The notes under the pieces: model-generated
What the model was told of the DNA's origin: nothing
The model's database searches: none
What the model saw: only the letters and a program-made list of their open reading frames with translations
Made by a program: the position numbers and the translations under genes
Shown here: positions 1 to 64,000 of the stretch, piece after piece
Layout of the letters: each line of letters starts with the position of its first letter
How positions within the stretch are numbered: position 1 is the stretch's first letter
NCBI RefSeq assembly: GCF_000219725.1
Contig: NC_015732.1
Span: forward strand, 558,001-622,000
DNA from: Gracilinema caldarium DSM 7334
Lineage (GTDB): Bacteria; Spirochaetota; Spirochaetia; Treponematales; Breznakiellaceae
Direction of reading: 5' to 3'
DNA length: 64,000 nt

Positions 1-648
1 GGCAAGTTCAGACCGGTGAACAATGTGGTTTTTGTCGGGTATAATCTACGGTATCATCCGCTTGTGGAATATGTTAGGAATATTTCGTCAAAGGTCATTT
101 CAGTTTCCGTGTTTACCGGACAGTATCTTCCAAACTGGCGCCCAGGATCCGACTATTCCAAATCCTACAGTGCCTCGATTGAGCAAGGCGGTGGCGTGTT
201 GCTTGACCTTAGTCATGAAATCGACTATATCCAGAATCTATTCGGAAACCTATTGGTTACAGGTGCGGTTGGCGGCAAGATATCCGATTTACGAATAGTC
301 ACCGAAGACTATGCTTCCTTTGTGGGAGTGGTAGGGGGACGGACCAAAATCAGTATAACCGTCGAATATTTGTCAAGGATTCCCATTCGGGCAATGCATG
401 TAAACACGGTAGATGGTACGTATATCGCGGATTTTATCCAGGGCACAATGAAAATTAAAACGGAAGGAATGCAAGAAATGGAAGAACTGCAGATGGGGTG
501 CAAAAGAAACTATACATACTCCAGAATGCATCGTGACATTATCGAGGGCGAAGGATCTGTTGCCTGTAGTTACGAACAAGGTTGTTCGGTCCTTGAGGTT
601 GTTTCTAGGATAAAAAACTTGATGGGATGGTCAGAACATGGGAAGTGA
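1..648 (+). CDS. Gfo/Idh/MocA-type oxidoreductase, C-terminal part (5' cut by window)
   Basis: The reading frame is open from base 1, so the start lies upstream; GTG at 16 is only the first possible start inside the window. The visible ~215 residues look like the C-terminal domain of NAD(P)-dependent sugar oxidoreductases of the Gfo/Idh/MocA family: a GGGVLLDLSHEIDY segment near residue 60 followed by beta-strand-rich sequence. The NAD-binding Rossmann domain is not in view. The gene overlaps the next one by 11 nt (ATG at 638 before TGA at 646), so the two are translationally linked. Next to a NeuA-like gene and an SDR, the likely job is making an activated acyl-sugar for surface glycans; the substrate is not determinable. 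Confidence 0.75.
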   Translation, partial: GKFRPVNNVVFVGYNLRYHPLVEYVRNISSKVISVSVFTGQYLPNWRPGSDYSKSYSASIEQGGGVLLDLSHEIDYIQNLFGNLLVTGAVGGKISDLRIVTEDYASFVGVVGGRTKISITVEYLSRIPIRAMHVNTVDGTYIADFIQGTMKIKTEGMQEMEELQMGCKRNYTYSRMHRDIIEGEGSVACSYEQGCSVLEVVSRIKNLMGWSEHGK

Positions 649-1342
649 AATATTATGCACAATCTGCGCTCGTGGTGGATCGCAGGGGGTAAAGAACAAG
701 AATATCAGGGAGTTAGCTGGGAAGCCCCTTATAGCTTACACAATAGAAACCGCCAAGGCTGCGGGAATCTTTGAACACATAGTTATCAGTACCGACTCGG
801 ACGCCATCGCTGAAGCCGCAGAAACCTGCGGAGCAGAAGTATTTTTCAGGAGGCCTGACGAACTGGCAACCTCGACAGCCGCCAAGATCCCCGTAATACG
901 GCATGCCTTGCTCGAATCGGAAAAATATTATGGTAGGAAGTTCACTTCGCTGATGGATCTTGACGCGACATCCCCGCTCCGTAGTGTTGATGATATAATG
1001 GGAGCTTGGAATTTGTTTATTCAAGGAGGATACGACAACGTGATCACAGCCATGCCTTCTAGAAAGTCGCCGTATTTCAATATTGTGGAAGTTGATGAAA
1101 ATGGCAATGTGCATCTTTCAAAAACGCTGGAAAAACCGATAGTCCGAAGGCAAGACGCGCCCAAATGCTTTGACATGAATGCCTCAATTTATATCTGGAA
1201 GCGTGAAACATTGCTTGGTTGCGATAGTGTCATTACTGAAAACACGGGACTATACATCATGCCTGAGGAACGTTCCATAGATATCGACACAGAATTGGAT
1301 TTTGCTTTCGTAGAATTCTTGTTTTCCAAAAGGTTGGTTTGA
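638..1342 (+). CDS. acylneuraminate cytidylyltransferase family protein (NeuA/LegF-like)
   Basis: This is a 234-residue protein with the nucleotide-binding signature CARGGSQGVKNKNIR near residues 10-24, then GKPLIAYTIETA, and a later DLDATSPLR segment, all typical of CMP-N-acylneuraminate synthetases. The family activates sialic, legionaminic or related nonulosonic acids with CTP. The length fits the single-domain bacterial enzymes. It overlaps the upstream oxidoreductase and is 3 nt before an SDR, an arrangement also seen in flagellin or surface glycan loci (PtmA/PtmB-like). The exact sugar cannot be read from the sequence, and no NeuB-type synthase is in the window; it may lie upstream. Confidence 0.85.
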   Translation: MGSEILCTICARGGSQGVKNKNIRELAGKPLIAYTIETAKAAGIFEHIVISTDSDAIAEAAETCGAEVFFRRPDELATSTAAKIPVIRHALLESEKYYGRKFTSLMDLDATSPLRSVDDIMGAWNLFIQGGYDNVITAMPSRKSPYFNIVEVDENGNVHLSKTLEKPIVRRQDAPKCFDMNASIYIWKRETLLGCDSVITENTGLYIMPEERSIDIDTELDFAFVEFLFSKRLV

Positions 1343-1345
1343 TAT

Positions 1346-2137
1346 ATGAGCGGTATTAGCGCTTTGCTCGAATTGGATGGAAAGCGTATTGTTGTTGTCG
1401 GCGGAGCGGGATTGCTAGGTTCGAAGATATGCGAAGCAATCTCCCGTGCTGGTGCAAGGTGCGTTATCGCGGATATAAACGTCGCTCGCGCAGAGGAAAT
1501 CGCAGAAAAAATAGGGTCAGACACCGGGGCTAGACCCGAAGTAACTACCGTTTCGATTGTCGACCCATCTTCCGTCGATGAAATGATTAATTCGGTTGCT
1601 CGTAAAATTGGTGGCATAGATGTGCTGATTAACTCTTCCTATCCGAGAAATTCCAATTATGGTAGAAAATTCGAAAATGTTGAGTTCAAGGATTTTTGTG
1701 AGAACGTGAATCTGCATCTGGGGGGCTATTTCCTTGTTTCGCAGAAAGTGCTGGAGTATTTTAAGGCCAATGGCGGGGGTGTCTTGCTCAATATGTCTTC
1801 CGTTTATGGCATGATCGCGCCACGATTCAGAATCTACGATGGCACAGCCATGACCATGCCAGTGGAATACGCAGCAATCAAGTCCGCTATCATACACCTA
1901 ACCAAGTACATGGCGGCATATTACGCCGGCAACAATATCCGGGTAAATTGCATCAGTCTTGGCGGTTTGTGGGACCATCAACCCGAATCGTTCCTCAGTG
2001 AATACAGGAAACACTGCATCGACAAAGGAATGCTAGACGCAGCCGATGTAGTTGGCACCGTTCTGTTTCTTGCTTCTGATATGTCACGTTACGTAAACGG
2101 GCAGAATGTCTGTGTAGATGATGGGTTCACTCTATAG
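1346..2137 (+). CDS. SDR family oxidoreductase (PtmA-like)
   Basis: This is a 263-residue classical short-chain dehydrogenase/reductase. It has an N-terminal dinucleotide-binding glycine motif (GGAGLLGSK, residues ~19-27), the catalytic serine region NMSSVYG (~148) and the catalytic Y-A-A-I-K pair at ~173-177. The C-terminus (YVNGQNVCVDDGFTL) is typical of the family. It starts 3 nt after the cytidylyltransferase stop and belongs to the same operon. By context it acts on a sugar or nonulosonic acid precursor in the cytoplasm, like PtmA of flagellin glycosylation loci. The substrate is inference. Confidence 0.85.
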   Translation: MSGISALLELDGKRIVVVGGAGLLGSKICEAISRAGARCVIADINVARAEEIAEKIGSDTGARPEVTTVSIVDPSSVDEMINSVARKIGGIDVLINSSYPRNSNYGRKFENVEFKDFCENVNLHLGGYFLVSQKVLEYFKANGGGVLLNMSSVYGMIAPRFRIYDGTAMTMPVEYAAIKSAIIHLTKYMAAYYAGNNIRVNCISLGGLWDHQPESFLSEYRKHCIDKGMLDAADVVGTVLFLASDMSRYVNGQNVCVDDGFTL

Positions 2138-2230
2138 TTTTGATTACCACGAGATGCCCGTACAAACAGTATATGCTTCGTTGAATCTGTTTAGATTGAT
2201 CGGTTTAATGTTTTTAATCTGGAGATTTAG

Positions 2231-3871
2231 ATGAAAATTGGCATACAGGAAAACGTATCTATCGTTCCAGGCAAGGTGCTTTCATTGCGAGATCCTTATT
2301 TGATTTCTTTGATTATTCTTTATTCAATTGCTTTCTTCCCCATGCTTTTTTGCAACGGGATATATTGGGATGATTGGGTATGGACAGGGCTGGGGTTAAA
2401 TGATTATTTTATCATTTCGCAAAAACTATATGCGATGTTCTTCCCTGGTTTTGTATTCATGCTGTTTAATGGTATTAGCCCATTATTCGGCCATTGGGTT
2501 GCATTTGTTTGTTATCTTATTCCGGGATTGTTACTTTATAAGTATTTGAACGAAATTAATTATAAACCCAACTTCAGTCTCATGCTCTCGGTTTTATTCT
2601 TACTCGTTCCGGTAAATGGCTCGAAGTATACACTTGCGACAGGCCCCTATGCCTTTTATTTCGCTTTGTTCGCTCTCGCTTCTTATATTTTCATCGGTAG
2701 TGATAACAAGTATGCCAGAATGGTGTCCTTGGTTCTTTTTTTCTTGTCATTCAATCTGAATTCTTTACTGCCGTTTTTTGCGGTGCCATATTTTTATTCG
2801 CTTATTGTATACCTAGGGAGGACATCTGATAAAAAGGTAAATTTGTCAAAAAGCATATTACTCCATACAAAAGGGAATTGGTATTATGCGGTTTTACCAT
2901 TTACCTTTTTTGGCGTCAAATCGTTATTGATGTCCCTCAATACGGTTTATAAATCGGGTATATACGCAAAGATCGGATACAACAAAATAGTTCCCGAGTT
3001 TGCTCTCAAGTCTCCACTGCTTGCCGTCGACTGGCTTCTGCGAGCGTGTTCGAATATCGGGGCGAAAATCTCATCGATATTGGGACGCAGTTCGCATTTC
3101 GCGCTATTGGTGTTAATCGTCGTTGTTTTTCTTGCTTTTGTCAAAAAGAACCAAAGGTGGTCCGAGGAGTCTGCACTGGGGATCCGGCATATGTTATTCG
3201 GTCTTTTTTCGTTCTTTTTTGGCGTTTTCGCATATATCGCTGTCGGTATCGGATTCTACGATGATCCGCTTAACAGCAGAAACAATATGCTTATTCCTCT
3301 AGGATTAACATTTTTGTTGTTTGGGCTGCTTGAATTTTTTTCGGATAAGTTCGAGTTGAGATCGTTAACAGTTTGGACAGTTATGGTTGTTATAATTTTC
3401 TCGTTCATTATGGTTAATCTCGATAATGGCCGGGACTTTTATTTCGACAATATAAAGCAGCAATCGCTGATAATCAACTACAGGAATAATGAACTTATAA
3501 AGAAGGGAAAAGCCTTCGTAGTAGAGGACAATACTATATATTTGAATGCAGGCAGGACATATAACAGTTATGATTTTGCCGGATTGTTCTATGCGGCGTT
3601 TGGTGATGAAACCAGGATTGCCGCATATACCGGCGAGAACTCTAAAAAAGAGCTTGAAATGGCATTTAGTTCGAGGATGGCGTTACCCTATAAAATGATG
3701 AACGCCACGACCTATTCACCGGATGTCGTGATACGAATCGATTCCGGTTCAGGCAAGACAGGTTTTTCGAATATGCTTAGATTGCTTATTTTGTCTATCG
3801 TAAAACCTCGGCAGTATCAAAATGAGGTTGCGAATTTTGTTAATATAAAAGCTTTTCTGTACACAGAGTAA
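2231..3871 (+). CDS. multi-pass membrane protein, GT-C glycosyltransferase-like
   Basis: This is a 546-residue hydrophobic protein with about ten predicted membrane segments between residues 22 and 400 and a ~130-residue soluble C-terminal part. An acidic IYWDDW motif sits just after the first helix (~45-50), where GT-C transferases carry their catalytic aspartates. A Shine-Dalgarno (GGAG, 2220-2223) precedes the ATG. Base composition is more AT-rich than in the preceding operon. It lies directly before a flippase and a polymerase, so it may modify or build the lipid-linked glycan at the periplasmic face. I do not recognise a precise family. Confidence 0.6.
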   Translation: MKIGIQENVSIVPGKVLSLRDPYLISLIILYSIAFFPMLFCNGIYWDDWVWTGLGLNDYFIISQKLYAMFFPGFVFMLFNGISPLFGHWVAFVCYLIPGLLLYKYLNEINYKPNFSLMLSVLFLLVPVNGSKYTLATGPYAFYFALFALASYIFIGSDNKYARMVSLVLFFLSFNLNSLLPFFAVPYFYSLIVYLGRTSDKKVNLSKSILLHTKGNWYYAVLPFTFFGVKSLLMSLNTVYKSGIYAKIGYNKIVPEFALKSPLLAVDWLLRACSNIGAKISSILGRSSHFALLVLIVVVFLAFVKKNQRWSEESALGIRHMLFGLFSFFFGVFAYIAVGIGFYDDPLNSRNNMLIPLGLTFLLFGLLEFFSDKFELRSLTVWTVMVVIIFSFIMVNLDNGRDFYFDNIKQQSLIINYRNNELIKKGKAFVVEDNTIYLNAGRTYNSYDFAGLFYAAFGDETRIAAYTGENSKKELEMAFSSRMALPYKMMNATTYSPDVVIRIDSGSGKTGFSNMLRLLILSIVKPRQYQNEVANFVNIKAFLYTE

Positions 3872-3884
3872 AAGTCGTTCCAAT

Positions 3885-5129
3885 ATGAAAATCTTTAAGA
3901 CCGCTTTTGCAAATCTCTTGTTGAGGGGGGCTTCGTTAGGCTCTAGGTTTGTGCTGCTTTTTGTGCTCGGAAAATTCCTTGATGCTGAAGCGGTGGGGAT
4001 GTACGGATTAATTCTCGCATATATAACGTATGCGATCTATGCCCTCGGGTTTGAGTACTATAATTACTCGACACGCGAGTTGATAATACAAAATCCCGAA
4101 AACAGATTTTCACTTCTCATGTCGCAGATGGTATTTTTTGGTGTTGTCTATGCCGTAGTTTTGCCTTTGCTGTCTTTTATTTTTGTGGGTAACCTATTAC
4201 CGTGGAAGTATGCCTTGTGGTTTTATGGCATTCTAATATTCGAGCATCTTTCGCACGAAGTGAATAGAGCCCTTATCGCCATCTCTGAGCCCTTCATGGC
4301 TACGCTTATACTTTTTATTAAGACCGGAGCGTGGGCTATAATTCTCTCGGTTCTATTGATATTGTTTCCGGCATTCAGAACATTAGAAATACTTTTGCTC
4401 TTTTGGCTTTCGGGCGTTGCTTTGGCCACAGCATGGGGAGCTTTTGTAATAGTCTCAAAGTGCCATCCCACGGGAATGTCTCGGGTCTCATGGGCTTGGA
4501 TAATAAAAGGTATAAAGGTAGCTTTTCCTTTGTTGATCGCAAGCCTTTCACTCCGCGGAATGTATTCGCTGGATAAAATATTCATGGAGAAAGTAGCGGG
4601 GCTTGCGGTTTTAGGCGCATATACACTGTTCTCCAGTGTTTCCAATGCCGTCATCGCATTTATCGACGCCGGGCTCATAGTTTTCTATTATCCAAAAATA
4701 ATCCTGGCTGCAACAAAGAACAACAACATTTCGGGTACTGTAAACGACTTATTTATGAGAGTTTTGCTTTTTTCCATTTTTCTCGTCGCGGGAGGAATGG
4801 TGGTTACTTTTATCGCCTTGCCGTATCTCGGCAAGGCAGTTTATATAGATTATTTCTATATGCTTGTATGGCAAATGGGATCCGCCTTTCTATATTGTTT
4901 AGGCGTTGTCCCACAGTTAGGTTTGTATGGCATGGGAAAGGATATGGACATTCTTCTTTCTCATCTGCTTTCATTGGTGGTATTCATAATTGCTTTCCTA
5001 ATTTTAAAACCTTACGTAGGAGTTTATTCAGTCTTACTTTCACAGTGTATGGGGTTTGCTGTAATGGTCATCCTAAAATGTGCTTTCAATCTTAAAGCAA
5101 AATCTTCCTTGGTGATGTCTGAACTATGA
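3885..5129 (+). CDS. oligosaccharide flippase family protein (Wzx-like)
   Basis: This is a 414-residue polytopic membrane protein with about twelve hydrophobic segments spread over its whole length. It opens with KTAFANLLLRGASLGSRFVLLFVLG, a typical start for MATE/MOP-superfamily polysaccharide exporters. Wzx proteins move undecaprenyl-linked repeat units across the inner membrane. It lies 13 nt after the GT-C-like gene and its last 4 nt overlap the start of the polymerase gene (ATGA), so flippase and polymerase genes are coupled, as in Wzx/Wzy O-antigen loci. Substrate specificity is unknown. Confidence 0.85.
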   Translation: MKIFKTAFANLLLRGASLGSRFVLLFVLGKFLDAEAVGMYGLILAYITYAIYALGFEYYNYSTRELIIQNPENRFSLLMSQMVFFGVVYAVVLPLLSFIFVGNLLPWKYALWFYGILIFEHLSHEVNRALIAISEPFMATLILFIKTGAWAIILSVLLILFPAFRTLEILLLFWLSGVALATAWGAFVIVSKCHPTGMSRVSWAWIIKGIKVAFPLLIASLSLRGMYSLDKIFMEKVAGLAVLGAYTLFSSVSNAVIAFIDAGLIVFYYPKIILAATKNNNISGTVNDLFMRVLLFSIFLVAGGMVVTFIALPYLGKAVYIDYFYMLVWQMGSAFLYCLGVVPQLGLYGMGKDMDILLSHLLSLVVFIIAFLILKPYVGVYSVLLSQCMGFAVMVILKCAFNLKAKSSLVMSEL

Positions 5130-6429
5130 AGAGACTAAACAGTAATGACTCGTTGATTTTGCTTTTTGCTGTTTCTCTATTTGGAATCATACTCTTATGG
5201 GGGATGATGCTGTTCGGCAAGAGCCCTTATTGGGCTTTTGTGTCACTTTTTTTCATTGTCGTGCTTATCAATCCTCCAAGGCGCGCTGTTTCGTTATTGA
5301 CGGTTTACTACGCCTATTACGGTATATGGTTCGTTTTTGCTTCAATGTGCGGGAATCGCCTTGTGCAGGCTTTGACGAACCCCTTATATTTCGTATCCAT
5401 TCTGTATGTGTTCATCACCTTTTGTACTGGAATGCTCGCAATTACCCTTGCGGACTCGATTAGCAGTACCAGAACCAAGTCCAAACTTGTTAGGCCTTCC
5501 TATTCGCTTAAAAAACAAACAATAGTCCTTTTGTATATTCTTTCAACCTGCTCTATCATTGCCATAGTTTTAGCATCAGGTGGCTTTTCGCGCTGGGTCG
5601 CCAACCCGGGAGATGCTTTCCTGAACCGGGCTGGATCCGGCTTATACGTAATACTAAGCCACTTTTTTACCATGCTATTAGCTGGCGGGAGAGCGGTTAC
5701 CGCTCCTGGAAGACGGGGAAAAACATGCCGGTGATCCTGTTCCTTGGATGGCTGATTGTTATCAGTCCTGTGCACGGAAGCAAACTACAGATAGCGATGT
5801 TCCTGGTAATAGCATTCTTACCCTGGCTTAGGAACCTGAAAATTCTAGATAAAAGGATCATATTACTTACAGTCGCATTGACGGCTATTTTTATTGCAGG
5901 ACTACTTTTCCGCGGTTTTGATTTGAGAAAACCGCAACAGCTAGTTTCGGGAATCTTTTATTATTTCAACACGCTAGATCTTCTTGTAGTAGCGGTGAGG
6001 GACTTTAGGCCTTCCTTCTTAACGACGTTTTTCCTCCCGTTCAACAAATTCTTAACGCCGTTTGGACTATCAAATCCCAATCTCTATTACGATATGAACC
6101 ATTTTCTTACTGCTATGTACTTTCCGGAAGCTTGGCAGATTAGGGCAACCCAGCAATGGCCGGTCGAAACAGATCTTTACCTTAACTTTTACTTTTTTGG
6201 TGGATTGTGGATTTTCTTTTTATATATGTATTGGCTGAACAAGCTATGCAGATATCTGGAATCGAGGAATGACCTGGGTGGTTGGCTCGCAAGCTTTTGG
6301 CTTACTATGATACTGATATCGCATCTCAGGGGAAGCCTGTACAATCATACCGATTTCTATGTTTTTCCAATGATTTTAATGGTGTATTTACTTTTGAAGC
6401 GATATAAATTTGACCCAGCCCAATTATGA
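5126..6429 (+). pseudogene. O-antigen (Wzy-like) polymerase, split by a one-base frameshift
   Basis: Two hydrophobic reading frames lie end to end: 5126-5734 (202 aa) and 5725-6429 (234 aa, +2/-1 frame). Together they give ~435 residues and 10-12 membrane segments, the normal size of an O-antigen repeat-unit polymerase. The break is at the short G run at 5687-5689. Adding one G there gives a continuous reading (...A-G-G-E-S-G-Y-R-S-W-K...) that joins the second frame at its ATG, whereas the first frame otherwise ends in low-quality Arg/Gly-rich sequence. The defect could be a real mutation or a homopolymer sequencing error. The second frame has an ATG at 5725 but no obvious ribosome site. Confidence 0.75.
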
Positions 6430-7673
6430 GAACTGATGTGAATTATCATAGAATTTTGCATGAATATTTACTTGCTACCGAGAATGAAATAAGCATAGAT
6501 TCCGCCCAGTACAAACGTATAAATATCTATAGCCATAGTATGGGCTGTCTTCCGAGGCCATCTCGTTGGAGCAGTCTGCTTAAAAAGTATGGATTGCTGC
6601 TTGTTTTTTTTGCTCATGTTTTACGCGTTTTCTGGGTCGCATTTATCGGGTGTATCTACGCACTGTACGAGGCTCTCGTCTTTGCTAAACAATGGAAGCA
6701 ATTGCATTGCGATCAATGGCCAAGCGTTTCCGATTACATTCTTAGCTTTTCATACCGAGCCTCCAAAATCGTTCCACAATTCATTGTCGAGGACTATGCA
6801 GTTATAACAATGCCCTGGGAGCCGGCGGTGACCACGGCAAAGAACGTGAGTCTCTGCGTGCTTCTCGATCCGTATGACATTGTACGCTCCTATGTTTTAT
6901 CTATTGCATCCATTTTATATATGAGTATACACGGCCGTTTACCTTGGATTCTTCAGACCTTTACTGCTTTCAGGTGGTTTGTTGCATATTTGGGTATTTC
7001 AAAACTGGAGGGCCATTTGTATATCGCCGAGCATTATGACCGATGGGCTGTATTGGCTGATGTTGTAGCCGGACAGAAAAACGGTCGTTCCGGTGGTGGT
7101 TCGAATAAACTATCGCTAATCCAACATGGATCGCTTAAGAATCTGGCAATGGATGAGAGTTTTGTCTTCGATATTTCGCTTGAGTATAGGATGAATAACG
7201 TTCAGGAACTTTTCGTGTATGACGAGTATTCAAAAAATATATTTCTAACATATATAATTGGAAAGGAATGCACTCCTAAAATCCAATATTTCAAGCCGGT
7301 AATCTCCACGGTGCCTATGGGACGGCGGGATTCCAGGAAGATTCTTTTTGTAGGGCATCCCTCATCGGAATTACTACAATGCGCAATGGAGGAGTATTTA
7401 AGGAGTTTTGAGAATATCGAGCTGTATTACAAACCGCATCCAAAGAATCCTGCCACATCGATGGTTACCAACAGAACATGGGAAATAATTGAGTCGGTTG
7501 ATGTTTTCCCGACAGTGGATTATATTGTTTCTTATCCGTCGACATTGATCAATGAATACGAAAATATCGGTATATCAGCGTTTTTGCATCCTGTGCATGT
7601 TGCCAGCGCGGATTTGGATGATCAGATAGATCGTTTCAAAAAATGGTTCGATGATAATATTCGCCATTCTTAG
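6426..7673 (+). CDS. putative GT-B-type surface glycan glycosyltransferase (KxHP motif)
   Basis: This is a 415-residue protein starting within the polymerase stop (ATGA overlap). Residues ~58-85 are hydrophobic and may attach it to the membrane. The C-terminal half carries LIQHGSL (~233), YYKPHPKN (~338) and YPSTLINEYE (~371). A QHG plus KPHP plus YPST arrangement is found in GT-B-like transferases of capsules, including polysialyltransferase-like and glycerophosphotransferase-like enzymes. Together with the CMP-sugar genes at the left edge, it is a candidate to transfer the CMP-activated sugar. Family assignment is by motif only. Confidence 0.5.
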   Translation: MRTDVNYHRILHEYLLATENEISIDSAQYKRINIYSHSMGCLPRPSRWSSLLKKYGLLLVFFAHVLRVFWVAFIGCIYALYEALVFAKQWKQLHCDQWPSVSDYILSFSYRASKIVPQFIVEDYAVITMPWEPAVTTAKNVSLCVLLDPYDIVRSYVLSIASILYMSIHGRLPWILQTFTAFRWFVAYLGISKLEGHLYIAEHYDRWAVLADVVAGQKNGRSGGGSNKLSLIQHGSLKNLAMDESFVFDISLEYRMNNVQELFVYDEYSKNIFLTYIIGKECTPKIQYFKPVISTVPMGRRDSRKILFVGHPSSELLQCAMEEYLRSFENIELYYKPHPKNPATSMVTNRTWEIIESVDVFPTVDYIVSYPSTLINEYENIGISAFLHPVHVASADLDDQIDRFKKWFDDNIRHS

Positions 7674-7752
7674 CAATATACTTGGCTGTAACGCGCCATG
7701 ATAAAATATACGCTTAGGACTAGAATTTGTACAGGGAAACAGGAGTATCTAC

Positions 7753-8892
7753 ATGGAAAAGAGAGCATATCAAATCTGCACCAACTGCATTATGGACACA
7801 TCCGATTCAGGAATTGTTTTTGATGAAAACGGTCATTGTGATTATTGTAACAATTTTTACAATAACATTCTACCACATTGGCATCCCGATGAAGTAAGTT
7901 ATACAGAATTAATGCGCATAGCAGATAAAATACGAAAAGAAGGTCAAAATAAACAGTATGATTGTCTTATAGGCTTAAGCGGTGGTGTTGACAGCTCATA
8001 TGTTGCCTATCTTGCAAAAGAAAAAATGGGCCTTAGACCATTATTATTCCATGTAGATGCGGGTTGGAATACTCAAGAAGCTGTAAACAATATCGAGAAG
8101 CTCTGTGATGCTTTACAGCTCGATTTACACACAGAGGTAGTAAATTGGCTTGAGATGCGGGATTTGCAACTGGCTTTTTTCAAAGCCCAAGTTCCTCATC
8201 TCGACACTCCTCAGGATCACGCATTTTTCGCAGCACTCTATAATTTTGCTGCAAAAAATAAATTTAAATATATTTTAACAGGCGCAAATTATTCTACTGA
8301 ATGTGTGCGAGAACCGCTCGAGTGGCATTATCATGCTTCAGATTTAACACAGCTAAAGGATATTCATAAAAAATTTGGGCAGAGAAAACTGAAAACATTT
8401 CCATTATGTGATATTTTAACTTATAAAGTATTTTATAGATATTTTAAGGGAATTACTGTTGTAAAACCTTTAAACTATGTTCCTTACTATAAAGAGCAGG
8501 CAATGAATGAATTATCAGAAAAATTCGGATGGCAAAAATATGCACACAAACATTATGAATCAAGATTTACCAGGTTCTATGAAGGGTATTGGCTTAAAGA
8601 AAAATTTGGCTATGATAAAAGAAGAGCTCACTTTTCAAGTCTCATATTAACTGGACAGATGACAAGAGATGAAGCCTTAAAGAAAATTAATGAACATCCA
8701 TATAGTCCGGAAATGGCAGAACAAGATATGGAATTCATCGCTAATAAACTTGATATTTCAATCGATGAACTTAAAAGCATAATGAAAGGGCCGAATAAAT
8801 CATACAAAGATTATAAGAATAAAATGTGGATTTTTAATATCGGCACAAAAATATTAAGAATGTTTGGAATTCAGAGAGCAATAATACGATGA
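7753..8892 (+). CDS. N-acetyl sugar amidotransferase (WbuX/WbpG/PseA family)
   Basis: This is a 379-residue PP-loop ATPase. It has paired cysteines at the N-terminus (C-T-N-C at ~9-12 and C-D-Y-C at ~30-33, probably metal-binding) and the PP-loop LSGGVDSSYVAYLA at ~76-89. The family adenylates the acetamido carbonyl of a sugar and installs ammonia from a HisH/HisF-like pair, producing an acetamidino group. The two partner genes follow directly (4-nt overlap with the HisH-like gene). An ACAGGAG ribosome site at 7738-7744 precedes the ATG. The gene marks the start of a very AT-rich block unlike its neighbours. Confidence 0.9.
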   Translation: MEKRAYQICTNCIMDTSDSGIVFDENGHCDYCNNFYNNILPHWHPDEVSYTELMRIADKIRKEGQNKQYDCLIGLSGGVDSSYVAYLAKEKMGLRPLLFHVDAGWNTQEAVNNIEKLCDALQLDLHTEVVNWLEMRDLQLAFFKAQVPHLDTPQDHAFFAALYNFAAKNKFKYILTGANYSTECVREPLEWHYHASDLTQLKDIHKKFGQRKLKTFPLCDILTYKVFYRYFKGITVVKPLNYVPYYKEQAMNELSEKFGWQKYAHKHYESRFTRFYEGYWLKEKFGYDKRRAHFSSLILTGQMTRDEALKKINEHPYSPEMAEQDMEFIANKLDISIDELKSIMKGPNKSYKDYKNKMWIFNIGTKILRMFGIQRAIIR

Positions 8893-9497
8893 TTGGAATT
8901 ATAGATTATGGCCTTGGAAATATAGCGGCTTTAGCAACAGTATATAAACGACTCAATATAGAATGCATTGTTATTGCGAAAGGCATTCAATGTAAGGAAG
9001 CTGATAAGCTTATTCTTCCTGGAGTCGGTTCATTTGATTATGCAATGAAAAAATTTCGTAGTTCGGAAGTTTATACAGCTGTGGAAGATGCAGTACTTTC
9101 ATTAAAAAAGCCTGTGTTGGGTATTTGTGTTGGAATGCAAATGCTTGCTGACTCAAGTGAAGAAGGCATAGAGAAAGGGTTAGGATGGATACCTGGAAAA
9201 GTTTTAAAATTGGTGTCACATGATCCAATAAAGGTAAAACTTCCTCATATGGGTTGGAATACTGTAACTCCAATTTCGGATCATTCTCTTTTTAAGAGTC
9301 TAAAAAATAGTTTATTTTATTTTGTACATTCATACTATTTTGAACCACAAAATAAACAAGATTCAATTGCAATCACTCATTATACAAAAGAGTTTACATG
9401 TGCTGTAAATTTCCAAAATTTCTATGGTGTCCAGTTTCATCCTGAAAAAAGCCATGAGTTTGGTATGACATTGCTAAAAAATTATGCGGAGATATAA
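8889..9497 (+). CDS. hisH: HisH-like glutaminase subunit of sugar amidotransferase (WbuY type)
   Basis: This is a 202-residue class I glutamine amidotransferase. The nucleophile cysteine is in LGICVGMQML (Cys80) and the His-Glu pair in GVQFHPEKS near residue 184. Annotated by homology it is the IGP synthase glutaminase HisH. No other histidine gene is present, and it lies between a sugar amidotransferase and a HisF-like gene. Its likely role is to supply ammonia for acetamidino-sugar formation, as WbuY or HisH2 do. It overlaps the upstream gene by 4 nt and abuts the downstream gene with no gap. Confidence 0.9.
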   Translation: MIGIIDYGLGNIAALATVYKRLNIECIVIAKGIQCKEADKLILPGVGSFDYAMKKFRSSEVYTAVEDAVLSLKKPVLGICVGMQMLADSSEEGIEKGLGWIPGKVLKLVSHDPIKVKLPHMGWNTVTPISDHSLFKSLKNSLFYFVHSYYFEPQNKQDSIAITHYTKEFTCAVNFQNFYGVQFHPEKSHEFGMTLLKNYAEI

Positions 9498-10262
9498 ATG
9501 TTGCTTCCAAGAGTTATTCCCTGCCTGCTTGTCCATGAAAAGGGGTTAGTAAAATCTGTTAGATTTAAAGACTATAAATATGTCGGCGATCCAATAAATG
9601 CAGTAAAAATATTCAATGAAAAAAAAGTTGATGAACTTATGGTTATTGATATTGATGCGACGGTTGAAAATTATGTCCCGGATATGCGGATGATAAAAAA
9701 TTTGGCAAATGAGTGCCGTATGCCACTTTGTTATGGGGGTGGCATAAAAACTGTAGAGCAGGCAGGATCTATTATTAATTTAGGTGTAGAAAAGGTAGCT
9801 ATAAGTTCAGCAGCAATAGAAAATCCCGATTTAATCATGCAAATATCTAGAGAACTTGGATCTCAAAGTGTTGTTGTTGTGCTTGATGTTAAAAAAAAAT
9901 TATATGGTAAATATGAAATATATATACATAATGGTAAAAAAGCCACAGGTTTAGAATTGTTCGATTATCTTAAAGTAATAATAGAAAAAGGTGCTGGAGA
10001 GATTGTTATCAATTCAATTGATAATGATGGAATGATGAAAGGCTACGACTTAAAACTGGCGCAGGCAGTTTATAATGCTGTATCAATTCCTTTAATTATA
10101 CTTGGTGGATGTGGTTCGCTAGAAGATATAAAAAAACTCTTTAATGTAACAGGAACAATAGGTGCAGCAGCTGGAAGTCTTTTTGTTTTTAAAGGACCTC
10201 ATAAAGCTGTTTTAATAAATTATCCAAATAGGCAGGAAAAGGAATCTCTTTTTTTAAGTTGA
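9498..10262 (+). CDS. hisF: HisF-like subunit of sugar amidotransferase (WbuZ type)
   Basis: This is a 254-residue TIM-barrel protein of the HisF family. Canonical HisF begins with an IPCLDV segment whose Asp11 is catalytic for the cyclase reaction. Here the segment reads RVIPCLLVHEKG, with leucine replacing that Asp, while the second aspartate (VVVLDVKKK, ~130) remains. Phosphate-binding CYGGGIKT (~76) and GGCGS (~218) loops are present. The lost Asp fits the WbuZ/AglZ-like group, which acts with a HisH-like glutaminase in making acetamidino sugars, not histidine. ATG follows the TAA of the HisH-like gene directly. Confidence 0.88.
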   Translation: MLLPRVIPCLLVHEKGLVKSVRFKDYKYVGDPINAVKIFNEKKVDELMVIDIDATVENYVPDMRMIKNLANECRMPLCYGGGIKTVEQAGSIINLGVEKVAISSAAIENPDLIMQISRELGSQSVVVVLDVKKKLYGKYEIYIHNGKKATGLELFDYLKVIIEKGAGEIVINSIDNDGMMKGYDLKLAQAVYNAVSIPLIILGGCGSLEDIKKLFNVTGTIGAAAGSLFVFKGPHKAVLINYPNRQEKESLFLS

Positions 10263-10279
10263 TTTAAAGGTGGTATAAT

Positions 10280-11308
10280 ATGTTCACAAACAAAACCCTA
10301 CTCATCACCGGTGGTACTGGATCATTTGGAAATGCTGTATTAGACAGGTTTTTAAATACCGATATTGGTGAAATAAGAATATTCAGCCGCGATGAAAAGA
10401 AGCAGGATGATATGCGGCACAAATATAAGAACGATAAAATAAAATTTTATATTGGCGATGTCCGCGATTATGATTCAATACATGCTGCCATGAGAGGTGT
10501 TGATTATGTGTTCTCTGCTGCAGCACTTAAACAGGTTCCCTCTTGTGAGTTTTATCCTTTAGAGGCGGTGAGAACAAACGTATTGGGAACAGCAAACACT
10601 ATAGAAGCCGCGATTGCCTGTAATGTACAGCGGCTTATCGTTCTTTCTACCGATAAAGCTGTGTACCCAATCAATGCCATGGGAATGTCAAAAGCCCTCA
10701 TGGAAAAGGTGATGATCGCAAAATCTAGAAATCTTACAAAAAAACAAACACTGCTTGCAGGAACCCGTTATGGCAATGTCATGGCATCCCGTGGTTCCGT
10801 TATTCCACTTTTTATTAAGCAAATGAAAGCAGGAAAACCTATAACCATTACAAATCCCAATATGACACGGTTTATGATGTCATTACCTCAGGCTGTTGAG
10901 CTTGTGTTATTTGCATTTAACAATGCGGAGCAGGGAGATATATTTGTGCAAAAAGCTCCTGCAGCAACTATCGCAGATCTTGCTGCTGTACTTAAAGAAA
11001 TATTTAGCAGTAATAGTGAAATAAATATAATAGGTACGAGGCATGGCGAAAAATTATATGAAACGCTCCTTGCAAAAGAGGAAGCTGTAAAAGCTATAGA
11101 TATGGGCAACTACTACAGGGTTCCCGCTGATACACGTGACTTGAATTATCACTTATATTTTGACAAGGGGGACAAAAAAGCAGAAGAAGTAGAAGAATAT
11201 AACTCACATAATACTTATAGGCTTAATCGTGGCGAATTAAAACAGATGCTCTTAGATCTTGATTATGTAAAGAAAGCACTTAACAATGAAGAGGATGAGG
11301 GAGTATGA
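10280..11308 (+). CDS. fnlA: UDP-N-acetylglucosamine 4,6-dehydratase (FnlA/WbjB/CapE type)
   Basis: This is a 342-residue extended SDR with N-terminal GGTGSFGNAVL, then FSRDEKKQDDMRHKYK, SAAALKQVPSCEFYP and LSTDKAVYPINAMGMSK. In the last segment a methionine takes the place of the usual catalytic Tyr of the YxxxK pair, a hallmark of the inverting FnlA/CapE dehydratases that begin UDP-L-FucNAc synthesis from UDP-GlcNAc. AAAGGTGG (10266-10273) provides a ribosome site. Its last 4 nt overlap fnlB. Part of the AT-rich 7.7-14.7 kb block. Confidence 0.93.
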   Translation: MFTNKTLLITGGTGSFGNAVLDRFLNTDIGEIRIFSRDEKKQDDMRHKYKNDKIKFYIGDVRDYDSIHAAMRGVDYVFSAAALKQVPSCEFYPLEAVRTNVLGTANTIEAAIACNVQRLIVLSTDKAVYPINAMGMSKALMEKVMIAKSRNLTKKQTLLAGTRYGNVMASRGSVIPLFIKQMKAGKPITITNPNMTRFMMSLPQAVELVLFAFNNAEQGDIFVQKAPAATIADLAAVLKEIFSSNSEINIIGTRHGEKLYETLLAKEEAVKAIDMGNYYRVPADTRDLNYHLYFDKGDKKAEEVEEYNSHNTYRLNRGELKQMLLDLDYVKKALNNEEDEGV

Positions 11309-12417
11309 CCCATATACTCGTAACCGGTGCTCAAGGGTTTATTGGGAAAAACCTTATAGTAGCATTGGGCAGAAATAAAGAACTGTGCATACACCAGTTT
11401 GATAAAGATAATACTGATGCAGAACTAGCGGATGGTATAGCAAAAGCAGATTGTGTATACCATTTGGCAGGGATAAACCGTCCAGAAACCCCGGAAGAAT
11501 TTAAAACCGGCAATGTTGATTTAACAGAAAAAATACTATCATTGCTAAAATTACGCCATGATGCCCCTCCAATAATCATGACATCATCGATACAGGCAGA
11601 GCTTGATAACCCGTATGGCATTTCTAAACGAAAGGCTGAAGAGGCACTTCAAAAATACCATAAAGAAACCGGCAATAAAATCTGTATTTATAGGCTCCCC
11701 AATGTATTTGGGAAATGGTGCAGGCCAAATTACAACTCAGTTGTTGCTACATTTTGTTACAATGTTACGCATAATGAACCGTTAACAATTAATGATCCTG
11801 CAAAAGCAATAAATTTTATCTATATTGATGATGTTGTATATGAGTTGCAAAAACATATATCAGAAAATTTTGAATACAAAATTGAAACAATTATACCGGG
11901 ACCAACCTATACAATAACGTTAGGTGCACTTGCTGAACTGCTTTATCAATTTAGAGATATTCGTACAGGCGGGTTATTGCCAGATTTTGCTAACAAATTA
12001 GAAAAATATTTATACAGCACCTTTTTATCATACTATGAAAAGCAAGATATACAATATTTATCTGATAAAAAAGTTGATAACCGGGGCTATCTTTTTGAAC
12101 TTATCAAGACAAAAAATTCTGGACAAATATTTGTATCACGGACATTGCCGGGAATCACTCGCGGTAATCACTATCACGATACAAAAGTAGAAAAATTTTG
12201 TGTGCTTGATGGAAAAGCAAGCATTAAATTGCGTCATATAATAACAAACGAATTGCATGAAATTATTGTAGACGGGCATGAATGTAAAATCATCGATATT
12301 CCCCCAGGCTGGACACATAGTATTACCAATATTGGTACTACCGATTTACTAACATTATTTTGGGCAAATGAGATTTTTGATCAAAATAATCCTGATACAT
12401 ATTTTTGTGAGGTATAA
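11305..12417 (+). CDS. fnlB: FnlB/CapF-type bifunctional epimerase/reductase
   Basis: This 370-residue protein has an N-terminal NAD(P)-binding SDR domain (VTGAQGFIGKNL, residues 5-16; YGISKRKAEEAL, ~100) and a C-terminal cupin domain with histidines in TRGNHYHDTKVEKF (~285) and PPGWTHSITN (~332). CapF/WbjC/FnlB epimerises the 4-keto sugar and reduces it, giving the L-talose-type intermediate of the UDP-L-FucNAc pathway. Size and domain order match. It overlaps fnlA by 4 nt and precedes fnlC by 2 nt. Confidence 0.92.
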   Translation: MTHILVTGAQGFIGKNLIVALGRNKELCIHQFDKDNTDAELADGIAKADCVYHLAGINRPETPEEFKTGNVDLTEKILSLLKLRHDAPPIIMTSSIQAELDNPYGISKRKAEEALQKYHKETGNKICIYRLPNVFGKWCRPNYNSVVATFCYNVTHNEPLTINDPAKAINFIYIDDVVYELQKHISENFEYKIETIIPGPTYTITLGALAELLYQFRDIRTGGLLPDFANKLEKYLYSTFLSYYEKQDIQYLSDKKVDNRGYLFELIKTKNSGQIFVSRTLPGITRGNHYHDTKVEKFCVLDGKASIKLRHIITNELHEIIVDGHECKIIDIPPGWTHSITNIGTTDLLTLFWANEIFDQNNPDTYFCEV

Positions 12418-12419
12418 CA

Positions 12420-13547
12420 TTGAAAAAAACTAAAGTAATGACCATGGTTGGAACCCGTCCAGAAATCATACGCCTTTCAAGAGTTATGGCAAAACTGGAT
12501 GCATATGTAGATCATGTATTAGTGCATACAGGACAGAACTATGATTATGAGCTTAATAAGATATTCTTTGAAGATCTTGAATTAAGAAAACCCGATTATT
12601 TTTTGGATGCCGCCGGCGAAAGTGCAATGCAAACAATCGGCACAATAATAGAAAAGACCGATAAACTATTGAGTGAAGTCAAACCCGATGCTCTGTTAGT
12701 GCTTGGCGACACCAATTCCTGTTTGGCAGCACTACCAGCAAAACGAAAAAAAATCCCTGTGTTTCACATGGAAGCCGGCAATAGATGCTTTGATCAGCGA
12801 GTACCAGAAGAAATAAATAGGAAAATCGTTGATCATATCTCAGATATCAATATGCCTTATTCGAGCATTGCAAGGGAATATTTGCTTAGAGAAGGGCTCC
12901 CTGCAGATAGGATTATAAAAACAGGGTCTCCAATGTATGAAGTAATTCATCATTATATGCCAAAGATCCAAGCGTCAAAAGCTTTAGAAAAAAATGGAGT
13001 GAAAGCAGGCGAATATTTTCTTGTAAGCTGTCACCGTGAAGAAAATGTTGATTTTGAATATCAAATTAAGAAATTTGCAGAAAGCCTCAATGCTATTGCT
13101 GATGCGTATAAAATACCGGTTATTGTTTCTACCCATCCAAGAACACGTAAAAGATTGGAGCAGTATAATATAAAACTTAATGACCTCATTCAAACGCAAA
13201 AGCCAATGGCTTTTTCCGAATACGTCAATTTGCAAATGCATGCAAAGCTTGTTCTTTCTGATTCAGGGACAATTACAGAAGAGTCATCAATTCTTAACTT
13301 TCCTGCCCTGAATATACGCGAAGCCCACGAGCGGCCGGAAGGTATGGAGGAAGCATCGGTGATTATGACAGGACTTGACCCAGAACGGATTCTTGAATCT
13401 GCGACTATAGCTATGCAGCAGCCAAGAGGCCAAGAGCGAGCTTTTAGAGAAGTTTCAGATTATACCATGCCAAATGTTTCTGAAAAAGTTGTGCGGATTA
13501 TTGTGAGCTATATTGATTATGTAAATAGAAATGTGTGGAAAAAATAA
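12420..13547 (+). CDS. fnlC: non-hydrolysing UDP-sugar 2-epimerase (FnlC/CapG/WbjD type)
   Basis: This 375-residue protein is of the WecB/UDP-GlcNAc 2-epimerase family. It shows GTRPEIIRLS (~11-20), HTGQNYDYEL (~37), a GDTNS motif (~92), HMEAGNRCFDQRVPEE (~116) and DSGTITEESSILNFP (~281). In this cassette it should perform the last C-2 epimerisation giving UDP-N-acetyl-L-fucosamine. It starts with TTG or ATG close to the fnlB stop (TTG at 12420 is used here, giving MKKTKVMTMVGTRPE), and its 3' end overlaps the WbuB-like gene by 17 nt. Confidence 0.92.
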   Translation: MKKTKVMTMVGTRPEIIRLSRVMAKLDAYVDHVLVHTGQNYDYELNKIFFEDLELRKPDYFLDAAGESAMQTIGTIIEKTDKLLSEVKPDALLVLGDTNSCLAALPAKRKKIPVFHMEAGNRCFDQRVPEEINRKIVDHISDINMPYSSIAREYLLREGLPADRIIKTGSPMYEVIHHYMPKIQASKALEKNGVKAGEYFLVSCHREENVDFEYQIKKFAESLNAIADAYKIPVIVSTHPRTRKRLEQYNIKLNDLIQTQKPMAFSEYVNLQMHAKLVLSDSGTITEESSILNFPALNIREAHERPEGMEEASVIMTGLDPERILESATIAMQQPRGQERAFREVSDYTMPNVSEKVVRIIVSYIDYVNRNVWKK

Positions 13548-14715
13548 AAAAATAATTATAATAACAGAACGCTATGCTCCTGAGCCTTTTCTCATTACTG
13601 ACCTTGCAGAAGAATGGGTAAAACAAGGTAATGAGGTTACGGTTGTTACCCAAATCCCTTCATATCCTGGTGATAAAATTTATAAAGGATACAAAAACAG
13701 CAAACTTGTTGAAACTATCAATGGCGTTAAGATTGTTCGCTTCCCGACAGTAACAGGCTACAGTAAAAGCCTGTATCGCAAAATATTGAATTATTTATTG
13801 TTTATGCTGCGTGAACTTTGGTTCGCTTTTATTGCGAGCAAAGATGCTGATGCAGTTTTTGTCTATCATACAGGACCGCTCACCCAAGCATTGGCTGTTA
13901 TTCCTATAAAAATATTTAGAAAAATTCCTATAACAATTTGGACTCAAGATGTATGGCCTGATGCTGTTTTTGCTTATGGGTTTCCTGAACAAGGGGCATT
14001 TGCTGTAATATTAAAGAACTTTGTAAAGTTCATCTATTATTTTTGTGATACCATTTTAGTAACAAGCCCAGGTTTTATTGAGAGGCTCAAGCCATATACT
14101 AAAAATAAAATAGTAGAATTTATACCACAATGGGTACCCGATGAAATAATGAAGTGTGACCCTTCTCCTTTTAATTTAACTGAGGGCGCATCGAAGTTTA
14201 TATTTACTGGTAATCTTGGTAGTATGCAGGCTCTTGATGTAGTTATTAAAGCTTTTGCTGAATTAAAACAAGAAGATATTGTGTTATACATTTTAGGAGA
14301 TGGCAATAAACGAAAGGATTTTGAGTTACTTGCAAAATCGTTAGATGCAACAAATATTAAGTTTTTGGGAAGCTTGCCGCAACGACAAGTATTGCATTGT
14401 ATCCGACAATGTGATTTTTCTGTACTATCACTATCTCCAAATAAACTTATCAGCCTTACAATACCTGCAAAGTTTCAAACCTATCTTGCTGCAGGGAAAC
14501 CTATTTTGGCAATTACCGCTGGGGAAGTTTCCAGACTAATACAAGAAAATAATATTGGAATTGCTTGTTATCCTGATAAGGATTTAATTATAAAAAGCAT
14601 AAAAGAATTAATTGCCACTAATAAATCAGCTTCTTTTACTAGAAATCTTTTAAGATTGCAACCACAGTTTGATAGAAATAAAATTATAAATACAATTTCT
14701 TATTACTTAATATAA
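13531..14715 (+). CDS. wbuB: glycosyltransferase family 4, WbuB-like (L-FucNAc/FucNAm transferase)
   Basis: This is a 394-residue GT4-type transferase. The N-terminus (TERYAPEPFLITDLAEEWVKQG) matches the WbuB/FnlD-type donors-of-fucosamine group, and the C-terminal domain has FTGNLGSMQALDVVIKAF and YILGDG before an acceptor-domain segment LAAGKPILAI. Residues ~88-104 are hydrophobic and could attach it to the membrane. It closes the AT-rich cassette, so the preceding six enzymes probably make its sugar donor. The start at 13531 lies inside fnlC; an alternative start downstream cannot be excluded. Confidence 0.85.
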   Translation: MCGKNKKIIIITERYAPEPFLITDLAEEWVKQGNEVTVVTQIPSYPGDKIYKGYKNSKLVETINGVKIVRFPTVTGYSKSLYRKILNYLLFMLRELWFAFIASKDADAVFVYHTGPLTQALAVIPIKIFRKIPITIWTQDVWPDAVFAYGFPEQGAFAVILKNFVKFIYYFCDTILVTSPGFIERLKPYTKNKIVEFIPQWVPDEIMKCDPSPFNLTEGASKFIFTGNLGSMQALDVVIKAFAELKQEDIVLYILGDGNKRKDFELLAKSLDATNIKFLGSLPQRQVLHCIRQCDFSVLSLSPNKLISLTIPAKFQTYLAAGKPILAITAGEVSRLIQENNIGIACYPDKDLIIKSIKELIATNKSASFTRNLLRLQPQFDRNKIINTISYYLI

Positions 14716-14727
14716 GGACACCCCCTC

Positions 14728-15591
14728 ATGAAATCCATCATCCTCGCCGGCGGTTCCGGCACAAGATTGTATCCGCTCACCTTTGCGGTTTCCAAACAAA
14801 TTCTTCCCGTTTATGATAAGCCCATGATCTACTATCCCCTGTCGGTGCTTATGCTGGCCGGGATTCGGGAAGTGCTCATCATTTCTACTCCCCGGGACCT
14901 CCCTGTGTTTAGGGAGCTTTTTGGGAGTGGTGATAAACTTGGCATGCGCTTTGAGTATGCTATTCAGGAAAAGCCCCGGGGCCTTGCCGATGCCTTTATT
15001 GTGGGAGAAAAATTTATTGGCAATGATAACGTTGCCCTTGTGTTAGGCGATAACATTTTTTACGGCCACGGCTTTACCGGCACCCTGCAAAAAGCCGCAA
15101 GCCGCAAAGCAGGGGCCACCATATTTGGCTATTACGTTAGAGACCCCACCCAGTACGGTGTTGTAGAGTTTGATAACTCCGGCAAAGTCCTTGGCATCGA
15201 AGAAAAACCCGCTAAACCCAAGTCCCACTATGCCGTTCCGGGTCTCTATTTCTATGATAACCAGGTCGTTGACATCGCAAAAAACGTGCAACCCTCCGCA
15301 AGGGGTGAAATCGAAATTACCTCGGTGAACAACGAATACCTCGCCCGGGGCCAGCTCCATGTGGAACTCCTAGGCCGTGGCATGGCCTGGCTCGATACCG
15401 GAAGTTACGATGGCCTTTTGGAAGCCTCTAACTTTGTAGAAACCATCCAAAAACGGCAGGGCCTCTATGTCGCCTGTATCGAAGAAATCGCCTACCGCAA
15501 CGGTTGGATCAGCCGGGACCAATTACTTGCTATAGCCGATAGCTTTAAAACCGATTATGGTGCCTATCTGCGCTTTGTGGCGGAGCAATAA
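14728..15591 (+). CDS. rfbA: glucose-1-phosphate thymidylyltransferase
   Basis: This is a 287-residue RmlA with the nucleotidyltransferase signature [11 protein letters not shown] (residues 7-17), [18 protein letters not shown] and a conserved EEKP segment (~160). It forms dTDP-glucose from dTTP and glucose-1-phosphate, the first step of dTDP-L-rhamnose synthesis. AAGGACACC upstream is a reasonable ribosome site. Composition changes sharply here from AT-rich to GC-richer, marking the right edge of the transferred cassette. It is followed by rfbC after 2 nt. Confidence 0.97.
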
Positions 15592-15593
15592 CC

Positions 15594-16142
15594 ATGCCCA
15601 TCAATGTCACACCCCTCCCCATAGAAGGACTTTATATCATTGAGCCCCGGGTGTTTGGCGACGCTCGGGGCTATTTTTTCGAGTCCTACAACGAACGGGA
15701 TTTTAACACTGCGGGCCTTACCATGCGCTTTGTCCAGGATAACCAATCCTTTTCCAGGATGGGCGTACTGCGGGGCCTCCATTTCCAGAAACAGCACCCC
15801 CAGGGGAAACTCGTCCGGGTAATACAGGGCGAAGTCTACGATGTCGCCGTTGATATCCGACCCGGTTCAAAGACCTATGGCCAGTACCATGGCCTTATAC
15901 TAAGCAGCGAAAAGCAGAACCAGTTTTACATTCCCCCAGGTTTTGCCCATGGTTTTGTGGTCCTCTCCGAAACCGCCATCTTTGCCTATAAATGCACCGA
16001 CTACTACCACCCGGAAGACGAAGGAGGCATCCGCTGGGATGATCCTGACCTCTCCATCCCCTGGCCCCTTAAGGAGGTGCAAGTTTCTCCTAAAGATGCA
16101 CAATTGCCCTATTTAAAAGATATTAAAAAGGAAAATCTATGA
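15594..16142 (+). CDS. rfbC: dTDP-4-dehydrorhamnose 3,5-epimerase
   Basis: This is a 182-residue RmlC cupin. It shows RGYFFESYNERDF, the catalytic-histidine segment GVLRGLHFQ (~57-65), PQGKLVRV, and FYIPPGFAHGF (~116-126). The length is typical. It epimerises C-3 and C-5 of the 4-keto-6-deoxy sugar made by RfbB. Its last 4 nt overlap rfbD, so rfbA, rfbC and rfbD form a tight operon; rfbB is separated by inserted toxin-antitoxin genes. Confidence 0.97.
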   Translation: MPINVTPLPIEGLYIIEPRVFGDARGYFFESYNERDFNTAGLTMRFVQDNQSFSRMGVLRGLHFQKQHPQGKLVRVIQGEVYDVAVDIRPGSKTYGQYHGLILSSEKQNQFYIPPGFAHGFVVLSETAIFAYKCTDYYHPEDEGGIRWDDPDLSIPWPLKEVQVSPKDAQLPYLKDIKKENL

Positions 16143-17014
16143 TTTGGATTGTTGGAAACAAGGGGATGCTCGGTACCGAGCTTACCCAGTATTTACAGAA
16201 CCAGGGCCTCCCAGTCCTTGGCACGGACCGGGAAGTCAGTTTTCTGGATCCCGATGCCCTTTCAGCCTTTGCCCAGGACAAACCCATATTCTGGATCATC
16301 AATTGTGCCGCCTACACCGCCGTGGATAAGGCCGAAGACGAAGAAGACCTTGCCCTGCGCTTGAATGCCGAAGGCCCCGAAAATCTAGCTCGCCTTGCAC
16401 AAAACATCGGAGCCCGGCTCCTCCACATTTCTACCGACTATGTCTTTTCAGGCACTCCCCAACTCCAGTTTGATGCACCCAGGCCCTACCGTGAGGATGA
16501 CCCCACAGGCCCTACCGGTGCCTATGGCCGTACCAAGGAAGCCGGGGAGCGCCGTGTCCTTGCTGTTGCGCCTTCCTCCCTTATTGTCCGCACCGCCTGG
16601 CTTTACGGAGCGCATGGTCCCAACTTTGTCTTTACCATGCTCCGCCTCATGAAAGAGAGGGACCGCATCGGCGTCGTCGCAGACCAGCGGGGAACACCCA
16701 CCTGGGCCCGGGACCTCGCCGCCGCCATTCACGGGCTTATAACAAAACCAGAGGTGCCCGCCGGTATCTACCATTTTACCAACGACGGCGAATGCACCTG
16801 GTACGATTTTGCCCTGGCCATCCGCGACGAAGCCCGCACCCTCGGCCTCTTAGACAAAGACTGCACCGTAAACCCCCTCACCACTGACCAATACCCCACC
16901 AAAGCCCGCCGCCCCGCCTATTCCGTCCTCTCAAAAGACAAAATAAAAGCCCTCGGCATCCCCGTCCCCGGCTGGCGGGAAAGCCTCGTGGAGTTTTTAA
17001 AAACACAATTGTAA
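16139..17014 (+). CDS. rfbD: dTDP-4-dehydrorhamnose reductase
   Basis: This is a 291-residue RmlD SDR with N-terminal GNKGMLGTEL, NCAAYTAVDKAEDEE (~60), HISTDYVFSG (~101) and the YGRTKEAGE catalytic Tyr-Lys region (~127). It reduces the 4-keto intermediate to dTDP-L-rhamnose. ATG overlaps the rfbC stop. Bases 16919-16967, within its C-terminal coding part, recur at 17511-17559 after a truncated toxin module, so this gene end has been partly duplicated. The gene itself appears intact. Confidence 0.97.
   Translation: MIWIVGNKGMLGTELTQYLQNQGLPVLGTDREVSFLDPDALSAFAQDKPIFWIINCAAYTAVDKAEDEEDLALRLNAEGPENLARLAQNIGARLLHISTDYVFSGTPQLQFDAPRPYREDDPTGPTGAYGRTKEAGERRVLAVAPSSLIVRTAWLYGAHGPNFVFTMLRLMKERDRIGVVADQRGTPTWARDLAAAIHGLITKPEVPAGIYHFTNDGECTWYDFALAIRDEARTLGLLDKDCTVNPLTTDQYPTKARRPAYSVLSKDKIKALGIPVPGWRESLVEFLKTQL
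16919..16967 (+). repeat. direct repeat copy A (inside rfbD 3' end)
   Basis: These 49 bases in the last part of rfbD are repeated at 17511-17559 with three mismatches. Copy A is coding; copy B is not. The two copies border the antitoxin and truncated-PIN module at 17064-17506 (with part of the rfbD tail). Confidence 0.9.
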
Positions 17015-17027
17015 AATGCATGACAAC

Positions 17028-17057
17028 TTGATAACTAAAAAATGTTTATAGTATTTT
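17028..17057 (+). promoter_or_regulatory. candidate sigma70 promoter, leaderless geometry
   Basis: TTGATA (17028-17033), an 18-base spacer and TATTTT (17052-17057) precede the antitoxin ATG at 17064. The -10 box ends 7 nt before the start codon and no Shine-Dalgarno is visible, so the transcript may begin at or next to the ATG. Confidence 0.5.
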
Positions 17058-17063
17058 ATACAT

Positions 17064-17291
17064 ATGAAAACGCTACCAGTTGGAAAACTTAAAGCTCAGT
17101 TCTCAGAAGTTTTAGAATTAGTAAAGCATGGGGAATCTTTCGGGATTATATATGGCAAAAAGAAAAAGCCAATTGCCATGATTATTCCATACGTTGATAA
17201 GGAAGAAATAAAAGAAAGAAAAATTGGTATTTTAGATGAAAAATATAAACTGAAGATTGATGAAAATTTTAAATTTGTGGATTGCCGATAA
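17064..17291 (+). CDS. Phd/YefM-family antitoxin
   Basis: This is a 75-residue protein with the short Phd/YefM fold signature: KTLPVGKLKAQFSEVLELVKHGESFGIIYGKKKKPIAMIIP, in which an early helix is followed by a strand-turn-strand and a C-terminal tail (RKIGILDEKYKLKIDENF) that would wrap around a PIN toxin. The family binds DNA as dimers and neutralises a co-encoded toxin. Its partner at 17282-17506 lacks its N-terminal half, so the antitoxin may be an orphan. AT-rich compared with rfbD and rfbB. Confidence 0.75.
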   Translation: MKTLPVGKLKAQFSEVLELVKHGESFGIIYGKKKKPIAMIIPYVDKEEIKERKIGILDEKYKLKIDENFKFVDCR

Positions 17292-17506
17292 AAGATTTAT
17301 TGAAGTTTGGTATATATTTGGATTACTGTTTTTTAGATTTATTGCCGGAAGATTCTCTGTATTATTTAGAATTAAAAGAAGAAACACATAGGGATCCATT
17401 TGATCGAATGTTAATAGCTCAATGTATAAAAAATAAATTAATAATGATAAGCAAAGATCGTGAATTTGAAAAATTTAAAAGCGAAGGTTTAAAAGTCATT
17501 TGGTAA
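17282..17506 (+). pseudogene. VapC-like PIN toxin, N-terminal half missing
   Basis: The 74-residue frame matches only the second half of a ~125-residue PIN toxin: ...LLPEDSLYYLELKEETHRDPFDRMLIAQCIKNKLIMISKDREFEKF, with the conserved DPFDRMLIAQ and the final catalytic Asp region. The first half, with the invariant N-terminal DTH/DTN aspartate, is absent, and the frame begins about where the antitoxin ends. A deletion of ~50-60 codons best explains this. It should be inactive as a nuclease. Confidence 0.75.
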
Positions 17507-17510
17507 ACAA

Positions 17511-17559
17511 TATTCAGTCCTCTCCAAAGACAAAATAAAAACCCTCGGCATCCCCGTCC
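17511..17559 (+). repeat. direct repeat copy B (non-coding fragment of rfbD end)
   Basis: This 49-base stretch matches 16919-16967 of rfbD with three mismatches. It has no coding role here. It lies between the truncated PIN gene and the promoter of the next TA module, as a scar of duplication or insertion. Confidence 0.9.
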
Positions 17560-17582
17560 TCATCCTTTTGTCCTGTCGAACC

Positions 17583-17618
17583 TTGAAAGTGTATCAATAT
17601 AATGATATAATATTGATA
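17583..17618 (+). promoter_or_regulatory. TA promoter with palindromic operator
   Basis: TTGAAA (17583-17588), a 17-base spacer and a perfect TATAAT (17606-17611) form a strong promoter. A 9-base inverted repeat, TATCAATAT (17592-17600) and ATATTGATA (17610-17618), spans the -10 box. This is the expected position for an autoregulatory antitoxin operator. AGGAGG (17621-17626) follows as ribosome site for the ATG at 17633. Confidence 0.8.
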
Positions 17619-17632
17619 TAAGGAGGTCCTGT

Positions 17633-17896
17633 ATGCCTACAATACGACCCAGTGCCGATTTACGCAATAACTACAATGAAATATCAGAATTCTGTCATAC
17701 ATACGCTGAACCTGTTTTTATTACCAAAAACGGACAGGGCGATTTAGCGGTAATGAGCATCGAAACCTATGAATTATTGGCAGGGAAATTGGAGCTTTAT
17801 AGATTACTTGATGAAGGTTTACATGCCCATGAAAACGGAAATGTGAAACCAAGTGAAGCCGTTTTTTCTCAAATCCATAAAAAAATGAAGTGGTAA
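17633..17896 (+). CDS. Phd/YefM-type antitoxin
   Basis: This is an 87-residue protein beginning PTIRPSADLRNNYNEISEFCHTYAEPVFITKNGQGDLAVMSIETYE, the classic prevent-host-death/YefM pattern (RPSADLRNNY helix, then FITKNGQGDLAVM strands). The C-terminal ~35 residues would contact the toxin. A consensus AGGAGG lies 6 nt upstream. Its TAA stop shares one base with the toxin ATG (TAATG at 17894-17898), so the two are translationally coupled. Expression is probably autorepressed through the palindrome at 17592-17618. Confidence 0.9.
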   Translation: MPTIRPSADLRNNYNEISEFCHTYAEPVFITKNGQGDLAVMSIETYELLAGKLELYRLLDEGLHAHENGNVKPSEAVFSQIHKKMKW

Positions 17897-18231
17897 TGTA
17901 TACCCTGCAGTTTACTGAGCCAGCTGAGCATGATTTACTCTCTATACTCACATATATTACAGAAGTATTAAAAGCCCCTGATTCTGCAAAACAACTAGTA
18001 GCTGATTTCGAAAAGCAAACGGAACTATTAAAAACCGCACCCCTATGTTGTGCCCTAGTTTCTGATGATTATTTGCGGTCTAAAGGTATTCGTGCTCTTT
18101 TAGTTAAAAAGTATTATCTCTTTTATGTGGTTAATGAAGAAGAAAGCCTTGTTTCTGTAATTAGAATTCTCTATTCTCGAAGAGATTGGTCAAACATCCT
18201 ACGAAATGACAACACATACATAAAGGACTAA
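17896..18231 (+). CDS. RelE/ParE-family toxin
   Basis: This is a 111-residue protein. ATG at 17896 overlaps the antitoxin stop; a longer reading from GTG 17890 is less likely. It shows RelE/ParE features: YTLQFTEPAEHDLLSILTYI at the start, a central helix, and the C-terminal core IRALLVKKYYLFYVV ... VIRILYSRRDW, in which the terminal Arg-rich strand matches ParE/RelE toxins. It may act on ribosome-bound mRNA or on gyrase; the family does not settle which. rfbB starts 3 nt after its stop, so rfbB may be partly read from the TA promoter. Confidence 0.88.
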   Translation: MYTLQFTEPAEHDLLSILTYITEVLKAPDSAKQLVADFEKQTELLKTAPLCCALVSDDYLRSKGIRALLVKKYYLFYVVNEEESLVSVIRILYSRRDWSNILRNDNTYIKD

Positions 18232-18234
18232 CCC

Positions 18235-19353
18235 ATGCGCACCTTTAAAAACCTACTTGTAACCGGCGGTGCCGGATTCATCGGCTCCAACATGATTCGC
18301 TACCTCCTCTCTGGTCCCTCAGGCTTTACGGGCCGGGTCATCAACCTGGACCTCCTTACCTATGCGGGCAACCCCGAAAGCCTCGCCGACATCCAGGCCC
18401 GCTACGGCTCCGGCTCCGACCCCCGCTATATCTTCGTGCAGGGGGATATCTGCGACCGCCCCCTTATCGAGCGCCTTTTTACGGACTACCAGATTGATGG
18501 GGTGATCCATTTTGCGGCCGAGAGTCATGTGGACCGGTCCATTTTGGGCCCCGAGGCCTTTGTCCGCACCAACGTCATGGGAACCTTTACCCTGCTCGAC
18601 GTCGCCCGTACCGCCTGGGCTGGCAAATACACAGCCGGCCATGAGAGCCAGAATGCAGAGGTAACTTCAGTCCTCTTTCATCACATCTCCACCGACGAAG
18701 TTTATGGGAGCCTCGGAGACTCGGGCTACTTTACCGAAACCACCCCCTATGACCCACGATCGCCCTATTCGGCCAGCAAGGCCTCGAGCGACCACCTCGT
18801 CATGGCCTACCACCATACCTACGGCCTCCCCGTAACCCTTACCAATTGTTCCAACAACTATGGCCCCTATCAATTTCCGGAAAAACTCATCCCCCTCATG
18901 GTGCTGAACATGCTGGAAGGAAAGCCCCTTCCGGTCTATGGGGATGGTAAAAATATCCGGGACTGGCTCTATGTGGAAGACCACAACAGTGCCGTGTGGC
19001 TTGTCATGCAGCAGGGCAGGGTAGGGGAAAAATACAACATCGGCGGCGAAAACGAATGGCAGAACATCGAACTCCTCCAGGAGCTCATCAATCTGGTCGC
19101 AGAAGAAACCGGCAAACCCGCCGAGGCCCTGCGCAGCCTTATCACCTATGTCAAGGACCGCCCGGGCCACGACCGCCGCTACGCCATCGACTGCACCAAG
19201 CTTAAAACCGAACTCGGCTGGAAACAGTCCGTAAATTTCTCCGAAGGCCTCCGCAAAACCCTCCGCTGGTACCTTGCCAACCCCGAATGGATCTCCCACG
19301 TCCGCTCCGGCTCCTACCGCACCTGGATAGAAAAGAACTATGAGAAGCGGTAG
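18235..19353 (+). CDS. rfbB: dTDP-glucose 4,6-dehydratase
   Basis: This is a 372-residue RmlB SDR: GGAGFIGSNMIRYLL at the N-terminus, DICD, HFAAESHVDRSI (~95), HISTDEVYGSLGD (~150), and the catalytic YSASKASSDHLV (~178). It forms the 4-keto-6-deoxy intermediate for the RfbC and RfbD reactions. It is intact but separated from rfbACD by two TA modules, with its start 3 nt after a toxin gene. Two short pieces of it (19060-19095 and 19322-19340) recur fused at 21688-21744. Confidence 0.97.
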   Translation: MRTFKNLLVTGGAGFIGSNMIRYLLSGPSGFTGRVINLDLLTYAGNPESLADIQARYGSGSDPRYIFVQGDICDRPLIERLFTDYQIDGVIHFAAESHVDRSILGPEAFVRTNVMGTFTLLDVARTAWAGKYTAGHESQNAEVTSVLFHHISTDEVYGSLGDSGYFTETTPYDPRSPYSASKASSDHLVMAYHHTYGLPVTLTNCSNNYGPYQFPEKLIPLMVLNMLEGKPLPVYGDGKNIRDWLYVEDHNSAVWLVMQQGRVGEKYNIGGENEWQNIELLQELINLVAEETGKPAEALRSLITYVKDRPGHDRRYAIDCTKLKTELGWKQSVNFSEGLRKTLRWYLANPEWISHVRSGSYRTWIEKNYEKR

Positions 19354-19376
19354 AAGATATTGGCCAAATGTGCTAA

Positions 19377-19866
19377 AATGAAAAATATGATGAACAAGAT
19401 TCCAAAACGATTAAAAAAGAGCCTATTATCGAAGTCATTTGGCAAGTTCAGTTTGATATCCCAAATGCAGTAGATGCCTTACCAGGTATAATATATACAA
19501 ACCTGAGAGGACGTTACTCAGCATTAGAGATGCGTCGTATGCCTGTAGCAGATATTCCTCCGAATTGAAATCTTGAAAGGCTCTAACTTGGTGATATGTC
19601 CTTTGCGTCACTCTTTACGCTATATTGATCTGTTAACGTTATATAAAGAGCCAGATCTTTCTGCATTGCAATTACATATTCAACTTGGAACATACATGGT
19701 AAAAAATATACCCCTTCAAATGCGTATGGAATTGCTAGAGAATAATTATCTACATGTGATACAGATTGCAACCCCTTCACAAGTACATCTCCCCGAAGGC
19801 AATCTTAATGGTAGTGTAGTTGATCTGGAAATTTTTCCTATAAATACATCAGAAAATTGGAATTGA
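19377..19866 (+). pseudogene. TIGR04255-like protein, broken
   Basis: Two adjacent frames look like one decayed protein. Frame 19377-19568 has no start codon and reads ...KKEPIIEVIWQVQFDIPNAVDALP..., like the N-terminal PIVEAVIDIRF segment of TIGR04255 proteins. Frame 19573-19866 continues with LRHSLRYIDLL, GTYMVKNIP and HVIQIATPSQVHLPEGNLNGSVVDLEIFP, like the family's LRYINR and IQIANPAQV segments. The middle (~40-60 residues) and the C-terminus are missing. The function of the family is unknown. Family identification is from memory of its motifs. Confidence 0.55.
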
Positions 19867-19998
19867 TGAGACTTCCAGTGTAATAGAACCATGGTAAAAT
19901 TTGCAAAAACTTTAAAACGGCAAATGGTATTGTTCGCTGGTAAACTGTGGTACTTATTCATATAAAATAGCAAAGAACCGCATTTTCTGGGGGCTATT

Positions 19999-21687
19999 AT
20001 GAAAACAAATTTGCTTGATACAAAAACCTTAACGTTTAGAGAAATCATTGGTAACGGGAAAAAGTATGAAGTTCCTGTTTATCAAAGAGATTATTCCTGG
20101 AAAGAAGAGCATTGGGAAGAACTATGGCTTGATATTGAACAAATGCAAATGAATTCGTCTGAAGTACATTATATGGGTTCAATTGTATTGCAAAATAAAA
20201 CAGATAAAACTTTTACAATTATCGATGGCCAACAACGATTTACAACATTAAGCATATTGGTATTAGCATGTGCAAAAATATTATCAGAACTAAACACCAA
20301 TGAAGATAGGGAGCGCGTTAATATATTAAGAGATACGTATCTTGGTAATAAAGATGGAATTTCTTTGCATTATACGAGTAAATTACAACTTAATGTTAAT
20401 AATAATGATTTTTATCAAACATACCTTCTACAGTTAAAAGAGCCCTTGAATAAATCAAAATTAAATGATTCGAATAAATTGATGATTAATGCATATAATT
20501 ACTTCCTGAATAAATTAAGACAAAAAGAATTTTCTAAAAATGGTATATCTTTATATACATTTGTAGATCAAATTATTGGAGATAAATTGTTGTTTATTCA
20601 AATTACTGTCGATGATGAATTAGCTGCTTATACAGTATTTGAAACACTTAATGCAAGGGGACTTGAATTAACATCAACTGACCTTTTAAAAAATTATTTA
20701 TTTTCAATTGTAAAAGGTGAAACTGATATTCAGCAGTTGCAAAAAAAATGGAAAGAAATTGCAGAAACGGTTGGAATAAAAAAGCTTCCACAATTTATTC
20801 GCTATTATTTAAATTCAAAACAAAAACTTATAAGATCTGAACGGCTCTTCAAAGAAATAAGACAAACTATTAAACAGCAAGAAGAAGTATTTACTTTTTT
20901 GGATGATTTATCTAACTATGCCGATTTATATATTGCACTGGATGACTCAGAGAATGAATTATGGAAAGATTCGCCAGAAATAGCAAAACTTATTGAAGAA
21001 ATAGCACTTTTTAATGCTGAGCAGCATAAGTCATTACTTATGGCAGCTTATTTTTCGCTAACTAAAGAAGAGTTTGTAAAGGTACTAAGAATTATTCGAG
21101 CTATAGTCTTTCGTTATACAGTTATCTCATCGCTAAATCCAAATGAACTTGAAAAACAATATAATAATGTAGCAGTTAAAATTACAAATCGAGAGATAGA
21201 TAATGCATCGGATATATTTAGGTATTTACAGCCAATATATCAAAATGATGAAGATTTTAGATATAGTTTTACTACAAAGGAATTTGACACAAGAAATTCA
21301 CAACAACGAAAAATCGTTCGTTACATCTTAGCAAGTATTGAAAATCAAAAATATAATAAAAATTTATCGGTCATAGATGTTGATGCAACAATAGAACATA
21401 TTTTGCCTGAAAATGCTGAAGAATCATGGTTTTTAGATTTTGAACAAGAGGATTTTGAGTCAGCAGTATATAGACTTGGCAATTTAACGTTGCTGGAAAA
21501 TAAAATGAATGCTAAAGATGCAGCAAATGCATTGTTTGAAAAGAAAAAAACAGTCTATGAACGAAGTCAATATGAAATTACTAAGGAGATAGTATCATAT
21601 GATACATGGAATATGAATGATATAAGAAACAGACAAAAAAACTTGCCGATATTGCTGTTACAATATGGAAAGCAAGATATTGAATAA
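19999..21687 (+). CDS. DUF262/DUF1524 protein (GmrSD-like nuclease family)
   Basis: This is a 562-residue protein. The N-terminal DUF262 domain has FREIIGNGKKYEVPVYQRDYSW (~11-32), GSIVLQ (~63) and the catalytic-type FTIIDGQQRFTTL (~72-84). The C-terminal DUF1524 HNH-like region has IEHILPENAEESW (~468) and RLGNLTLLENKMN (~495). These two domains form GmrSD-type modification-dependent restriction enzymes, where DUF262 uses NTP and DUF1524 cuts DNA. All key motifs are visible, so the gene may be active. It stands alone in an AT-rich island, with a GGGGG ribosome site at 19989-19993, and ends directly at a scar of rfbB sequence. Confidence 0.85.
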   Translation: MKTNLLDTKTLTFREIIGNGKKYEVPVYQRDYSWKEEHWEELWLDIEQMQMNSSEVHYMGSIVLQNKTDKTFTIIDGQQRFTTLSILVLACAKILSELNTNEDRERVNILRDTYLGNKDGISLHYTSKLQLNVNNNDFYQTYLLQLKEPLNKSKLNDSNKLMINAYNYFLNKLRQKEFSKNGISLYTFVDQIIGDKLLFIQITVDDELAAYTVFETLNARGLELTSTDLLKNYLFSIVKGETDIQQLQKKWKEIAETVGIKKLPQFIRYYLNSKQKLIRSERLFKEIRQTIKQQEEVFTFLDDLSNYADLYIALDDSENELWKDSPEIAKLIEEIALFNAEQHKSLLMAAYFSLTKEEFVKVLRIIRAIVFRYTVISSLNPNELEKQYNNVAVKITNREIDNASDIFRYLQPIYQNDEDFRYSFTTKEFDTRNSQQRKIVRYILASIENQKYNKNLSVIDVDATIEHILPENAEESWFLDFEQEDFESAVYRLGNLTLLENKMNAKDAANALFEKKKTVYERSQYEITKEIVSYDTWNMNDIRNRQKNLPILLLQYGKQDIE

Positions 21688-21744
21688 CAGAACATCGAAG
21701 TCTTCCAGGAGCTCATCAATCTGCTCCTGGATAGAAAATAACTA
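21688..21744 (+). repeat. scar made of two rfbB fragments
   Basis: 21688-21723 matches 19060-19095 inside rfbB with two mismatches in 36 bases. 21726-21744 matches 19322-19340 at the rfbB end with one mismatch in 19 bases. The 226 rfbB bases between the two pieces are missing. This is a remnant of a second rfbB end with an internal deletion, lying immediately after the DUF262 stop. Confidence 0.85.
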
Positions 21745-21745
21745 C

Positions 21746-21859
21746 TTGTAATACTCAACGGTATCTGCGTATAATTTTACTATGAGTAAAAGATTTGAAG
21801 GCGAGGAAAGCCTGGATATTACTTCAGAGAAAGCTATTTATCCTAATGCTGTGGTTTAA
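21746..21859 (+). other. promoter-like site and 25-codon reading frame
   Basis: TTGTAA (21746-21751), an 18-base spacer and TATAAT (21770-21775) are followed 7 nt later by ATG at 21782, which opens a 25-residue frame (MSKRFEGEESLDITSEKAIY...) ending at 21859. There is no Shine-Dalgarno. I do not recognise the peptide. It may be the leftover 5' end of a gene cut when the IS1380 element was inserted or decayed, or a real small gene. The remaining bases to 21869 show nothing. Confidence 0.35.
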
Positions 21860-21869
21860 TATCTAAGGC

Positions 21870-22267
21870 TCAATTCAGCATATATCCTTCCTGTCCGATA
21901 TACGCGAAAATGGGGTGATAGCCGTCCACCTCTTTATAGGTACGGCTCACCCCTTCTTTGTGGCTTTTGGAATTATCCAGTGGCGAGGTATCGATATCGA
22001 CCGGTATATACGGTCTACCATAGCTGGAACATAGGTTAAATCCAGACTTTCCAGAAAAAAGCTATCTTCCCGGACTATATCCATTTCTTCAAAACGGGTC
22101 CTGCCTTGGGTAAAAAGTCCTATGATTGATTTCAGGACATGGGGATGGCGAGGTGTAGCTTTTCCGCTATGCTTACAAAAGCCAATTTTTTCTAGTATCT
22201 TTCCTACCAGCGCCATGCCGCCTATGCTATTTAATTTTTCTGTGGTAGTATTTATGACGTAATCCAA
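21870..22267 (-). mobile_element. IS1380-family transposase remnant
   Basis: The minus strand encodes the first ~95 residues of an IS1380-type transposase (KLNSIGGMALVGKILEKIG..., then GLFTQGRTRFEEMDIVREDSFF). It has AGGAGGTGA and a TATAAT box upstream, within 22268-22320. A frameshift follows. In the second frame the catalytic region is readable as DIDTSPLDNSKSHKEGVSRTY, then GYHPIFAYIGQEGYMLN and a stop at 21870. About three quarters of the enzyme, with the other catalytic acids, is gone. It is a decayed, inactive element. Confidence 0.85.
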
Positions 22268-22327
22268 GCTTCACCTCCTGGGTGCATTTTGTTTTAGTGG
22301 TAATTCATTATACACCATCAGGTTGGC

Positions 22328-25300
22328 TTGGGTTACTTTATTTTTTATACGGATTCAGGTAAAAATTTTGCCGATGGGGATCCCATGCTGGCCGGAAAAG
22401 ATATATCCCAGTGGGATGTGGCGGCTTGTCTTAATTTTATGTGGTTAAAATGGAATGAAATATTTAGCCGTACCCTGGGTAATGCAGAGCGCTCGTTGGT
22501 GAGTGAGCTTAAGCTTTTTCGCAATACCTGGGCGCATCAGGGCAGTTTTACCAGTGATGATGCCTATAGGGTTTTGGACTCCGCAGAACGATTACTCAAT
22601 GCAATTTCTGCCCCTCAATCTGAAGAACTTAACAAAATGAAAATGGAACTTCTGCGGCTTCGATTTGATGAGCAGGTTCGCAATGAAAAGCGGAAAAGTT
22701 CCATTATTGAAACAACTGCCAATACATCGTTAAAGCCCTGGCGGGAGGTTATTGTTCCCCATAAAGATGTGGCCTCCGGCCGGTATCAGCAAGCTGAGTT
22801 TGCCGCCGATCTCTGGCAGGTACATTTGGGCGAAGGCTCCGATGAATATAAAGACCCGGTAGAATTTTATAGGCGTACCTATTTAACAGATAGCCTGAAA
22901 AAATTACTCACTAATGCTATTAAAAGACTTACCGGCACTGGTGGTGATCCGGTGGTGCAACTGCAAACCAATTTTGGTGGTGGCAAGACCCATTCTATGC
23001 TTGCCCTGTATCATCTTTTTTCTGGCGCTTCTGTTTCTTCGCTCCTTGGAATAGAAGAGATTCTAAAATCCTGTGGCGTATCTGAACTGCCCCATGTGTC
23101 CAGGGTGGTGCTCGTGGGTAATAAAATATCCCCTGGTAACCCGGTCCGAAAACCCGATGGTACCTTGGTTAAAACGCTTTGGGGTGAGCTTGCCTGGCAG
23201 TTGGGTGGTAAAAATGCTTTTAGTATCATTGCGGAGGATGATGAGCGGGCTACCAGTCCTGGGGACCGGCTCAGATTACTTTTTAATGAATATGGTCCCT
23301 GTCTTATTCTTATTGATGAGTGGGTAGCCTATGCCCGCCAACTCCACGATCAAACGGATTTGCCTGGGGGCAGTTTTGAAACCCATTTTTCCTTTGCCCA
23401 GGCCCTTACGGAGGCCGCCAAGGGGGCTCAAAATTGTCTTTTGGTAATTAGCTTGCCCGCCAGTGATACCGCAGGGTCTCCTCACACCCTAGCCGATGAT
23501 GCAGAAGTTGGTGGGGCTCGCGGCCGTGAAGCGCTGGCTCGCTTACGGAATGTGGTAGGCCGTTTGGAATCATCCTGGCGGCCAGCCACCGCAGAAGAGG
23601 GCTTTGAGATTGTGCGACGACGGCTTTTTGAACCAATCCGTGATCAGGACAATTTTAAGAACCGTGATGTAGTAGCCCGTACCTTTTCAGAATTGTACCA
23701 AAATGAACAGCAGGAATTTCCTCCTGAATGTCGTTCCGTAGATTACGAAAATCGTATTAAAGCCGCGTATCCTATTCACCCAGAAATATTTGATAGACTC
23801 TATACCGATTGGTCTACCCTGCTTAAGTTCCAACGCACCCGTGGAGTTTTGCGTCTGATGGCCGCGGTAATTCATAGCCTTTGGGAAAGCAATGATAAAA
23901 ATCCACTCATTCTTCCTGCAACTATTCCAATAGATGATCCAAGGGTCCAGTCGGAGCTTACCCGTTATCTTTCTGATAACTGGGCGCCCATTATAGAAAA
24001 GGATATTGATGGTCCCCAATCTTTGCCCCGTCGTATTGATGCAGACATTACCAATTTAGGAAAATATTCAGCCACACGGCGGGTTGCCCGTACTATATTT
24101 CTAGGTTCTGCGCCAACCTCGGATGCGGCGCATCATGGTCTTGATGACCGGAGTATTAAATTAGGTTCTGTATTTCCTGGTGAAAGCCCGGCTCTTTTTG
24201 GTGATGCCCTTCGCAGACTCGCCGGCAGTGCTACCTATCTGTACCAGGATGGGAGTCACTATTGGTATTCTACCCAACCTACGGTTACAAAACTTGCAGA
24301 GGATAGGGCTGAACAATTACTAAACAATCCAGATATGGTGAGTATGGAAATTGAAGCCCGTTTAAGAAAAGATTTACAAACAAAAGGTGATTTTAGCCGC
24401 ATCCATGCGTTTCCCCATGGGAGTCAGGATGTCCCTGATGATAAGGATACCCGATTAGTTGTCTTGGGTATTCAATTTCCTTATGATAGAACCGACCGTT
24501 GTTTAGCTTTACAAGAAGCACGAAATATACTGGAAAAGCGGGGAATAGGCCCCAGGTTATATAGAAACACCTTGGTTTTTCTTGCCGCCGATGCAAACCG
24601 TCTTCAGGATTTGGATGGGGCTGTTCGAAGATATTTAGCATGGAAATCTATAGTAGATGAAAAAATACAGTTAAATCTTACACCATTTCAGGCTACCCAG
24701 GCAGAGCAGCAACTGGCTGAAGCAGAAAAAACTGTGTTAGCTCAAATTCCGGAAACGTATATTTGGGTTATTGTGCCGTTTCAAAAAAATCCCCAGGTAA
24801 GTATAGAAATGCAGGCGTTAAAGGTTTCCGGACAGGAAGCTTTAGCGGTCCGGGCTGCTAAGAAACTAAAGAATGAAGAGCTTCTCGTAACATCCTATGC
24901 CCCAAGCAGATTAAGAATGGACCTTGATACCATTCCTCTCTGGAGGGGTAACCATATTTCTGTAAAACAGCTCTGTGAATATTATGCCCAATATGTATAT
25001 CTGACCCGTGTTACCAATCCTGAGGTAATTGTGAAGGCTATAATTAATGGACTGTCGCTTTTATCCTGGGAACAGGATTCATTTGCCTGGGCGGACTCAT
25101 GGGATGAAGAGGCTCAGCGGTATAAGGGATTGCAATATCAGGTAAATCATAGTTACATTGACACTGAAAATACAGGGCTTATTGTAAAACCGGCAGTTGC
25201 GGCTGCTCAGGTGCAAAGGGAAACAAAACCTGTAGGGACTGAGCCTAGTCCCGCGGAGAAAATTGTAATTGATGATTCCGGCCAAGTTGCAGACAGGATA

Positions 25301-25561
25301 CCAGACATACAAAACACAATACACCAGCCGAAACGGTTTTTTGGAACTGTAGAACTAGATCCCGATAGGATAGGGCGCGACGCGGGCCGTATAGCAGATG
25401 AAGTGCTTTCTCATCTTGCGTCTCTGCCACAGGCTAAGATTAAGGTTCGCTTGGAAATAGAAGCGGAACTTCCCCAGGGTGTAGATGAAAGGGTAATAAG
25501 AACGGTAACAGAAAATGCAAATACCCTGCGTTTTAAAAACCATGGTTTTGAAAGGGAGTAA
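22328..25561 (+). CDS. Swt1-type HEPN / DUF499 ATPase, probably 5'-truncated
   Basis: This is a 1077-residue protein. The N-terminus holds most of a Swt1-like HEPN domain (WDVAACLNFMWLKWNEIFSRTLG, then RNTWAH, the Rx4H nuclease-type motif). The DUF499 ATPase follows, with Walker A TNFGGGKTHSMLALYHL (~219-235) and Walker B CLILIDEWVAYARQL (~331). The family occurs in defence islands, often beside DUF1156 methylases, which are absent here. The expected first HEPN helices are missing: the frame begins with poor sequence from TTG 22328 next to the IS1380 remnant. The first ATG is at 22385. The stop lies 2 nt before an ABC ATPase gene. Confidence 0.8.
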   Translation: MGYFIFYTDSGKNFADGDPMLAGKDISQWDVAACLNFMWLKWNEIFSRTLGNAERSLVSELKLFRNTWAHQGSFTSDDAYRVLDSAERLLNAISAPQSEELNKMKMELLRLRFDEQVRNEKRKSSIIETTANTSLKPWREVIVPHKDVASGRYQQAEFAADLWQVHLGEGSDEYKDPVEFYRRTYLTDSLKKLLTNAIKRLTGTGGDPVVQLQTNFGGGKTHSMLALYHLFSGASVSSLLGIEEILKSCGVSELPHVSRVVLVGNKISPGNPVRKPDGTLVKTLWGELAWQLGGKNAFSIIAEDDERATSPGDRLRLLFNEYGPCLILIDEWVAYARQLHDQTDLPGGSFETHFSFAQALTEAAKGAQNCLLVISLPASDTAGSPHTLADDAEVGGARGREALARLRNVVGRLESSWRPATAEEGFEIVRRRLFEPIRDQDNFKNRDVVARTFSELYQNEQQEFPPECRSVDYENRIKAAYPIHPEIFDRLYTDWSTLLKFQRTRGVLRLMAAVIHSLWESNDKNPLILPATIPIDDPRVQSELTRYLSDNWAPIIEKDIDGPQSLPRRIDADITNLGKYSATRRVARTIFLGSAPTSDAAHHGLDDRSIKLGSVFPGESPALFGDALRRLAGSATYLYQDGSHYWYSTQPTVTKLAEDRAEQLLNNPDMVSMEIEARLRKDLQTKGDFSRIHAFPHGSQDVPDDKDTRLVVLGIQFPYDRTDRCLALQEARNILEKRGIGPRLYRNTLVFLAADANRLQDLDGAVRRYLAWKSIVDEKIQLNLTPFQATQAEQQLAEAEKTVLAQIPETYIWVIVPFQKNPQVSIEMQALKVSGQEALAVRAAKKLKNEELLVTSYAPSRLRMDLDTIPLWRGNHISVKQLCEYYAQYVYLTRVTNPEVIVKAIINGLSLLSWEQDSFAWADSWDEEAQRYKGLQYQVNHSYIDTENTGLIVKPAVAAAQVQRETKPVGTEPSPAEKIVIDDSGQVADRIPDIQNTIHQPKRFFGTVELDPDRIGRDAGRIADEVLSHLASLPQAKIKVRLEIEAELPQGVDERVIRTVTENANTLRFKNHGFERE

Positions 25562-25563
25562 TT

Positions 25564-27177
25564 ATGGGACAGAGTGGTCCTCTTTTGTCGGTAAAAAACG
25601 TTTCCAAGGAATTCTATGGAAATGTGGTGTTGCAGGATGTCAGTTTTGACCTGCACGAAGGCGAAATCCTTGGCCTGGTAGGTGAAAACGGGGCGGGAAA
25701 AACAACCCTCATGCGGATCCTATTCGGCATGCCGGTGATTGCAGAAACCGGCGGCTTTAAGGGTACCATAGAGATTGATGGAAAGGCGGTGAATTTTGCA
25801 AGCCCCTTTGATGCCCTGGATGCGGGCATCGGGATGGTTCACCAGGAATTCAGCCTTATCCCCGGTTTTACCACCACAGAAAACATTGTGTTGAACCGAG
25901 AATCCATGCGGCCCAGTCTTCTGAATGAAGTCTTTGGCGATCGGATGAGTATTCTGGACCGGACGCTGATGCGTCAGCGGTCCGAATCGGCAATTTCCAA
26001 GCTGGGGGTTACCCTGGACCCGGATATGCTCGTTTCTGAAATGCCCGTGGGGCACAAGCAGTTTACCGAGATTGCCCGGGAAATAAGCCGGGAACATTCC
26101 CGTATCCTGGTGTTGGATGAACCTACGGCGGTACTTACCGAAAGTGAAGCCCAGGTTCTGCTGGCTTCTCTGAAGCGGCTTGCCTCGGAAGGGGTAGCCA
26201 TTATTTTTATTTCCCACCGTTTGCAGGAAGTGCTGGACCTGGCTGACCGGGTGGTGGTGTTGCGGGATGGCCTTGTGGTAAAGGACAGCCCCACCAAAGG
26301 GCTTTCCATTCGGGATATTGCTTCCTGGATGGTGGGCCGTTCGGTAAGCGGTGAGACCGAATCGCAGGATAGTAACCGCAACTTGGGAGAGCCGATTCTT
26401 TCGGTGGAGCACCTTTGGGTGGATATGCCCGGCGAGACCGTTCGGGATGTGTCCTTTACGGTGCATCGGGGAGAAATTTTCGGAATCGGCGGCCTCGCGG
26501 GTCAGGGCAAACTGGGGGTCCCTAATGGCATTATGGGCCTTTACCCTGCCGGCGGTGCGGTCCGTCTGGAAGATAAGGTGCTTCCCCTCAATGACCCCGC
26601 TGGAGCCCTTAGGGCCGGCATGGCCTTTGTATCGGAGGACCGCCGGGGAGTAGGGCTCCTTTTGGATGAGAGCCTCGACTGGAATATAGCCTTTACGGCG
26701 ATGCAAACCCATGGCCAGTATCTTAAGCCGCTCCTGGGCGGGCTTATCAGGCTGCGGGATGAAAGGGCCATGGCCGCCCTATGCCAGGAATACATCAACC
26801 TGTTGGATATTAAATGTACCAGTCATAAACAAAAGGCCCGGGAACTTTCCGGGGGTAACCAGCAGAAGGTCTGCCTCGCCAAGGCCTTTGCCTTAAAGCC
26901 TCAGGTGCTCTTTGTGTCAGAACCCACCCGGGGTATTGATATTGGAGCAAAAAAGCTCGTGCTGGATACCCTTCGCCGCTATAACCGGGACTATGGAACG
27001 ACCATCATTATGGTTTCCAGCGAGCTGGAGGAACTGCGGTCGGTGTGTGACCGGATTGCCATTGTTGATGAGGGCCGTATAGCGGGTATTTTGCCGGCTC
27101 ACCAGGATTCCGCCGATTTTGGTCTTCTTATGGCTGGGCAGACTGTAACTGAATCAATGGAGGCGTCCCGTGAATAA
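25564..27177 (+). CDS. sugar/nucleoside-type ABC transporter ATPase (two NBDs)
   Basis: This is a 537-residue double ATPase of the RbsA/MglA/YufO type. NBD1 has Walker A GENGAGKTTLM (~39) and Walker B ILVLDEPTAVL (~181), but a weak signature (MPVGHKQFTEIA). NBD2 has an altered Walker A (GLAGQGKLG, with Leu for Ser/Thr) and an altered Walker B (FVSEPTRGID, with Ser for Asp), while its signature LSGGNQQKV is good. Only NBD1 should hydrolyse ATP with strength. Two permease genes follow with overlaps. No substrate-binding protein gene is nearby, so the substrate is unknown. It begins 2 nt after the DUF499 gene. Confidence 0.9.
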   Translation: MGQSGPLLSVKNVSKEFYGNVVLQDVSFDLHEGEILGLVGENGAGKTTLMRILFGMPVIAETGGFKGTIEIDGKAVNFASPFDALDAGIGMVHQEFSLIPGFTTTENIVLNRESMRPSLLNEVFGDRMSILDRTLMRQRSESAISKLGVTLDPDMLVSEMPVGHKQFTEIAREISREHSRILVLDEPTAVLTESEAQVLLASLKRLASEGVAIIFISHRLQEVLDLADRVVVLRDGLVVKDSPTKGLSIRDIASWMVGRSVSGETESQDSNRNLGEPILSVEHLWVDMPGETVRDVSFTVHRGEIFGIGGLAGQGKLGVPNGIMGLYPAGGAVRLEDKVLPLNDPAGALRAGMAFVSEDRRGVGLLLDESLDWNIAFTAMQTHGQYLKPLLGGLIRLRDERAMAALCQEYINLLDIKCTSHKQKARELSGGNQQKVCLAKAFALKPQVLFVSEPTRGIDIGAKKLVLDTLRRYNRDYGTTIIMVSSELEELRSVCDRIAIVDEGRIAGILPAHQDSADFGLLMAGQTVTESMEASRE

Positions 27178-28222
27178 CGTGAATACTATAAAAACCTTTA
27201 TTCAAGATTTTGGCTGGCCCCGCATCATCATCTTTTTCTTCCTAGTATCCCTCTTTGTACTCGCCCCTGTGGTGGGTGTCCGGTTGGATGCTTCCATTTC
27301 TGATGTGATGAATCGGTTTGGCCAATATGCGATTCTTGTCCTGGCTTTGGTTCCGATGATCCAATCCGGGGCGGGTTTGAACTTCGGCCTCGCCTTGGGG
27401 ATTGTGGCGGGGCTCCTGGGTTCTACCCTGTCGCTCCAGCTGGAACTGCGGGGCTTTATGGGCTTTTTCGGCGCCATAGGGCTCGCCACTCCCTTTGCGG
27501 TAGTTTTTGGCTACCTGTACGGAAAACTGCTCAACAAGGTTAAGGGCGAGGAAATGACCATAGCCATGTATGTTGGTTTCTCTTTTGTCATGCTCATGTG
27601 CATTATGTGGCTCATTCTTCCCTATAACAATCCAACCATGGTGTGGGGCTATGCGGGCAAGGGCTTACGGACAACCATTTCAGTGGAAGGGTATTGGCTT
27701 AAAATACTGAACAATTTTCTCGCCATAAAGGTGGGCGAGTTCTTTGTGTTCCCCACGGGGCTCCTCTTGTTTGTGGCCCTCTGCGCCTTCCTTATGTGGG
27801 TCTTTCTGAAAACAAAAACCGGTACTGCCATGACCGCCGTAGGGTCTAACCCGGATTTTGCCCGGGCTTCCGGTATCAGCGCAGACCGGATGCGGCTTAT
27901 TTCGGTCATTATTTCTACCTTTTTAGGTGCGGTGGGCATCATTGTGTACCAGCAGAGCTTCGGCTTTATCCAACTGTATACGGCCCCCAACCCCATGGTG
28001 TTCCCCGCTGTGGCCGCCATATTGATTGGGGGCGCTACCATAAATAAAGCAAATATTATCAATGTGATGGTGGGGACCTTCCTCTTTCAGGGGCTCCTAA
28101 CCATGACCGCTTCGGTCATCAACTCGATACTCCAAACCGATATGTCCGAGGTAATCCGTATGATTGTATCCAACGGGATGATTCTCTACGCCCTGACCCG
28201 TAAAACAAAGGTGTCCAAATGA
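27170..28222 (+). CDS. ABC transporter permease (RbsC/YufP-like)
   Basis: This is a 350-residue membrane protein with 8-9 hydrophobic segments and the branched-chain amino acid/ribose permease family pattern: GAGLNFGLALGIVAGLLG (~67), TAVGSNPDFARASGIS (~223) and AAILIGGATINKANIINVMVGT (~283). It starts at GTG within the ATPase gene (8-nt overlap) and its last 4 nt overlap the next permease. The two permeases would form the heteromeric channel of this importer. Confidence 0.9.
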   Translation: MNNVNTIKTFIQDFGWPRIIIFFFLVSLFVLAPVVGVRLDASISDVMNRFGQYAILVLALVPMIQSGAGLNFGLALGIVAGLLGSTLSLQLELRGFMGFFGAIGLATPFAVVFGYLYGKLLNKVKGEEMTIAMYVGFSFVMLMCIMWLILPYNNPTMVWGYAGKGLRTTISVEGYWLKILNNFLAIKVGEFFVFPTGLLLFVALCAFLMWVFLKTKTGTAMTAVGSNPDFARASGISADRMRLISVIISTFLGAVGIIVYQQSFGFIQLYTAPNPMVFPAVAAILIGGATINKANIINVMVGTFLFQGLLTMTASVINSILQTDMSEVIRMIVSNGMILYALTRKTKVSK

Positions 28223-29328
28223 GTACCAATAAAAACCTGTCTAAATTCTTTTCTGAATATGCGGTGGTCATCATCTTTGTGGTGCTGACCTTGGCTTCTA
28301 TTGTGCCTTCAGGGCTGTCGATACCCTATATTGTACAGGAAGTGATTACCCGCCTTGGCCGGAATTCCTTCCTGGTTATCGCCTTGCTTCTCCCCATTTA
28401 TGCCGGTATGGGGCTGAACTTCGCCATGACCCTGGGGGCCATGGCAGGGCAGATTGGCCTTATCTTTGCGGTTGACTGGGGTGTGGCTGGCTGGCAGGGC
28501 TTGGTATTTGCCCTCCTTGTGGGGCTTCCTATTTCGGTGCTCTTAGGCTGGATTACCGGTTCGGTGATGAATAAGGCAAAGGGCCGGGAAATGGTAACCG
28601 GTTATATCCTCGCCTTCTTTATTAACGGTATTTATCAGTTCTTCGTGCTCTATGTGATGGGCTCCCTCATCCCTATGCGGAATCCCGCCATTGTCCTTTC
28701 CCGGGGTTATGGTATACGAAATACCCTTAACCTTGAGTCGGTCCGGCAATCCCTGGATACCCTTTTTATGCTCCGGATCGGGCCCTTTGCCATTCCGGTG
28801 CTTACCTTTATCGTGATTTTCCTCCTCTGCCTTTTTATTGTCTGGTTTAAGCGGACCAAATTGGGTCAGGATATGCGGGCCGTTGGTCAGGATATGGCCG
28901 TAGCCAGTGCGGCAGGGATTGATGTAGAAAAAACCCGGATCATTGCCATTATTATTTCCACGGTGTTGGCCTGCGGCGGTCAGATTATCTTTTTACAGAA
29001 CATGGGAAACCTGGCCACCTACAATGCCCATGACCAGACGGGGTTCTTTGCGGTGGCGGCATTGCTCGTGGGGGGTGCATCGGTTACCCATGCAAATATC
29101 CCCAATGTGTTCATCGGGGTTATCCTTTTGCATGCCATGTTCATTGTGTCGCCCCTGGCAGGCCAGAAGCTGTTTGGCTCCGCCATGATCGGCGAATACT
29201 TTAGGCAATTTATCGGCTACGGTGTTATCGCCCTGTCTCTGGTTCTGTATGCCTGGAAATCCCGGCGGGCTGTAGAAGATCAACGGTCCCAGTTACGGCA
29301 GGGTACTACCGTGGGAGGTGCCAAATGA
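28219..29328 (+). CDS. ABC transporter permease (RbsC/YufQ-like)
   Basis: This is a 369-residue permease parallel to the preceding one. It has GMGLNFAMTLGAMAGQIGL (~62), the cytoplasmic loop KRTKLGQDMRAVGQDMAVASAAGID and a C-terminal AALLVGGASVTHANIPNVFIGV segment (~282). About nine membrane segments are visible. It overlaps both neighbours by 4 nt (ATGA), so ATPase, two permeases and the small downstream protein are one translationally coupled operon. Confidence 0.9.
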   Translation: MSTNKNLSKFFSEYAVVIIFVVLTLASIVPSGLSIPYIVQEVITRLGRNSFLVIALLLPIYAGMGLNFAMTLGAMAGQIGLIFAVDWGVAGWQGLVFALLVGLPISVLLGWITGSVMNKAKGREMVTGYILAFFINGIYQFFVLYVMGSLIPMRNPAIVLSRGYGIRNTLNLESVRQSLDTLFMLRIGPFAIPVLTFIVIFLLCLFIVWFKRTKLGQDMRAVGQDMAVASAAGIDVEKTRIIAIIISTVLACGGQIIFLQNMGNLATYNAHDQTGFFAVAALLVGGASVTHANIPNVFIGVILLHAMFIVSPLAGQKLFGSAMIGEYFRQFIGYGVIALSLVLYAWKSRRAVEDQRSQLRQGTTVGGAK

Positions 29329-29819
29329 AGCGGATCATCATCCGTTCGGCCTTGGGTCTTTTGTATGTACTCCTTTTAGTGCTGATGCTGGTGACGGGAA
29401 AGCGCCATACGATTCTTATTGATAATAAGGCCGATCCCAATGGTGCCTTTGGGGCGATAAATGGTATGTCCGTGCAGATTGATGCCCTAGAAGCGGCTGA
29501 ATATTACCCCGGTGACCGGGACAAGGCGGTGGTTAAGGGCCAGCGGCACCGGATTAGGGTAGAGCTTTTTGATGATGAAAAGGTTATTGAGCGGGATTTC
29601 AGGATACCCCTGAACCAGGACATGGTGCTTCTGTCGGTTCCAAAAATGCTTGCCGGCATTGAACCTTTTATTGAACCCTTTACGGTGCAGCTGGAACAGG
29701 CGAGCATGGACCAAACTGCAGCTCAGAACGAGAGACACCAGCAATTTGGCTCCGATGCGGAGGGGCTCCCCCTGGATATGAACACTCCTGCCCAGCCGGC
29801 GCCCGCAGCAAATCCCTAA
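29325..29819 (+). CDS. small membrane-anchored protein of the ABC operon (DUF6672-like)
   Basis: This is a 164-residue protein with one N-terminal hydrophobic helix (residues ~6-23, RSALGLLYVLLLVLMLVTG) and a ~120-residue periplasmic-looking domain rich in beta strands (RHTILIDNKADPNGAFGAI...), then a Pro/Ala-rich end. It overlaps the permease gene by 4 nt, so it is part of the transporter unit. Similar small proteins follow this kind of permease pair in treponemes; the DUF6672 label is from memory and unverified. It may be an accessory transport subunit. Confidence 0.65.
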   Translation: MKRIIIRSALGLLYVLLLVLMLVTGKRHTILIDNKADPNGAFGAINGMSVQIDALEAAEYYPGDRDKAVVKGQRHRIRVELFDDEKVIERDFRIPLNQDMVLLSVPKMLAGIEPFIEPFTVQLEQASMDQTAAQNERHQQFGSDAEGLPLDMNTPAQPAPAANP

Positions 29820-29866
29820 GGTAAAGCCCTCATCATAGCTTTTGGGTTTTTAGCAACCTTTCTCAG

Positions 29867-29919
29867 CCTGGGGCCCTCAGGCGGAGGGCCAGCTGGCAGC
29901 CTAGGCGTAGCGCCCCAGG
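29867..29919. other. GC-rich foldable intergenic element
   Basis: CCTGGGGC (29867-29874) can pair with GCCCCAGG (29912-29919). Inside or in competition lies GGCCCTC (29872-29878) with GAGGGCC (29884-29890), and a CCAGCTGG palindrome (29889-29896). No T run follows, so it is not a simple rho-independent terminator. The rest of 29820-29969 holds only the promoter listed next. Confidence 0.5.
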
Positions 29920-29931
29920 TGCGGGCCCCTG

Positions 29932-29960
29932 TTCACAGAGTGTTAAAAATCAGTTAGTAT
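29932..29960 (+). promoter_or_regulatory. candidate promoter of the Na/Pi symporter gene
   Basis: TTCACA (29932-29937), a 17-base spacer and TAGTAT (29955-29960) precede the ATG at 29970, which has no Shine-Dalgarno. The start point would fall 0-3 nt before the ATG, giving a leaderless or nearly leaderless mRNA. Confidence 0.5.
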
Positions 29961-29969
29961 TTTGTTACT

Positions 29970-31634
29970 ATGGTTTATATCGATATCGCATTGCGTATTC
30001 TGGGAAGTCTGGGGCTCTTCCTCTTTGGCATGAAAATAATGAGTGAGGGTATTCAGAAAACCGCCGGAGACCGGCTCCAGCGAATTCTTAATTTCATGAC
30101 CGGCAACCGGTTCATGGCGGTTTTTACTGGGTTTGCAATCACAGTATTGATCCAGTCTTCCTCAGCCACCACAGTTATGGTTGTTTCCTTTGTCAATGCG
30201 GGCTTGCTCAGCCTCTTTCAATCTATCGGTGTCATCATGGGTGCCAACATTGGTACCACCGTTACCGCCTGGATTGTCTCCCTCATCGGTTTTAAGATGA
30301 ACGTCAGTGCCCTGGCGCTCCCGGCGATTGGTATTGGCTTTGTGTTGTACATGGCTATTAAATGGGGCTTTAAGGATCAGGGAGAAGCCATCCTTGGTTT
30401 CGGGCTTCTCTTTCTCGGTCTTGATTTCCTGACAAAATCGCTTCCAAAAATTGACCACGAATCGATAGCTTTTATTGCTTCGGTTTCCAATCTGGGCTTC
30501 TTAACGGAGATGATTGGGGCCGCTGTCGGTCTGGGTATTACCCTCATCGTCCATTCTTCCAGTGCGTCTACTGCTATTGTTATTACCATGGCCTTTAATG
30601 GGATGATCGATTTTCCCATGGCAGCGGCGATGATTCTGGGGGCCAATATTGGTACCACGGTGGATGCGCTCCTGGCATCTATCGGTGCTAAAGCTGTGGC
30701 AAAACGGGCTGCCTTGGTTCATGTACTCTTTAATGTTATTGGTTCTGTATGGGCCCTCGCTGTTTTTGAGCCCTTCTTGTTTTTAATTGATATGATCACC
30801 CCAGGGGATCCTTCCGGGGCGGCTATAACAACCCATCTGGCCATGCTCCATACGGTTTTTAATACCATCAATACAATTCTCTTTCTTCCCTTTGTAAAAC
30901 CCTTCGAAAAACTGGTGACCCTGCTGGTAAAAGAGGATCCTGCAGAAGTACAGCCCGTATACCGGCTTTCGTATACTGCCGCTTCCATACAGGAAACGCC
31001 GGAACTGCAGATTCCCCGGGCGGAAAAGGAAATCCAGGATCTGGCATCCCTGGTCCATACTATGTTTGAACAATTTCAGACAGCCCTGCATGCAAAACAT
31101 GGGGGTACTGTTGATGATATCGTAGAACAGTTGAAGCAAAAAGAAGATTATGCAGACCAGATGCGGGAACAGATCAGCCGCTTCCTGATCGAATGTACCC
31201 GGGCCCAGCTGAGTCCCCGTTCTGAAGAACGGGTAAATCAGCTGTTGCGGATTGTAGCAGACCTAGAAGATATGACCGATGATTGCTACAGTCTGAGCTT
31301 AACCTTGCAGCGAAGCTACCATAAAAAAATGGAGTTTAACCGGAAGGAACTGGATTCCCTGGAACCTTACATTCTCCTGGTTCGGGATTTCCTTGCCTTT
31401 GTACGGGAACACCTGGGTAAGCCCCTCTTGCAGGATGATCTGGAACATGCGAAGACTTTGGAAGAAAAGATTGACCAATTCCGGAGTAAGCTGAAAAAAC
31501 TGGCCCGGAAAAATATAGAAAGCGGTGCAGATGTTAAAACAGAACTGCTCTATATCGATCTGATCCGCCGGATCGAAAAATTGGGAGATTATTCTTACAG
31601 TATCACCGAATCTTTAAGCCATTTGCCTGCTTAA
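29970..31634 (+). CDS. Na/Pi cotransporter family protein (with PhoU-like domain)
   Basis: This 554-residue protein has two inverted Na_Pi_cotrans repeats, each with the QSSSAT/HSSSAS and GANIGTT motifs: QSSSATTVMVV (~57) with GANIGTTVTAW (~91), and HSSSASTAIVI (~194) with GANIGTTVDAL (~224). The C-terminal ~200 residues are soluble and helical, resembling PhoU. The family imports phosphate with sodium. The start LGLFLFGMKIMSEGIQK is typical. It stands alone and converges on the MBL gene. Confidence 0.92.
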   Translation: MVYIDIALRILGSLGLFLFGMKIMSEGIQKTAGDRLQRILNFMTGNRFMAVFTGFAITVLIQSSSATTVMVVSFVNAGLLSLFQSIGVIMGANIGTTVTAWIVSLIGFKMNVSALALPAIGIGFVLYMAIKWGFKDQGEAILGFGLLFLGLDFLTKSLPKIDHESIAFIASVSNLGFLTEMIGAAVGLGITLIVHSSSASTAIVITMAFNGMIDFPMAAAMILGANIGTTVDALLASIGAKAVAKRAALVHVLFNVIGSVWALAVFEPFLFLIDMITPGDPSGAAITTHLAMLHTVFNTINTILFLPFVKPFEKLVTLLVKEDPAEVQPVYRLSYTAASIQETPELQIPRAEKEIQDLASLVHTMFEQFQTALHAKHGGTVDDIVEQLKQKEDYADQMREQISRFLIECTRAQLSPRSEERVNQLLRIVADLEDMTDDCYSLSLTLQRSYHKKMEFNRKELDSLEPYILLVRDFLAFVREHLGKPLLQDDLEHAKTLEEKIDQFRSKLKKLARKNIESGADVKTELLYIDLIRRIEKLGDYSYSITESLSHLPA

Positions 31635-31695
31635 ATAGAGAGGTTTTAGAAGAGCTTCAGGGGGCATTGTCCCGGTGCTTATGGGTTTTGGCGGA

Positions 31696-32379
31696 CTACA
31701 GCCAGCCCTGCCGGGGCCGCTCCTGTTCAATTCGGGTATCGCCCCCATGGCCGCTGTAAACCCGGATGTGTCCCGGCAGGCTGAAGAGCCGTCTCAGGCT
31801 GGCTTGTAGGGCCACTTCGTCCCCTCCCGGCAAATCTGTTCTGCCTACCCCACCTGCAAAGAGGGTGTCCCCAGAAAAAAGAATCCCCTTCTGTTCATCA
31901 AAATAAGCAACTGAACCTGGTGTGTGTCCCGGGAGATGGAGCACCTGAAAGGGACCGATGCGGTCTCCCTCTTCGAGAATTCTTGTTGGTTCAGGGAACT
32001 GGGCTGGGAAACGGTCCAGAAAGGCAAGGCCTCCAACCCCGGCCAGATCCCGCCGGTGCCGTATTAAGGCTGTGTTACCAAGGTAATCCTTATCCATCCG
32101 GTGAATAGCTATCGTAAGGGCTATTTGTTGTTCCCCATAATGGCGTGCCAGTTCGGGTATGGCGAGGATATGGTCAAAGTGCCCATGGGTGCACAGAATA
32201 AGTTGGGGAACTACTTTAAGAGCGTTTAACCGTGCTATAATTGCTGAGGCATCCGCTCCCGGATCTATTAAAATGACAGTCTTTTGTTTAGTGGTGGTGT
32301 CAATTTCGTCGGTTTCTATAATATAACAGTTGGTAGCGATGGGGCCTACCACGATGGAATGTACTTTGTAGTGTGGCAT
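31696..32379 (-). CDS. MBL-fold metallo-hydrolase (glyoxalase II-like, YcbL type)
   Basis: This is a 227-residue metallo-beta-lactamase fold protein with the metal motif THGHFDH (HxHxDH, ~62-68), the second-site LPGHTPGS (~150), FSGDTLF (~168) and a final YSGHGGDT histidine (~211). It is the size of single-domain glyoxalase II-like hydrolases that act on glutathione or other thioesters. The actual substrate is open. Its ATG overlaps or abuts the start of the divergent gene at 32373. Confidence 0.88.
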   Translation of the reverse strand: MPHYKVHSIVVGPIATNCYIIETDEIDTTTKQKTVILIDPGADASAIIARLNALKVVPQLILCTHGHFDHILAIPELARHYGEQQIALTIAIHRMDKDYLGNTALIRHRRDLAGVGGLAFLDRFPAQFPEPTRILEEGDRIGPFQVLHLPGHTPGSVAYFDEQKGILFSGDTLFAGGVGRTDLPGGDEVALQASLRRLFSLPGHIRVYSGHGGDTRIEQERPRQGWL

Positions 32380-33332
32380 GGAGGAATAGTACCCTGAGAA
32401 TCCAGGATTTTCTAGCCATTGCGGGCCTTGCCTTGTTTTGGTATTTAATTGTTCCGCTTATTGGTGCTTTTAGGGTTCAACGATATTGGCGGCAGTTTAG
32501 AGCCCGTTTTTTAACTTTACAGAAGATGCCTTTATTAAACTACCAACTTTCTTGTCTAAGAACAGAAGAACCTTCTCTGTATCGCTGTATTGGTTCAATA
32601 GAAGCGGTGAATGATAAGGGGTTTCTCTGGGTGCGAAATGAGGATGTAACTGTAGCTGTATCTATGAATTGGGCTCAGATTTTTCTGGTTCCTCCAGAAG
32701 GTTCACAGGATGGTTTTCTGCAGAGACTACAGTGGACTCGGTTCCCTCTCGTATTCGAAGATTCTAAGGTTTATATTCTTGGACCTTATTGCACTAACTT
32801 AGAAGGTTCTTACTTTTGTAGTACAAAGGATGAGCCCCTCATTGTGTTACTATTCGACGGAGATGAACAGGATGTAATCTTCAGAGTGATGAAAGCAGCT
32901 CGTCAACCAAATGAGTACTGGAATAGTATCACCTCATATAGTCTTGCCCTTGGTATGCTTTCACAGCTTCTGATAACAATGTGTTATAGTGGACGCCCAG
33001 CTCTAAGGTTTTTTGTTTTGGTTGCATTGACTGCAGCTTTTATCCCGATTCTTCCCCTTTTACCACCGGGGGTGCTTTTTACATCGATATATCGGCGATG
33101 GTGGCGAAAAGCTCGGCAGTATCGTTCTAACAGGGATATATATGAGTTACAAAAACAAATACCACCATTACATCACGTTGATTATGTGGCTGAGTCTTTA
33201 ATTGGTAAAGATATTCAGTTTTATCAAAACCGAAGCCTCCTGCTCGTGCTATATGCTGTCATAGCAGTAGGCTTCGGTATTATGGTTAATATGATTATTG
33301 TATTTTTTGTGTTACAGAATCTATTCCTCTGA
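32373..33332 (+). CDS. conserved-looking membrane protein of unknown function
   Basis: This is a 319-residue protein from GTG 32373. That start overlaps the start of the divergent MBL gene, so a CTG at 32394, 9 nt after GGAGG (32380-32384), may be the real start. There is one N-terminal hydrophobic segment (~12-32), a ~150-residue soluble part, two helices at ~195-235 and one at the C-terminus (~293-317). I recognise no domain. It converges with the DbpA-type gene and their 3' ends overlap by 12 nt. Confidence 0.65.
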   Translation: MAWRNSTLRIQDFLAIAGLALFWYLIVPLIGAFRVQRYWRQFRARFLTLQKMPLLNYQLSCLRTEEPSLYRCIGSIEAVNDKGFLWVRNEDVTVAVSMNWAQIFLVPPEGSQDGFLQRLQWTRFPLVFEDSKVYILGPYCTNLEGSYFCSTKDEPLIVLLFDGDEQDVIFRVMKAARQPNEYWNSITSYSLALGMLSQLLITMCYSGRPALRFFVLVALTAAFIPILPLLPPGVLFTSIYRRWWRKARQYRSNRDIYELQKQIPPLHHVDYVAESLIGKDIQFYQNRSLLLVLYAVIAVGFGIMVNMIIVFFVLQNLFL

Positions 33333-33947
33333 TCCTGTTTTGTCCATTAGTGTTTTATCTATACTATTAAAAGCTGTGATTGACTTTTCAGAGGAGGAGT
33401 TCTCTTCGTTTCGAGTCCGGGCATGATTTACCGTAATCGATCTTCCTTTAAAAATCTTGCCGTTCAGAGCAGTTATAATGGCATCTGCCCATTCTTTTCG
33501 AACTTGCACAAAAGAATAGTTGTCTAAAATTCTAATCAGTCCGATATCCTCTTTTTTAATATCAATTTCGGATAAGATGAGTGATAGGATTTCCCGTGGA
33601 AATACGTGGCGATTACGGCCGACACTTATAAAAATACGAGCCGATTCTTCCTCTGGGAGGTTTTGTTTCTTCTGCTCATCCTCGGTGAATGATTCGGTTC
33701 TCAAGGGACTGTGATTTTTTAAGAGGGGGCCTCGGTTTTTCGTATAGGATCTGCGGCCTTTCCTCTTACCTTCCACCGCCTGCTGAATTAAGTATGCGGC
33801 AATATAGGACCGCATAAAAAAGGGTACTTGTTTACGAAAGACTGAACGATATTGGTTTAATACCTCTGGATTTCCATTTTGTTTTATGGAATCTATAACT
33901 GTTGTAAGAAAAGCTTTTACATCTTCTTCATTCGTAAAAGGAGGCAT
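33321..33947 (-). CDS. DbpA-type RNA-binding domain protein
   Basis: This is a 208-residue protein. Residues ~105-178 (RIFISVGRNRHVFPREILSLILSE ... SFVQVRKEWADAIITALNGKIFKGRSITV) match the RRM-like C-terminal domain that DbpA and DeaD helicases use to bind RNA. No helicase core is present. The N-terminal ~60 residues are helical and resemble an oligomerisation region; the middle is basic and Ser/Arg/Lys-rich. It lies downstream of the GNAT gene on the same strand with a 56-nt gap, and probably shares its mRNA. Likely an RNA chaperone or ribosome-associated factor. Confidence 0.8.
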   Translation of the reverse strand: MPPFTNEEDVKAFLTTVIDSIKQNGNPEVLNQYRSVFRKQVPFFMRSYIAAYLIQQAVEGKRKGRRSYTKNRGPLLKNHSPLRTESFTEDEQKKQNLPEEESARIFISVGRNRHVFPREILSLILSEIDIKKEDIGLIRILDNYSFVQVRKEWADAIITALNGKIFKGRSITVNHARTRNEENSSSEKSITAFNSIDKTLMDKTGSEE

Positions 33948-34003
33948 ACAATTTTTTTCTCCTTATTCTATTTTATTGGTTAAGTGTTGCATATTGTATC
34001 GTT

Positions 34004-34924
34004 TTACTCAAGGCCTTTATTAATCGTATAAAGATATTGAGTCTCATAGATTTCAAAACCAGATCTATACAAGACCCTGGAAAAACCATCATAAAGGGAA
34101 GGCAAACTGATCTGTACATAGCGAATATCCCTATTTTTGTCTTTAATATAGTGAAGGAGCTGTATAAGTAAAGATTCAGCAAGACCAAGACCTCTATATT
34201 CGGTATAAATTTCAAGGGCTTCAATGTTAAGAAGCTCCTTATGTTGATAAGCGGAAATATAGCCTGCGAAATCTCCCCGGTTTGTTTCTGCTACAAAACT
34301 GATATCTCCAGGAAACTGCCATGTTGGGCACGATTGTCTTAATATAATATCCGGCATGGGGCCGCCCTTATTCCGTTCGAAATGAGTTTGCAATTCAACG
34401 ATACATTCATGATGAAGTTTTCGGGCCTGTTCCTCATCTTGAACTGTTCCAGGACGGAATCGGAAATCTTCCAAAATTAGGTCTTCCGTCTCCTCTGGTT
34501 CTTCTCCAATACGTTCAAGACCCCATTCTTCCCGTAGCGCATTATACCAGTCCAGGACTGCCCGTTTCATTTCTCGTTCCTTAAAAGTATACCAGAGACG
34601 CTCAATGGCTGGATGGTTCGTAAGGGTATCTTTAAAAGCACGAAACACTCCTCGGCCTCGATCTAAGGCATTAGCCAGCTCGGTTTTCACGAGGGGATTT
34701 CGCAAAATAGTAGTGAATTTTTCCATTAATCTAAACCCGTCATTAGAGGTCCATTCAGGAATAGGGATATACCGCTCATCGTCCTCGCCGTCCCCGCCAT
34801 TTTCTTCTATTTCTTCCAAGGTAGAGATAACCCCTTCCTGGGTGTCCAAGAGAAATTCCCCATCCTGGTCTTCCATTGCAAAAAGTATTTGGTCGAGTAG
34901 TGCTTCATCTAAATCGAACTGCAT
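34004..34924 (-). CDS. GNAT-family N-acetyltransferase with acidic N-terminal domain
   Basis: This is a 306-residue protein starting at ATG 34924 (MQFDLDEALLDQ). A longer reading from TTG 34960 is rejected because that TTG is the -35 box of the promoter. Residues ~1-140 are helical and acidic. The GNAT fold is at ~155-300, with FRPGTVQDEEQARKLH at its start and LEIYTEYRGLGLAESLLIQLLHYI (the acetyl-CoA-binding V/I-x-x-x-x-R/G-x-G-x-A type motif) near 240. The substrate is unknown. It shares a divergent promoter region with eno. Confidence 0.8.
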   Translation of the reverse strand: MQFDLDEALLDQILFAMEDQDGEFLLDTQEGVISTLEEIEENGGDGEDDERYIPIPEWTSNDGFRLMEKFTTILRNPLVKTELANALDRGRGVFRAFKDTLTNHPAIERLWYTFKEREMKRAVLDWYNALREEWGLERIGEEPEETEDLILEDFRFRPGTVQDEEQARKLHHECIVELQTHFERNKGGPMPDIILRQSCPTWQFPGDISFVAETNRGDFAGYISAYQHKELLNIEALEIYTEYRGLGLAESLLIQLLHYIKDKNRDIRYVQISLPSLYDGFSRVLYRSGFEIYETQYLYTINKGLE

Positions 34925-34930
34925 CAATCT

Positions 34931-34960
34931 ATAGTAAAATTTTATAGTAGAACACGTCAA
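34931..34960 (-). promoter_or_regulatory. promoter of the GNAT gene, leaderless geometry
   Basis: On the minus strand, TTGACG (34960-34955), an 18-base spacer and TACTAT (34936-34931) end 7 nt before the ATG at 34924. There is no Shine-Dalgarno, so the transcript probably starts at the initiation codon. Confidence 0.65.
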
Positions 34961-34973
34961 GTTTTTTGAATGG

Positions 34974-35002
34974 TTGACAGAGAGGCCTACTTTCTAGACA
35001 AT
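34974..35002 (+). promoter_or_regulatory. candidate eno promoter
   Basis: A consensus TTGACA (34974-34979) lies back to back with the GNAT -35 box. The best -10 is GACAAT (34997-35002) after 17 bases, or TAGACA (34995-35000) after 15; both are weak. AAGGAG (35020-35025) gives the ribosome site for ATG 35032. Confidence 0.5.
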
Positions 35003-35019
35003 TAGAGAAACTTTTATAG

Positions 35020-36330
<1,311 letters not shown>

Positions 36331-36420
36331 CTGGTAGATGGCCCGGTAATCTGATCCTAGCCAGAAATCTGCGGGTTTTCTAGCTTTGCTGGCGAACCGG
36401 GGTCAACTGCCTGTAAGGGG

Positions 36421-36464
36421 GCGCTTCTTAAAACTGACAACGTTTTGAGAGGCGCTTTTTTTTT
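36421..36464 (+). terminator. rho-independent terminator of eno
   Basis: GCGCTTCTTAAAAC (36421-36434) pairs with GTTTTGAGAGGCGC (36442-36455), with some G-T pairs and a 7-base loop, followed by nine T's. The T run overlaps the stop codon of the convergent chromate transporter gene. Confidence 0.88.
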
Positions 36465-36993
36465 ATTTTTCCCAGAGTGATCGGATTACCGGTCCCAAAA
36501 AAGCATTACAAAAACCTGCTCCCAAAATAGCCCAAAGGCTGTTTATTTTGGTAAAAGCCCCAATATAAAAGGTGATAAGAGCAAACAGGAGCAATAAAGG
36601 ATCTGCCGAAGCCGGCCGCAGCACCCAGAGGGTCATGAGCATCATCGCGAGGCTTCCTGTTTTTAATGCCCCCTGTAGTTGTAATTGGTTCAGGGTAATC
36701 CGGCTTGCTAAAAGGGTCGTTAGGGCAATCATGATGACCGGGAAGGTAACCACCGACAGGGTAGCTAGGAGGGCAGTAAAGAATCCCCCGTGATACCAGC
36801 CCACCATGGTGGCCGCATTCAGGGCAATGGGGCCTGGGGTAGATTGGGCGATGGCGATGAGGGATCGGAAGCTTTCTTCATCAACCCAATGAGGCACGAC
36901 CGCATTTTTGATAATTCCGACGGTAGACCAGCCGCCACCAAAGGCAATAATGCCAATTTTAAAAAAGGTCCAAATTACTTCGAGGGTTTCCAT
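36463..36993 (-). CDS. chromate transporter, short-chain half (second of pair)
   Basis: This is a 176-residue membrane protein of the ChrA/CHR family. It has the FFKIGIIAFGGGWSTVGIIKNAVV start and AIAQSTPGPIALNAATMVGW (~48-67), the CHR proline-glycine motif, then four to five further hydrophobic segments. In short-chain CHR systems, two such halves encoded in tandem form one transporter. It overlaps the upstream half by 19 nt. True substrate may be chromate, sulphate or another anion. Confidence 0.88.
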   Translation of the reverse strand: METLEVIWTFFKIGIIAFGGGWSTVGIIKNAVVPHWVDEESFRSLIAIAQSTPGPIALNAATMVGWYHGGFFTALLATLSVVTFPVIMIALTTLLASRITLNQLQLQGALKTGSLAMMLMTLWVLRPASADPLLLLFALITFYIGAFTKINSLWAILGAGFCNAFLGPVIRSLWEK

Positions 36994-37550
36994 AGCCCCT
37001 CCAGAATGTACATGCTGGCAATACCTCCCAAGAGAATTGGTAGACTATAGCGGGGAAATAGAACCAAAATGATGGTCAGGACAGTTAACTCAAGGATTCG
37101 TATCAGTTGTTGCCTGCCGGTCATATCTATAAAAAGACGTTTTCCGTTTTTCCAAACCATTGCCGCGACAATACCTGGAACCACTGCACCGGCTCCTTCG
37201 AGAAATCGCTTTACTATCGGCAATGAGCCATAGATAGTAAGCAGTCTGCTTACAAGAATAATGACAAGAAAGGGGGGTAATATAACACCAAAAAAGGCAG
37301 CTGCGGCGCCCCAAAAGCCGCAGAGTCTGATACCTACGAGTAGTGAGGTTGAAAGGGCAAGGGGCCCGGGATATGCCTGGGCTTGGGCGAAAATATCATA
37401 ATAGGTTTCTTCATCCATCCAGCCTCGTTTTTCTAGGCTATTCCCGATAACTGGTATAATGACATAACCGCCACCGAGGGTAATGGTGTTAATCCATGCA
37501 AAGAGCCAAAAAAGAGAAATCGCATGAGGTTGTGAGTTGATCCGCTTCAT
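36975..37550 (-). CDS. chromate transporter, short-chain half (first of pair)
   Basis: This 191-residue CHR half starts at ATG 37550 (MKRINSQPHAISLFWLFAWINTITLGGGYVIIPV). A longer frame to 37673 would run into the upstream kinase gene and is rejected. It has the AQAYPGPLALSTSLLVGI motif (~65), parallel to the other half. The two halves have opposite predicted topology in this family. It lies 37 nt after the histidine kinase stop and may be in its operon. Confidence 0.85.
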   Translation of the reverse strand: MKRINSQPHAISLFWLFAWINTITLGGGYVIIPVIGNSLEKRGWMDEETYYDIFAQAQAYPGPLALSTSLLVGIRLCGFWGAAAAFFGVILPPFLVIILVSRLLTIYGSLPIVKRFLEGAGAVVPGIVAAMVWKNGKRLFIDMTGRQQLIRILELTVLTIILVLFPRYSLPILLGGIASMYILEGLWKPSK

Positions 37551-37587
37551 GAGAATAGATTGTCCTAAAAAGCTTATCGTATCAAGA

Positions 37588-39318
37588 CTATATAGGTGGG
37601 TGGGGAAAGTCCAGAATAAAGCGGGCTCCTTCATTATTCTCCCAGCGCAGGGTTCCACCCAGTTGTTCTGCAAGTCCTATAGCTAATTGTATCCCCAAGC
37701 CCTTCGATGTAGCAAAGGAAAAATCATCAGGGAAACCGGGCCCTGAATCACTGAATTCGAGATGGACCTGGGTCACTTGACGTGTCAAAATCAGCGTGAA
37801 TCGGGAAGGTTGTTCCGATGAAAGACCGTGTTTCAGACTGTTCATGACAAGTTCATTGAGTAAGAGTCCAAAGGTAATCGCTGTATCCACCGGGGCAAGA
37901 ATTGCTTCGGTTTGAAAATCTAATGAGATGGGAAAATTCGTCCCTTTAATATTGATAAGCAGTCCAATAATTTCACGGGCATACATCGCTAAATCGATAC
38001 AACCCTGGGTTGTTGTTTCATAGAGCATTTGGTGAACCAATGACATGGAGGTAATGCGGCTTTCAATGGCTTCCTTGAAGGCTTCTATATTCTCACAATT
38101 GACACTTTCCAGATTGATAAGGCTTTGTATGAGCTGAAAATCATTTTTTACCCGGTGGTGTACTTCTTTTATGAGCAGTGTTTTTTCCTGAATTGCCTTC
38201 TGCAAGGCTGTATCATATTCCTGCTGTTTACGGTTTTGATCTTGCAGCGTTGTGTACATTGAATAGAGTGCCTTCTGAATAATTCCCAAGTCTTTGGTAG
38301 GATCTGGTTCAATTTTCGGAAATGTTTCCTGTTCATGGCTAATAAACCTTGTAAAATCGATAAGGGCAGAAAGTCTATGACCAAAGAGGCTTTTATAACT
38401 AAGCCGGGTAAGCAGAATAGCCAATCCCATAGTACCAAGAATTAAGGCTAATTCCTGATACAGGATAGGTAGCACTCTGTCCATGATAACCTGATAAGGA
38501 ATACCGTATACCACATACATATAGGGTTGTTCATCAGGGACTAGTTTTAATTTTGCATAGGCATAGAAGCGTTTTATCCCATCGGAACCGCTCATTAAAA
38601 ACACATCCCGTTCTTTACCTTGCAGCATTCGTTCCCATACTTCATATTTTATTGGTTTTCCAAGAGGGTTTGTTGCACTGGGGGGATAATAGAAAAGCCG
38701 GGTCCCATAGCGATCCACAATTCCCAAGACGGTATCTTTTGAAATGGTAAGCTCCTTGATATAGGTTTCATATGAACTGAGTTTGTAGGTTGCAGCGATA
38801 GCTCCAATCAATGCTCCCTGTTCTGAAATGATTGGATATGCATAGGAAAATGATGGGGTGTTTTCTACCAGTCCAACGATATAGGAGCCGGGGGAAAAGC
38901 GGGCATTTCGCAGGACTGCTTCGATATGAGGCCGCCCTTTCAGACTTACTCCCGGTTCAAGCCTCGAAGAAGCCATTATTACTCCTTGTGCATTGAGGGC
39001 GGTAAAATTTAAATATGCATTATTCTGAGCGTGTATGTTTTGTAGTATGGGCTTCATGGCAATGGTATTGAGCTCTTTAAATTCTGGGAGGGCCGCCAAT
39101 GTGGCTAGCATTTGGCGGGTAGATTCGGTGATGCTGTACTGAAATTGGGCAATACTATTGGCCTGGTTCAGGGCTTCTTGGGCTGTAATCGTTTCCCACT
39201 GATGAGCTCGTTTGTTCTCGGAAATACTAATAATGATAAGGGCTGGAATAAGTGATATGAGGACGATATAGTACTGCGCTTTCTGTATGGAGATAAAAAT
39301 CCCCTTTCTACTTTTCAT
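37588..39318 (-). CDS. sensor histidine kinase (dCache, HisKA_2, HATPase)
   Basis: This is a 576-residue kinase from ATG 39318, with AAAGGA 4 nt upstream; a GTG at 39342 is less likely. Order: N-terminal membrane helix (~12-30), an extracytoplasmic ~240-residue Cache-like sensor (ending ...EQPYMYVVYGIPYQVI), a second helix (~285-305), a linker, HisKA_2 with the phosphoacceptor in KEVHHRVKNDFQLIQSLINLE (~385), and an HATPase with GLLLNELVMNSLKHG (N box) and SDSGPGFPDDF (G1). No response regulator is adjacent, so its partner is elsewhere. The chromate transporter genes follow directly. Confidence 0.9.
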   Translation of the reverse strand: MKSRKGIFISIQKAQYYIVLISLIPALIIISISENKRAHQWETITAQEALNQANSIAQFQYSITESTRQMLATLAALPEFKELNTIAMKPILQNIHAQNNAYLNFTALNAQGVIMASSRLEPGVSLKGRPHIEAVLRNARFSPGSYIVGLVENTPSFSYAYPIISEQGALIGAIAATYKLSSYETYIKELTISKDTVLGIVDRYGTRLFYYPPSATNPLGKPIKYEVWERMLQGKERDVFLMSGSDGIKRFYAYAKLKLVPDEQPYMYVVYGIPYQVIMDRVLPILYQELALILGTMGLAILLTRLSYKSLFGHRLSALIDFTRFISHEQETFPKIEPDPTKDLGIIQKALYSMYTTLQDQNRKQQEYDTALQKAIQEKTLLIKEVHHRVKNDFQLIQSLINLESVNCENIEAFKEAIESRITSMSLVHQMLYETTTQGCIDLAMYAREIIGLLINIKGTNFPISLDFQTEAILAPVDTAITFGLLLNELVMNSLKHGLSSEQPSRFTLILTRQVTQVHLEFSDSGPGFPDDFSFATSKGLGIQLAIGLAEQLGGTLRWENNEGARFILDFPHPPI

Positions 39319-39362
39319 CGTTTCCTTTAATTCTAAGGGCACAGCCTCAAAAAGTCCAATAA

Positions 39363-39392
39363 TTGCATAAGTGCTTCATTATATAGTACAGT
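39363..39392 (+). promoter_or_regulatory. candidate promoter of menA-like gene, leaderless geometry
   Basis: TTGCAT (39363-39368), an 18-base spacer and TACAGT (39387-39392) end 7 nt before the ATG at 39399. There is no Shine-Dalgarno before the ATG. Confidence 0.5.
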
Positions 39393-39398
39393 ACTATT

Positions 39399-40301
39399 AT
39401 GACCTTTACACAATTTTCTGGAATCGTGGAATTACGTACTAAGATTGTTAGTTTATCAACCTACATTATTAGTTTACTTTATAGCATCTATGTGGCTGGA
39501 ACCGTATCACCCCTTTTAGCTGTTCTGGTACTGACTGCAGCTCTGGCGGTCGACATGGGCACCACCGGTTTTAACAGTTATTTTGACTGGTACCGCAATG
39601 TGGATGACCCCCGGTTTAATCGGGAATCGGCTAAGGTTATTATACATGAAGGGGTTTCCCCTGGCTCAGCCCTGCTGGTCAGTATCCTTTGTTATGTGGT
39701 TGCTTGTATGTTGGGGGGTATCATTATCTTAATGACTGGCCCTCTGGTCCTGATTTTAGGATCCCTGTCCTTACTGGTAGGTTTTTTTTATAGCGGTGGA
39801 AGCCGGCCTATTTCATCAACCCCCTGGGGAGAACTCTTTGCTGGTGGCTTTTTAGGATTTGTGTTTTTTATTATTAACTATTATATTTTAACAGGGCGAT
39901 TGGACCAGCCAGCCCTTCTGGTAGCCATTCCCCAAAGCCTTGCCATAGCAGCGATTCTTTCAGTCAATAATGCCTGTGATATGGTTGGGGATCGGGCGGC
40001 AGGTCGTAGGACCATGGCCATAGTGCTCGGAGTAAAGGGAGCCCAATTGTTAGTGTATATTGAAGGGCTTGTAGGATTACTAATGCTGGCCTTTTTAGCC
40101 TACCGCAATATTCTTCCGCAGCTTTCGTTGTACTTAACACTGCCAGCCCTCATTTTAATACTTACGGAATATGCAAAGATGCATCAGCGGGGGTATTCTC
40201 ATGATACCAAAGGCCCCAACATGCAAAGCATTTCCAAGATATTTATCCTCCAGAGCCTGGTTTATATTGGAGGACTCCTTGAGGCAATACTCTTTGTGTA
40301 A
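39399..40301 (+). CDS. menA: UbiA-family prenyltransferase (MenA-like)
   Basis: This is a 300-residue protein with about nine membrane helices. The two Asp motifs of UbiA prenyltransferases are present: NSYFDWYRNVDDPRFN (~59-74) and NNACDMVGDRAAGRRT (~190-205). The spacing of the first motif fits 1,4-dihydroxy-2-naphthoate octaprenyltransferase (MenA), which makes demethylmenaquinone. No other menaquinone gene is in the window, so the precise acceptor is uncertain. It is flanked by two histidine kinase genes, one on each strand. Confidence 0.85.
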   Translation: MTFTQFSGIVELRTKIVSLSTYIISLLYSIYVAGTVSPLLAVLVLTAALAVDMGTTGFNSYFDWYRNVDDPRFNRESAKVIIHEGVSPGSALLVSILCYVVACMLGGIIILMTGPLVLILGSLSLLVGFFYSGGSRPISSTPWGELFAGGFLGFVFFIINYYILTGRLDQPALLVAIPQSLAIAAILSVNNACDMVGDRAAGRRTMAIVLGVKGAQLLVYIEGLVGLLMLAFLAYRNILPQLSLYLTLPALILILTEYAKMHQRGYSHDTKGPNMQSISKIFILQSLVYIGGLLEAILFV

Positions 40302-40354
40302 TTCCCTTTAAGGTGCCTTTACAGATTCATACTCCAGTTCTATAGCCTTAGTTT

Positions 40355-40383
40355 TTGCTTTTTTCTCAATTCTGGTGTAGAGT
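40355..40383 (+). promoter_or_regulatory. candidate promoter of the SBP-type kinase gene
   Basis: TTGCTT (40355-40360), a 17-base spacer and TAGAGT (40378-40383) precede the ATG at 40390. TAAGGA lies close to the start, so spacing is tight; moderate support only. Confidence 0.35.
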
Positions 40384-40389
40384 AAGGAT

Positions 40390-42288
40390 ATGCGAAATAT
40401 CCGGTTCCTTGCGGTTTGGGGCCTTCTCTTTATAGTGGTACCCCTTTTTCCGCAAGATGATATAAAAAAAGAAAAACCAATTTTACAAATCCGTGTAGTC
40501 TGCGACGATAACTATCCGCCCTATGTGTTCCGTGACGAAACGGGAGCCATTCAGGGAATTATTCCTGAACAATGGCAGGCCTGGTCTTCTGTTACAGGTA
40601 TTAAGGTTCAGTTCGATGCGATGGACTGGGCTAATGCCCAGGAAGAGATGAAGGCTGGCCGGGCCGATGTTATTGATTCTATGTTTAGGACCCCTGAACG
40701 GGAACGGATCTATGATTTTCTTGCCCCCTATGCGGATGTTTCGGTCTCGGTCTATTTTAATAAAAGCATTTCTGGCATTGCGAAGATACAGGATCTCAAA
40801 GGGTTCCGTATCGCTGTTAAGGAGGGAGATGCGGCGATCGAAGTTCTTAAAGAGAAGGGGCTACAAGATTTTCTATATTTTCCCAGCTATGAAACAATCA
40901 TTCGATCTGCAAAGAACCATGAGATGCGAGTTTTTTGTATTGATGAACCTCCGGCAGAATATTTTTTATATAAATATGGGCTGGATCAGGATTTCCGCAA
41001 AGCCTTTTCTTTATACAGCGGCCGTTTCCACCGGGCTGTTCTGAAAGAGCGAAAGCCCCTGCCCGATGGGCGGGACCTCTATAAGGTGTTACTTGATGGG
41101 TTTTCAGCAATCCCTCCGTCAGTATTTACAGAAATTAATGATCGCTGGATGGGTCAGCCGATAAGCCGAACCATTAATTGGGTGCCCTTTCTTATTGTGC
41201 TTGCTATAGCTTTGGGTGTCGTGGTTATCCTGTCCCTCTTTATTCTAGCCCTGCGCCTGGAAGTAGCCCGCCGAACCGCTGAGCTTATCCAGAAAAACAG
41301 AGCCCTCCTGGCCAGCGAACGGAAAAACCGGGCCTTTATCAGCGCTCTTCCGGACCTGTTCCTGATTTTTGACCGGGAAGGCCGGTATATCGAAATTAAA
41401 ACCTCGAACCCAGGGATTCTTATAAAACAGGAAAGCGCGCTTTTGGGTAGTACCATCTCCGATGTCGGCCTGCCGGAATCAATCGTCTCAGCGATGAAAG
41501 CCGCCATAGCCAGGGCTCTGGACACAAAGGATGTGGTGGTTATTGAATATGAGCTGGAGGTGATTGAAGGCCGCCGCTTTTTTGAAGCCCGTATTGTCCG
41601 GCTTGCCGCTGATACTGATCTGGTTCTTTTTATTGTCCGGGATATCACTCAAGAACACCTGATAAAAAAACAACTGGCCCAATCCCTGCGGGAAAAGGAA
41701 ACCCTCCTTAAAGAAATCCACCACCGGGTAAAAAACAACCTCCAGGTGGTTTCGAGCCTCATTCAACTGCAGGCCAGTGCGCTCAGCAATGAGCAGGACC
41801 AGGCGTTGCTGGAAGAAACCCAGCAACGGATCAGAACCATGGCTCAGGTACATGAGCTCTTATATCGGTCAGAAAGTCTTTCATCAATAGAAATGAAAAC
41901 CTATTTTGAACATTTACTAGATGAACTATCTACGGCCTTTTATGAAATCCGGCTCCATGTAGCTATCTCCATGGATCTAGACCCGATGGAAGTGAGCCTG
42001 GATATAGCCACGCCCCTGGGCCTTATTTTTAATGAAGCGGTTACCAATGCTTTTAAATATGCCTATGCAGACAGGGACAAGGGTCAGCTTCGCATCAGCC
42101 TGAAACGACTCAGGGATGGACAACGGCAATTCATCATTGCCGATGACGGTCCGGGACTTCCCGAAAACTGGCAGGAAAGGGCTCAAAAATCATTGGGCTT
42201 TACCCTGATAGAAACCCTGGTTCAGCAAATCAAAGGCTGTCTGGATGTTCAAAACGGTCCTGGTACGACCCTGAAGATAACCTTTTAG
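40390..42288 (+). CDS. hybrid-input histidine kinase (SBP_bac_3, PAS, HisKA_2)
   Basis: This is a 632-residue protein. Signal sequence (~1-20); a periplasmic solute-binding domain of the SBP_bac_3 type (~32-255: RVVCDDNYPPYVFRDETGAIQG, then FDAMDWANAQEEMKAGRADVID); a membrane helix (~262-286); a short coiled coil; a PAS domain (~315-420); HisKA_2 with the phosphoacceptor in KEIHHRVKNNLQVVSSLIQLQ (~438); and an HATPase (GLIFNEAVTNAFKYA, ADDGPGLPENW). It should sense a small solute directly in the periplasm. No response regulator is adjacent. Confidence 0.92.
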   Translation: MRNIRFLAVWGLLFIVVPLFPQDDIKKEKPILQIRVVCDDNYPPYVFRDETGAIQGIIPEQWQAWSSVTGIKVQFDAMDWANAQEEMKAGRADVIDSMFRTPERERIYDFLAPYADVSVSVYFNKSISGIAKIQDLKGFRIAVKEGDAAIEVLKEKGLQDFLYFPSYETIIRSAKNHEMRVFCIDEPPAEYFLYKYGLDQDFRKAFSLYSGRFHRAVLKERKPLPDGRDLYKVLLDGFSAIPPSVFTEINDRWMGQPISRTINWVPFLIVLAIALGVVVILSLFILALRLEVARRTAELIQKNRALLASERKNRAFISALPDLFLIFDREGRYIEIKTSNPGILIKQESALLGSTISDVGLPESIVSAMKAAIARALDTKDVVVIEYELEVIEGRRFFEARIVRLAADTDLVLFIVRDITQEHLIKKQLAQSLREKETLLKEIHHRVKNNLQVVSSLIQLQASALSNEQDQALLEETQQRIRTMAQVHELLYRSESLSSIEMKTYFEHLLDELSTAFYEIRLHVAISMDLDPMEVSLDIATPLGLIFNEAVTNAFKYAYADRDKGQLRISLKRLRDGQRQFIIADDGPGLPENWQERAQKSLGFTLIETLVQQIKGCLDVQNGPGTTLKITF

Positions 42289-42341
42289 AGTGCGATGCTT
42301 TCTGATTGTTTACAGTACCGCGGTATATCCCTTTACCTCTA

Positions 42342-42370
42342 TTGATACAAATAGTGCGCTTTGTTACTAT
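42342..42370 (+). promoter_or_regulatory. promoter of the acyl-CoA dehydratase activase gene
   Basis: TTGATA (42342-42347), a 17-base spacer and TACTAT (42365-42370) precede a ~65-base leader and the ATG at 42443. CGAGG at 42432-42436 is the likely ribosome site. The leader shows no clear riboswitch. Confidence 0.65.
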
Positions 42371-42442
42371 AGTTTTACATATAAAGCGATAGCTGTGATC
42401 TAAAAAGGCTCAGCTGCCGCTATAAATAAAACGAGGTCTACT

Positions 42443-45400
42443 ATGCGCTCACTCGGAATCAACATCGGTTCGACAAGCCTGAAAATGGTTCTTGCTGAAA
42501 ATAATATACCCCTTTGGACTGCATCGCTCCCCCATGAAGGGGATTTTAACGCGGTGGTTCATAAACTGCTCGCGGAAGGCCGTATCTCAGAGGGAACCCC
42601 TGCATTGGTTACCGGTAACGAAGGTCGCTTTATGTTCAGCGTAGCCGGTACCCTGGAACCCCTCTGTGTAGAGGCGGCCCTTAAGGCCCTGAATCTGAAA
42701 CCCGATGCGGTGGTTAGCATGGGCGGTGAAGACCTGGTGGTCTACCGCATGAATGAACAGGGCAAAATCATCAATAACTTTTCCGGCAGTAAGTGCGCCT
42801 CCGGTACCGGTGAATTCTTAAAACAACAGCTCGGCCGGATGAACATGACCCTGCAGGATATCGATAAGGTGCCCGACACCGCCAAGGTCCTTTCCCTTTC
42901 CTCCCGGTGTTCCGTATTTATGAAGAGCGACTGTACCCACCGGCTGAATAAGCGGGAAGCCACCAAAGAGGACATTGTGCTGTCCCTGTCGGACGTCATG
43001 GCGGTTAAGGTTATAGACTTCTTAAAGCGGGCAAAAATTCAGTCCGGCAAGGTTGTCCTGGTGGGCGGGGTTACCCTGAACCGGCACATCATCCGCTTTA
43101 TTAAGGAAAAGGCTCCGAATATCGAATTCATTATTCCCCCCGTCGCACCGGTCTTCGAAGCCTTTGGTGCTGCGGTTCTTGCCGCTACCGAAGGAAGTCC
43201 CCTGCCACAGGCGGATAAGCTCCTCCGCTCCAATACGATCCGCTTCGGTACCCTGGGAAATCTCAATAACTGGAAGGACAAGGTCAAGTTCTTTGAAAAA
43301 AGCGAAGGCAAGGTTCAGCCGAACCGGCCCTATATCCTCGGTGTTGATGGGGGCTCCACCACCACCAAGGCCTGTCTTGTGGATATGGAAACCGACGAAA
43401 TTGTGGCGAGCCATTATGGCCGCACCCACGGCGACCCGGTAAAGGCCTTAAAGGAATGCCTTAAGGTTATTCAGGACAAAGTTCTGGCCGATACGGGCAG
43501 CAAAAAAGTTGATATCCGCCTGGTATCGACCACCGGTTCGTCCCGGGAAATCTTGGGGGTTTTCCTGGAAACTCCCGGGGTGTACAACGAAATTATCGCC
43601 CATTCGGTGGGCACCACCTATTTTGATCCCACGGTCGAGACCATATTCGAAATCGGGGGCCAGGATGCAAAGTATGTACTTCTTAAAAACGGCGTTCCCA
43701 TCGACTATGCCATGAACGAGGCCTGCTCCGCCGGTACGGGTTCCTTCCTGGAAGAATCCGCCGCGGGAGACCTTTCCATTCACAGCGCCAAGGATATCGC
43801 CCCCATTGCCCTCATGGCCGATGCACCCCTGAAATTCGGCGAACACTGTTCTGCCTTCATTAACTCAGATATCCGAAAGGCCGTTCAGCAGGGGGCCAGC
43901 CGGGAAAACATAACCGCCGGTATTGTCTGTTCCATTGTATCAAACTACCTGAACCGGGTGGTAGGAAACCGGACCATCGGCGGTAAGATATTCCTCCAGG
44001 GCGGGGTCGCCAAAAACCAGGCGGTACCCCTCGCCTTTGCCATGATGCTCGATAAGGAAATCCTCGTTCCCCCCTCACCGGAACTGATGGGCTGTTTTGG
44101 TGTGGCCCTCCTGGCAAAGCGGAAACAGGCCGAAGGGCTCCTGTCAGAGGTTCGTATCGATATTGATGAAATCCTCTCCCGTGAAATCGGCTATGACCGG
44201 GTCTTTACCTGCAAGTCCTGTGATAACAATTGTCCCATCCAGGTCCTGAAAGTTAATGACCACTCCTACATGTTCGGCGGCCGCTGTAACAAGTATACCA
44301 ATATGCGCAAGGCCGTAAAGGATGTTCCCGTATTTGACTATGTGGCAAAACGGAATGAATTGCTCTTTACCGAATATGCACCGAAAGCGGATACCTTTGT
44401 TGCAAAGCGAAACTACACCATAGGTATTCCAAGGGCTTTCTCGGTCCACACCCTCTATCCCCTCTATTCCTGGTTCTTCCATGAATTGGGTATTAAGACC
44501 TTCCTGTCCGATGAGGTGGCCCACGAAGGGGTGGCCCGGGCAGAAAGCAGTTACTGTTTCCCCGCAGAAATTGCCCATGGGGCGGTGCAGGACTGTTTGA
44601 ACAAGGGGGCCGATTATATTCTTCTGCCCCATTTCCGGGATATGCCGAGCTACGAAGATGATGTGCACGCCAATTTCTGTCCCATAACCCAGAGTTTGCC
44701 CTATTATATCAAAAAGGCCTTCCCCGATGTGGATGAAAAACGGCTTCTGCCCCTGGTGGTGAGCTTTAAATTTGGGGACAAAAAAGCCCTGGAACTCTTT
44801 ACCACCATGACCGCTCAGCTTGGAATTGGCGAAGCTGAAACCAAAGCGGCCTTTGAAAAGGCTCTGGCAAAACAGCGGGAATACTTTGCGGCGGCTAAAA
44901 AGCTCGGTCAGGAAGCCCTGGATGAGGCCCGCAGGGCTAATCGGCCGGTGATTGCCATTCTCGGCAGGCCCTACAATGCCTTTACCGCCGAAGCCAACAT
45001 GGGTATTCCCCGTAAATTTACTACCCGGGGCTATTCGGTCATTCCCTTTGATATCCTTCCCCTGGATGAAGAGCCAAACCAGTTCCCCAACATGTATTGG
45101 TACTACGGCCAGCAGGACATGCGGGCCGCCAATATGCTCAAGGGTGAAGAGAATGTCTATGTTACCTGGATTACCAACTTCTCCTGTGCGCCGGACTCTT
45201 TCATGCTTCACTACCTTAAGTGGATCATGGGGCAGAAGCCCTTCCTGGTTCTGGAACTGGACTCCCACTCGGCCGATGCGGGTATCGATACCCGGGTCGA
45301 AGCCTTCCTGGATATTATCGACGGCTATCGGGCCAAAAAGTTCGAGATGGAAAAGGAACGCTATGATAATGGCTGGAAGTTCGAATACGGCGGCGGCGAA

Positions 45401-46879
45401 GACCTCCGGGTGGTGAATAAAAAGACCGGCGAAAAAGTGCCAGTCCGAAATAATCCCCGGGTCAAGATACTGCTTTCCAATATGGGCAATGTGTCCACCA
45501 GTTTCATGGCGGCCATGCTCCGGGGCGTAGGCCTGAATTCAGAAGCCCTGCCGGTGGCAGACTTCAGGACCATCCAGGTTGCCCGCGCTCATGCTTCAGG
45601 GAAGGAATGTGTCCCCAGTCACCTGGTGCTCGGCAGTGCCCTCCGGTATTTTGCCTCTGAAAAGTATCGCAAAGACGAACTCTATCTCCTCTTTGTGCCT
45701 ATCACGACCGGTCCCTGCCGGACTGGCCAGTATTATGTGTATTACGAAAACCTTTTCCGGGACCTCAGGCTCGAAAACGTGGTGGTCTTTACCCTGTCGG
45801 CGGATAATTCCTACACCGAGTTGGGACCCGATTTTGCCAAGGATATGTGGAAGGGCCTTGTGGTTACGGACTACCTCAAGGATATCCAGACAGCTCTGAA
45901 AGCCACTGCGGCAGATCCCGAAAAGGCGGTACAGGATTTTGAGGAATCCTGGAAAAAGATGATGGATGTTATCGAAAAGAACCCCAAAAAGCTCTGGGTG
46001 GAACTGCGCCGTATCGCTGAAGATGTAAAGAAAATTCCCTTAAAGCGAAAGCTCTCTGAGTGTCCCAAGGTCCTGGTGGTGGGTGAAATCTATGTCCGCC
46101 GGGATGACTTTGCGGTCGGCGAGCTCATCGATCTCATGAGTGAACGGGGTATCGCGGTAAAGGTGTCCGGTATTGCAGAATGGATTCATTATCTCGACTT
46201 TGTACGCCGCTATGCCTTGAATAAACTCATTAAGCTGCAGCCACCGGCAACACGCTGGTTCTCCAAGCCTGCCCGGGACCTGGCCAAGCTCCGCATAGAA
46301 GAGTGGTGGAAGCATGCGGTGGAAAAAAAGGTCCTCTCTATTCTGGAACCCACCGGGCTTATTCCTGAAACACCCCATGATATGGATTTGATTATGCAGA
46401 ACACCCAGGAGCATTTTGTTAATCTGGAACTGAACTCTGAAATTGCCGTATCCTCCGGTGTGGCCGCTACGGCCATGCAGCACGGGTATTCAGGTATTGT
46501 GAATATTTCACCCTTTGCCTGCCTTATTGGCCGGGTAATCGAAGGCCTCTTTACCCCCTGGGCCCGGGATCGGAACTATCCTACTCTTTCAGTAGAAGTG
46601 GATGGCAACCTCCTGCCGCCGAACATCATCAATAAGCTCAATATCTTTATGGTCAATGTGCTCCGGTTCAAGGGTAACCAGGACCTGTCATCCCTGGTGG
46701 ACCAGGCTGGATCGGCAGGGGTCTCTGTTACTGGCCACATGGCCGCAGTGGAAACAGTAGAGTCCAGAAAAGCCATACAAGTTACACCCCTGTCAGTCCA
46801 AGGGGAAACTGAAGAGCCCGTAGCCGTAGGGGATGACCAGGGCTCAGGCTGTGCCGGCTGTTCCGGATGCGACCGGTAG
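42443..46879 (+). CDS. acyl-CoA dehydratase activase (BadF/BcrA x2, DUF2229, HgdB-like)
   Basis: This is a 1478-residue protein combining two ASKHA ATPase domains: LGINIGSTSLKMVLAE (~4) with SGSKCASGTGEFL (~113), and LGVDGGSTTTKACLVD (~300) with NEACSAGTGSFLEES (~425). The cysteines in the two CxxGTG motifs hold the [4Fe-4S] cluster of CompA/HgdC-type activators. A DUF2229 domain (YTIGIPRAFSVHTLYPLY, ~657) and a 2-hydroxyacyl-CoA dehydratase-like region follow. The tail ends CAGCSGC. Activators of this sort give an electron to a radical dehydratase or reductase; the target is not known and no dehydratase lies nearby. Confidence 0.92.
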   Translation: MRSLGINIGSTSLKMVLAENNIPLWTASLPHEGDFNAVVHKLLAEGRISEGTPALVTGNEGRFMFSVAGTLEPLCVEAALKALNLKPDAVVSMGGEDLVVYRMNEQGKIINNFSGSKCASGTGEFLKQQLGRMNMTLQDIDKVPDTAKVLSLSSRCSVFMKSDCTHRLNKREATKEDIVLSLSDVMAVKVIDFLKRAKIQSGKVVLVGGVTLNRHIIRFIKEKAPNIEFIIPPVAPVFEAFGAAVLAATEGSPLPQADKLLRSNTIRFGTLGNLNNWKDKVKFFEKSEGKVQPNRPYILGVDGGSTTTKACLVDMETDEIVASHYGRTHGDPVKALKECLKVIQDKVLADTGSKKVDIRLVSTTGSSREILGVFLETPGVYNEIIAHSVGTTYFDPTVETIFEIGGQDAKYVLLKNGVPIDYAMNEACSAGTGSFLEESAAGDLSIHSAKDIAPIALMADAPLKFGEHCSAFINSDIRKAVQQGASRENITAGIVCSIVSNYLNRVVGNRTIGGKIFLQGGVAKNQAVPLAFAMMLDKEILVPPSPELMGCFGVALLAKRKQAEGLLSEVRIDIDEILSREIGYDRVFTCKSCDNNCPIQVLKVNDHSYMFGGRCNKYTNMRKAVKDVPVFDYVAKRNELLFTEYAPKADTFVAKRNYTIGIPRAFSVHTLYPLYSWFFHELGIKTFLSDEVAHEGVARAESSYCFPAEIAHGAVQDCLNKGADYILLPHFRDMPSYEDDVHANFCPITQSLPYYIKKAFPDVDEKRLLPLVVSFKFGDKKALELFTTMTAQLGIGEAETKAAFEKALAKQREYFAAAKKLGQEALDEARRANRPVIAILGRPYNAFTAEANMGIPRKFTTRGYSVIPFDILPLDEEPNQFPNMYWYYGQQDMRAANMLKGEENVYVTWITNFSCAPDSFMLHYLKWIMGQKPFLVLELDSHSADAGIDTRVEAFLDIIDGYRAKKFEMEKERYDNGWKFEYGGGEDLRVVNKKTGEKVPVRNNPRVKILLSNMGNVSTSFMAAMLRGVGLNSEALPVADFRTIQVARAHASGKECVPSHLVLGSALRYFASEKYRKDELYLLFVPITTGPCRTGQYYVYYENLFRDLRLENVVVFTLSADNSYTELGPDFAKDMWKGLVVTDYLKDIQTALKATAADPEKAVQDFEESWKKMMDVIEKNPKKLWVELRRIAEDVKKIPLKRKLSECPKVLVVGEIYVRRDDFAVGELIDLMSERGIAVKVSGIAEWIHYLDFVRRYALNKLIKLQPPATRWFSKPARDLAKLRIEEWWKHAVEKKVLSILEPTGLIPETPHDMDLIMQNTQEHFVNLELNSEIAVSSGVAATAMQHGYSGIVNISPFACLIGRVIEGLFTPWARDRNYPTLSVEVDGNLLPPNIINKLNIFMVNVLRFKGNQDLSSLVDQAGSAGVSVTGHMAAVETVESRKAIQVTPLSVQGETEEPVAVGDDQGSGCAGCSGCDR

Positions 46880-46894
46880 TATAGGGCTAGGTTG

Positions 46895-47770
46895 ATGAAC
46901 CGCTCGGTGCGCTGGGCGCTGGTTCTTTCAGGGGGCGGCGCCAAGGGGTTTATGCATATAGGAGTCCTCAAGGCCCTTGAGGCCTGGGGCTACCCCAAAC
47001 CAAGCCTTGTTGTGGGCACTTCTATGGGGGCTATAGTGGGGGGCCTCTATGCCTGCGGATACTCCCCAGAAGAACTTGAGAACATTGCGGTTCATCAATT
47101 TGATATCCGTCGTTATTTGGATAGTTCCCGTTTCCATCTGTCCGGTCCCATGGGCCGGCTTATGGAAACGGGGCAGATGATCAGCCGATTTGCTACAAGG
47201 CCCGGCATCGATTCAGGAAACCGAATCCTGGCCTTTCTTGAAGAATTAACCCAAGGCAAAACTATAGAAAGTCTTTCCATTCCGTTTCGATGCAATGCGG
47301 TGGACCTGATAACCGGCAACGAGGTTGTTTTCTCGTCCGGTTCTCTAGCCAGGGCGATGCGGGCATCTATGGCCTTTCCTGCCTTTTTTGATCCGCTGAT
47401 TGAAGGATCGCAATATCTGGTTGATGGCGGCCTCGTGAATAATCTACCTGTCCATATTGCCAGGGGGCTCGGGTATTCCCGGGTTCTTGCGGTGGATGTA
47501 GGTGCCTTTCTGCTTGCCCAACGTAGTACCCTCAGAACCGGTCCTCAGGTGGTATACCGGGCTCTTGAGGTTGCCATTTCCCATATTCAGCGGGGCGATG
47601 CGGACCGGGCGACCCTGACGTTATACCCAGAAGATGCTGCAACCCCTTTTGATTTTTCCCGGGCAAAACATCTTATAACGGTTGGGGAACAATATACATT
47701 AGCACATCTGCAAGATATACAAAACTTTTTCAGAAACCATATTTTTTCTCATCTGTGGCGTCATCGTTAA
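46895..47770 (+). CDS. patatin-like phospholipase family protein
   Basis: This is a 291-residue RssA/YchK-like protein. ATG 46895 is preferred over TTG 46892. The oxyanion hole LSGGGAKGFMHIGVL (~10-24), the nucleophile serine in GTSMGAIVGG (~43-52) and the catalytic aspartate in LVDGGLVNNLPV (~178) form the Ser-Asp dyad of patatins. No signal peptide is visible, so it probably acts on membrane lipids from the cytoplasm. It follows the activase by 15 nt and may share its mRNA. A terminator follows. Confidence 0.92.
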   Translation: MNRSVRWALVLSGGGAKGFMHIGVLKALEAWGYPKPSLVVGTSMGAIVGGLYACGYSPEELENIAVHQFDIRRYLDSSRFHLSGPMGRLMETGQMISRFATRPGIDSGNRILAFLEELTQGKTIESLSIPFRCNAVDLITGNEVVFSSGSLARAMRASMAFPAFFDPLIEGSQYLVDGGLVNNLPVHIARGLGYSRVLAVDVGAFLLAQRSTLRTGPQVVYRALEVAISHIQRGDADRATLTLYPEDAATPFDFSRAKHLITVGEQYTLAHLQDIQNFFRNHIFSHLWRHR

Positions 47771-47785
47771 CACCGGAACATGAAT

Positions 47786-47823
47786 AGAGGTCTATAGGCT
47801 GATTCATAGCCTCTTCTATTTTT
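47786..47823 (+). terminator. rho-independent terminator after the patatin gene
   Basis: AGAGG (47786-47790) and CTAT (47792-47795) pair with ATAG (47806-47809) and CCTCT (47810-47814), with one bulged T and a 10-base loop. A T-rich stretch ends at 47823. Confidence 0.7.
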
Positions 47824-47835
47824 GATAAAAATAGA

Positions 47836-47841
47836 TATAAT
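47836..47841 (+). promoter_or_regulatory. -10 box before the serine acetyltransferase gene
   Basis: A perfect TATAAT lies 25 nt before GTG 47866. A matching -35 at 17 bases is not clear (TTCTAT at 47814-47819 is the closest, 16 bases away). Confidence 0.45.
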
Positions 47842-47865
47842 GTAGATAATAAGGGGTAAACCTCT

Positions 47866-48753
47866 GTGGAACGATTATCAGAAAGTGTGAGCGCGCTAGT
47901 TTCATCCTATGAAGATTTTGGTCTTATTAATCACTGTAATGGCCCCAATCTTCCCAGCCGTGAAAGTATAGAAGATATTCTCGCTGACCTTGATGCTATC
48001 ATTTTCCCCGGTTTCAGAGAGAGTGAACTGCCTGACCAGGAAAGTCTTCAGCTTACCACCGCCGAACGGGTCTTTCGGACCGCAAGAAAATTGAGCAATG
48101 AAATCGAAAAAAGTCTTTCCTTTTCTTGCAGGACTAACCATTTTTCCTGTGAAGGTATTGGCTGCAGGACCATGGCCGAAATGATTGTGGAAGATTTTTT
48201 TACACAGCTTCCTGAAATCCGGCGAGTTCTCAGCCTCGATGTTGCTGCTGCATACCGGGGTGATCCGGCAGCAAAGAGCATTGAGGAAGTCATTGTTGCT
48301 TATCCAGGCCTCCAGGCAATAGCGGTGCACCGTTTAGCCCATTATTTCTGGGTGCGAGAGGTACCACTGATTCCACGAATGATGAGTGAGATTATTCATG
48401 GTCGTACCGGAATCGATATTCACCCGGGAGCAACGATTGGTGAATCCTTTTTTATCGATCACGGCACGGGGGTTGTTATAGGGGAAACCACAGTAATCGG
48501 CAAAAATGTGAAGATATATCAGGGAGTTACCCTGGGTGCTCTTTCAGTCAAAAAAGATGAAGCCGATACCAAGCGGCACCCCACCATAGAAGATGATGTA
48601 ACGATTTATTCCGGGGCCACAATTTTAGGCGGCAAAACGGTTATTGGCCGGGGTTCTGTTATTGGCGGCAATGTGTGGGTTACCGAATCGGTACCCCCGG
48701 ATACCCTGGTGTATGTAAAGACCGGGGAACATATTTTACGGCCTAAACAATAG
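47866..48753 (+). CDS. cysE: serine O-acetyltransferase (EpsC/SatA type)
   Basis: This is a 295-residue protein from GTG 47866, with AAGGGG at 47850-47855. The C-terminal left-handed beta-helix is clear: [66 protein letters not shown] and [16 protein letters not shown], with the conserved catalytic His in the HGTG segment. The N-terminal domain (~130 residues) is longer than in E. coli CysE and matches the EpsC subgroup common in anaerobes. It makes O-acetylserine for cysteine synthesis. No cysteine synthase gene is adjacent. Confidence 0.93.
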
Positions 48754-48767
48754 TAGAAAATAGGTAA

Positions 48768-48793
48768 CTTCTAAAAAAATCGATTTTTAGAAG
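48768..48793. terminator. hairpin between convergent genes
   Basis: CTTCTAAAAA (48768-48777) pairs with TTTTTAGAAG (48784-48793), and the centre AAATCGATTT can extend it. It lies between the serine acetyltransferase gene and the convergent DUF1113-type gene. The A/T-rich stem could act in either direction; no external T run is present. Confidence 0.4.
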
Positions 48794-48860
48794 CCTTCAG
48801 TAATGAATGTACTACTTCGTTTTTCGATGTTTTGCTGGTGAATTCTAGTAGAATCCCAAC

Positions 48861-49628
48861 TTATTTCCCCATTCTTTTTTCTAGCTGTTCTTTAATCCAT
48901 TCAGGGAATACGGCGAACCGGGCCTGGAGCTCTTTTTGGAGAACCGGGAAAGCCCTTATGGGTTTTAATAAGCGTTTAAGTTCCAGTGGTAATTTTTGCT
49001 TCAGACCTTCTGCAGTTCCAAGGGCTTTGGGAATTAAATCGAAACTGGTGACGAATTTTTCTCCTGATTCAAGCAGTTTTTGTAAATCGACAATCACCGC
49101 TTTAAAGTTAAATACTGCTCTGATCGAATGGAATGTATCAATTATGAAATACATCAACATTGCCCCTGTTAAAAAATGGGTAAGGTAGGGCCCTAATTCA
49201 GCAATTTTAATAAACACCAAGGGTTCCAGAATACGGTTTGTAAAAAGTACAAGAAAAGTCCAAAAAATAGAAAACTTAAGACAAATGCGACCCTGAAAAT
49301 TCAAAAATTCATGGTTATAATCCCAGAGGGTTAACCCAAAGTAGCTTTCCAAAATAACTGCGGAGAAATATTCTAAAACTGTAGGAGACAACAAAAGGAT
49401 AACCCAAAATAAAAACGGTGGAAGATTAGCTAAAAAGCGCCCTATAAAGGCAATGATCAAAGCTCCAAATCCGTATATCGGTACAAAAGGACCAGAAAGA
49501 AAACCCGCATTAACGAACCGTTTTTCTATTATAGATCGATAGGTCGACTCAAGGATCCAGCCTAAAAAGGCAGAAAAACAAAAATAGAGAAAGTATTGTA
49601 GTAATTCGTTTGGCAGGGCTTTATACAT
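48861..49628 (-). CDS. putative ABC transporter permease-like membrane protein (PF06541 type)
   Basis: This is a 255-residue protein with five or six membrane segments in the first ~190 residues and a basic cytoplasmic tail. The start YFLYFCFSAFLGWILESTYRSI, then KRFVNAGFLSGPFVPIYGFGALI, is the hallmark of the PF06541 (CmpB-like) family. Members are annotated as ABC transporter permeases with weak evidence; no ATPase partner is near. A GGAGAG ribosome site precedes the ATG at 49628. Confidence 0.82.
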   Translation of the reverse strand: MYKALPNELLQYFLYFCFSAFLGWILESTYRSIIEKRFVNAGFLSGPFVPIYGFGALIIAFIGRFLANLPPFLFWVILLLSPTVLEYFSAVILESYFGLTLWDYNHEFLNFQGRICLKFSIFWTFLVLFTNRILEPLVFIKIAELGPYLTHFLTGAMLMYFIIDTFHSIRAVFNFKAVIVDLQKLLESGEKFVTSFDLIPKALGTAEGLKQKLPLELKRLLKPIRAFPVLQKELQARFAVFPEWIKEQLEKRMGK

Positions 49629-49791
49629 GTTCTGCTCTCCTATTAAAAGTCAACGGTTGATTATATAGACTTACCAAGGTTAAGCGGAAACGAATATAGC
49701 CGCTTGCAGATAGAATACAATATAATCATAATCTAGAGACTTTCAAAATATATACTTTTTTGAAAGATATTCAAACGAAACAGGATTCTAT

Positions 49792-50697
49792 ATGGCAGAA
49801 AAATCAGCCTTTGTAGCCGTTGTTGGCCGGCCCTCCGCCGGAAAATCTACCCTTATTAACACCCTCTGTGGTCAGAAGGTCTCTATCGTCAGCCTGGTTC
49901 CACAGACCACCCGAAATACGATTCGGGGTATTGTGACCCGGGAAGAGGGCCAGCTGGTGTTTGTAGATACCCCCGGGCGGCATATCTCTGAAAAAAAACT
50001 GAACCGTAAGCTGGTTGAGTTATCCGACCGGGCTCTGGAAGAATCGGAGCTGACCCTGTACCTCATCGATGCATCCCGGCTGGTGGGGAAAGAAGAGGAA
50101 GAACTTGCTCGGGCAGTACAATACAGCCGAGCCTATCCGGATCGAACCGTTATAGCCCTGAATAAAATTGATGATAAACGGGCCGATACGGCCGCTGTGT
50201 ACGCTTTTTTACAGGAAAAACTTCCTGGTATTCCCAGGGAACGGCAATGTGAATTATCTGCTAAAAATGGTACCGGGGTAGAAGAGCTCTTGCGTCTGCT
50301 CTTTTCCCTTGCCCCCGAAGGCCCCCGGCTCTACCCGGAAGATACCTATACCGACCAGGATGTTCAGTTCCGGATTGCCGAAATTATCCGGGAAAAGGCC
50401 ATCAATAATTTACGGGAAGAACTGCCCCATTCAATCTATGTGGAAGTGGCTGATACGGAGCTGCGGGACGAGGGGCGCCGCCTCTGGGTTCGCGCTTTTA
50501 TTCTCGTAGAGCGGGAATCCCAGAAGGGTATTGTGGTTGGTAAGGGCGGCGAGATGATAAAAACAATTCGGCAGAGTGCTCAAAAGGATCTGCACCGGAT
50601 ATTTGACTGGAAGGTGGAACTGGACCTCAGGGTCAAAGTTGCCTCGGACTGGCGGCAGAACGATACGGTGCTCCGCCGCCTTATCGATCGATCGTAA
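49792..50697 (+). CDS. era: GTPase Era
   Basis: This is a 301-residue Era. It has G1 GRPSAGKSTLINTLCG (~12-27), switch I TTRNTIRGI (~39), G3 DTPGRH (~59-64), G4 NKIDD (~122) and a C-terminal KH domain with VGKGGEMIKTIRQSAQKDL (~247-265). It binds the 3' end of 16S rRNA and checks small-subunit maturation. A TATAAT box (49721-49726) lies upstream without a clear -35. It converges on thrH with a 4-nt gap. Confidence 0.97.
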   Translation: MAEKSAFVAVVGRPSAGKSTLINTLCGQKVSIVSLVPQTTRNTIRGIVTREEGQLVFVDTPGRHISEKKLNRKLVELSDRALEESELTLYLIDASRLVGKEEEELARAVQYSRAYPDRTVIALNKIDDKRADTAAVYAFLQEKLPGIPRERQCELSAKNGTGVEELLRLLFSLAPEGPRLYPEDTYTDQDVQFRIAEIIREKAINNLREELPHSIYVEVADTELRDEGRRLWVRAFILVERESQKGIVVGKGGEMIKTIRQSAQKDLHRIFDWKVELDLRVKVASDWRQNDTVLRRLIDRS

Positions 50698-50701
50698 GTT
50701 G

Positions 50702-51322
50702 TTAGCGTACTTCAGCGGGCTTCTTGAGGAACCGTTCAATTCTGTCTAACAGGTCCTGATAGTCATCCATGCAATCCAGGTCAGCACAGCCTGAACGGAT
50801 CCCTGCAGGTGCCCTGAAGAGGCAGCCCTCATCGGCTTCCCGGATCATGGCCAGGTCGTTATAGGAATCTCCTGCAGCAAAGACTTCCATATTGATGGAT
50901 TTAAGGGCCTGCACCGCATGCATCTTGCCCTCTTTCTGCCTCAGCCGGTAGTCCGTAACGGTGCCATCCTCGGTGATGACCAGGTTGTTGCAGAAAAGGG
51001 TAGGGTAATCCAGCTTAGCCATGAGAGGACGGGCAAATTCTTCAAAAGTGTCCGAAAGGATAATAACCTGAGTTTTTGAACGGAGCTTGTGGAGGAAGTT
51101 CCAGGCCCCGTCCAGGGGTTCCATGGTATTGATAACCGCCTGAATGTCCCGGATTTTGAGTCCCCGCTCTTTGAGTAGGGCGATACGGAATTTCATCAAT
51201 TTATCGTAATCCGGTTCATCCCTTGTGGTTCTTCGGAGTTCCGGAATGCCTGAGGCTTCCGCAAAGGCAATCCAGATTTCTGGGACGAGAACCCCTTCCA
51301 GATCTAGACAGACTATTTTCAC
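50702..51322 (-). CDS. thrH: ThrH-type phosphoserine phosphatase/homoserine phosphotransferase
   Basis: This is a 206-residue HAD enzyme from GTG 51322, with AAGGAG upstream. A longer frame to 51454 overlaps serS and is rejected. It opens VKIVCLDLEGVLVPEIWIAFAE, the ThrH signature with the Asp nucleophile in D-L-E-G-V, then LSDTFEEFARPLMAKLDYPTLFCN (~107) and AAGDSYNDLAMI (~155). In Pseudomonas ThrH dephosphorylates phosphoserine and moves phosphate to homoserine. It follows serS by 10 nt on the same strand, linking serine supply with seryl-tRNA synthesis. Confidence 0.93.
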   Translation of the reverse strand: MKIVCLDLEGVLVPEIWIAFAEASGIPELRRTTRDEPDYDKLMKFRIALLKERGLKIRDIQAVINTMEPLDGAWNFLHKLRSKTQVIILSDTFEEFARPLMAKLDYPTLFCNNLVITEDGTVTDYRLRQKEGKMHAVQALKSINMEVFAAGDSYNDLAMIREADEGCLFRAPAGIRSGCADLDCMDDYQDLLDRIERFLKKPAEVR

Positions 51323-51332
51323 CGCCTGCTCC

Positions 51333-52610
51333 TTACTGTTTTTTCTTGATGACTTCGAAGCCGCAATAGGGGACCAGGGCTTTGGGTAGGCGAACAGACC
51401 CGTCAGCCTGCTGGAAATTCTCGAGAATTGCGATAATGCCCCGGCTGATGGCAATGGCGGTGCCGTTTAGCATGTGCACATATTTATTTTTACCGTCTTC
51501 CTCTTTGTATTTTATGTTGAGCCGCCGGGCCTGGTAATCGGTACAGTTAGAGGTAGAAGTTACTTCTCCCCATTCGCCGCCATTCCGACCAGGCATCCAG
51601 GCTTCCAGGTCCCACTTGCGGTACGCTGGGGCTCCCAGGTCACCGGTACAGGTGTCCACTACCCGGAAGGGAATTTCGAGGCCTGCGAAAATTTCCTCTT
51701 CTATAGAACGCAGTTCTTCGTGGAGGGCGTCCGATTCTTCGGGGAGACAGTAGGCGAACATCTCGACCTTGGTAAACTGGTGAACCCGGTACAGCCCTTT
51801 GGAAAACTGACCCGCGGCACCAGCTTCCCGTCTGAAACAGTGGGAAAGTCCGGCCATCCTGAGGGGGAGCTTATCCTTACTGAGAATGGTACCCGAATAG
51901 TAGCCCCCCAGGGTAATTTCGGCGGTGCCTACAAGGCAGGTCCCTTCGCCTTCTACGGTGTAAACATTGGATTCAGCCCCCCGGGGATTAAAACCGATAC
52001 CTTCAAGGATTTCTTCCTTGGCAAGGTCCGGGGTGATAAAGGGGGTAAAACCTTTTTTCTGCAGAATATCCAGGGCATAGCGGATCAGGCCCAGCTCAAG
52101 GAAGACCCCTTCATTCTTAAGATAATAGAATTTGGTGCCCGTAACCTTGGTGGCGGAATCAAAATCGATGATATCCAGTTCCTGCCCCAGCTGAACATGG
52201 TCTTTGGGTTCGAAATTAAAGGTTGTGGGATTTCCCACCCGTTTAACTTCCAGGTTATCCTTATCTTCTTTGCCGATGGGTGCCGATGGATGGGCCATGT
52301 TGGGAATTCGGCGGCCTTCTGTATCCAGTTCCTTTTCTACCTGTTCCAGTTCTGCTTCGGCAGCGGCGATATCTTCTTTAAGTTTTTTGCCCTCTTCAAT
52401 AAGCCGGTTCCGGGTATCTGCATCGAGCTTACCCTTCATGGCCTGAGCATTGGTATTCCGTTGTTGCTGAAGATTCTGAAGCTGGGTCACCAGCTCGTTC
52501 CGTGTATCAAAAAGCATGGCCACCTTGTCGGCGTCTGCTTTCATATTACGGTTCCGGATGTTTTCCTTCACCGCTTCCAGGTTGTCCTTAATGAATCGAT
52601 AATCTAACAT
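51333..52610 (-). CDS. serS: serine--tRNA ligase
   Basis: This is a 425-residue class II synthetase. The N-terminal ~110 residues are the tRNA-binding coiled coil (MLDYRFIKDNLEAVKENIRN..., then acidic heptads). The core has VKRVGNPTTFNFEPKDHVQLG, GTAEITLGGYYSG (~228), the motif 2 segment HCFRREAGAAGQFSKGLYRVHQF (~257), and TSTSNCTDYQARRLNIKY with the motif 3 Arg region LNGTAIAISRGIIAILENFQ. Length and order are standard. It is expressed with thrH downstream. Confidence 0.98.
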   Translation of the reverse strand: MLDYRFIKDNLEAVKENIRNRNMKADADKVAMLFDTRNELVTQLQNLQQQRNTNAQAMKGKLDADTRNRLIEEGKKLKEDIAAAEAELEQVEKELDTEGRRIPNMAHPSAPIGKEDKDNLEVKRVGNPTTFNFEPKDHVQLGQELDIIDFDSATKVTGTKFYYLKNEGVFLELGLIRYALDILQKKGFTPFITPDLAKEEILEGIGFNPRGAESNVYTVEGEGTCLVGTAEITLGGYYSGTILSKDKLPLRMAGLSHCFRREAGAAGQFSKGLYRVHQFTKVEMFAYCLPEESDALHEELRSIEEEIFAGLEIPFRVVDTCTGDLGAPAYRKWDLEAWMPGRNGGEWGEVTSTSNCTDYQARRLNIKYKEEDGKNKYVHMLNGTAIAISRGIIAILENFQQADGSVRLPKALVPYCGFEVIKKKQ

Positions 52611-52702
52611 AATACGTTTATAGTAGTGATTGGAGGTCGTAACGGCAAGGGGGCATCACAAATATGAAGGTGTATATGCTGTTATTCCCGAAGCTGTATA
52701 CC

Positions 52703-53572
52703 CTATTCCCCATATACATCCAGTTCACCGGTACTGTACGGCCATGAAGTCCTCTCCCCCTCTGCTCTTATCAGGAGTTCCCCAGAGGAGGAAACCCCTT
52801 CCAATATACCTGTGACTTCGACCGGCGCATCGGCGGAGCCTGCAAGAAACCGTATCATCTCTCCCCGTTTGTAGAGCCGTTGTTCCAGTTCTGTCAGCCA
52901 CGAAGCGGTGTCATTTAAAAAGGCCCAGATATATTTAAGCAGGTTGATGAGCAAACGATAGCGGTCGATATCTTGTTTGTTTGTTTCGGCAGCCCCCAGG
53001 GCCTGGAAAATCGAGATGGACCGATGTCTTAGCTCGGGCGGAAAATCCTGCTGTAAAAGATTGATGCCCATCCCCGCGTAGACCCAGGGGCTTGTTCCTT
53101 CGCAGAGAATACCGCAGACCTTTTTCCCATCGATAAGGACGTCATTGGGCCACTTGAGCCGGGTCCGGCTTCTGAGCTGGGGCCAAAGCGCTTCCAGTGT
53201 GAGGGCTACTGCCACACCAAGCCGCAGGGGCAGGGCCGCCGGAATATCCTGTATCTTCGGGTAATAGAGGATGAGGGTGCAGAGGAGACTCTCCCCCGGC
53301 GCCGCATGCCAGGTCCTGCCGGCGGCCCTGCCCCGGCCTGCCTGCTGGTAATCGGCTACAATCACCGAACCGTGAATGCCTATGCCAGCGGGTGGGTAGG
53401 GGCTATGGACAGCAGGGGCGGAATGATCCGTAACAGGTTCTGCTGCCAGGATGGGGGCCGTGCTTATGGTAGCGTCCGTAAGCCGGCGGGCCTCGTCCAT
53501 GGTGCTTGTCGTTTCATCAATATGATAGATCGGTGTTCCGAAGGGGTTTTCCAGAGGGATCTGTTGCAGCAT
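52703..53572 (-). CDS. birA: biotin--[acetyl-CoA-carboxylase] ligase
   Basis: This is a 289-residue monofunctional BirA, lacking the N-terminal DNA-binding domain. It has YHIDETTSTMDEARR (~16), the biotinyl-AMP loop GRGRAAGRTWHAAPGESLL (~78-96; GRGR..GR..W), RLKWPNDVLIDGKKVCGIL (~143-161, catalytic Lys) and GMGINLLQQDFPPELR (~172). A ~30-residue Ala/Pro-rich insertion sits at 40-70. It joins biotin to carboxyl carrier proteins. Its upstream region (53573-53762) carries the first copy of the 29-bp repeat. Confidence 0.93.
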   Translation of the reverse strand: MLQQIPLENPFGTPIYHIDETTSTMDEARRLTDATISTAPILAAEPVTDHSAPAVHSPYPPAGIGIHGSVIVADYQQAGRGRAAGRTWHAAPGESLLCTLILYYPKIQDIPAALPLRLGVAVALTLEALWPQLRSRTRLKWPNDVLIDGKKVCGILCEGTSPWVYAGMGINLLQQDFPPELRHRSISIFQALGAAETNKQDIDRYRLLINLLKYIWAFLNDTASWLTELEQRLYKRGEMIRFLAGSADAPVEVTGILEGVSSSGELLIRAEGERTSWPYSTGELDVYGE

Positions 53573-53671
53573 GGGGTGTTTCTTCCTTTTCGCAGCATAT
53601 TAGAAAATCGCCGCTTGTATGTAAAGGGCCCCTTTATTTGCAGCGGCAGGCCCCCCCAGAAGCGGTATCAA

Positions 53672-53700
53672 AACCAGCCCAGGCTCCGGACGCCCCTTTC
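53672..53700 (+). repeat. 29-bp direct repeat, copy A (before the vapBC-like module)
   Basis: These 29 bases recur at 54418-54446 with a single mismatch. They flank the TA module inserted between birA and smc. Confidence 0.92.
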
Positions 53701-53701
53701 A

Positions 53702-53730
53702 TTGGCAAAAACTAAGAAATGCACTATATT
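53702..53730 (+). promoter_or_regulatory. promoter of the vapBC-like module
   Basis: TTGGCA (53702-53707), a 17-base spacer and TATATT (53725-53730). AGGAGG (53751-53756) then lies 6 nt before ATG 53763. Confidence 0.7.
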
Positions 53731-53762
53731 TTGAAGAGAACTGGTTCAGAAGGAGGCTTATC

Positions 53763-54011
53763 ATGAAATCAATTACCATTCATGGAATCGATGCTGATTT
53801 AGATAAGAAAATCACTCAAAAAGCCTCAGAAATCGGGTTAAGCCAAAATCAAACAGTCAAATTACTTTTACAAAGTACGCTTAATTCAGATAAAAAAGCC
53901 TTAAAAAAGGAATCTTTTTCAGAATTATTCGGTAAATGGACCCCCGAAGAAAAAGAAGAGTTTGAAAAAAATATTAGTGATCTTGAAACAATTAACCAAA
54001 CAGACTGGTAA
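53763..54011 (+). CDS. ribbon-helix-helix-like antitoxin
   Basis: This is an 82-residue protein. The start KSITIHGIDADLDKKITQKASEIGLSQNQTVKLLL fits a beta strand followed by two helices, as in ribbon-helix-helix DNA-binding antitoxins. The acidic C-terminal end (WTPEEKEEFEKNISDLE) would contact the toxin. It has a perfect AGGAGG ribosome site and is 2 nt before a PIN-domain toxin gene. The promoter at 53702-53730 is probably autorepressed, though no clear palindrome is seen. Confidence 0.85.
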   Translation: MKSITIHGIDADLDKKITQKASEIGLSQNQTVKLLLQSTLNSDKKALKKESFSELFGKWTPEEKEEFEKNISDLETINQTDW

Positions 54012-54013
54012 AA

Positions 54014-54415
54014 ATGACAAAAATACTTCTTGATACAAACGCCTATAGCGAGTTTATGTCCGGAAATGCTCTTGTTTTTGATTATATCGTTGAAGCGGAA
54101 GAGATATTTTTATCAACCGTTATGATAGGTGAGCTATTTGCTGGATTTAAAGGTGGTAAAAAATACACACAAAACATAGCATATTTGAAATCCTTTATAA
54201 ATAAAGATGGTGTAAAGATTATAAATGTTACTTTCGAAACCGCAGAAATATTTGGAGAAATCAAATCGGACCTCACTAAAAAAGGTAAAATGATTCCATT
54301 AAATGATATCTGGATTGCTGCCCATACTATAGAAACAGGGGCAAAATTAATAACCTTTGATGCCCATTTTAAACATATTAATGGTTTGCGAATTTGGGAT
54401 GAACTAACAGGGTAG
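54014..54415 (+). CDS. VapC-like PIN-domain toxin ribonuclease
   Basis: This is a 133-residue full PIN domain. It has the first catalytic Asp in ILLDTNAYSEFMSG (~4-17), the conserved Glu in STVMIGELFAGF (~35-46), the third acid in PLNDIWIAAHTIE (~95-107) and the fourth in ITFDAHFKHI (~114-123). All four acidic positions are present, so it should be an active RNase when free of its antitoxin. AT-rich compared with birA and smc, and bordered by a direct repeat, which suggests acquisition. Confidence 0.92.
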   Translation: MTKILLDTNAYSEFMSGNALVFDYIVEAEEIFLSTVMIGELFAGFKGGKKYTQNIAYLKSFINKDGVKIINVTFETAEIFGEIKSDLTKKGKMIPLNDIWIAAHTIETGAKLITFDAHFKHINGLRIWDELTG

Positions 54416-54417
54416 AC

Positions 54418-54446
54418 AACCAGCCCAGGCTCCGGACGCACCTTTC
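54418..54446 (+). repeat. 29-bp direct repeat, copy B (before smc promoter)
   Basis: This stretch equals 53672-53700 except for one base. It continues straight into the smc promoter, so copy B is likely the original chromosomal position and copy A the duplicated one, or the reverse. Confidence 0.92.
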
Positions 54447-54476
54447 TTGACCCCTCCCGCCCTGGAATGGTACAGT
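54447..54476 (+). promoter_or_regulatory. candidate smc promoter
   Basis: TTGACC (54447-54452), an 18-base spacer and TACAGT (54471-54476). CTGGAG (54483-54488) is the likely ribosome site for the TTG start at 54496. Confidence 0.65.
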
Positions 54477-54495
54477 ACGAGTCTGGAGTTACACC

Positions 54496-57495
54496 TTGTT
54501 TCTTAAAAGTCTTGATATTTTTGGTTTTAAGTCCTTTGCAGATAGGACACGAATAGAGTTTGCCGATGGAATTACGGCCCTCTTGGGTCCCAACGGCTGC
54601 GGCAAGTCTAATGTGGTAGATGCAATTAAGTGGGTCCTCGGGGAACAGGCTTCCAAGGCAATGCGGGCCGAAAAGATGGAAGACGTCATCTTTAACGGCA
54701 CCGAAAACCGTAAACCCCTCAATGTGGCGGAAGTTACTTTAACCCTGGCCAATGAAACGGGGCTTTTGCCCATCGATGTACCGGAGATTCAGATAAAACG
54801 GCGGCTCTATCGGTCCGGAGAAAGTGAATATTTCATCAACTCAACTCCTGTAAAACTGAAGGATGTACGGGAACTCTTCTGGGACACCGGTGTCGGCAAG
54901 GCCGCCTATTCGGTGATGGAACAGGGCAAGATTGACCAGATTCTTTCATCAAAACCCGAAGAACGGCGCTACCTTTTCGAAGAAGCCGCTGGTATTACCC
55001 GCTACAAGGTCCGGGGCGCAGAGGCCGAGCGGAAGCTGGAAAAGACCGAAGAAAACATGCGCCAGGTAGAGGGTATTCTTGGCGAAGTAAAGCGTTCCTA
55101 CGATTCCCTTAAGATCCAGGCCGAAAAAACCCTGAAATACCGGGCCCTAAAAGAAGATATCTTTCAGTTTGAACTGGATATACAACTGCTCCGGCTTAAG
55201 CAATTCAATACGGAGCGGGACCATCGGGCAGAGGAATTGGAACGGCTCACCAAAGCCCGGGATGCCTGCAAGGCCGAACTGGACGCCATAAACAAATCCC
55301 TGGAAGAAAACATGGATGTGGTCAACTCCATGGAAGAAAAGCTCGTCCAGCATCAAAAGGAAATTTACGGTCTTGCGGTCGAAAAAAACGCCAAAGAAAA
55401 GGAAGCCAAGCTCCTGGCGGAACAGCGGCTCGAAGCAAAGGCGAAGATTCAACAAAACGAGGGTCGGGAACGGGCCATTCAGAATAAGATTGATGAATTG
55501 ATCGAGGATGCGGAGGAGCAGGACGGAGTTGTTCGGGACCTGAAAAAACGGCTCGAAGAAATAGAGAAGAATATTGCCGCCTTTGAAGAAAACATCAAAC
55601 TAGCCTCCGCTCAAATAGGCGAGAACGATGGGGCCCTGCGCCGAGCCGAGGCTGAAATCGCCGAGCTCGAGGCTGAACGGGCCCATCTGGAAAAGGACCT
55701 GCAAACCATTACCGACGACATCGTGGCCGCCCTGGATGCGGGACTGAAAAATGCAGGCTATTCTGCGGCGGAACGCCGCCGGACCGAAGAAGCGGTGGCG
55801 GAGGTGCTTCAGCGACTTAGGACCATGCTTGCCGGCCGGGAAACCATGCTTCGGGACCTGGTGGCCATGGTGGACCGGGCTCTGCAGGGGGGCCAGTCGA
55901 TTCAGCCGTCGGAACTGCGGCGCCTTGCGGAGACCCTGGCTACAGCCCTTGCCGAAGGGGCGAGCCATGCCGAAAAGGCCCAGGAACTCTTCGAAAATTA
56001 CCGAAGGGCGACCCCCTCATTTATAGACGATTTTCTTGCCCCCGAGGGTATCATCACCCGGAAACGGGCATTGGATGATAAGATTAATGCGGCTAAGGAA
56101 GCGGTCCGCCAGCGTCGAGAAAAGATTGCCCAGCTTCGGTCGGAAAACGATGGCCTTGGCTTAAAGATAGAAGAATATCGAAAAACCCTGGAGGACCTCA
56201 GGGTAAACCGGGTTCGCATGGCTACCCAGGCCCAATCGGCAGAGGAACAGGCTCGGCTGATCCGCCGAGAACTTGCCGGCCAGGAGGCGCTGCTTAAAAC
56301 TGTTCAGGATGAACTCTTTCTGGATCGCAAACGGTTCGATGAAATCGCCGAACGAATTGAGGATGCGGAGGCAGAGATTGCTGAAATTGAACGGCGGGGC
56401 CGGCGGCTTACAGAAGAGCTGGAAAACCTGGAACGGGACATTGCTCAGCGGAACGGAGATGTGGCGGGCAAGCAGGAAAGCATCAAGAAAAAAATGACCG
56501 AATTAAGCCGGTTCCAGCAATCCATAGAAAAGGTGCATCTGGAACTGGTTCAGAGTGAAACAGAAATCCGTAATATTAAAGAAAACTTTAGGGAAACCCA
56601 TAGCCGGGACCTGATGGAATTCGAAGAGCGGATGTTCACCATTACGACCCCCACCGCGGAAATCCGGGAAAAACTAGCCGCCGCAAGGGCCACTCTTAAG
56701 GACCTGGGATCGGTAAACCTGATGGCCCCCGAGGAATTTCAGGAAACCAAGGAACGTTATGACTTTCTTTCCGGCCAGCTGGCGGACTTGCAAAAGGCCC
56801 GGGATGACCTGGCGCGGATTACCGCAGAAATTCGGGCTGAATCGTCGGAACTGTTCCTCACAACCTATAACCGCATCAAGAAAAACTTTCATAACATGTT
56901 CCGGCGGCTTTTTGGCGGCGGCCGGGCTGAACTGCGCTTGTCGGATCCCAACCATGTACTTGAATCGGGTATCGAAATTTATGCCCAGCCGCCGGGTAAA
57001 AAACTTGAAAACATCACCCTGCTCTCGGGTGGGGAAAAGTCCATGACCGCGGTGGCCCTGCTTTTTGCGACCTACATGGTCAAGCCTTCGCCCTTCTGTT
57101 TCCTCGATGAAATTGATGCGGCCCTGGATGAACAAAACGTGCTCCGCTTTGTCCAGCTTCTGCGGGAGTTTGGCAGTACGAGCCAGTTCATCGTTATCAC
57201 CCATAATAAGAAAACCGTAACCGGTGCCCGGACTCTCCTGGGTGTAACCATGGAAGAGTCGGGGGTTACCAAGGTTATTTCAGTACGCCTTGAAAATGAA
57301 GACGCCCTGGATAATCCGCCCGAGGCGGCCGCGGAAATTGAACCCATCGAGGATGAGGATGTGGAAGCTGAAACTGGCATGGAATTACCCCTGGGGGTGG
57401 ATGATCCCTCCCAGGTAACCGAAGCGGACCTGCGGCCAATTAGGGCGAACAGGAATTCAAATAACAGGATCCCGATAATGGATGAGAAATCCTAA
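54496..57495 (+). CDS. smc: chromosome segregation protein SMC (short, atypical hinge)
   Basis: This is a 999-residue SMC from TTG 54496, preceded by CTGGAG. The N-terminal ATPase half has FKSFADRT and the Walker A GPNGCGKSNVVDAIKWVLGEQ (~32-52). The C-terminal half has LLSGGEKSMTAVALLFA (~837, ABC signature) and Walker B PFCFLDEIDAALDEQN (~863). Long coiled coils lie between. The central ~400-540 residues, where a globular hinge with GVHG-like motifs is expected, are instead Ala/Arg-rich and helical. The last ~55 residues are acidic. ScpA and ScpB partners are not in the window. Confidence 0.93.
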   Translation: MFLKSLDIFGFKSFADRTRIEFADGITALLGPNGCGKSNVVDAIKWVLGEQASKAMRAEKMEDVIFNGTENRKPLNVAEVTLTLANETGLLPIDVPEIQIKRRLYRSGESEYFINSTPVKLKDVRELFWDTGVGKAAYSVMEQGKIDQILSSKPEERRYLFEEAAGITRYKVRGAEAERKLEKTEENMRQVEGILGEVKRSYDSLKIQAEKTLKYRALKEDIFQFELDIQLLRLKQFNTERDHRAEELERLTKARDACKAELDAINKSLEENMDVVNSMEEKLVQHQKEIYGLAVEKNAKEKEAKLLAEQRLEAKAKIQQNEGRERAIQNKIDELIEDAEEQDGVVRDLKKRLEEIEKNIAAFEENIKLASAQIGENDGALRRAEAEIAELEAERAHLEKDLQTITDDIVAALDAGLKNAGYSAAERRRTEEAVAEVLQRLRTMLAGRETMLRDLVAMVDRALQGGQSIQPSELRRLAETLATALAEGASHAEKAQELFENYRRATPSFIDDFLAPEGIITRKRALDDKINAAKEAVRQRREKIAQLRSENDGLGLKIEEYRKTLEDLRVNRVRMATQAQSAEEQARLIRRELAGQEALLKTVQDELFLDRKRFDEIAERIEDAEAEIAEIERRGRRLTEELENLERDIAQRNGDVAGKQESIKKKMTELSRFQQSIEKVHLELVQSETEIRNIKENFRETHSRDLMEFEERMFTITTPTAEIREKLAAARATLKDLGSVNLMAPEEFQETKERYDFLSGQLADLQKARDDLARITAEIRAESSELFLTTYNRIKKNFHNMFRRLFGGGRAELRLSDPNHVLESGIEIYAQPPGKKLENITLLSGGEKSMTAVALLFATYMVKPSPFCFLDEIDAALDEQNVLRFVQLLREFGSTSQFIVITHNKKTVTGARTLLGVTMEESGVTKVISVRLENEDALDNPPEAAAEIEPIEDEDVEAETGMELPLGVDDPSQVTEADLRPIRANRNSNNRIPIMDEKS

Positions 57496-57548
57496 TAAGA
57501 TAGTCCATGTTAGTTTTTATACTACTACGCCAGTTGAAACTACGAAAA

Positions 57549-57577
57549 TTGAATCATTGTGAATAACATGGTACACT
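57549..57577 (+). promoter_or_regulatory. promoter of the 57585 gene, leaderless geometry
   Basis: TTGAAT (57549-57554), a 17-base spacer and TACACT (57572-57577). The ATG is 8 nt after the -10 box and there is no Shine-Dalgarno. Confidence 0.65.
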
Positions 57578-57584
57578 GTATGCC

Positions 57585-57965
57585 ATGAAGCTTAATTTCG
57601 AAATGTTGCTGGACTGGCTTGCTAAACACCGGATAGCAGTTGTTTCCGGTTTTATAGGTCTTATTGTTCTGCTTCTGATATTGCTCGTTACACTGCACGT
57701 GAATAACCGGGGAAATAAAAAAAATCTGGAAGTAGGAAGAGCCCTTTCCGAGGCTTATACAGCAGAACCGCTTAAGCGGCAGGAACTATTCATAGAGGAA
57801 GAGCCGGATTTTGTTCCCAAGTTTCTTTATTTCAGGGAGCCTCAGACAAGCTGGACTCCAGAATTTGCTCACCAATTCTGGCAGTCTTTGGATGATAAAA
57901 CCTTGCAAGTCCTTCAAGATGCCGCCGACAATAACATAAATAGACTGTTGGAGGCCATACCGTGA
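57585..57965 (+). CDS. single-pass membrane protein of unknown function
   Basis: This is a 126-residue protein with one membrane helix at ~18-40 (VVSGFIGLIVLLLILLVTLHV) and a charged C-terminal domain of ~80 residues (EVGRALSEAYTAEPLKRQELFIEEEPDFVP...). No known domain is recognised. Its stop overlaps the GTG start of the following lipoprotein gene (GTGA at 57962-57965), so the pair is translated together and may work together at the envelope. The likely leaderless promoter lies directly upstream. Confidence 0.7.
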   Translation: MKLNFEMLLDWLAKHRIAVVSGFIGLIVLLLILLVTLHVNNRGNKKNLEVGRALSEAYTAEPLKRQELFIEEEPDFVPKFLYFREPQTSWTPEFAHQFWQSLDDKTLQVLQDAADNNINRLLEAIP

Positions 57966-59521
57966 AAGATAGAACCGGTTGTGCGGCCCTTGTCTTCTTT
58001 ATTTTTTTATTTTCATCCTGTGTCTCTACACCGGAAGCCCGTAACAATTCTCTTCAGGTTGATGAAAATACTTCTCAGAAAAGCATTGCTCAGGAAACTC
58101 TTGTTCCAGAGACGGTTCCTTCGCTGGCTCAATCTGTTCCTGAGCTGGCACTGGATCTCTCTGAACCTCCGGTCTTGTTCCCGGAGGCCAGCACTGTTCC
58201 GGTACAACCAAGCGCTACCCAAAAAAAATCTACTATCGTACTTCCTGTTCCTGAAATTCCGGCAACAAGCTCGGGCGACAAAAATAACCCCTCAACTAGT
58301 ACTGCAAGCACTAAGCCGAATGGGGCGACCTTACAAAAAAATGCCCCAGCAGGTACTGCTACAGGTTCAGCTTCAACTGCAGGTTCTACTGCCGCAGCTG
58401 AGAAGAAAAGTGTTCCCGTAGATCCCAAGACCCTCAAGGCGCCAGAGCCACAGCCTGAAACGAAGGTGGCTCAGGAAAAGCCTGCGATGCCTGTGGGGGG
58501 AATCCCGGAACTGCCGTCTAAATCAAACCCGGCTCTTGCAGAAGAAAAGGTGGTTCTTTCCCGGTCTGTTCGTGCTACCGTAGGCCAGCTCGTCGAAATC
58601 CCCTATCAGGGAACTGGATGGGTATACCTGGGTGAAGTAGCAGGGAAAAAGGGCCTCGCATATGATTCTCGCAGGCTCGATCCTGATGGGCAGACCTTTG
58701 TGTTCCGCTGTGAAGGGCCGGGAACCTATACAGTGAAGTTTTTTAAACAGGATTTTATTAAGGATTATATTATCAACGATTATGTAGAGGTTGTGGTCGG
58801 CGAAAGCCCGGTGACAGCCGCATCGGTTACCGGTGCTTTTTCTCTTCCCGTAGACCGGGGCCGGGTTGTAGCCAATCCCCGATGGCCTGCACCCGCTGGA
58901 ACCGCTTCTGCCGCCCCGGCAACTACGGCCTCGACAGGCACTGCGGCACTTACCTCCGGTGCAGCGGCCAGCACCGCCCCAGCCCCAGCCGCAGGCACAA
59001 CAACCGCCCCTACGGCCTCTGCTGCATCTGCACCAACAGCTGCAACATCCTCTGTAACAGCGACAACCGCTCCTGCAGCCCCTGTCTCTTCGGGAACCGC
59101 CTCCTCATCCAATTCTGCGACCGCCGCCGTTACCCCTGCCAATGCTGCTAACAGTGGTGGCAGCACCCAGACAAATTCGAGCACCGCCCCGGCTGTCCAA
59201 TCAAGCTCCGCAGTATCACCATTGGAAAACCTCTCCCAGCCGGAGGAATTCATCAACCTGGCAAAGAAAGAAGTTGCCTCAGGTCAGTATGCTGCAGCAT
59301 TGGAAACCCTCCAGGCCTTTACTGCCCGATATCCTGCAGGCAGTGATGAAGCCTGGTGGCTCTTCGGGCAGATCTTCGAAGCCAAAGGGCCCCAGCGGGA
59401 TATAAAATCGGCCCTTTCGTACTACAAGCGGCTCACTGTTGAATATCCCCAGAGTCAGCGATACGACGAAGCCCAACAGCGGATTGCCTACCTGGAACGA
59501 TTCTATTTTGATATACGGTAA
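57962..59521 (+). CDS. lipoprotein with low-complexity linkers and C-terminal TPR
   Basis: This is a 519-residue protein from GTG 57962. The N-terminal signal ends in a lipobox with Cys20 (FLFSSC). Residues ~25-185 and ~305-420 are low-complexity, rich in Ala, Thr, Ser and Pro. Between them lies a ~100-residue beta-rich domain (VRATVGQLVEIPYQGTGWVYLGE ... GPGTYTVKFFKQDFIKDYIINDYVEV). The last ~90 residues (PEEFINLAKKEVASGQYAAAL..., then DIKSALSYYKRLTVEYPQS) form two or three TPR-like helix pairs, similar to BamD/YbgF-type proteins. It is probably anchored in a membrane; function unknown. Confidence 0.8.
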   Translation: MKDRTGCAALVFFIFLFSSCVSTPEARNNSLQVDENTSQKSIAQETLVPETVPSLAQSVPELALDLSEPPVLFPEASTVPVQPSATQKKSTIVLPVPEIPATSSGDKNNPSTSTASTKPNGATLQKNAPAGTATGSASTAGSTAAAEKKSVPVDPKTLKAPEPQPETKVAQEKPAMPVGGIPELPSKSNPALAEEKVVLSRSVRATVGQLVEIPYQGTGWVYLGEVAGKKGLAYDSRRLDPDGQTFVFRCEGPGTYTVKFFKQDFIKDYIINDYVEVVVGESPVTAASVTGAFSLPVDRGRVVANPRWPAPAGTASAAPATTASTGTAALTSGAAASTAPAPAAGTTTAPTASAASAPTAATSSVTATTAPAAPVSSGTASSSNSATAAVTPANAANSGGSTQTNSSTAPAVQSSSAVSPLENLSQPEEFINLAKKEVASGQYAAALETLQAFTARYPAGSDEAWWLFGQIFEAKGPQRDIKSALSYYKRLTVEYPQSQRYDEAQQRIAYLERFYFDIR

Positions 59522-59588
59522 GACAAGTATGTTTGCACATATACTTGACTGATAGGTTCAATTGGGTTACCTTTATAAAGGGGATGAT

Positions 59589-59819
59589 ATGCCACAGCTT
59601 TCTATATATATTGATGAACCCACACTTGAAAAAGTAGAAAAAGCTGCGAAACGACACAATACATCCATCTCGAAATGGGTTGTTGAACAGCTGAAAGCCA
59701 GTATTGATCCAGTTTATCCTGCTAGCTATGAAAATCTTTTTGGTTCTATTGATGATAGCACTTTTACTGAGCCAAATGAATTACATTTTGGTGCAGATAT
59801 GAAAAGAGAATCTTTGTAA
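59589..59819 (+). CDS. ribbon-helix-helix-type antitoxin (VapB-like)
   Basis: This is a 76-residue protein from ATG 59589, with AAAGGGG upstream; an in-frame TTG at 59562 is rejected. The start PQLSIYIDEPTLEKVEKAAKRHNTSISKWVVEQLK is a classic strand-helix-helix DNA-binding antitoxin. The C-terminal ~40 residues would bind the toxin. Its TAA abuts the ATG of the PIN-domain toxin with no gap, so the pair is coupled. Confidence 0.9.
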   Translation: MPQLSIYIDEPTLEKVEKAAKRHNTSISKWVVEQLKASIDPVYPASYENLFGSIDDSTFTEPNELHFGADMKRESL

Positions 59820-60218
59820 ATGTATTACCTTGATACAAATACCTGTATATATTTTTTAAACGGTACCAATGAACGTGTGAGAACAAAATTGTTATCCACA
59901 GTACCTAAAGAAATTGCTATTCCTTCTATAGTTAAGGCAGAGTTATTGTTAGGTGCATATAAAAGCCGCAAAAGGGAATATAATATCGAAAAAATAGAGC
60001 AGTTTCTTGAACCATTTACTGTCGTTCCCTTTGAAGATGAAATGACCTATGTCTATGCAGAAATACGATCGGCTATGGAAACAAAAGGAATTGTCATTGG
60101 TCCTAACGATCTTTTAATTGCTTCGATTGTTAAATATAAAAATGGAATATTGGTTACCAATAATGTGAGTGAATTTTCTAGAATTGAAGGACTTCTCATA
60201 GATAATTGGGCACAATGA
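59820..60218 (+). CDS. VapC-like PIN-domain toxin ribonuclease
   Basis: This is a 132-residue full PIN domain: YYLDTNTCIYFLNGTNERVR (first Asp ~4), the Glu in IPSIVKAELLLGAYKSR (~41), the third acid in GPNDLLIASIVKYKNGILVTNNVSEFSRIEGLLIDNW (~97, ending the FitB/VapC-type core). It resembles the tRNA(fMet)-cleaving VapC group in length and motif order. Its TGA overlaps the ATG of the thermonuclease gene (ATGA at 60215-60218). Confidence 0.93.
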   Translation: MYYLDTNTCIYFLNGTNERVRTKLLSTVPKEIAIPSIVKAELLLGAYKSRKREYNIEKIEQFLEPFTVVPFEDEMTYVYAEIRSAMETKGIVIGPNDLLIASIVKYKNGILVTNNVSEFSRIEGLLIDNWAQ

Positions 60219-60964
60219 AACATTTACCGATTACCCTGTATAAATCGTACTGCCTCTTTTTTCTTCTTTATTGTCTGTTTTCTGTTGCTGTCAGGGCTGA
60301 ACAGGTGTCCCAGGACCCGTCAAAGATTGTGGTCTTTAGGACTCCGGCAGGCAAGAAGTATCATCAGAAGGATTGTCCTACGCTTCAGAATTCCAAAACT
60401 GTCACTGCGATTACCCTGGAAGAAGCACTCAAACAGGCCCTCGAACCCTGTACGGTGTGCCATCCCCCAGAGTATAGCGGCGGCAGAGAACTATACCGGC
60501 TCAACAATCCTCCCCTCCGGTCGAGCCGGGATGCCCAGCTGTCCCGTATGATCCCTGCAACGGTTCTCGAGGTGGTCGACGGGGATACCATAAAGGTCCG
60601 TATTCCTGCCCCCCGGCCGATACAGCTCAAAGCACAGGAAACGATCCGTTTCCTCGGAATTGATGCCCCAGAAACAAAAACCAGTCCCCGACCTGCGGGG
60701 TACTATGGTGAAGAGGCTAAGGTGTATGTTACCAGGCTTCTCTCCGGTAAACCGGTACTCCTTGCCTTTGACTGGGACCTCAGGGATAAGTATGGCAGGC
60801 TTTTAGCCTATATTTATATACAGGACGGAACCTGTGTAAACCTGCACCTGGTGGAACAGGGCTATGCCTTTGCCTATGTGCACTTTCCTTTTCAGTTTAT
60901 GGATGAGTTTACCCGCGCCCAGGCCGCGGCAAAACAAAAACGGCGGGGCCTCTGGGGCCGCTGA
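60215..60964 (+). CDS. secreted thermonuclease (SNase) family protein
   Basis: This is a 249-residue protein from ATG 60215, which overlaps the toxin stop; TTG 60206 is rejected. It has an N-terminal signal peptide (~10-27, LYKSYCLFFLLYCLFSVAVRAEQ). Next comes a ~55-residue Cys-containing segment (KKYHQKDCPTLQN ... PCTVCHP), similar to the small metal-site domain seen in some bacterial SNases. The SNase domain follows at ~120-245, with EVVDGDTIKVR, RFLGIDAPET, YGEEAKVYV and KYGRLLAYIY, which hold the Asp/Arg/Glu catalytic positions. It is probably exported and degrades nucleic acids. Confidence 0.92.
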   Translation: MKHLPITLYKSYCLFFLLYCLFSVAVRAEQVSQDPSKIVVFRTPAGKKYHQKDCPTLQNSKTVTAITLEEALKQALEPCTVCHPPEYSGGRELYRLNNPPLRSSRDAQLSRMIPATVLEVVDGDTIKVRIPAPRPIQLKAQETIRFLGIDAPETKTSPRPAGYYGEEAKVYVTRLLSGKPVLLAFDWDLRDKYGRLLAYIYIQDGTCVNLHLVEQGYAFAYVHFPFQFMDEFTRAQAAAKQKRRGLWGR

Positions 60965-60986
60965 GTCGGGCTGGGCGGTGAACTGT

Positions 60987-61011
60987 GGTGAGAGCCCAAG
61001 GGCACCTCACC
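60987..61011. terminator. hairpin between convergent SNase and ABC-F genes
   Basis: GGTGAG (60987-60992) and GCCC (60994-60997) pair with GGGC (61000-61003) and CTCACC (61006-61011). No T run follows on either strand, so its action as a terminator is a guess from position. Confidence 0.45.
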
Positions 61012-61029
61012 GGTCCATCAATATAAATA

Positions 61030-62667
61030 TTAAATTTGCAGGCGTTCCGCGTGGTGATATGCTTCGGCGCGAAGTTCCTTGACCGACTCATCTTTCAGGT
61101 AGTCATCGAAGGGCATCATCCGGTCAATCAGCTTGCCGCCGGGCAGAATCTCAACAATCCGGTTGGCAATGGACTGGATAAACTCATGGTCGTGGGAATT
61201 AAAGAGGACCACCCCCGTAAAGGCTTCGAGCCCTTCGTTCAGAGCTGTGATGGCTTCCAGGTCCAGGTGGTTGGTAGGCTCATCCATAATGAGCACATTG
61301 GCTCCTGAAAGCATCATTTTGGAAAGGAGACAGCGGACTTTCTCGCCTCCCGAAAGCACATTCACGGGCTTCAGAGCTTCATCGCCTGAAAAAAGCATCC
61401 GTCCCAGGAAACTGCGCACATAGGTATCATCCTGGTCCGGTGAATACTGTTTGAGCCAATCCGTGATGGACAGGTCAGAATTAAAGTAACGGCTGTTTTC
61501 TTTAGGAAAGTAGGAAAAACTTACCGTCTGCCCCCAGTAATAATCCCCCGAATCTGCCTTCTGCTCTCCGGCGATGATTTCGAAGAAAGCAGTTTTAGAT
61601 TGATGTTCAGCGCCGACAAAGGCGATTTTATCACCCCGGTTCACAATAATGGAAAAATCCTGCAGGAGGATTGTATCGGGGGTTCGGTAATTGAGTTTTT
61701 CGACCCTGAGGACGTTATTGCCGATTTCCCGGTTTGGCTTAAAGGCCACATAGGGGAACTTTCGGCTGGTGACGGGTATGTTTTCCAGATCGAGTTTTTC
61801 CAACACCTTTTTCCGGCTTGTAGCCTGCCGGCTCTTCGAGGCATTGGATGCAAAACGCTGAATGAATTCCTTAAGTTCTTTGGCCTTTTCTTCCCGTTTT
61901 TTAAGCTGTTCCCGGGCTTGCCGCTGCAGCATCTGGCTCATCTGGTACCAGAAATCATAGTTACCCGAATAGAGGGTGATGCGGCCATAGTCGATATCAC
62001 AGATGTGGGTACAGACCGTGTTCAGGAAGTGCCGGTCATGGGATACGACGATAACCGTATTGGGGAAATCGATGAGAAAATCCTCGAGCCAGGTGATGGA
62101 CTCCAGGTCAAGACCGTTGGTAGGCTCGTCAAGGAGCAGAATATCCGGATTTCCGAAGAGAGCCTGGGCGAGCAAGACCCGGACTTTTCGGGATTCATCC
62201 AGGTCGGACATCATTTTGGTATGGTCTTCTTCATCGAGACCGAGGCCTGAAAGCATCTGGCTCGCCTGAGCTTCCGCTTCCCAGCCGCCCAGTTCGGCAA
62301 ATTCAGCTTCCAGCTCTCCTGCCCGGATACCATCTTCATCGCTCATCGATTCTTTTGCATAGAGGGTTTCCCGCTCTTTCATGATCTGGTACAGTTTAGG
62401 ATAGCCCATGAGGACCGTTTCCATGACCGAATAGGCTTCGAAAGCGAAGTGGTCCTGCTTTAATACGGCGATCCGTTCGCCGGGGGTAACGATAATGTCA
62501 CCCTTGTCATGTTCAAGTTCCCCGGATAGTACTTTAAGAAATGTGGATTTTCCTGCTCCGTTTGCACCGATAATGCCATAACAGTTGCCAGGGGTGAATT
62601 TAAGGTTCACATCCTTAAAAAGGACCCGTTCGCCAAAGGCGAGGCTGAGATCAGTAACCGTAATCAC
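61030..62667 (-). CDS. ABC-F family ATPase (YbiT-like)
   Basis: This is a 545-residue cytoplasmic double ATPase. NBD1: GANGAGKSTFLKVLSG (~35-50), a divergent signature region (MSDLDESRKVRVLLAQALF, ~156), and Walker B ILLLDEPTNGLDLES. A charged linker (QARQQLKK..., ~245-270) is followed by NBD2 with an altered P-loop (VGAEHQSKTAFF, ~355), LSGGEKVRCLLS (~437) and VLIMDEPTNHLDLE (~458). ABC-F proteins bind the ribosomal E site and act on translation; the divergent NBD1 signature is typical of the YbiT branch. It follows the helicase gene by 12 nt. Confidence 0.92.
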   Translation of the reverse strand: MITVTDLSLAFGERVLFKDVNLKFTPGNCYGIIGANGAGKSTFLKVLSGELEHDKGDIIVTPGERIAVLKQDHFAFEAYSVMETVLMGYPKLYQIMKERETLYAKESMSDEDGIRAGELEAEFAELGGWEAEAQASQMLSGLGLDEEDHTKMMSDLDESRKVRVLLAQALFGNPDILLLDEPTNGLDLESITWLEDFLIDFPNTVIVVSHDRHFLNTVCTHICDIDYGRITLYSGNYDFWYQMSQMLQRQAREQLKKREEKAKELKEFIQRFASNASKSRQATSRKKVLEKLDLENIPVTSRKFPYVAFKPNREIGNNVLRVEKLNYRTPDTILLQDFSIIVNRGDKIAFVGAEHQSKTAFFEIIAGEQKADSGDYYWGQTVSFSYFPKENSRYFNSDLSITDWLKQYSPDQDDTYVRSFLGRMLFSGDEALKPVNVLSGGEKVRCLLSKMMLSGANVLIMDEPTNHLDLEAITALNEGLEAFTGVVLFNSHDHEFIQSIANRIVEILPGGKLIDRMMPFDDYLKDESVKELRAEAYHHAERLQI

Positions 62668-62679
62668 TAAAAAACTCCT

Positions 62680-64000
62680 TTACTTACGCCCTTTGAACAG
62701 GCTGAGCAGTCTGCTTAAAATGCCCCTCTTCTTACTAGAGCCTTCTTTTTGTTGAGCTGAAACCTTGGGCGTTGTTTTACTCTGCAGGGCTTTGCGGTTT
62801 TTCCCTGCACTGGCTTTAGGTGCCCTTGTTCCTTCCTGAGCTTCAGATGATTCTGCCCGGTATTTACGTTTATAATAAGCAAGCCGTTCTTCAAACGTCA
62901 GATGTGCCAGATTTGGTTTGGCTGCGGTTTTCTCACGGGGGGCAGGAGTCCCTGCAACTTGTCCCTGATCGTGACGCTGAGGCTGTCGGACTGGGTGTTG
63001 TCCGTTTTTCTCCTTTGCGACGGATGAACGGGAGGGCTGTTTCTTGGCCTTGCCTCTGCCCTCTGATAGAGCTTGCCCTTCACCTTCACCGGTGCGTACC
63101 GGTTTTTGCCGCATGGGTCGTCCATGGTCACGCCGTTCTTCCTTGGCTCTGCCCTTAGCCGGCCCTCTGCCGCGACCAGATCCGGATCGTTCATATCCGC
63201 TGTCATCATAGGTGTCGGTTCGGATATGCATGCCCTCACTTTTGTCTTCACCATAGAGCTCTTCCGAAGCGATCTGTGAGGGAATCTTGGCTCCCAGATA
63301 TTTTTCTATGGCCGGCAGTTCGTATACATCCTGTTCACTGGCCAGGCTGATAGCAATGCCGGTTTTCCCGGCCCGGGCTGTTCTGCCGATACGATGGACA
63401 TAGTTTTCCGCTTCATTTGGCAGGTCATAATTGATAACCATCGCAAGCCCTTCGATATCAAGGCCCCGGGCGGCCACATCGGTGGCTACCAGGTAGCGGG
63501 TCTTGCCGGCCTTTACATCATCAATAATCTTAAGCCGTTTCACCTGGGGCAGGTCGCCGATGATGAACTCACAGGGAATATCGTTAATCCTGAGCCGCTT
63601 TGCTACAATTTCTGCATATTTCTTGGTATTACAGAAAATAATAGCACTTTCAGGTTGCCGCTGTTTCAGGATGCCGAGGAGCAGTTTCATCTTCTCATCC
63701 CCGGGAACGTGATATAAAAGCTGTTCAATTTCATCAACCGTCACCTGTTCCGGGGTAATTTCAATTTCCAGAGGATCCTTGGTGTATTCCCAGGCAAGGT
63801 TTTTTACCCAGGCGTTCAGGGTGGCACTGAACAGCATGGTTTGCCGCCGGTCTACTGGGGGAACCACTTTAATGAGCTTCCGCAGATCCGGGTAAAAGCC
63901 CATATCAAACATCCGGTCTGCTTCATCCAATACGAGGAAGGCGAGATCCATCAGGTTCATCTGACCTGAGCCATTCAGATCCAAAACACGGCCAGGGGTT
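62680..64000 (-). CDS. DEAD-box RNA helicase (5' cut by window end)
   Basis: The frame is open to the last full codon at 63999 (TPGRVLDLNG..., helicase motif Ib), so the start lies beyond the window. It shows motif II VLDEADRMFDMGF, motif III SATL, IIFCNTKKYAEI, motif V ATDVAARGLDIEG and motif VI YVHRIGRTARAG. The last ~180 residues are a basic tail rich in Arg, Lys, Gly, Ser and Gln that probably binds RNA. RhlE-like in motif order. It unwinds RNA, for instance in ribosome assembly. The missing part is RecA domain 1 with the Q and Walker A motifs. Confidence 0.95.
   Translation of the reverse strand, partial: TPGRVLDLNGSGQMNLMDLAFLVLDEADRMFDMGFYPDLRKLIKVVPPVDRRQTMLFSATLNAWVKNLAWEYTKDPLEIEITPEQVTVDEIEQLLYHVPGDEKMKLLLGILKQRQPESAIIFCNTKKYAEIVAKRLRINDIPCEFIIGDLPQVKRLKIIDDVKAGKTRYLVATDVAARGLDIEGLAMVINYDLPNEAENYVHRIGRTARAGKTGIAISLASEQDVYELPAIEKYLGAKIPSQIASEELYGEDKSEGMHIRTDTYDDSGYERSGSGRGRGPAKGRAKEERRDHGRPMRQKPVRTGEGEGQALSEGRGKAKKQPSRSSVAKEKNGQHPVRQPQRHDQGQVAGTPAPREKTAAKPNLAHLTFEERLAYYKRKYRAESSEAQEGTRAPKASAGKNRKALQSKTTPKVSAQQKEGSSKKRGILSRLLSLFKGRK

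Follow-up and report, generated by a model that had tools for sequence, protein, structure and literature searches.

A VapBC-type toxin-antitoxin unit between birA and smc, probably inserted at the foot of a dispersed palindrome with duplication of its target

How very small toxin-antitoxin modules that lack a recombinase gain entry to chromosomes is, to our knowledge, not settled, and the spacer between the housekeeping genes birA and smc raises this question in compact form. The window, by which we mean the whole 64-kb stretch of DNA analysed, corresponds to bases 558001-622000 of the closed 3,239,340-base genome of a hot-spring spirochaete, and the features of the locus described below all lie on its + strand. 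The initial annotation had proposed that 29-base direct repeats with one mismatch bracket a cassette between the two genes, which the coordinates, identity and chance estimates bear out. The left copy occupies 53672-53700 and the right copy 54418-54446, with 28 of 29 bases identical at a spacing of 746, and the 3.24-Mb genome has no third copy even when up to 3 mismatches are allowed (0 in the backwards control as well). If bases are assumed independent, approximately 3e-8 pairs of this quality are expected by chance in 64 kb at spacings of 300-1600, and none of 200 shuffled flank pairs attained the score of the repeat. When the whole window was scanned without bias for 29-mers at a spacing of 300-1600 with at most 3 mismatches, only two pairs emerged, namely this one and another at 16919/17511, both of which frame toxin-antitoxin units.

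The bracketed unit (53701-54417, 717 bases) contains a promoter, an antitoxin-like gene and a PIN-domain (VapC) toxin, and is minimal in that it begins 1 base ahead of its own -35 and stops 2 bases past the vapC stop. As also claimed beforehand, it is AT-rich against GC-rich neighbours (32.2% GC versus 56.7% in birA and 52.8% in smc), although AT-richness by itself is not rare since 50 of 1266 window tiles are equally AT-rich. The further claims that a promoter follows each repeat copy, and that the smc promoter was left complete while the cassette received its own, likewise held: TTGGCA-17-TATATT (53702-53730) starts 1 base after the left repeat, whereas the right repeat ends at the -35 of TTGACC-18-TACAGT (54447-54476), the smc promoter, which is intact after the insertion and whose TTGACC...TACAGT stretch also occurs in three other genomes of the same genus (G001, G002 and G003). 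Promoter-like sites numbered 4 against a mean of 2.8 in shuffles, and the cassette promoter is backed by conservation in four relatives; when their vapBC upstream regions were aligned with that of the window (five in all), its -35 TTG and -10 region were conserved, and conservation started at the -35 TTG. Around the -10 lies a putative operator, an inverted repeat TG(A/C)AC ... TGGTTCA (53720-53748), of which TGGTTCA is invariant in the five regions and is probably an operator half.

The pair had been described as vapBC-like, and for the toxin (54014-54415, 133 aa) the family evidence is direct: its PIN domain matches PF01850 at E 9.5e-15 (55.7 bits versus a gathering cut-off of 23.6), it has acidic residues in LLDTN, GELFAG, NDIWIA and TFDAHF that we take to be catalytic, and its solved relatives include 3zvk and tRNA(fMet)-specific VapC chains. 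The 82-aa product of the upstream gene (53763-54011), named vapB by position, is antitoxin-like and conserved beside VapC, being 61-65% identical to the product of the gene preceding VapC in three relatives; its NCBIfam VapB match is weak and under cut-off (E 0.0088), and neither Pfam (at E 0.1) nor, with a 4-sequence profile, the PDB gives a match. By analogy with the family, VapC would cleave RNA, and VapB would restrain VapC and repress the operon. The ORFs of the unit encode no transposase or recombinase, no inverted pair of at least 14 bases was reported with both arms in or at the unit ends, and models of defence systems matched none of five proteins, two of these from the window.

We searched 39 genomes, including that of the window (G000), of which 35 matched a 2.7-kb query, mostly via smc. 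The empty site comes from one draft genome, G002, where one contig spans birA, the spacer and smc and has the repeat only once, without the cassette. This copy is diverged, aligning with small gaps to both window copies; its left context fits that of the left copy and its right context that of the right copy. Such a spacer, in which the repeat is present once and the cassette absent, points to insertion with duplication of the target. In G003 the birA-smc spacer (L027, C28) holds a phosphatase-like gene in place of the cassette, and in G001 the contig ends near smc. Thus, the single copy that had been predicted for the spacers of close relatives was found in G002, albeit diverged, and conservation of the cassette and both repeats in all relatives, which would have made them ancestral, was not, as neither G002 nor G003 has the cassette here. 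Homologous VapBC genes do occur in G001 and G003 between mannosidase-like and rlmE-like genes (these, like the phosphatase, named by eye), with VapC 73% identical between the window and G001, and with the toxin frame broken in G003. Their presence at a different locus indicates that the unit is mobile over evolutionary time.

Two things are absent from the initial annotation: other toxin-antitoxin units of this genome are framed by repeats as well, as set out further below, and the repeat, judged from the sequence, overlaps in part with one arm of a resident palindrome that probably belongs to a dispersed family. Positions 53622-53690 hold the right half (inner hairpin and 3' outer arm) of an imperfect palindrome of ~125 nt, the 5' outer arm of which is missing. 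This half was found by blastn against the palindromes at genome positions 2685861 and 2072169 (79%, E 4.5e-8) and is not reached by the full-length covariance model. The G002 spacer carries a complete imperfect palindrome of ~120 nt (106 bits, this element being part of the model's training set) whose 3' arm forms the left portion of the 29-base repeat; 18 bases of the repeat are therefore palindrome 3' foot, and the remaining 11 are flank that runs up to the smc -35. The arm 13-mer GCCCAGGCTCCGG has 12 exact copies in the genome, all of them confined to four places (308 kb, this window, 2070-2073 kb and 2685-2688 kb), and 39 matches at up to 1 mismatch versus 1 in the backwards control. The covariance model (R1), built from six elements (five from this genome and one from G002), finds 19 distinct genome places at E <=1, training elements included, some with other arms; six of the 19 belong to the array at 1.198-1.220 Mb described below. 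Across the six training elements both sides are changed in 11 of 45 pairs of a structure derived from these same elements, a figure that 0 of 500 shuffles reach; the palindrome looks maintained, and repair between the arms could also cause this pattern.

Other members of the family were seen further afield. At genome 1197951-1220190 (L076, L077) six family palindromes with other arms occur one per repeat of a large-ORF array, with a smaller ORF after most of them. In G002 (L101 3828-3943) and G003 (L111 1692-1810) palindromes lie between what seem to be the same two genes, their arms differing (13-14 of 25 bases identical per arm) yet self-complementary. When ten loci, the majority containing palindromes, were searched against Rfam, a tRNA was the sole hit above a gathering score.

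Taken together, we consider it likely that a VapBC-type unit (53701-54417) inserted once between birA and smc, at the palindrome's 3' foot, duplicating 29 target bases, because of the repeats themselves, the empty site in G002, the continuity of each flank with G002, the foreign composition of the unit and the homologues at another locus. The unit's boundaries coincide with the start of the conserved promoter and the vapC stop, and since the duplicated piece ends at the smc -35 and the cassette brings its own -35, both smc and the toxin-antitoxin pair keep a promoter. As to how this came about, we tentatively propose that a break with 29-base staggered ends may have been filled in with a fragment joined between them, so creating the duplication. 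The break would plausibly fall where the palindrome extrudes or stalls replication, and selection would then retain a piece only if it brought in a complete, addictive toxin-antitoxin operon. Such selection would explain the minimal ends under any of the mechanisms discussed here, and the 11 locus-specific bases of the repeat fit a staggered break at the palindrome foot, with fill-in on either side of a captured fragment.

A counterpoint to break and fill-in is provided by the other palindrome loci. All four places that hold the 13-mer carry toxin-antitoxin genes: in addition to the VapBC of this window (framing repeat 29 bp, 97%), these are a VapBC at 309 kb (406 bp, 84%), a Phd-type antitoxin whose partner has no family match at 2072.5 kb (112 bp, 79%) and a HicA toxin at 2687.5 kb whose small partner has a weak family match (157 bp, 98%), with rpn genes at 2071 kb (143 bp, 69%) and 2686 kb (73 bp, 86%) framed as well. 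In the thrS-purL spacer (genes named by eye) this genome has the HicA unit, G002 has palindromes and an rpn gene (on two contigs ending in palindrome), and G001 has other sequence with no match to the palindrome model. The framing repeats at the three other loci (73-406 bp) are largely palindrome DNA, so exchange between elements could be their source; homologous exchange explains them equally well, and as an account of those loci it fits better. Applied to birA-smc, the unit would have travelled beside a palindrome copy, carried by a circle or by a fragment of donor DNA, and one crossover at the resident palindrome would have left it between two direct copies, a scheme with which the shared orientation of type-A elements within a locus, and one element that looks chimeric, also agree. 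Here, however, 11 of the 29 duplicated bases are not palindrome but locus flank up to the smc -35, the flank seen in G002 continues unbroken from the right copy, and 29 bp is short for homologous recombination, and we regard homologous integration as somewhat unlikely. The rpn genes were considered as transposases of the palindromes and rejected: of five in the genome, two lie between 13-mer-type palindromes and one in the 1.2-Mb array, and the two at 2443793 and 2449165 have neither a palindrome match nor a framing repeat.

A transposase supplied in trans, from an element of the IS1549/IS1634 type that makes long target duplications of variable length, seems very unlikely to us. These elements are reported to leave direct repeats of 8 to 514 bp (PMC2266710, in the excerpt available), and the duplications here are also long and variable, but no inverted pair (minimum length 14) lies at the unit ends and no transposase is encoded. 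Slightly less probable again is an ancestral cassette lost in G002 through recombination between the repeats: excision of this kind would leave an identical single copy, but G003 also lacks the cassette and has a different gene in the spacer, the homologues in G001 and G003 are elsewhere, and the composition is foreign. Finally, we considered that the resident integron integrase had put an integron cassette at a non-attC site, given that the genome has such an integrase above the family cut-off (374.9 versus 265 bits) together with an array with attC sites, that the palindromes look attC-like, and that a 73% identical VapC lies between two attC sites in L138, and rejected this as extremely improbable, since the resident attC sites are of another type and unlike the palindromes by eye, a pattern built on them has no match on the + strand of the window, model R1 finds no palindrome in the integron array, and integrase chemistry would not be expected to yield a 29-base duplication.

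Framing repeats are not confined to palindromes. Significant ones were found at 4 of the 18 PIN genes of the genome, birA-smc included, each reached by 0 of 300 shuffles; two of these loci are at palindromes, one is at 3162750 (40 bp) and one is at rmlD (49 bp, 92%). In the rmlD case, again on the + strand, copy 1 of the 49-base direct repeat (16919-16967) lies inside the rmlD 3' end, and copy 2 (17511-17559) begins 4 bases past the stop of the toxin in the unit between them (17064-17506), which consists of a Phd/YefM-like antitoxin (17064-17291; PF02604 at E 2.2e-4, under cut-off) and a truncated PIN toxin (17282-17506; PF01850 at E 3.8e-6, profile positions 70-117 only). Its anatomy is similar to that of the birA-smc unit without the palindrome, copy 2 falling just after the toxin stop in both. 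On the other hand, the 47 bases of the gene that follow copy 1 have no counterpart behind copy 2, contrary to what a simple target duplication would give, and this counts against it. The stretch 16919-18231, between rmlD and rmlB (named by eye), continues after the framed unit with a Phd/YefM-ParE pair.

The same scan was run over 743,000 other bases, which do not overlap the palindrome loci at 308, 2070 or 2685 kb; the 1.198-1.220 Mb array was left out too. It gave three pairs. Two of them, a tRNA pair and a paralogue-like coding pair (both named by eye), are trivial, which leaves one comparable case in 743 kb: a polysaccharide deacetylase gene at genome 1096028-1097060 (L210), framed by a direct repeat of ~80 bp. 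The signature is therefore not limited to toxin-antitoxin genes, and we rejected the idea that it is exclusive to them. Framing repeats were also rejected as a rule for PIN units, as 14 of 18 have none at the sensitivity used, and as a rule for the VapC family, in which 28 relatives were found, 25 entered (L162-L164 left out) and 23 testable, with repeats at shuffle p <=0.015 in 4 of the 23, one being an attC pair and one looking like a terminator. Related VapBC pairs in other organisms were seen framed by a 17-bp exact direct repeat (L146, 2629-2645 and 3420-3436) and by a 216-bp near-identical one (L153, 2367-2582 and 3503-3718).

We take the VapBC-type unit to be a genuine acquisition and an ordinary cargo; what is unusual is the repeated insertion signature. 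That this spirochaete lineage possesses an undescribed capture process, in which compact toxin-antitoxin units are placed beside or between large imperfect palindromes that serve as the insertion site, with a direct duplication each time and an integron-like accumulation without attC, strikes us as distinctly unlikely. The birA-smc footprint is a clean one: the unit is minimal and its ends are exact, a sister species shows the empty site, and these 64 kb contain a second example. Should the palindromes be entry points, this lineage would offer a testable case of structure-directed gene capture; if they are not, excision and loss can still be measured directly by way of the repeats.

In our limited search of open papers, neither these palindromes nor this insertion turned up, although parts of the picture are known. 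With the type II VapBC family the unit shares a PIN toxin with four acidic positions, a small upstream partner in operon order and its own promoter; it differs in that the antitoxin lacks a Pfam family (E 0.1) or solved structure and VapC falls under the NCBIfam equivalog cut-offs. VapBC is a common cargo, and in Sulfolobus vapBC loci are flanked by degenerate IS copies (PMC3718332, in the part available). With IS1549/IS1634, for which the available excerpt of PMC2266710 proposes no mechanism, the similarity lies in long, variable direct repeats at insertion, and the difference in the lack of a transposase or defined ends here. Integron toxin-antitoxin cassettes are likewise compact, and a close homologue of the birA-smc VapBC is one, lying between two attC-type sites in a Treponema MAG (L138, 2477-3511); by comparison, no attC was found for the birA-smc unit, its repeats are of another type and its spacer does not adjoin an integrase. 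The integron of this genome (1926802-1942000; L165, L166) comprises the integrase and a cassette array with toxin-antitoxin-like pairs, in which one 935-bp stretch occurs twice at 99.8% identity. The rpn genes have been described as toxin-antitoxin genes within genes, with neither flanking inverted repeats nor target duplications reported in the portion of PMC10327210 available, whereas here two of five lie between the same palindromes as the toxin-antitoxin units, flanked by direct repeats of 73 and 143 bp. A further precedent is a ParDE-like pair of Microcystis aeruginosa PCC 7806, described as fenced by direct repeats containing inverted repeats (two of 152 bp, each with a 16-bp inverted repeat; PMC7935541, in the excerpt available, which reports no empty site or dispersed palindrome family). 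Its repeats are identical and stand off from the genes by 147 bp on the upstream and 120 bp on the downstream side, whereas those between birA and smc are 29 bp long, fit tightly to the ends of the unit and are accompanied by an empty site.
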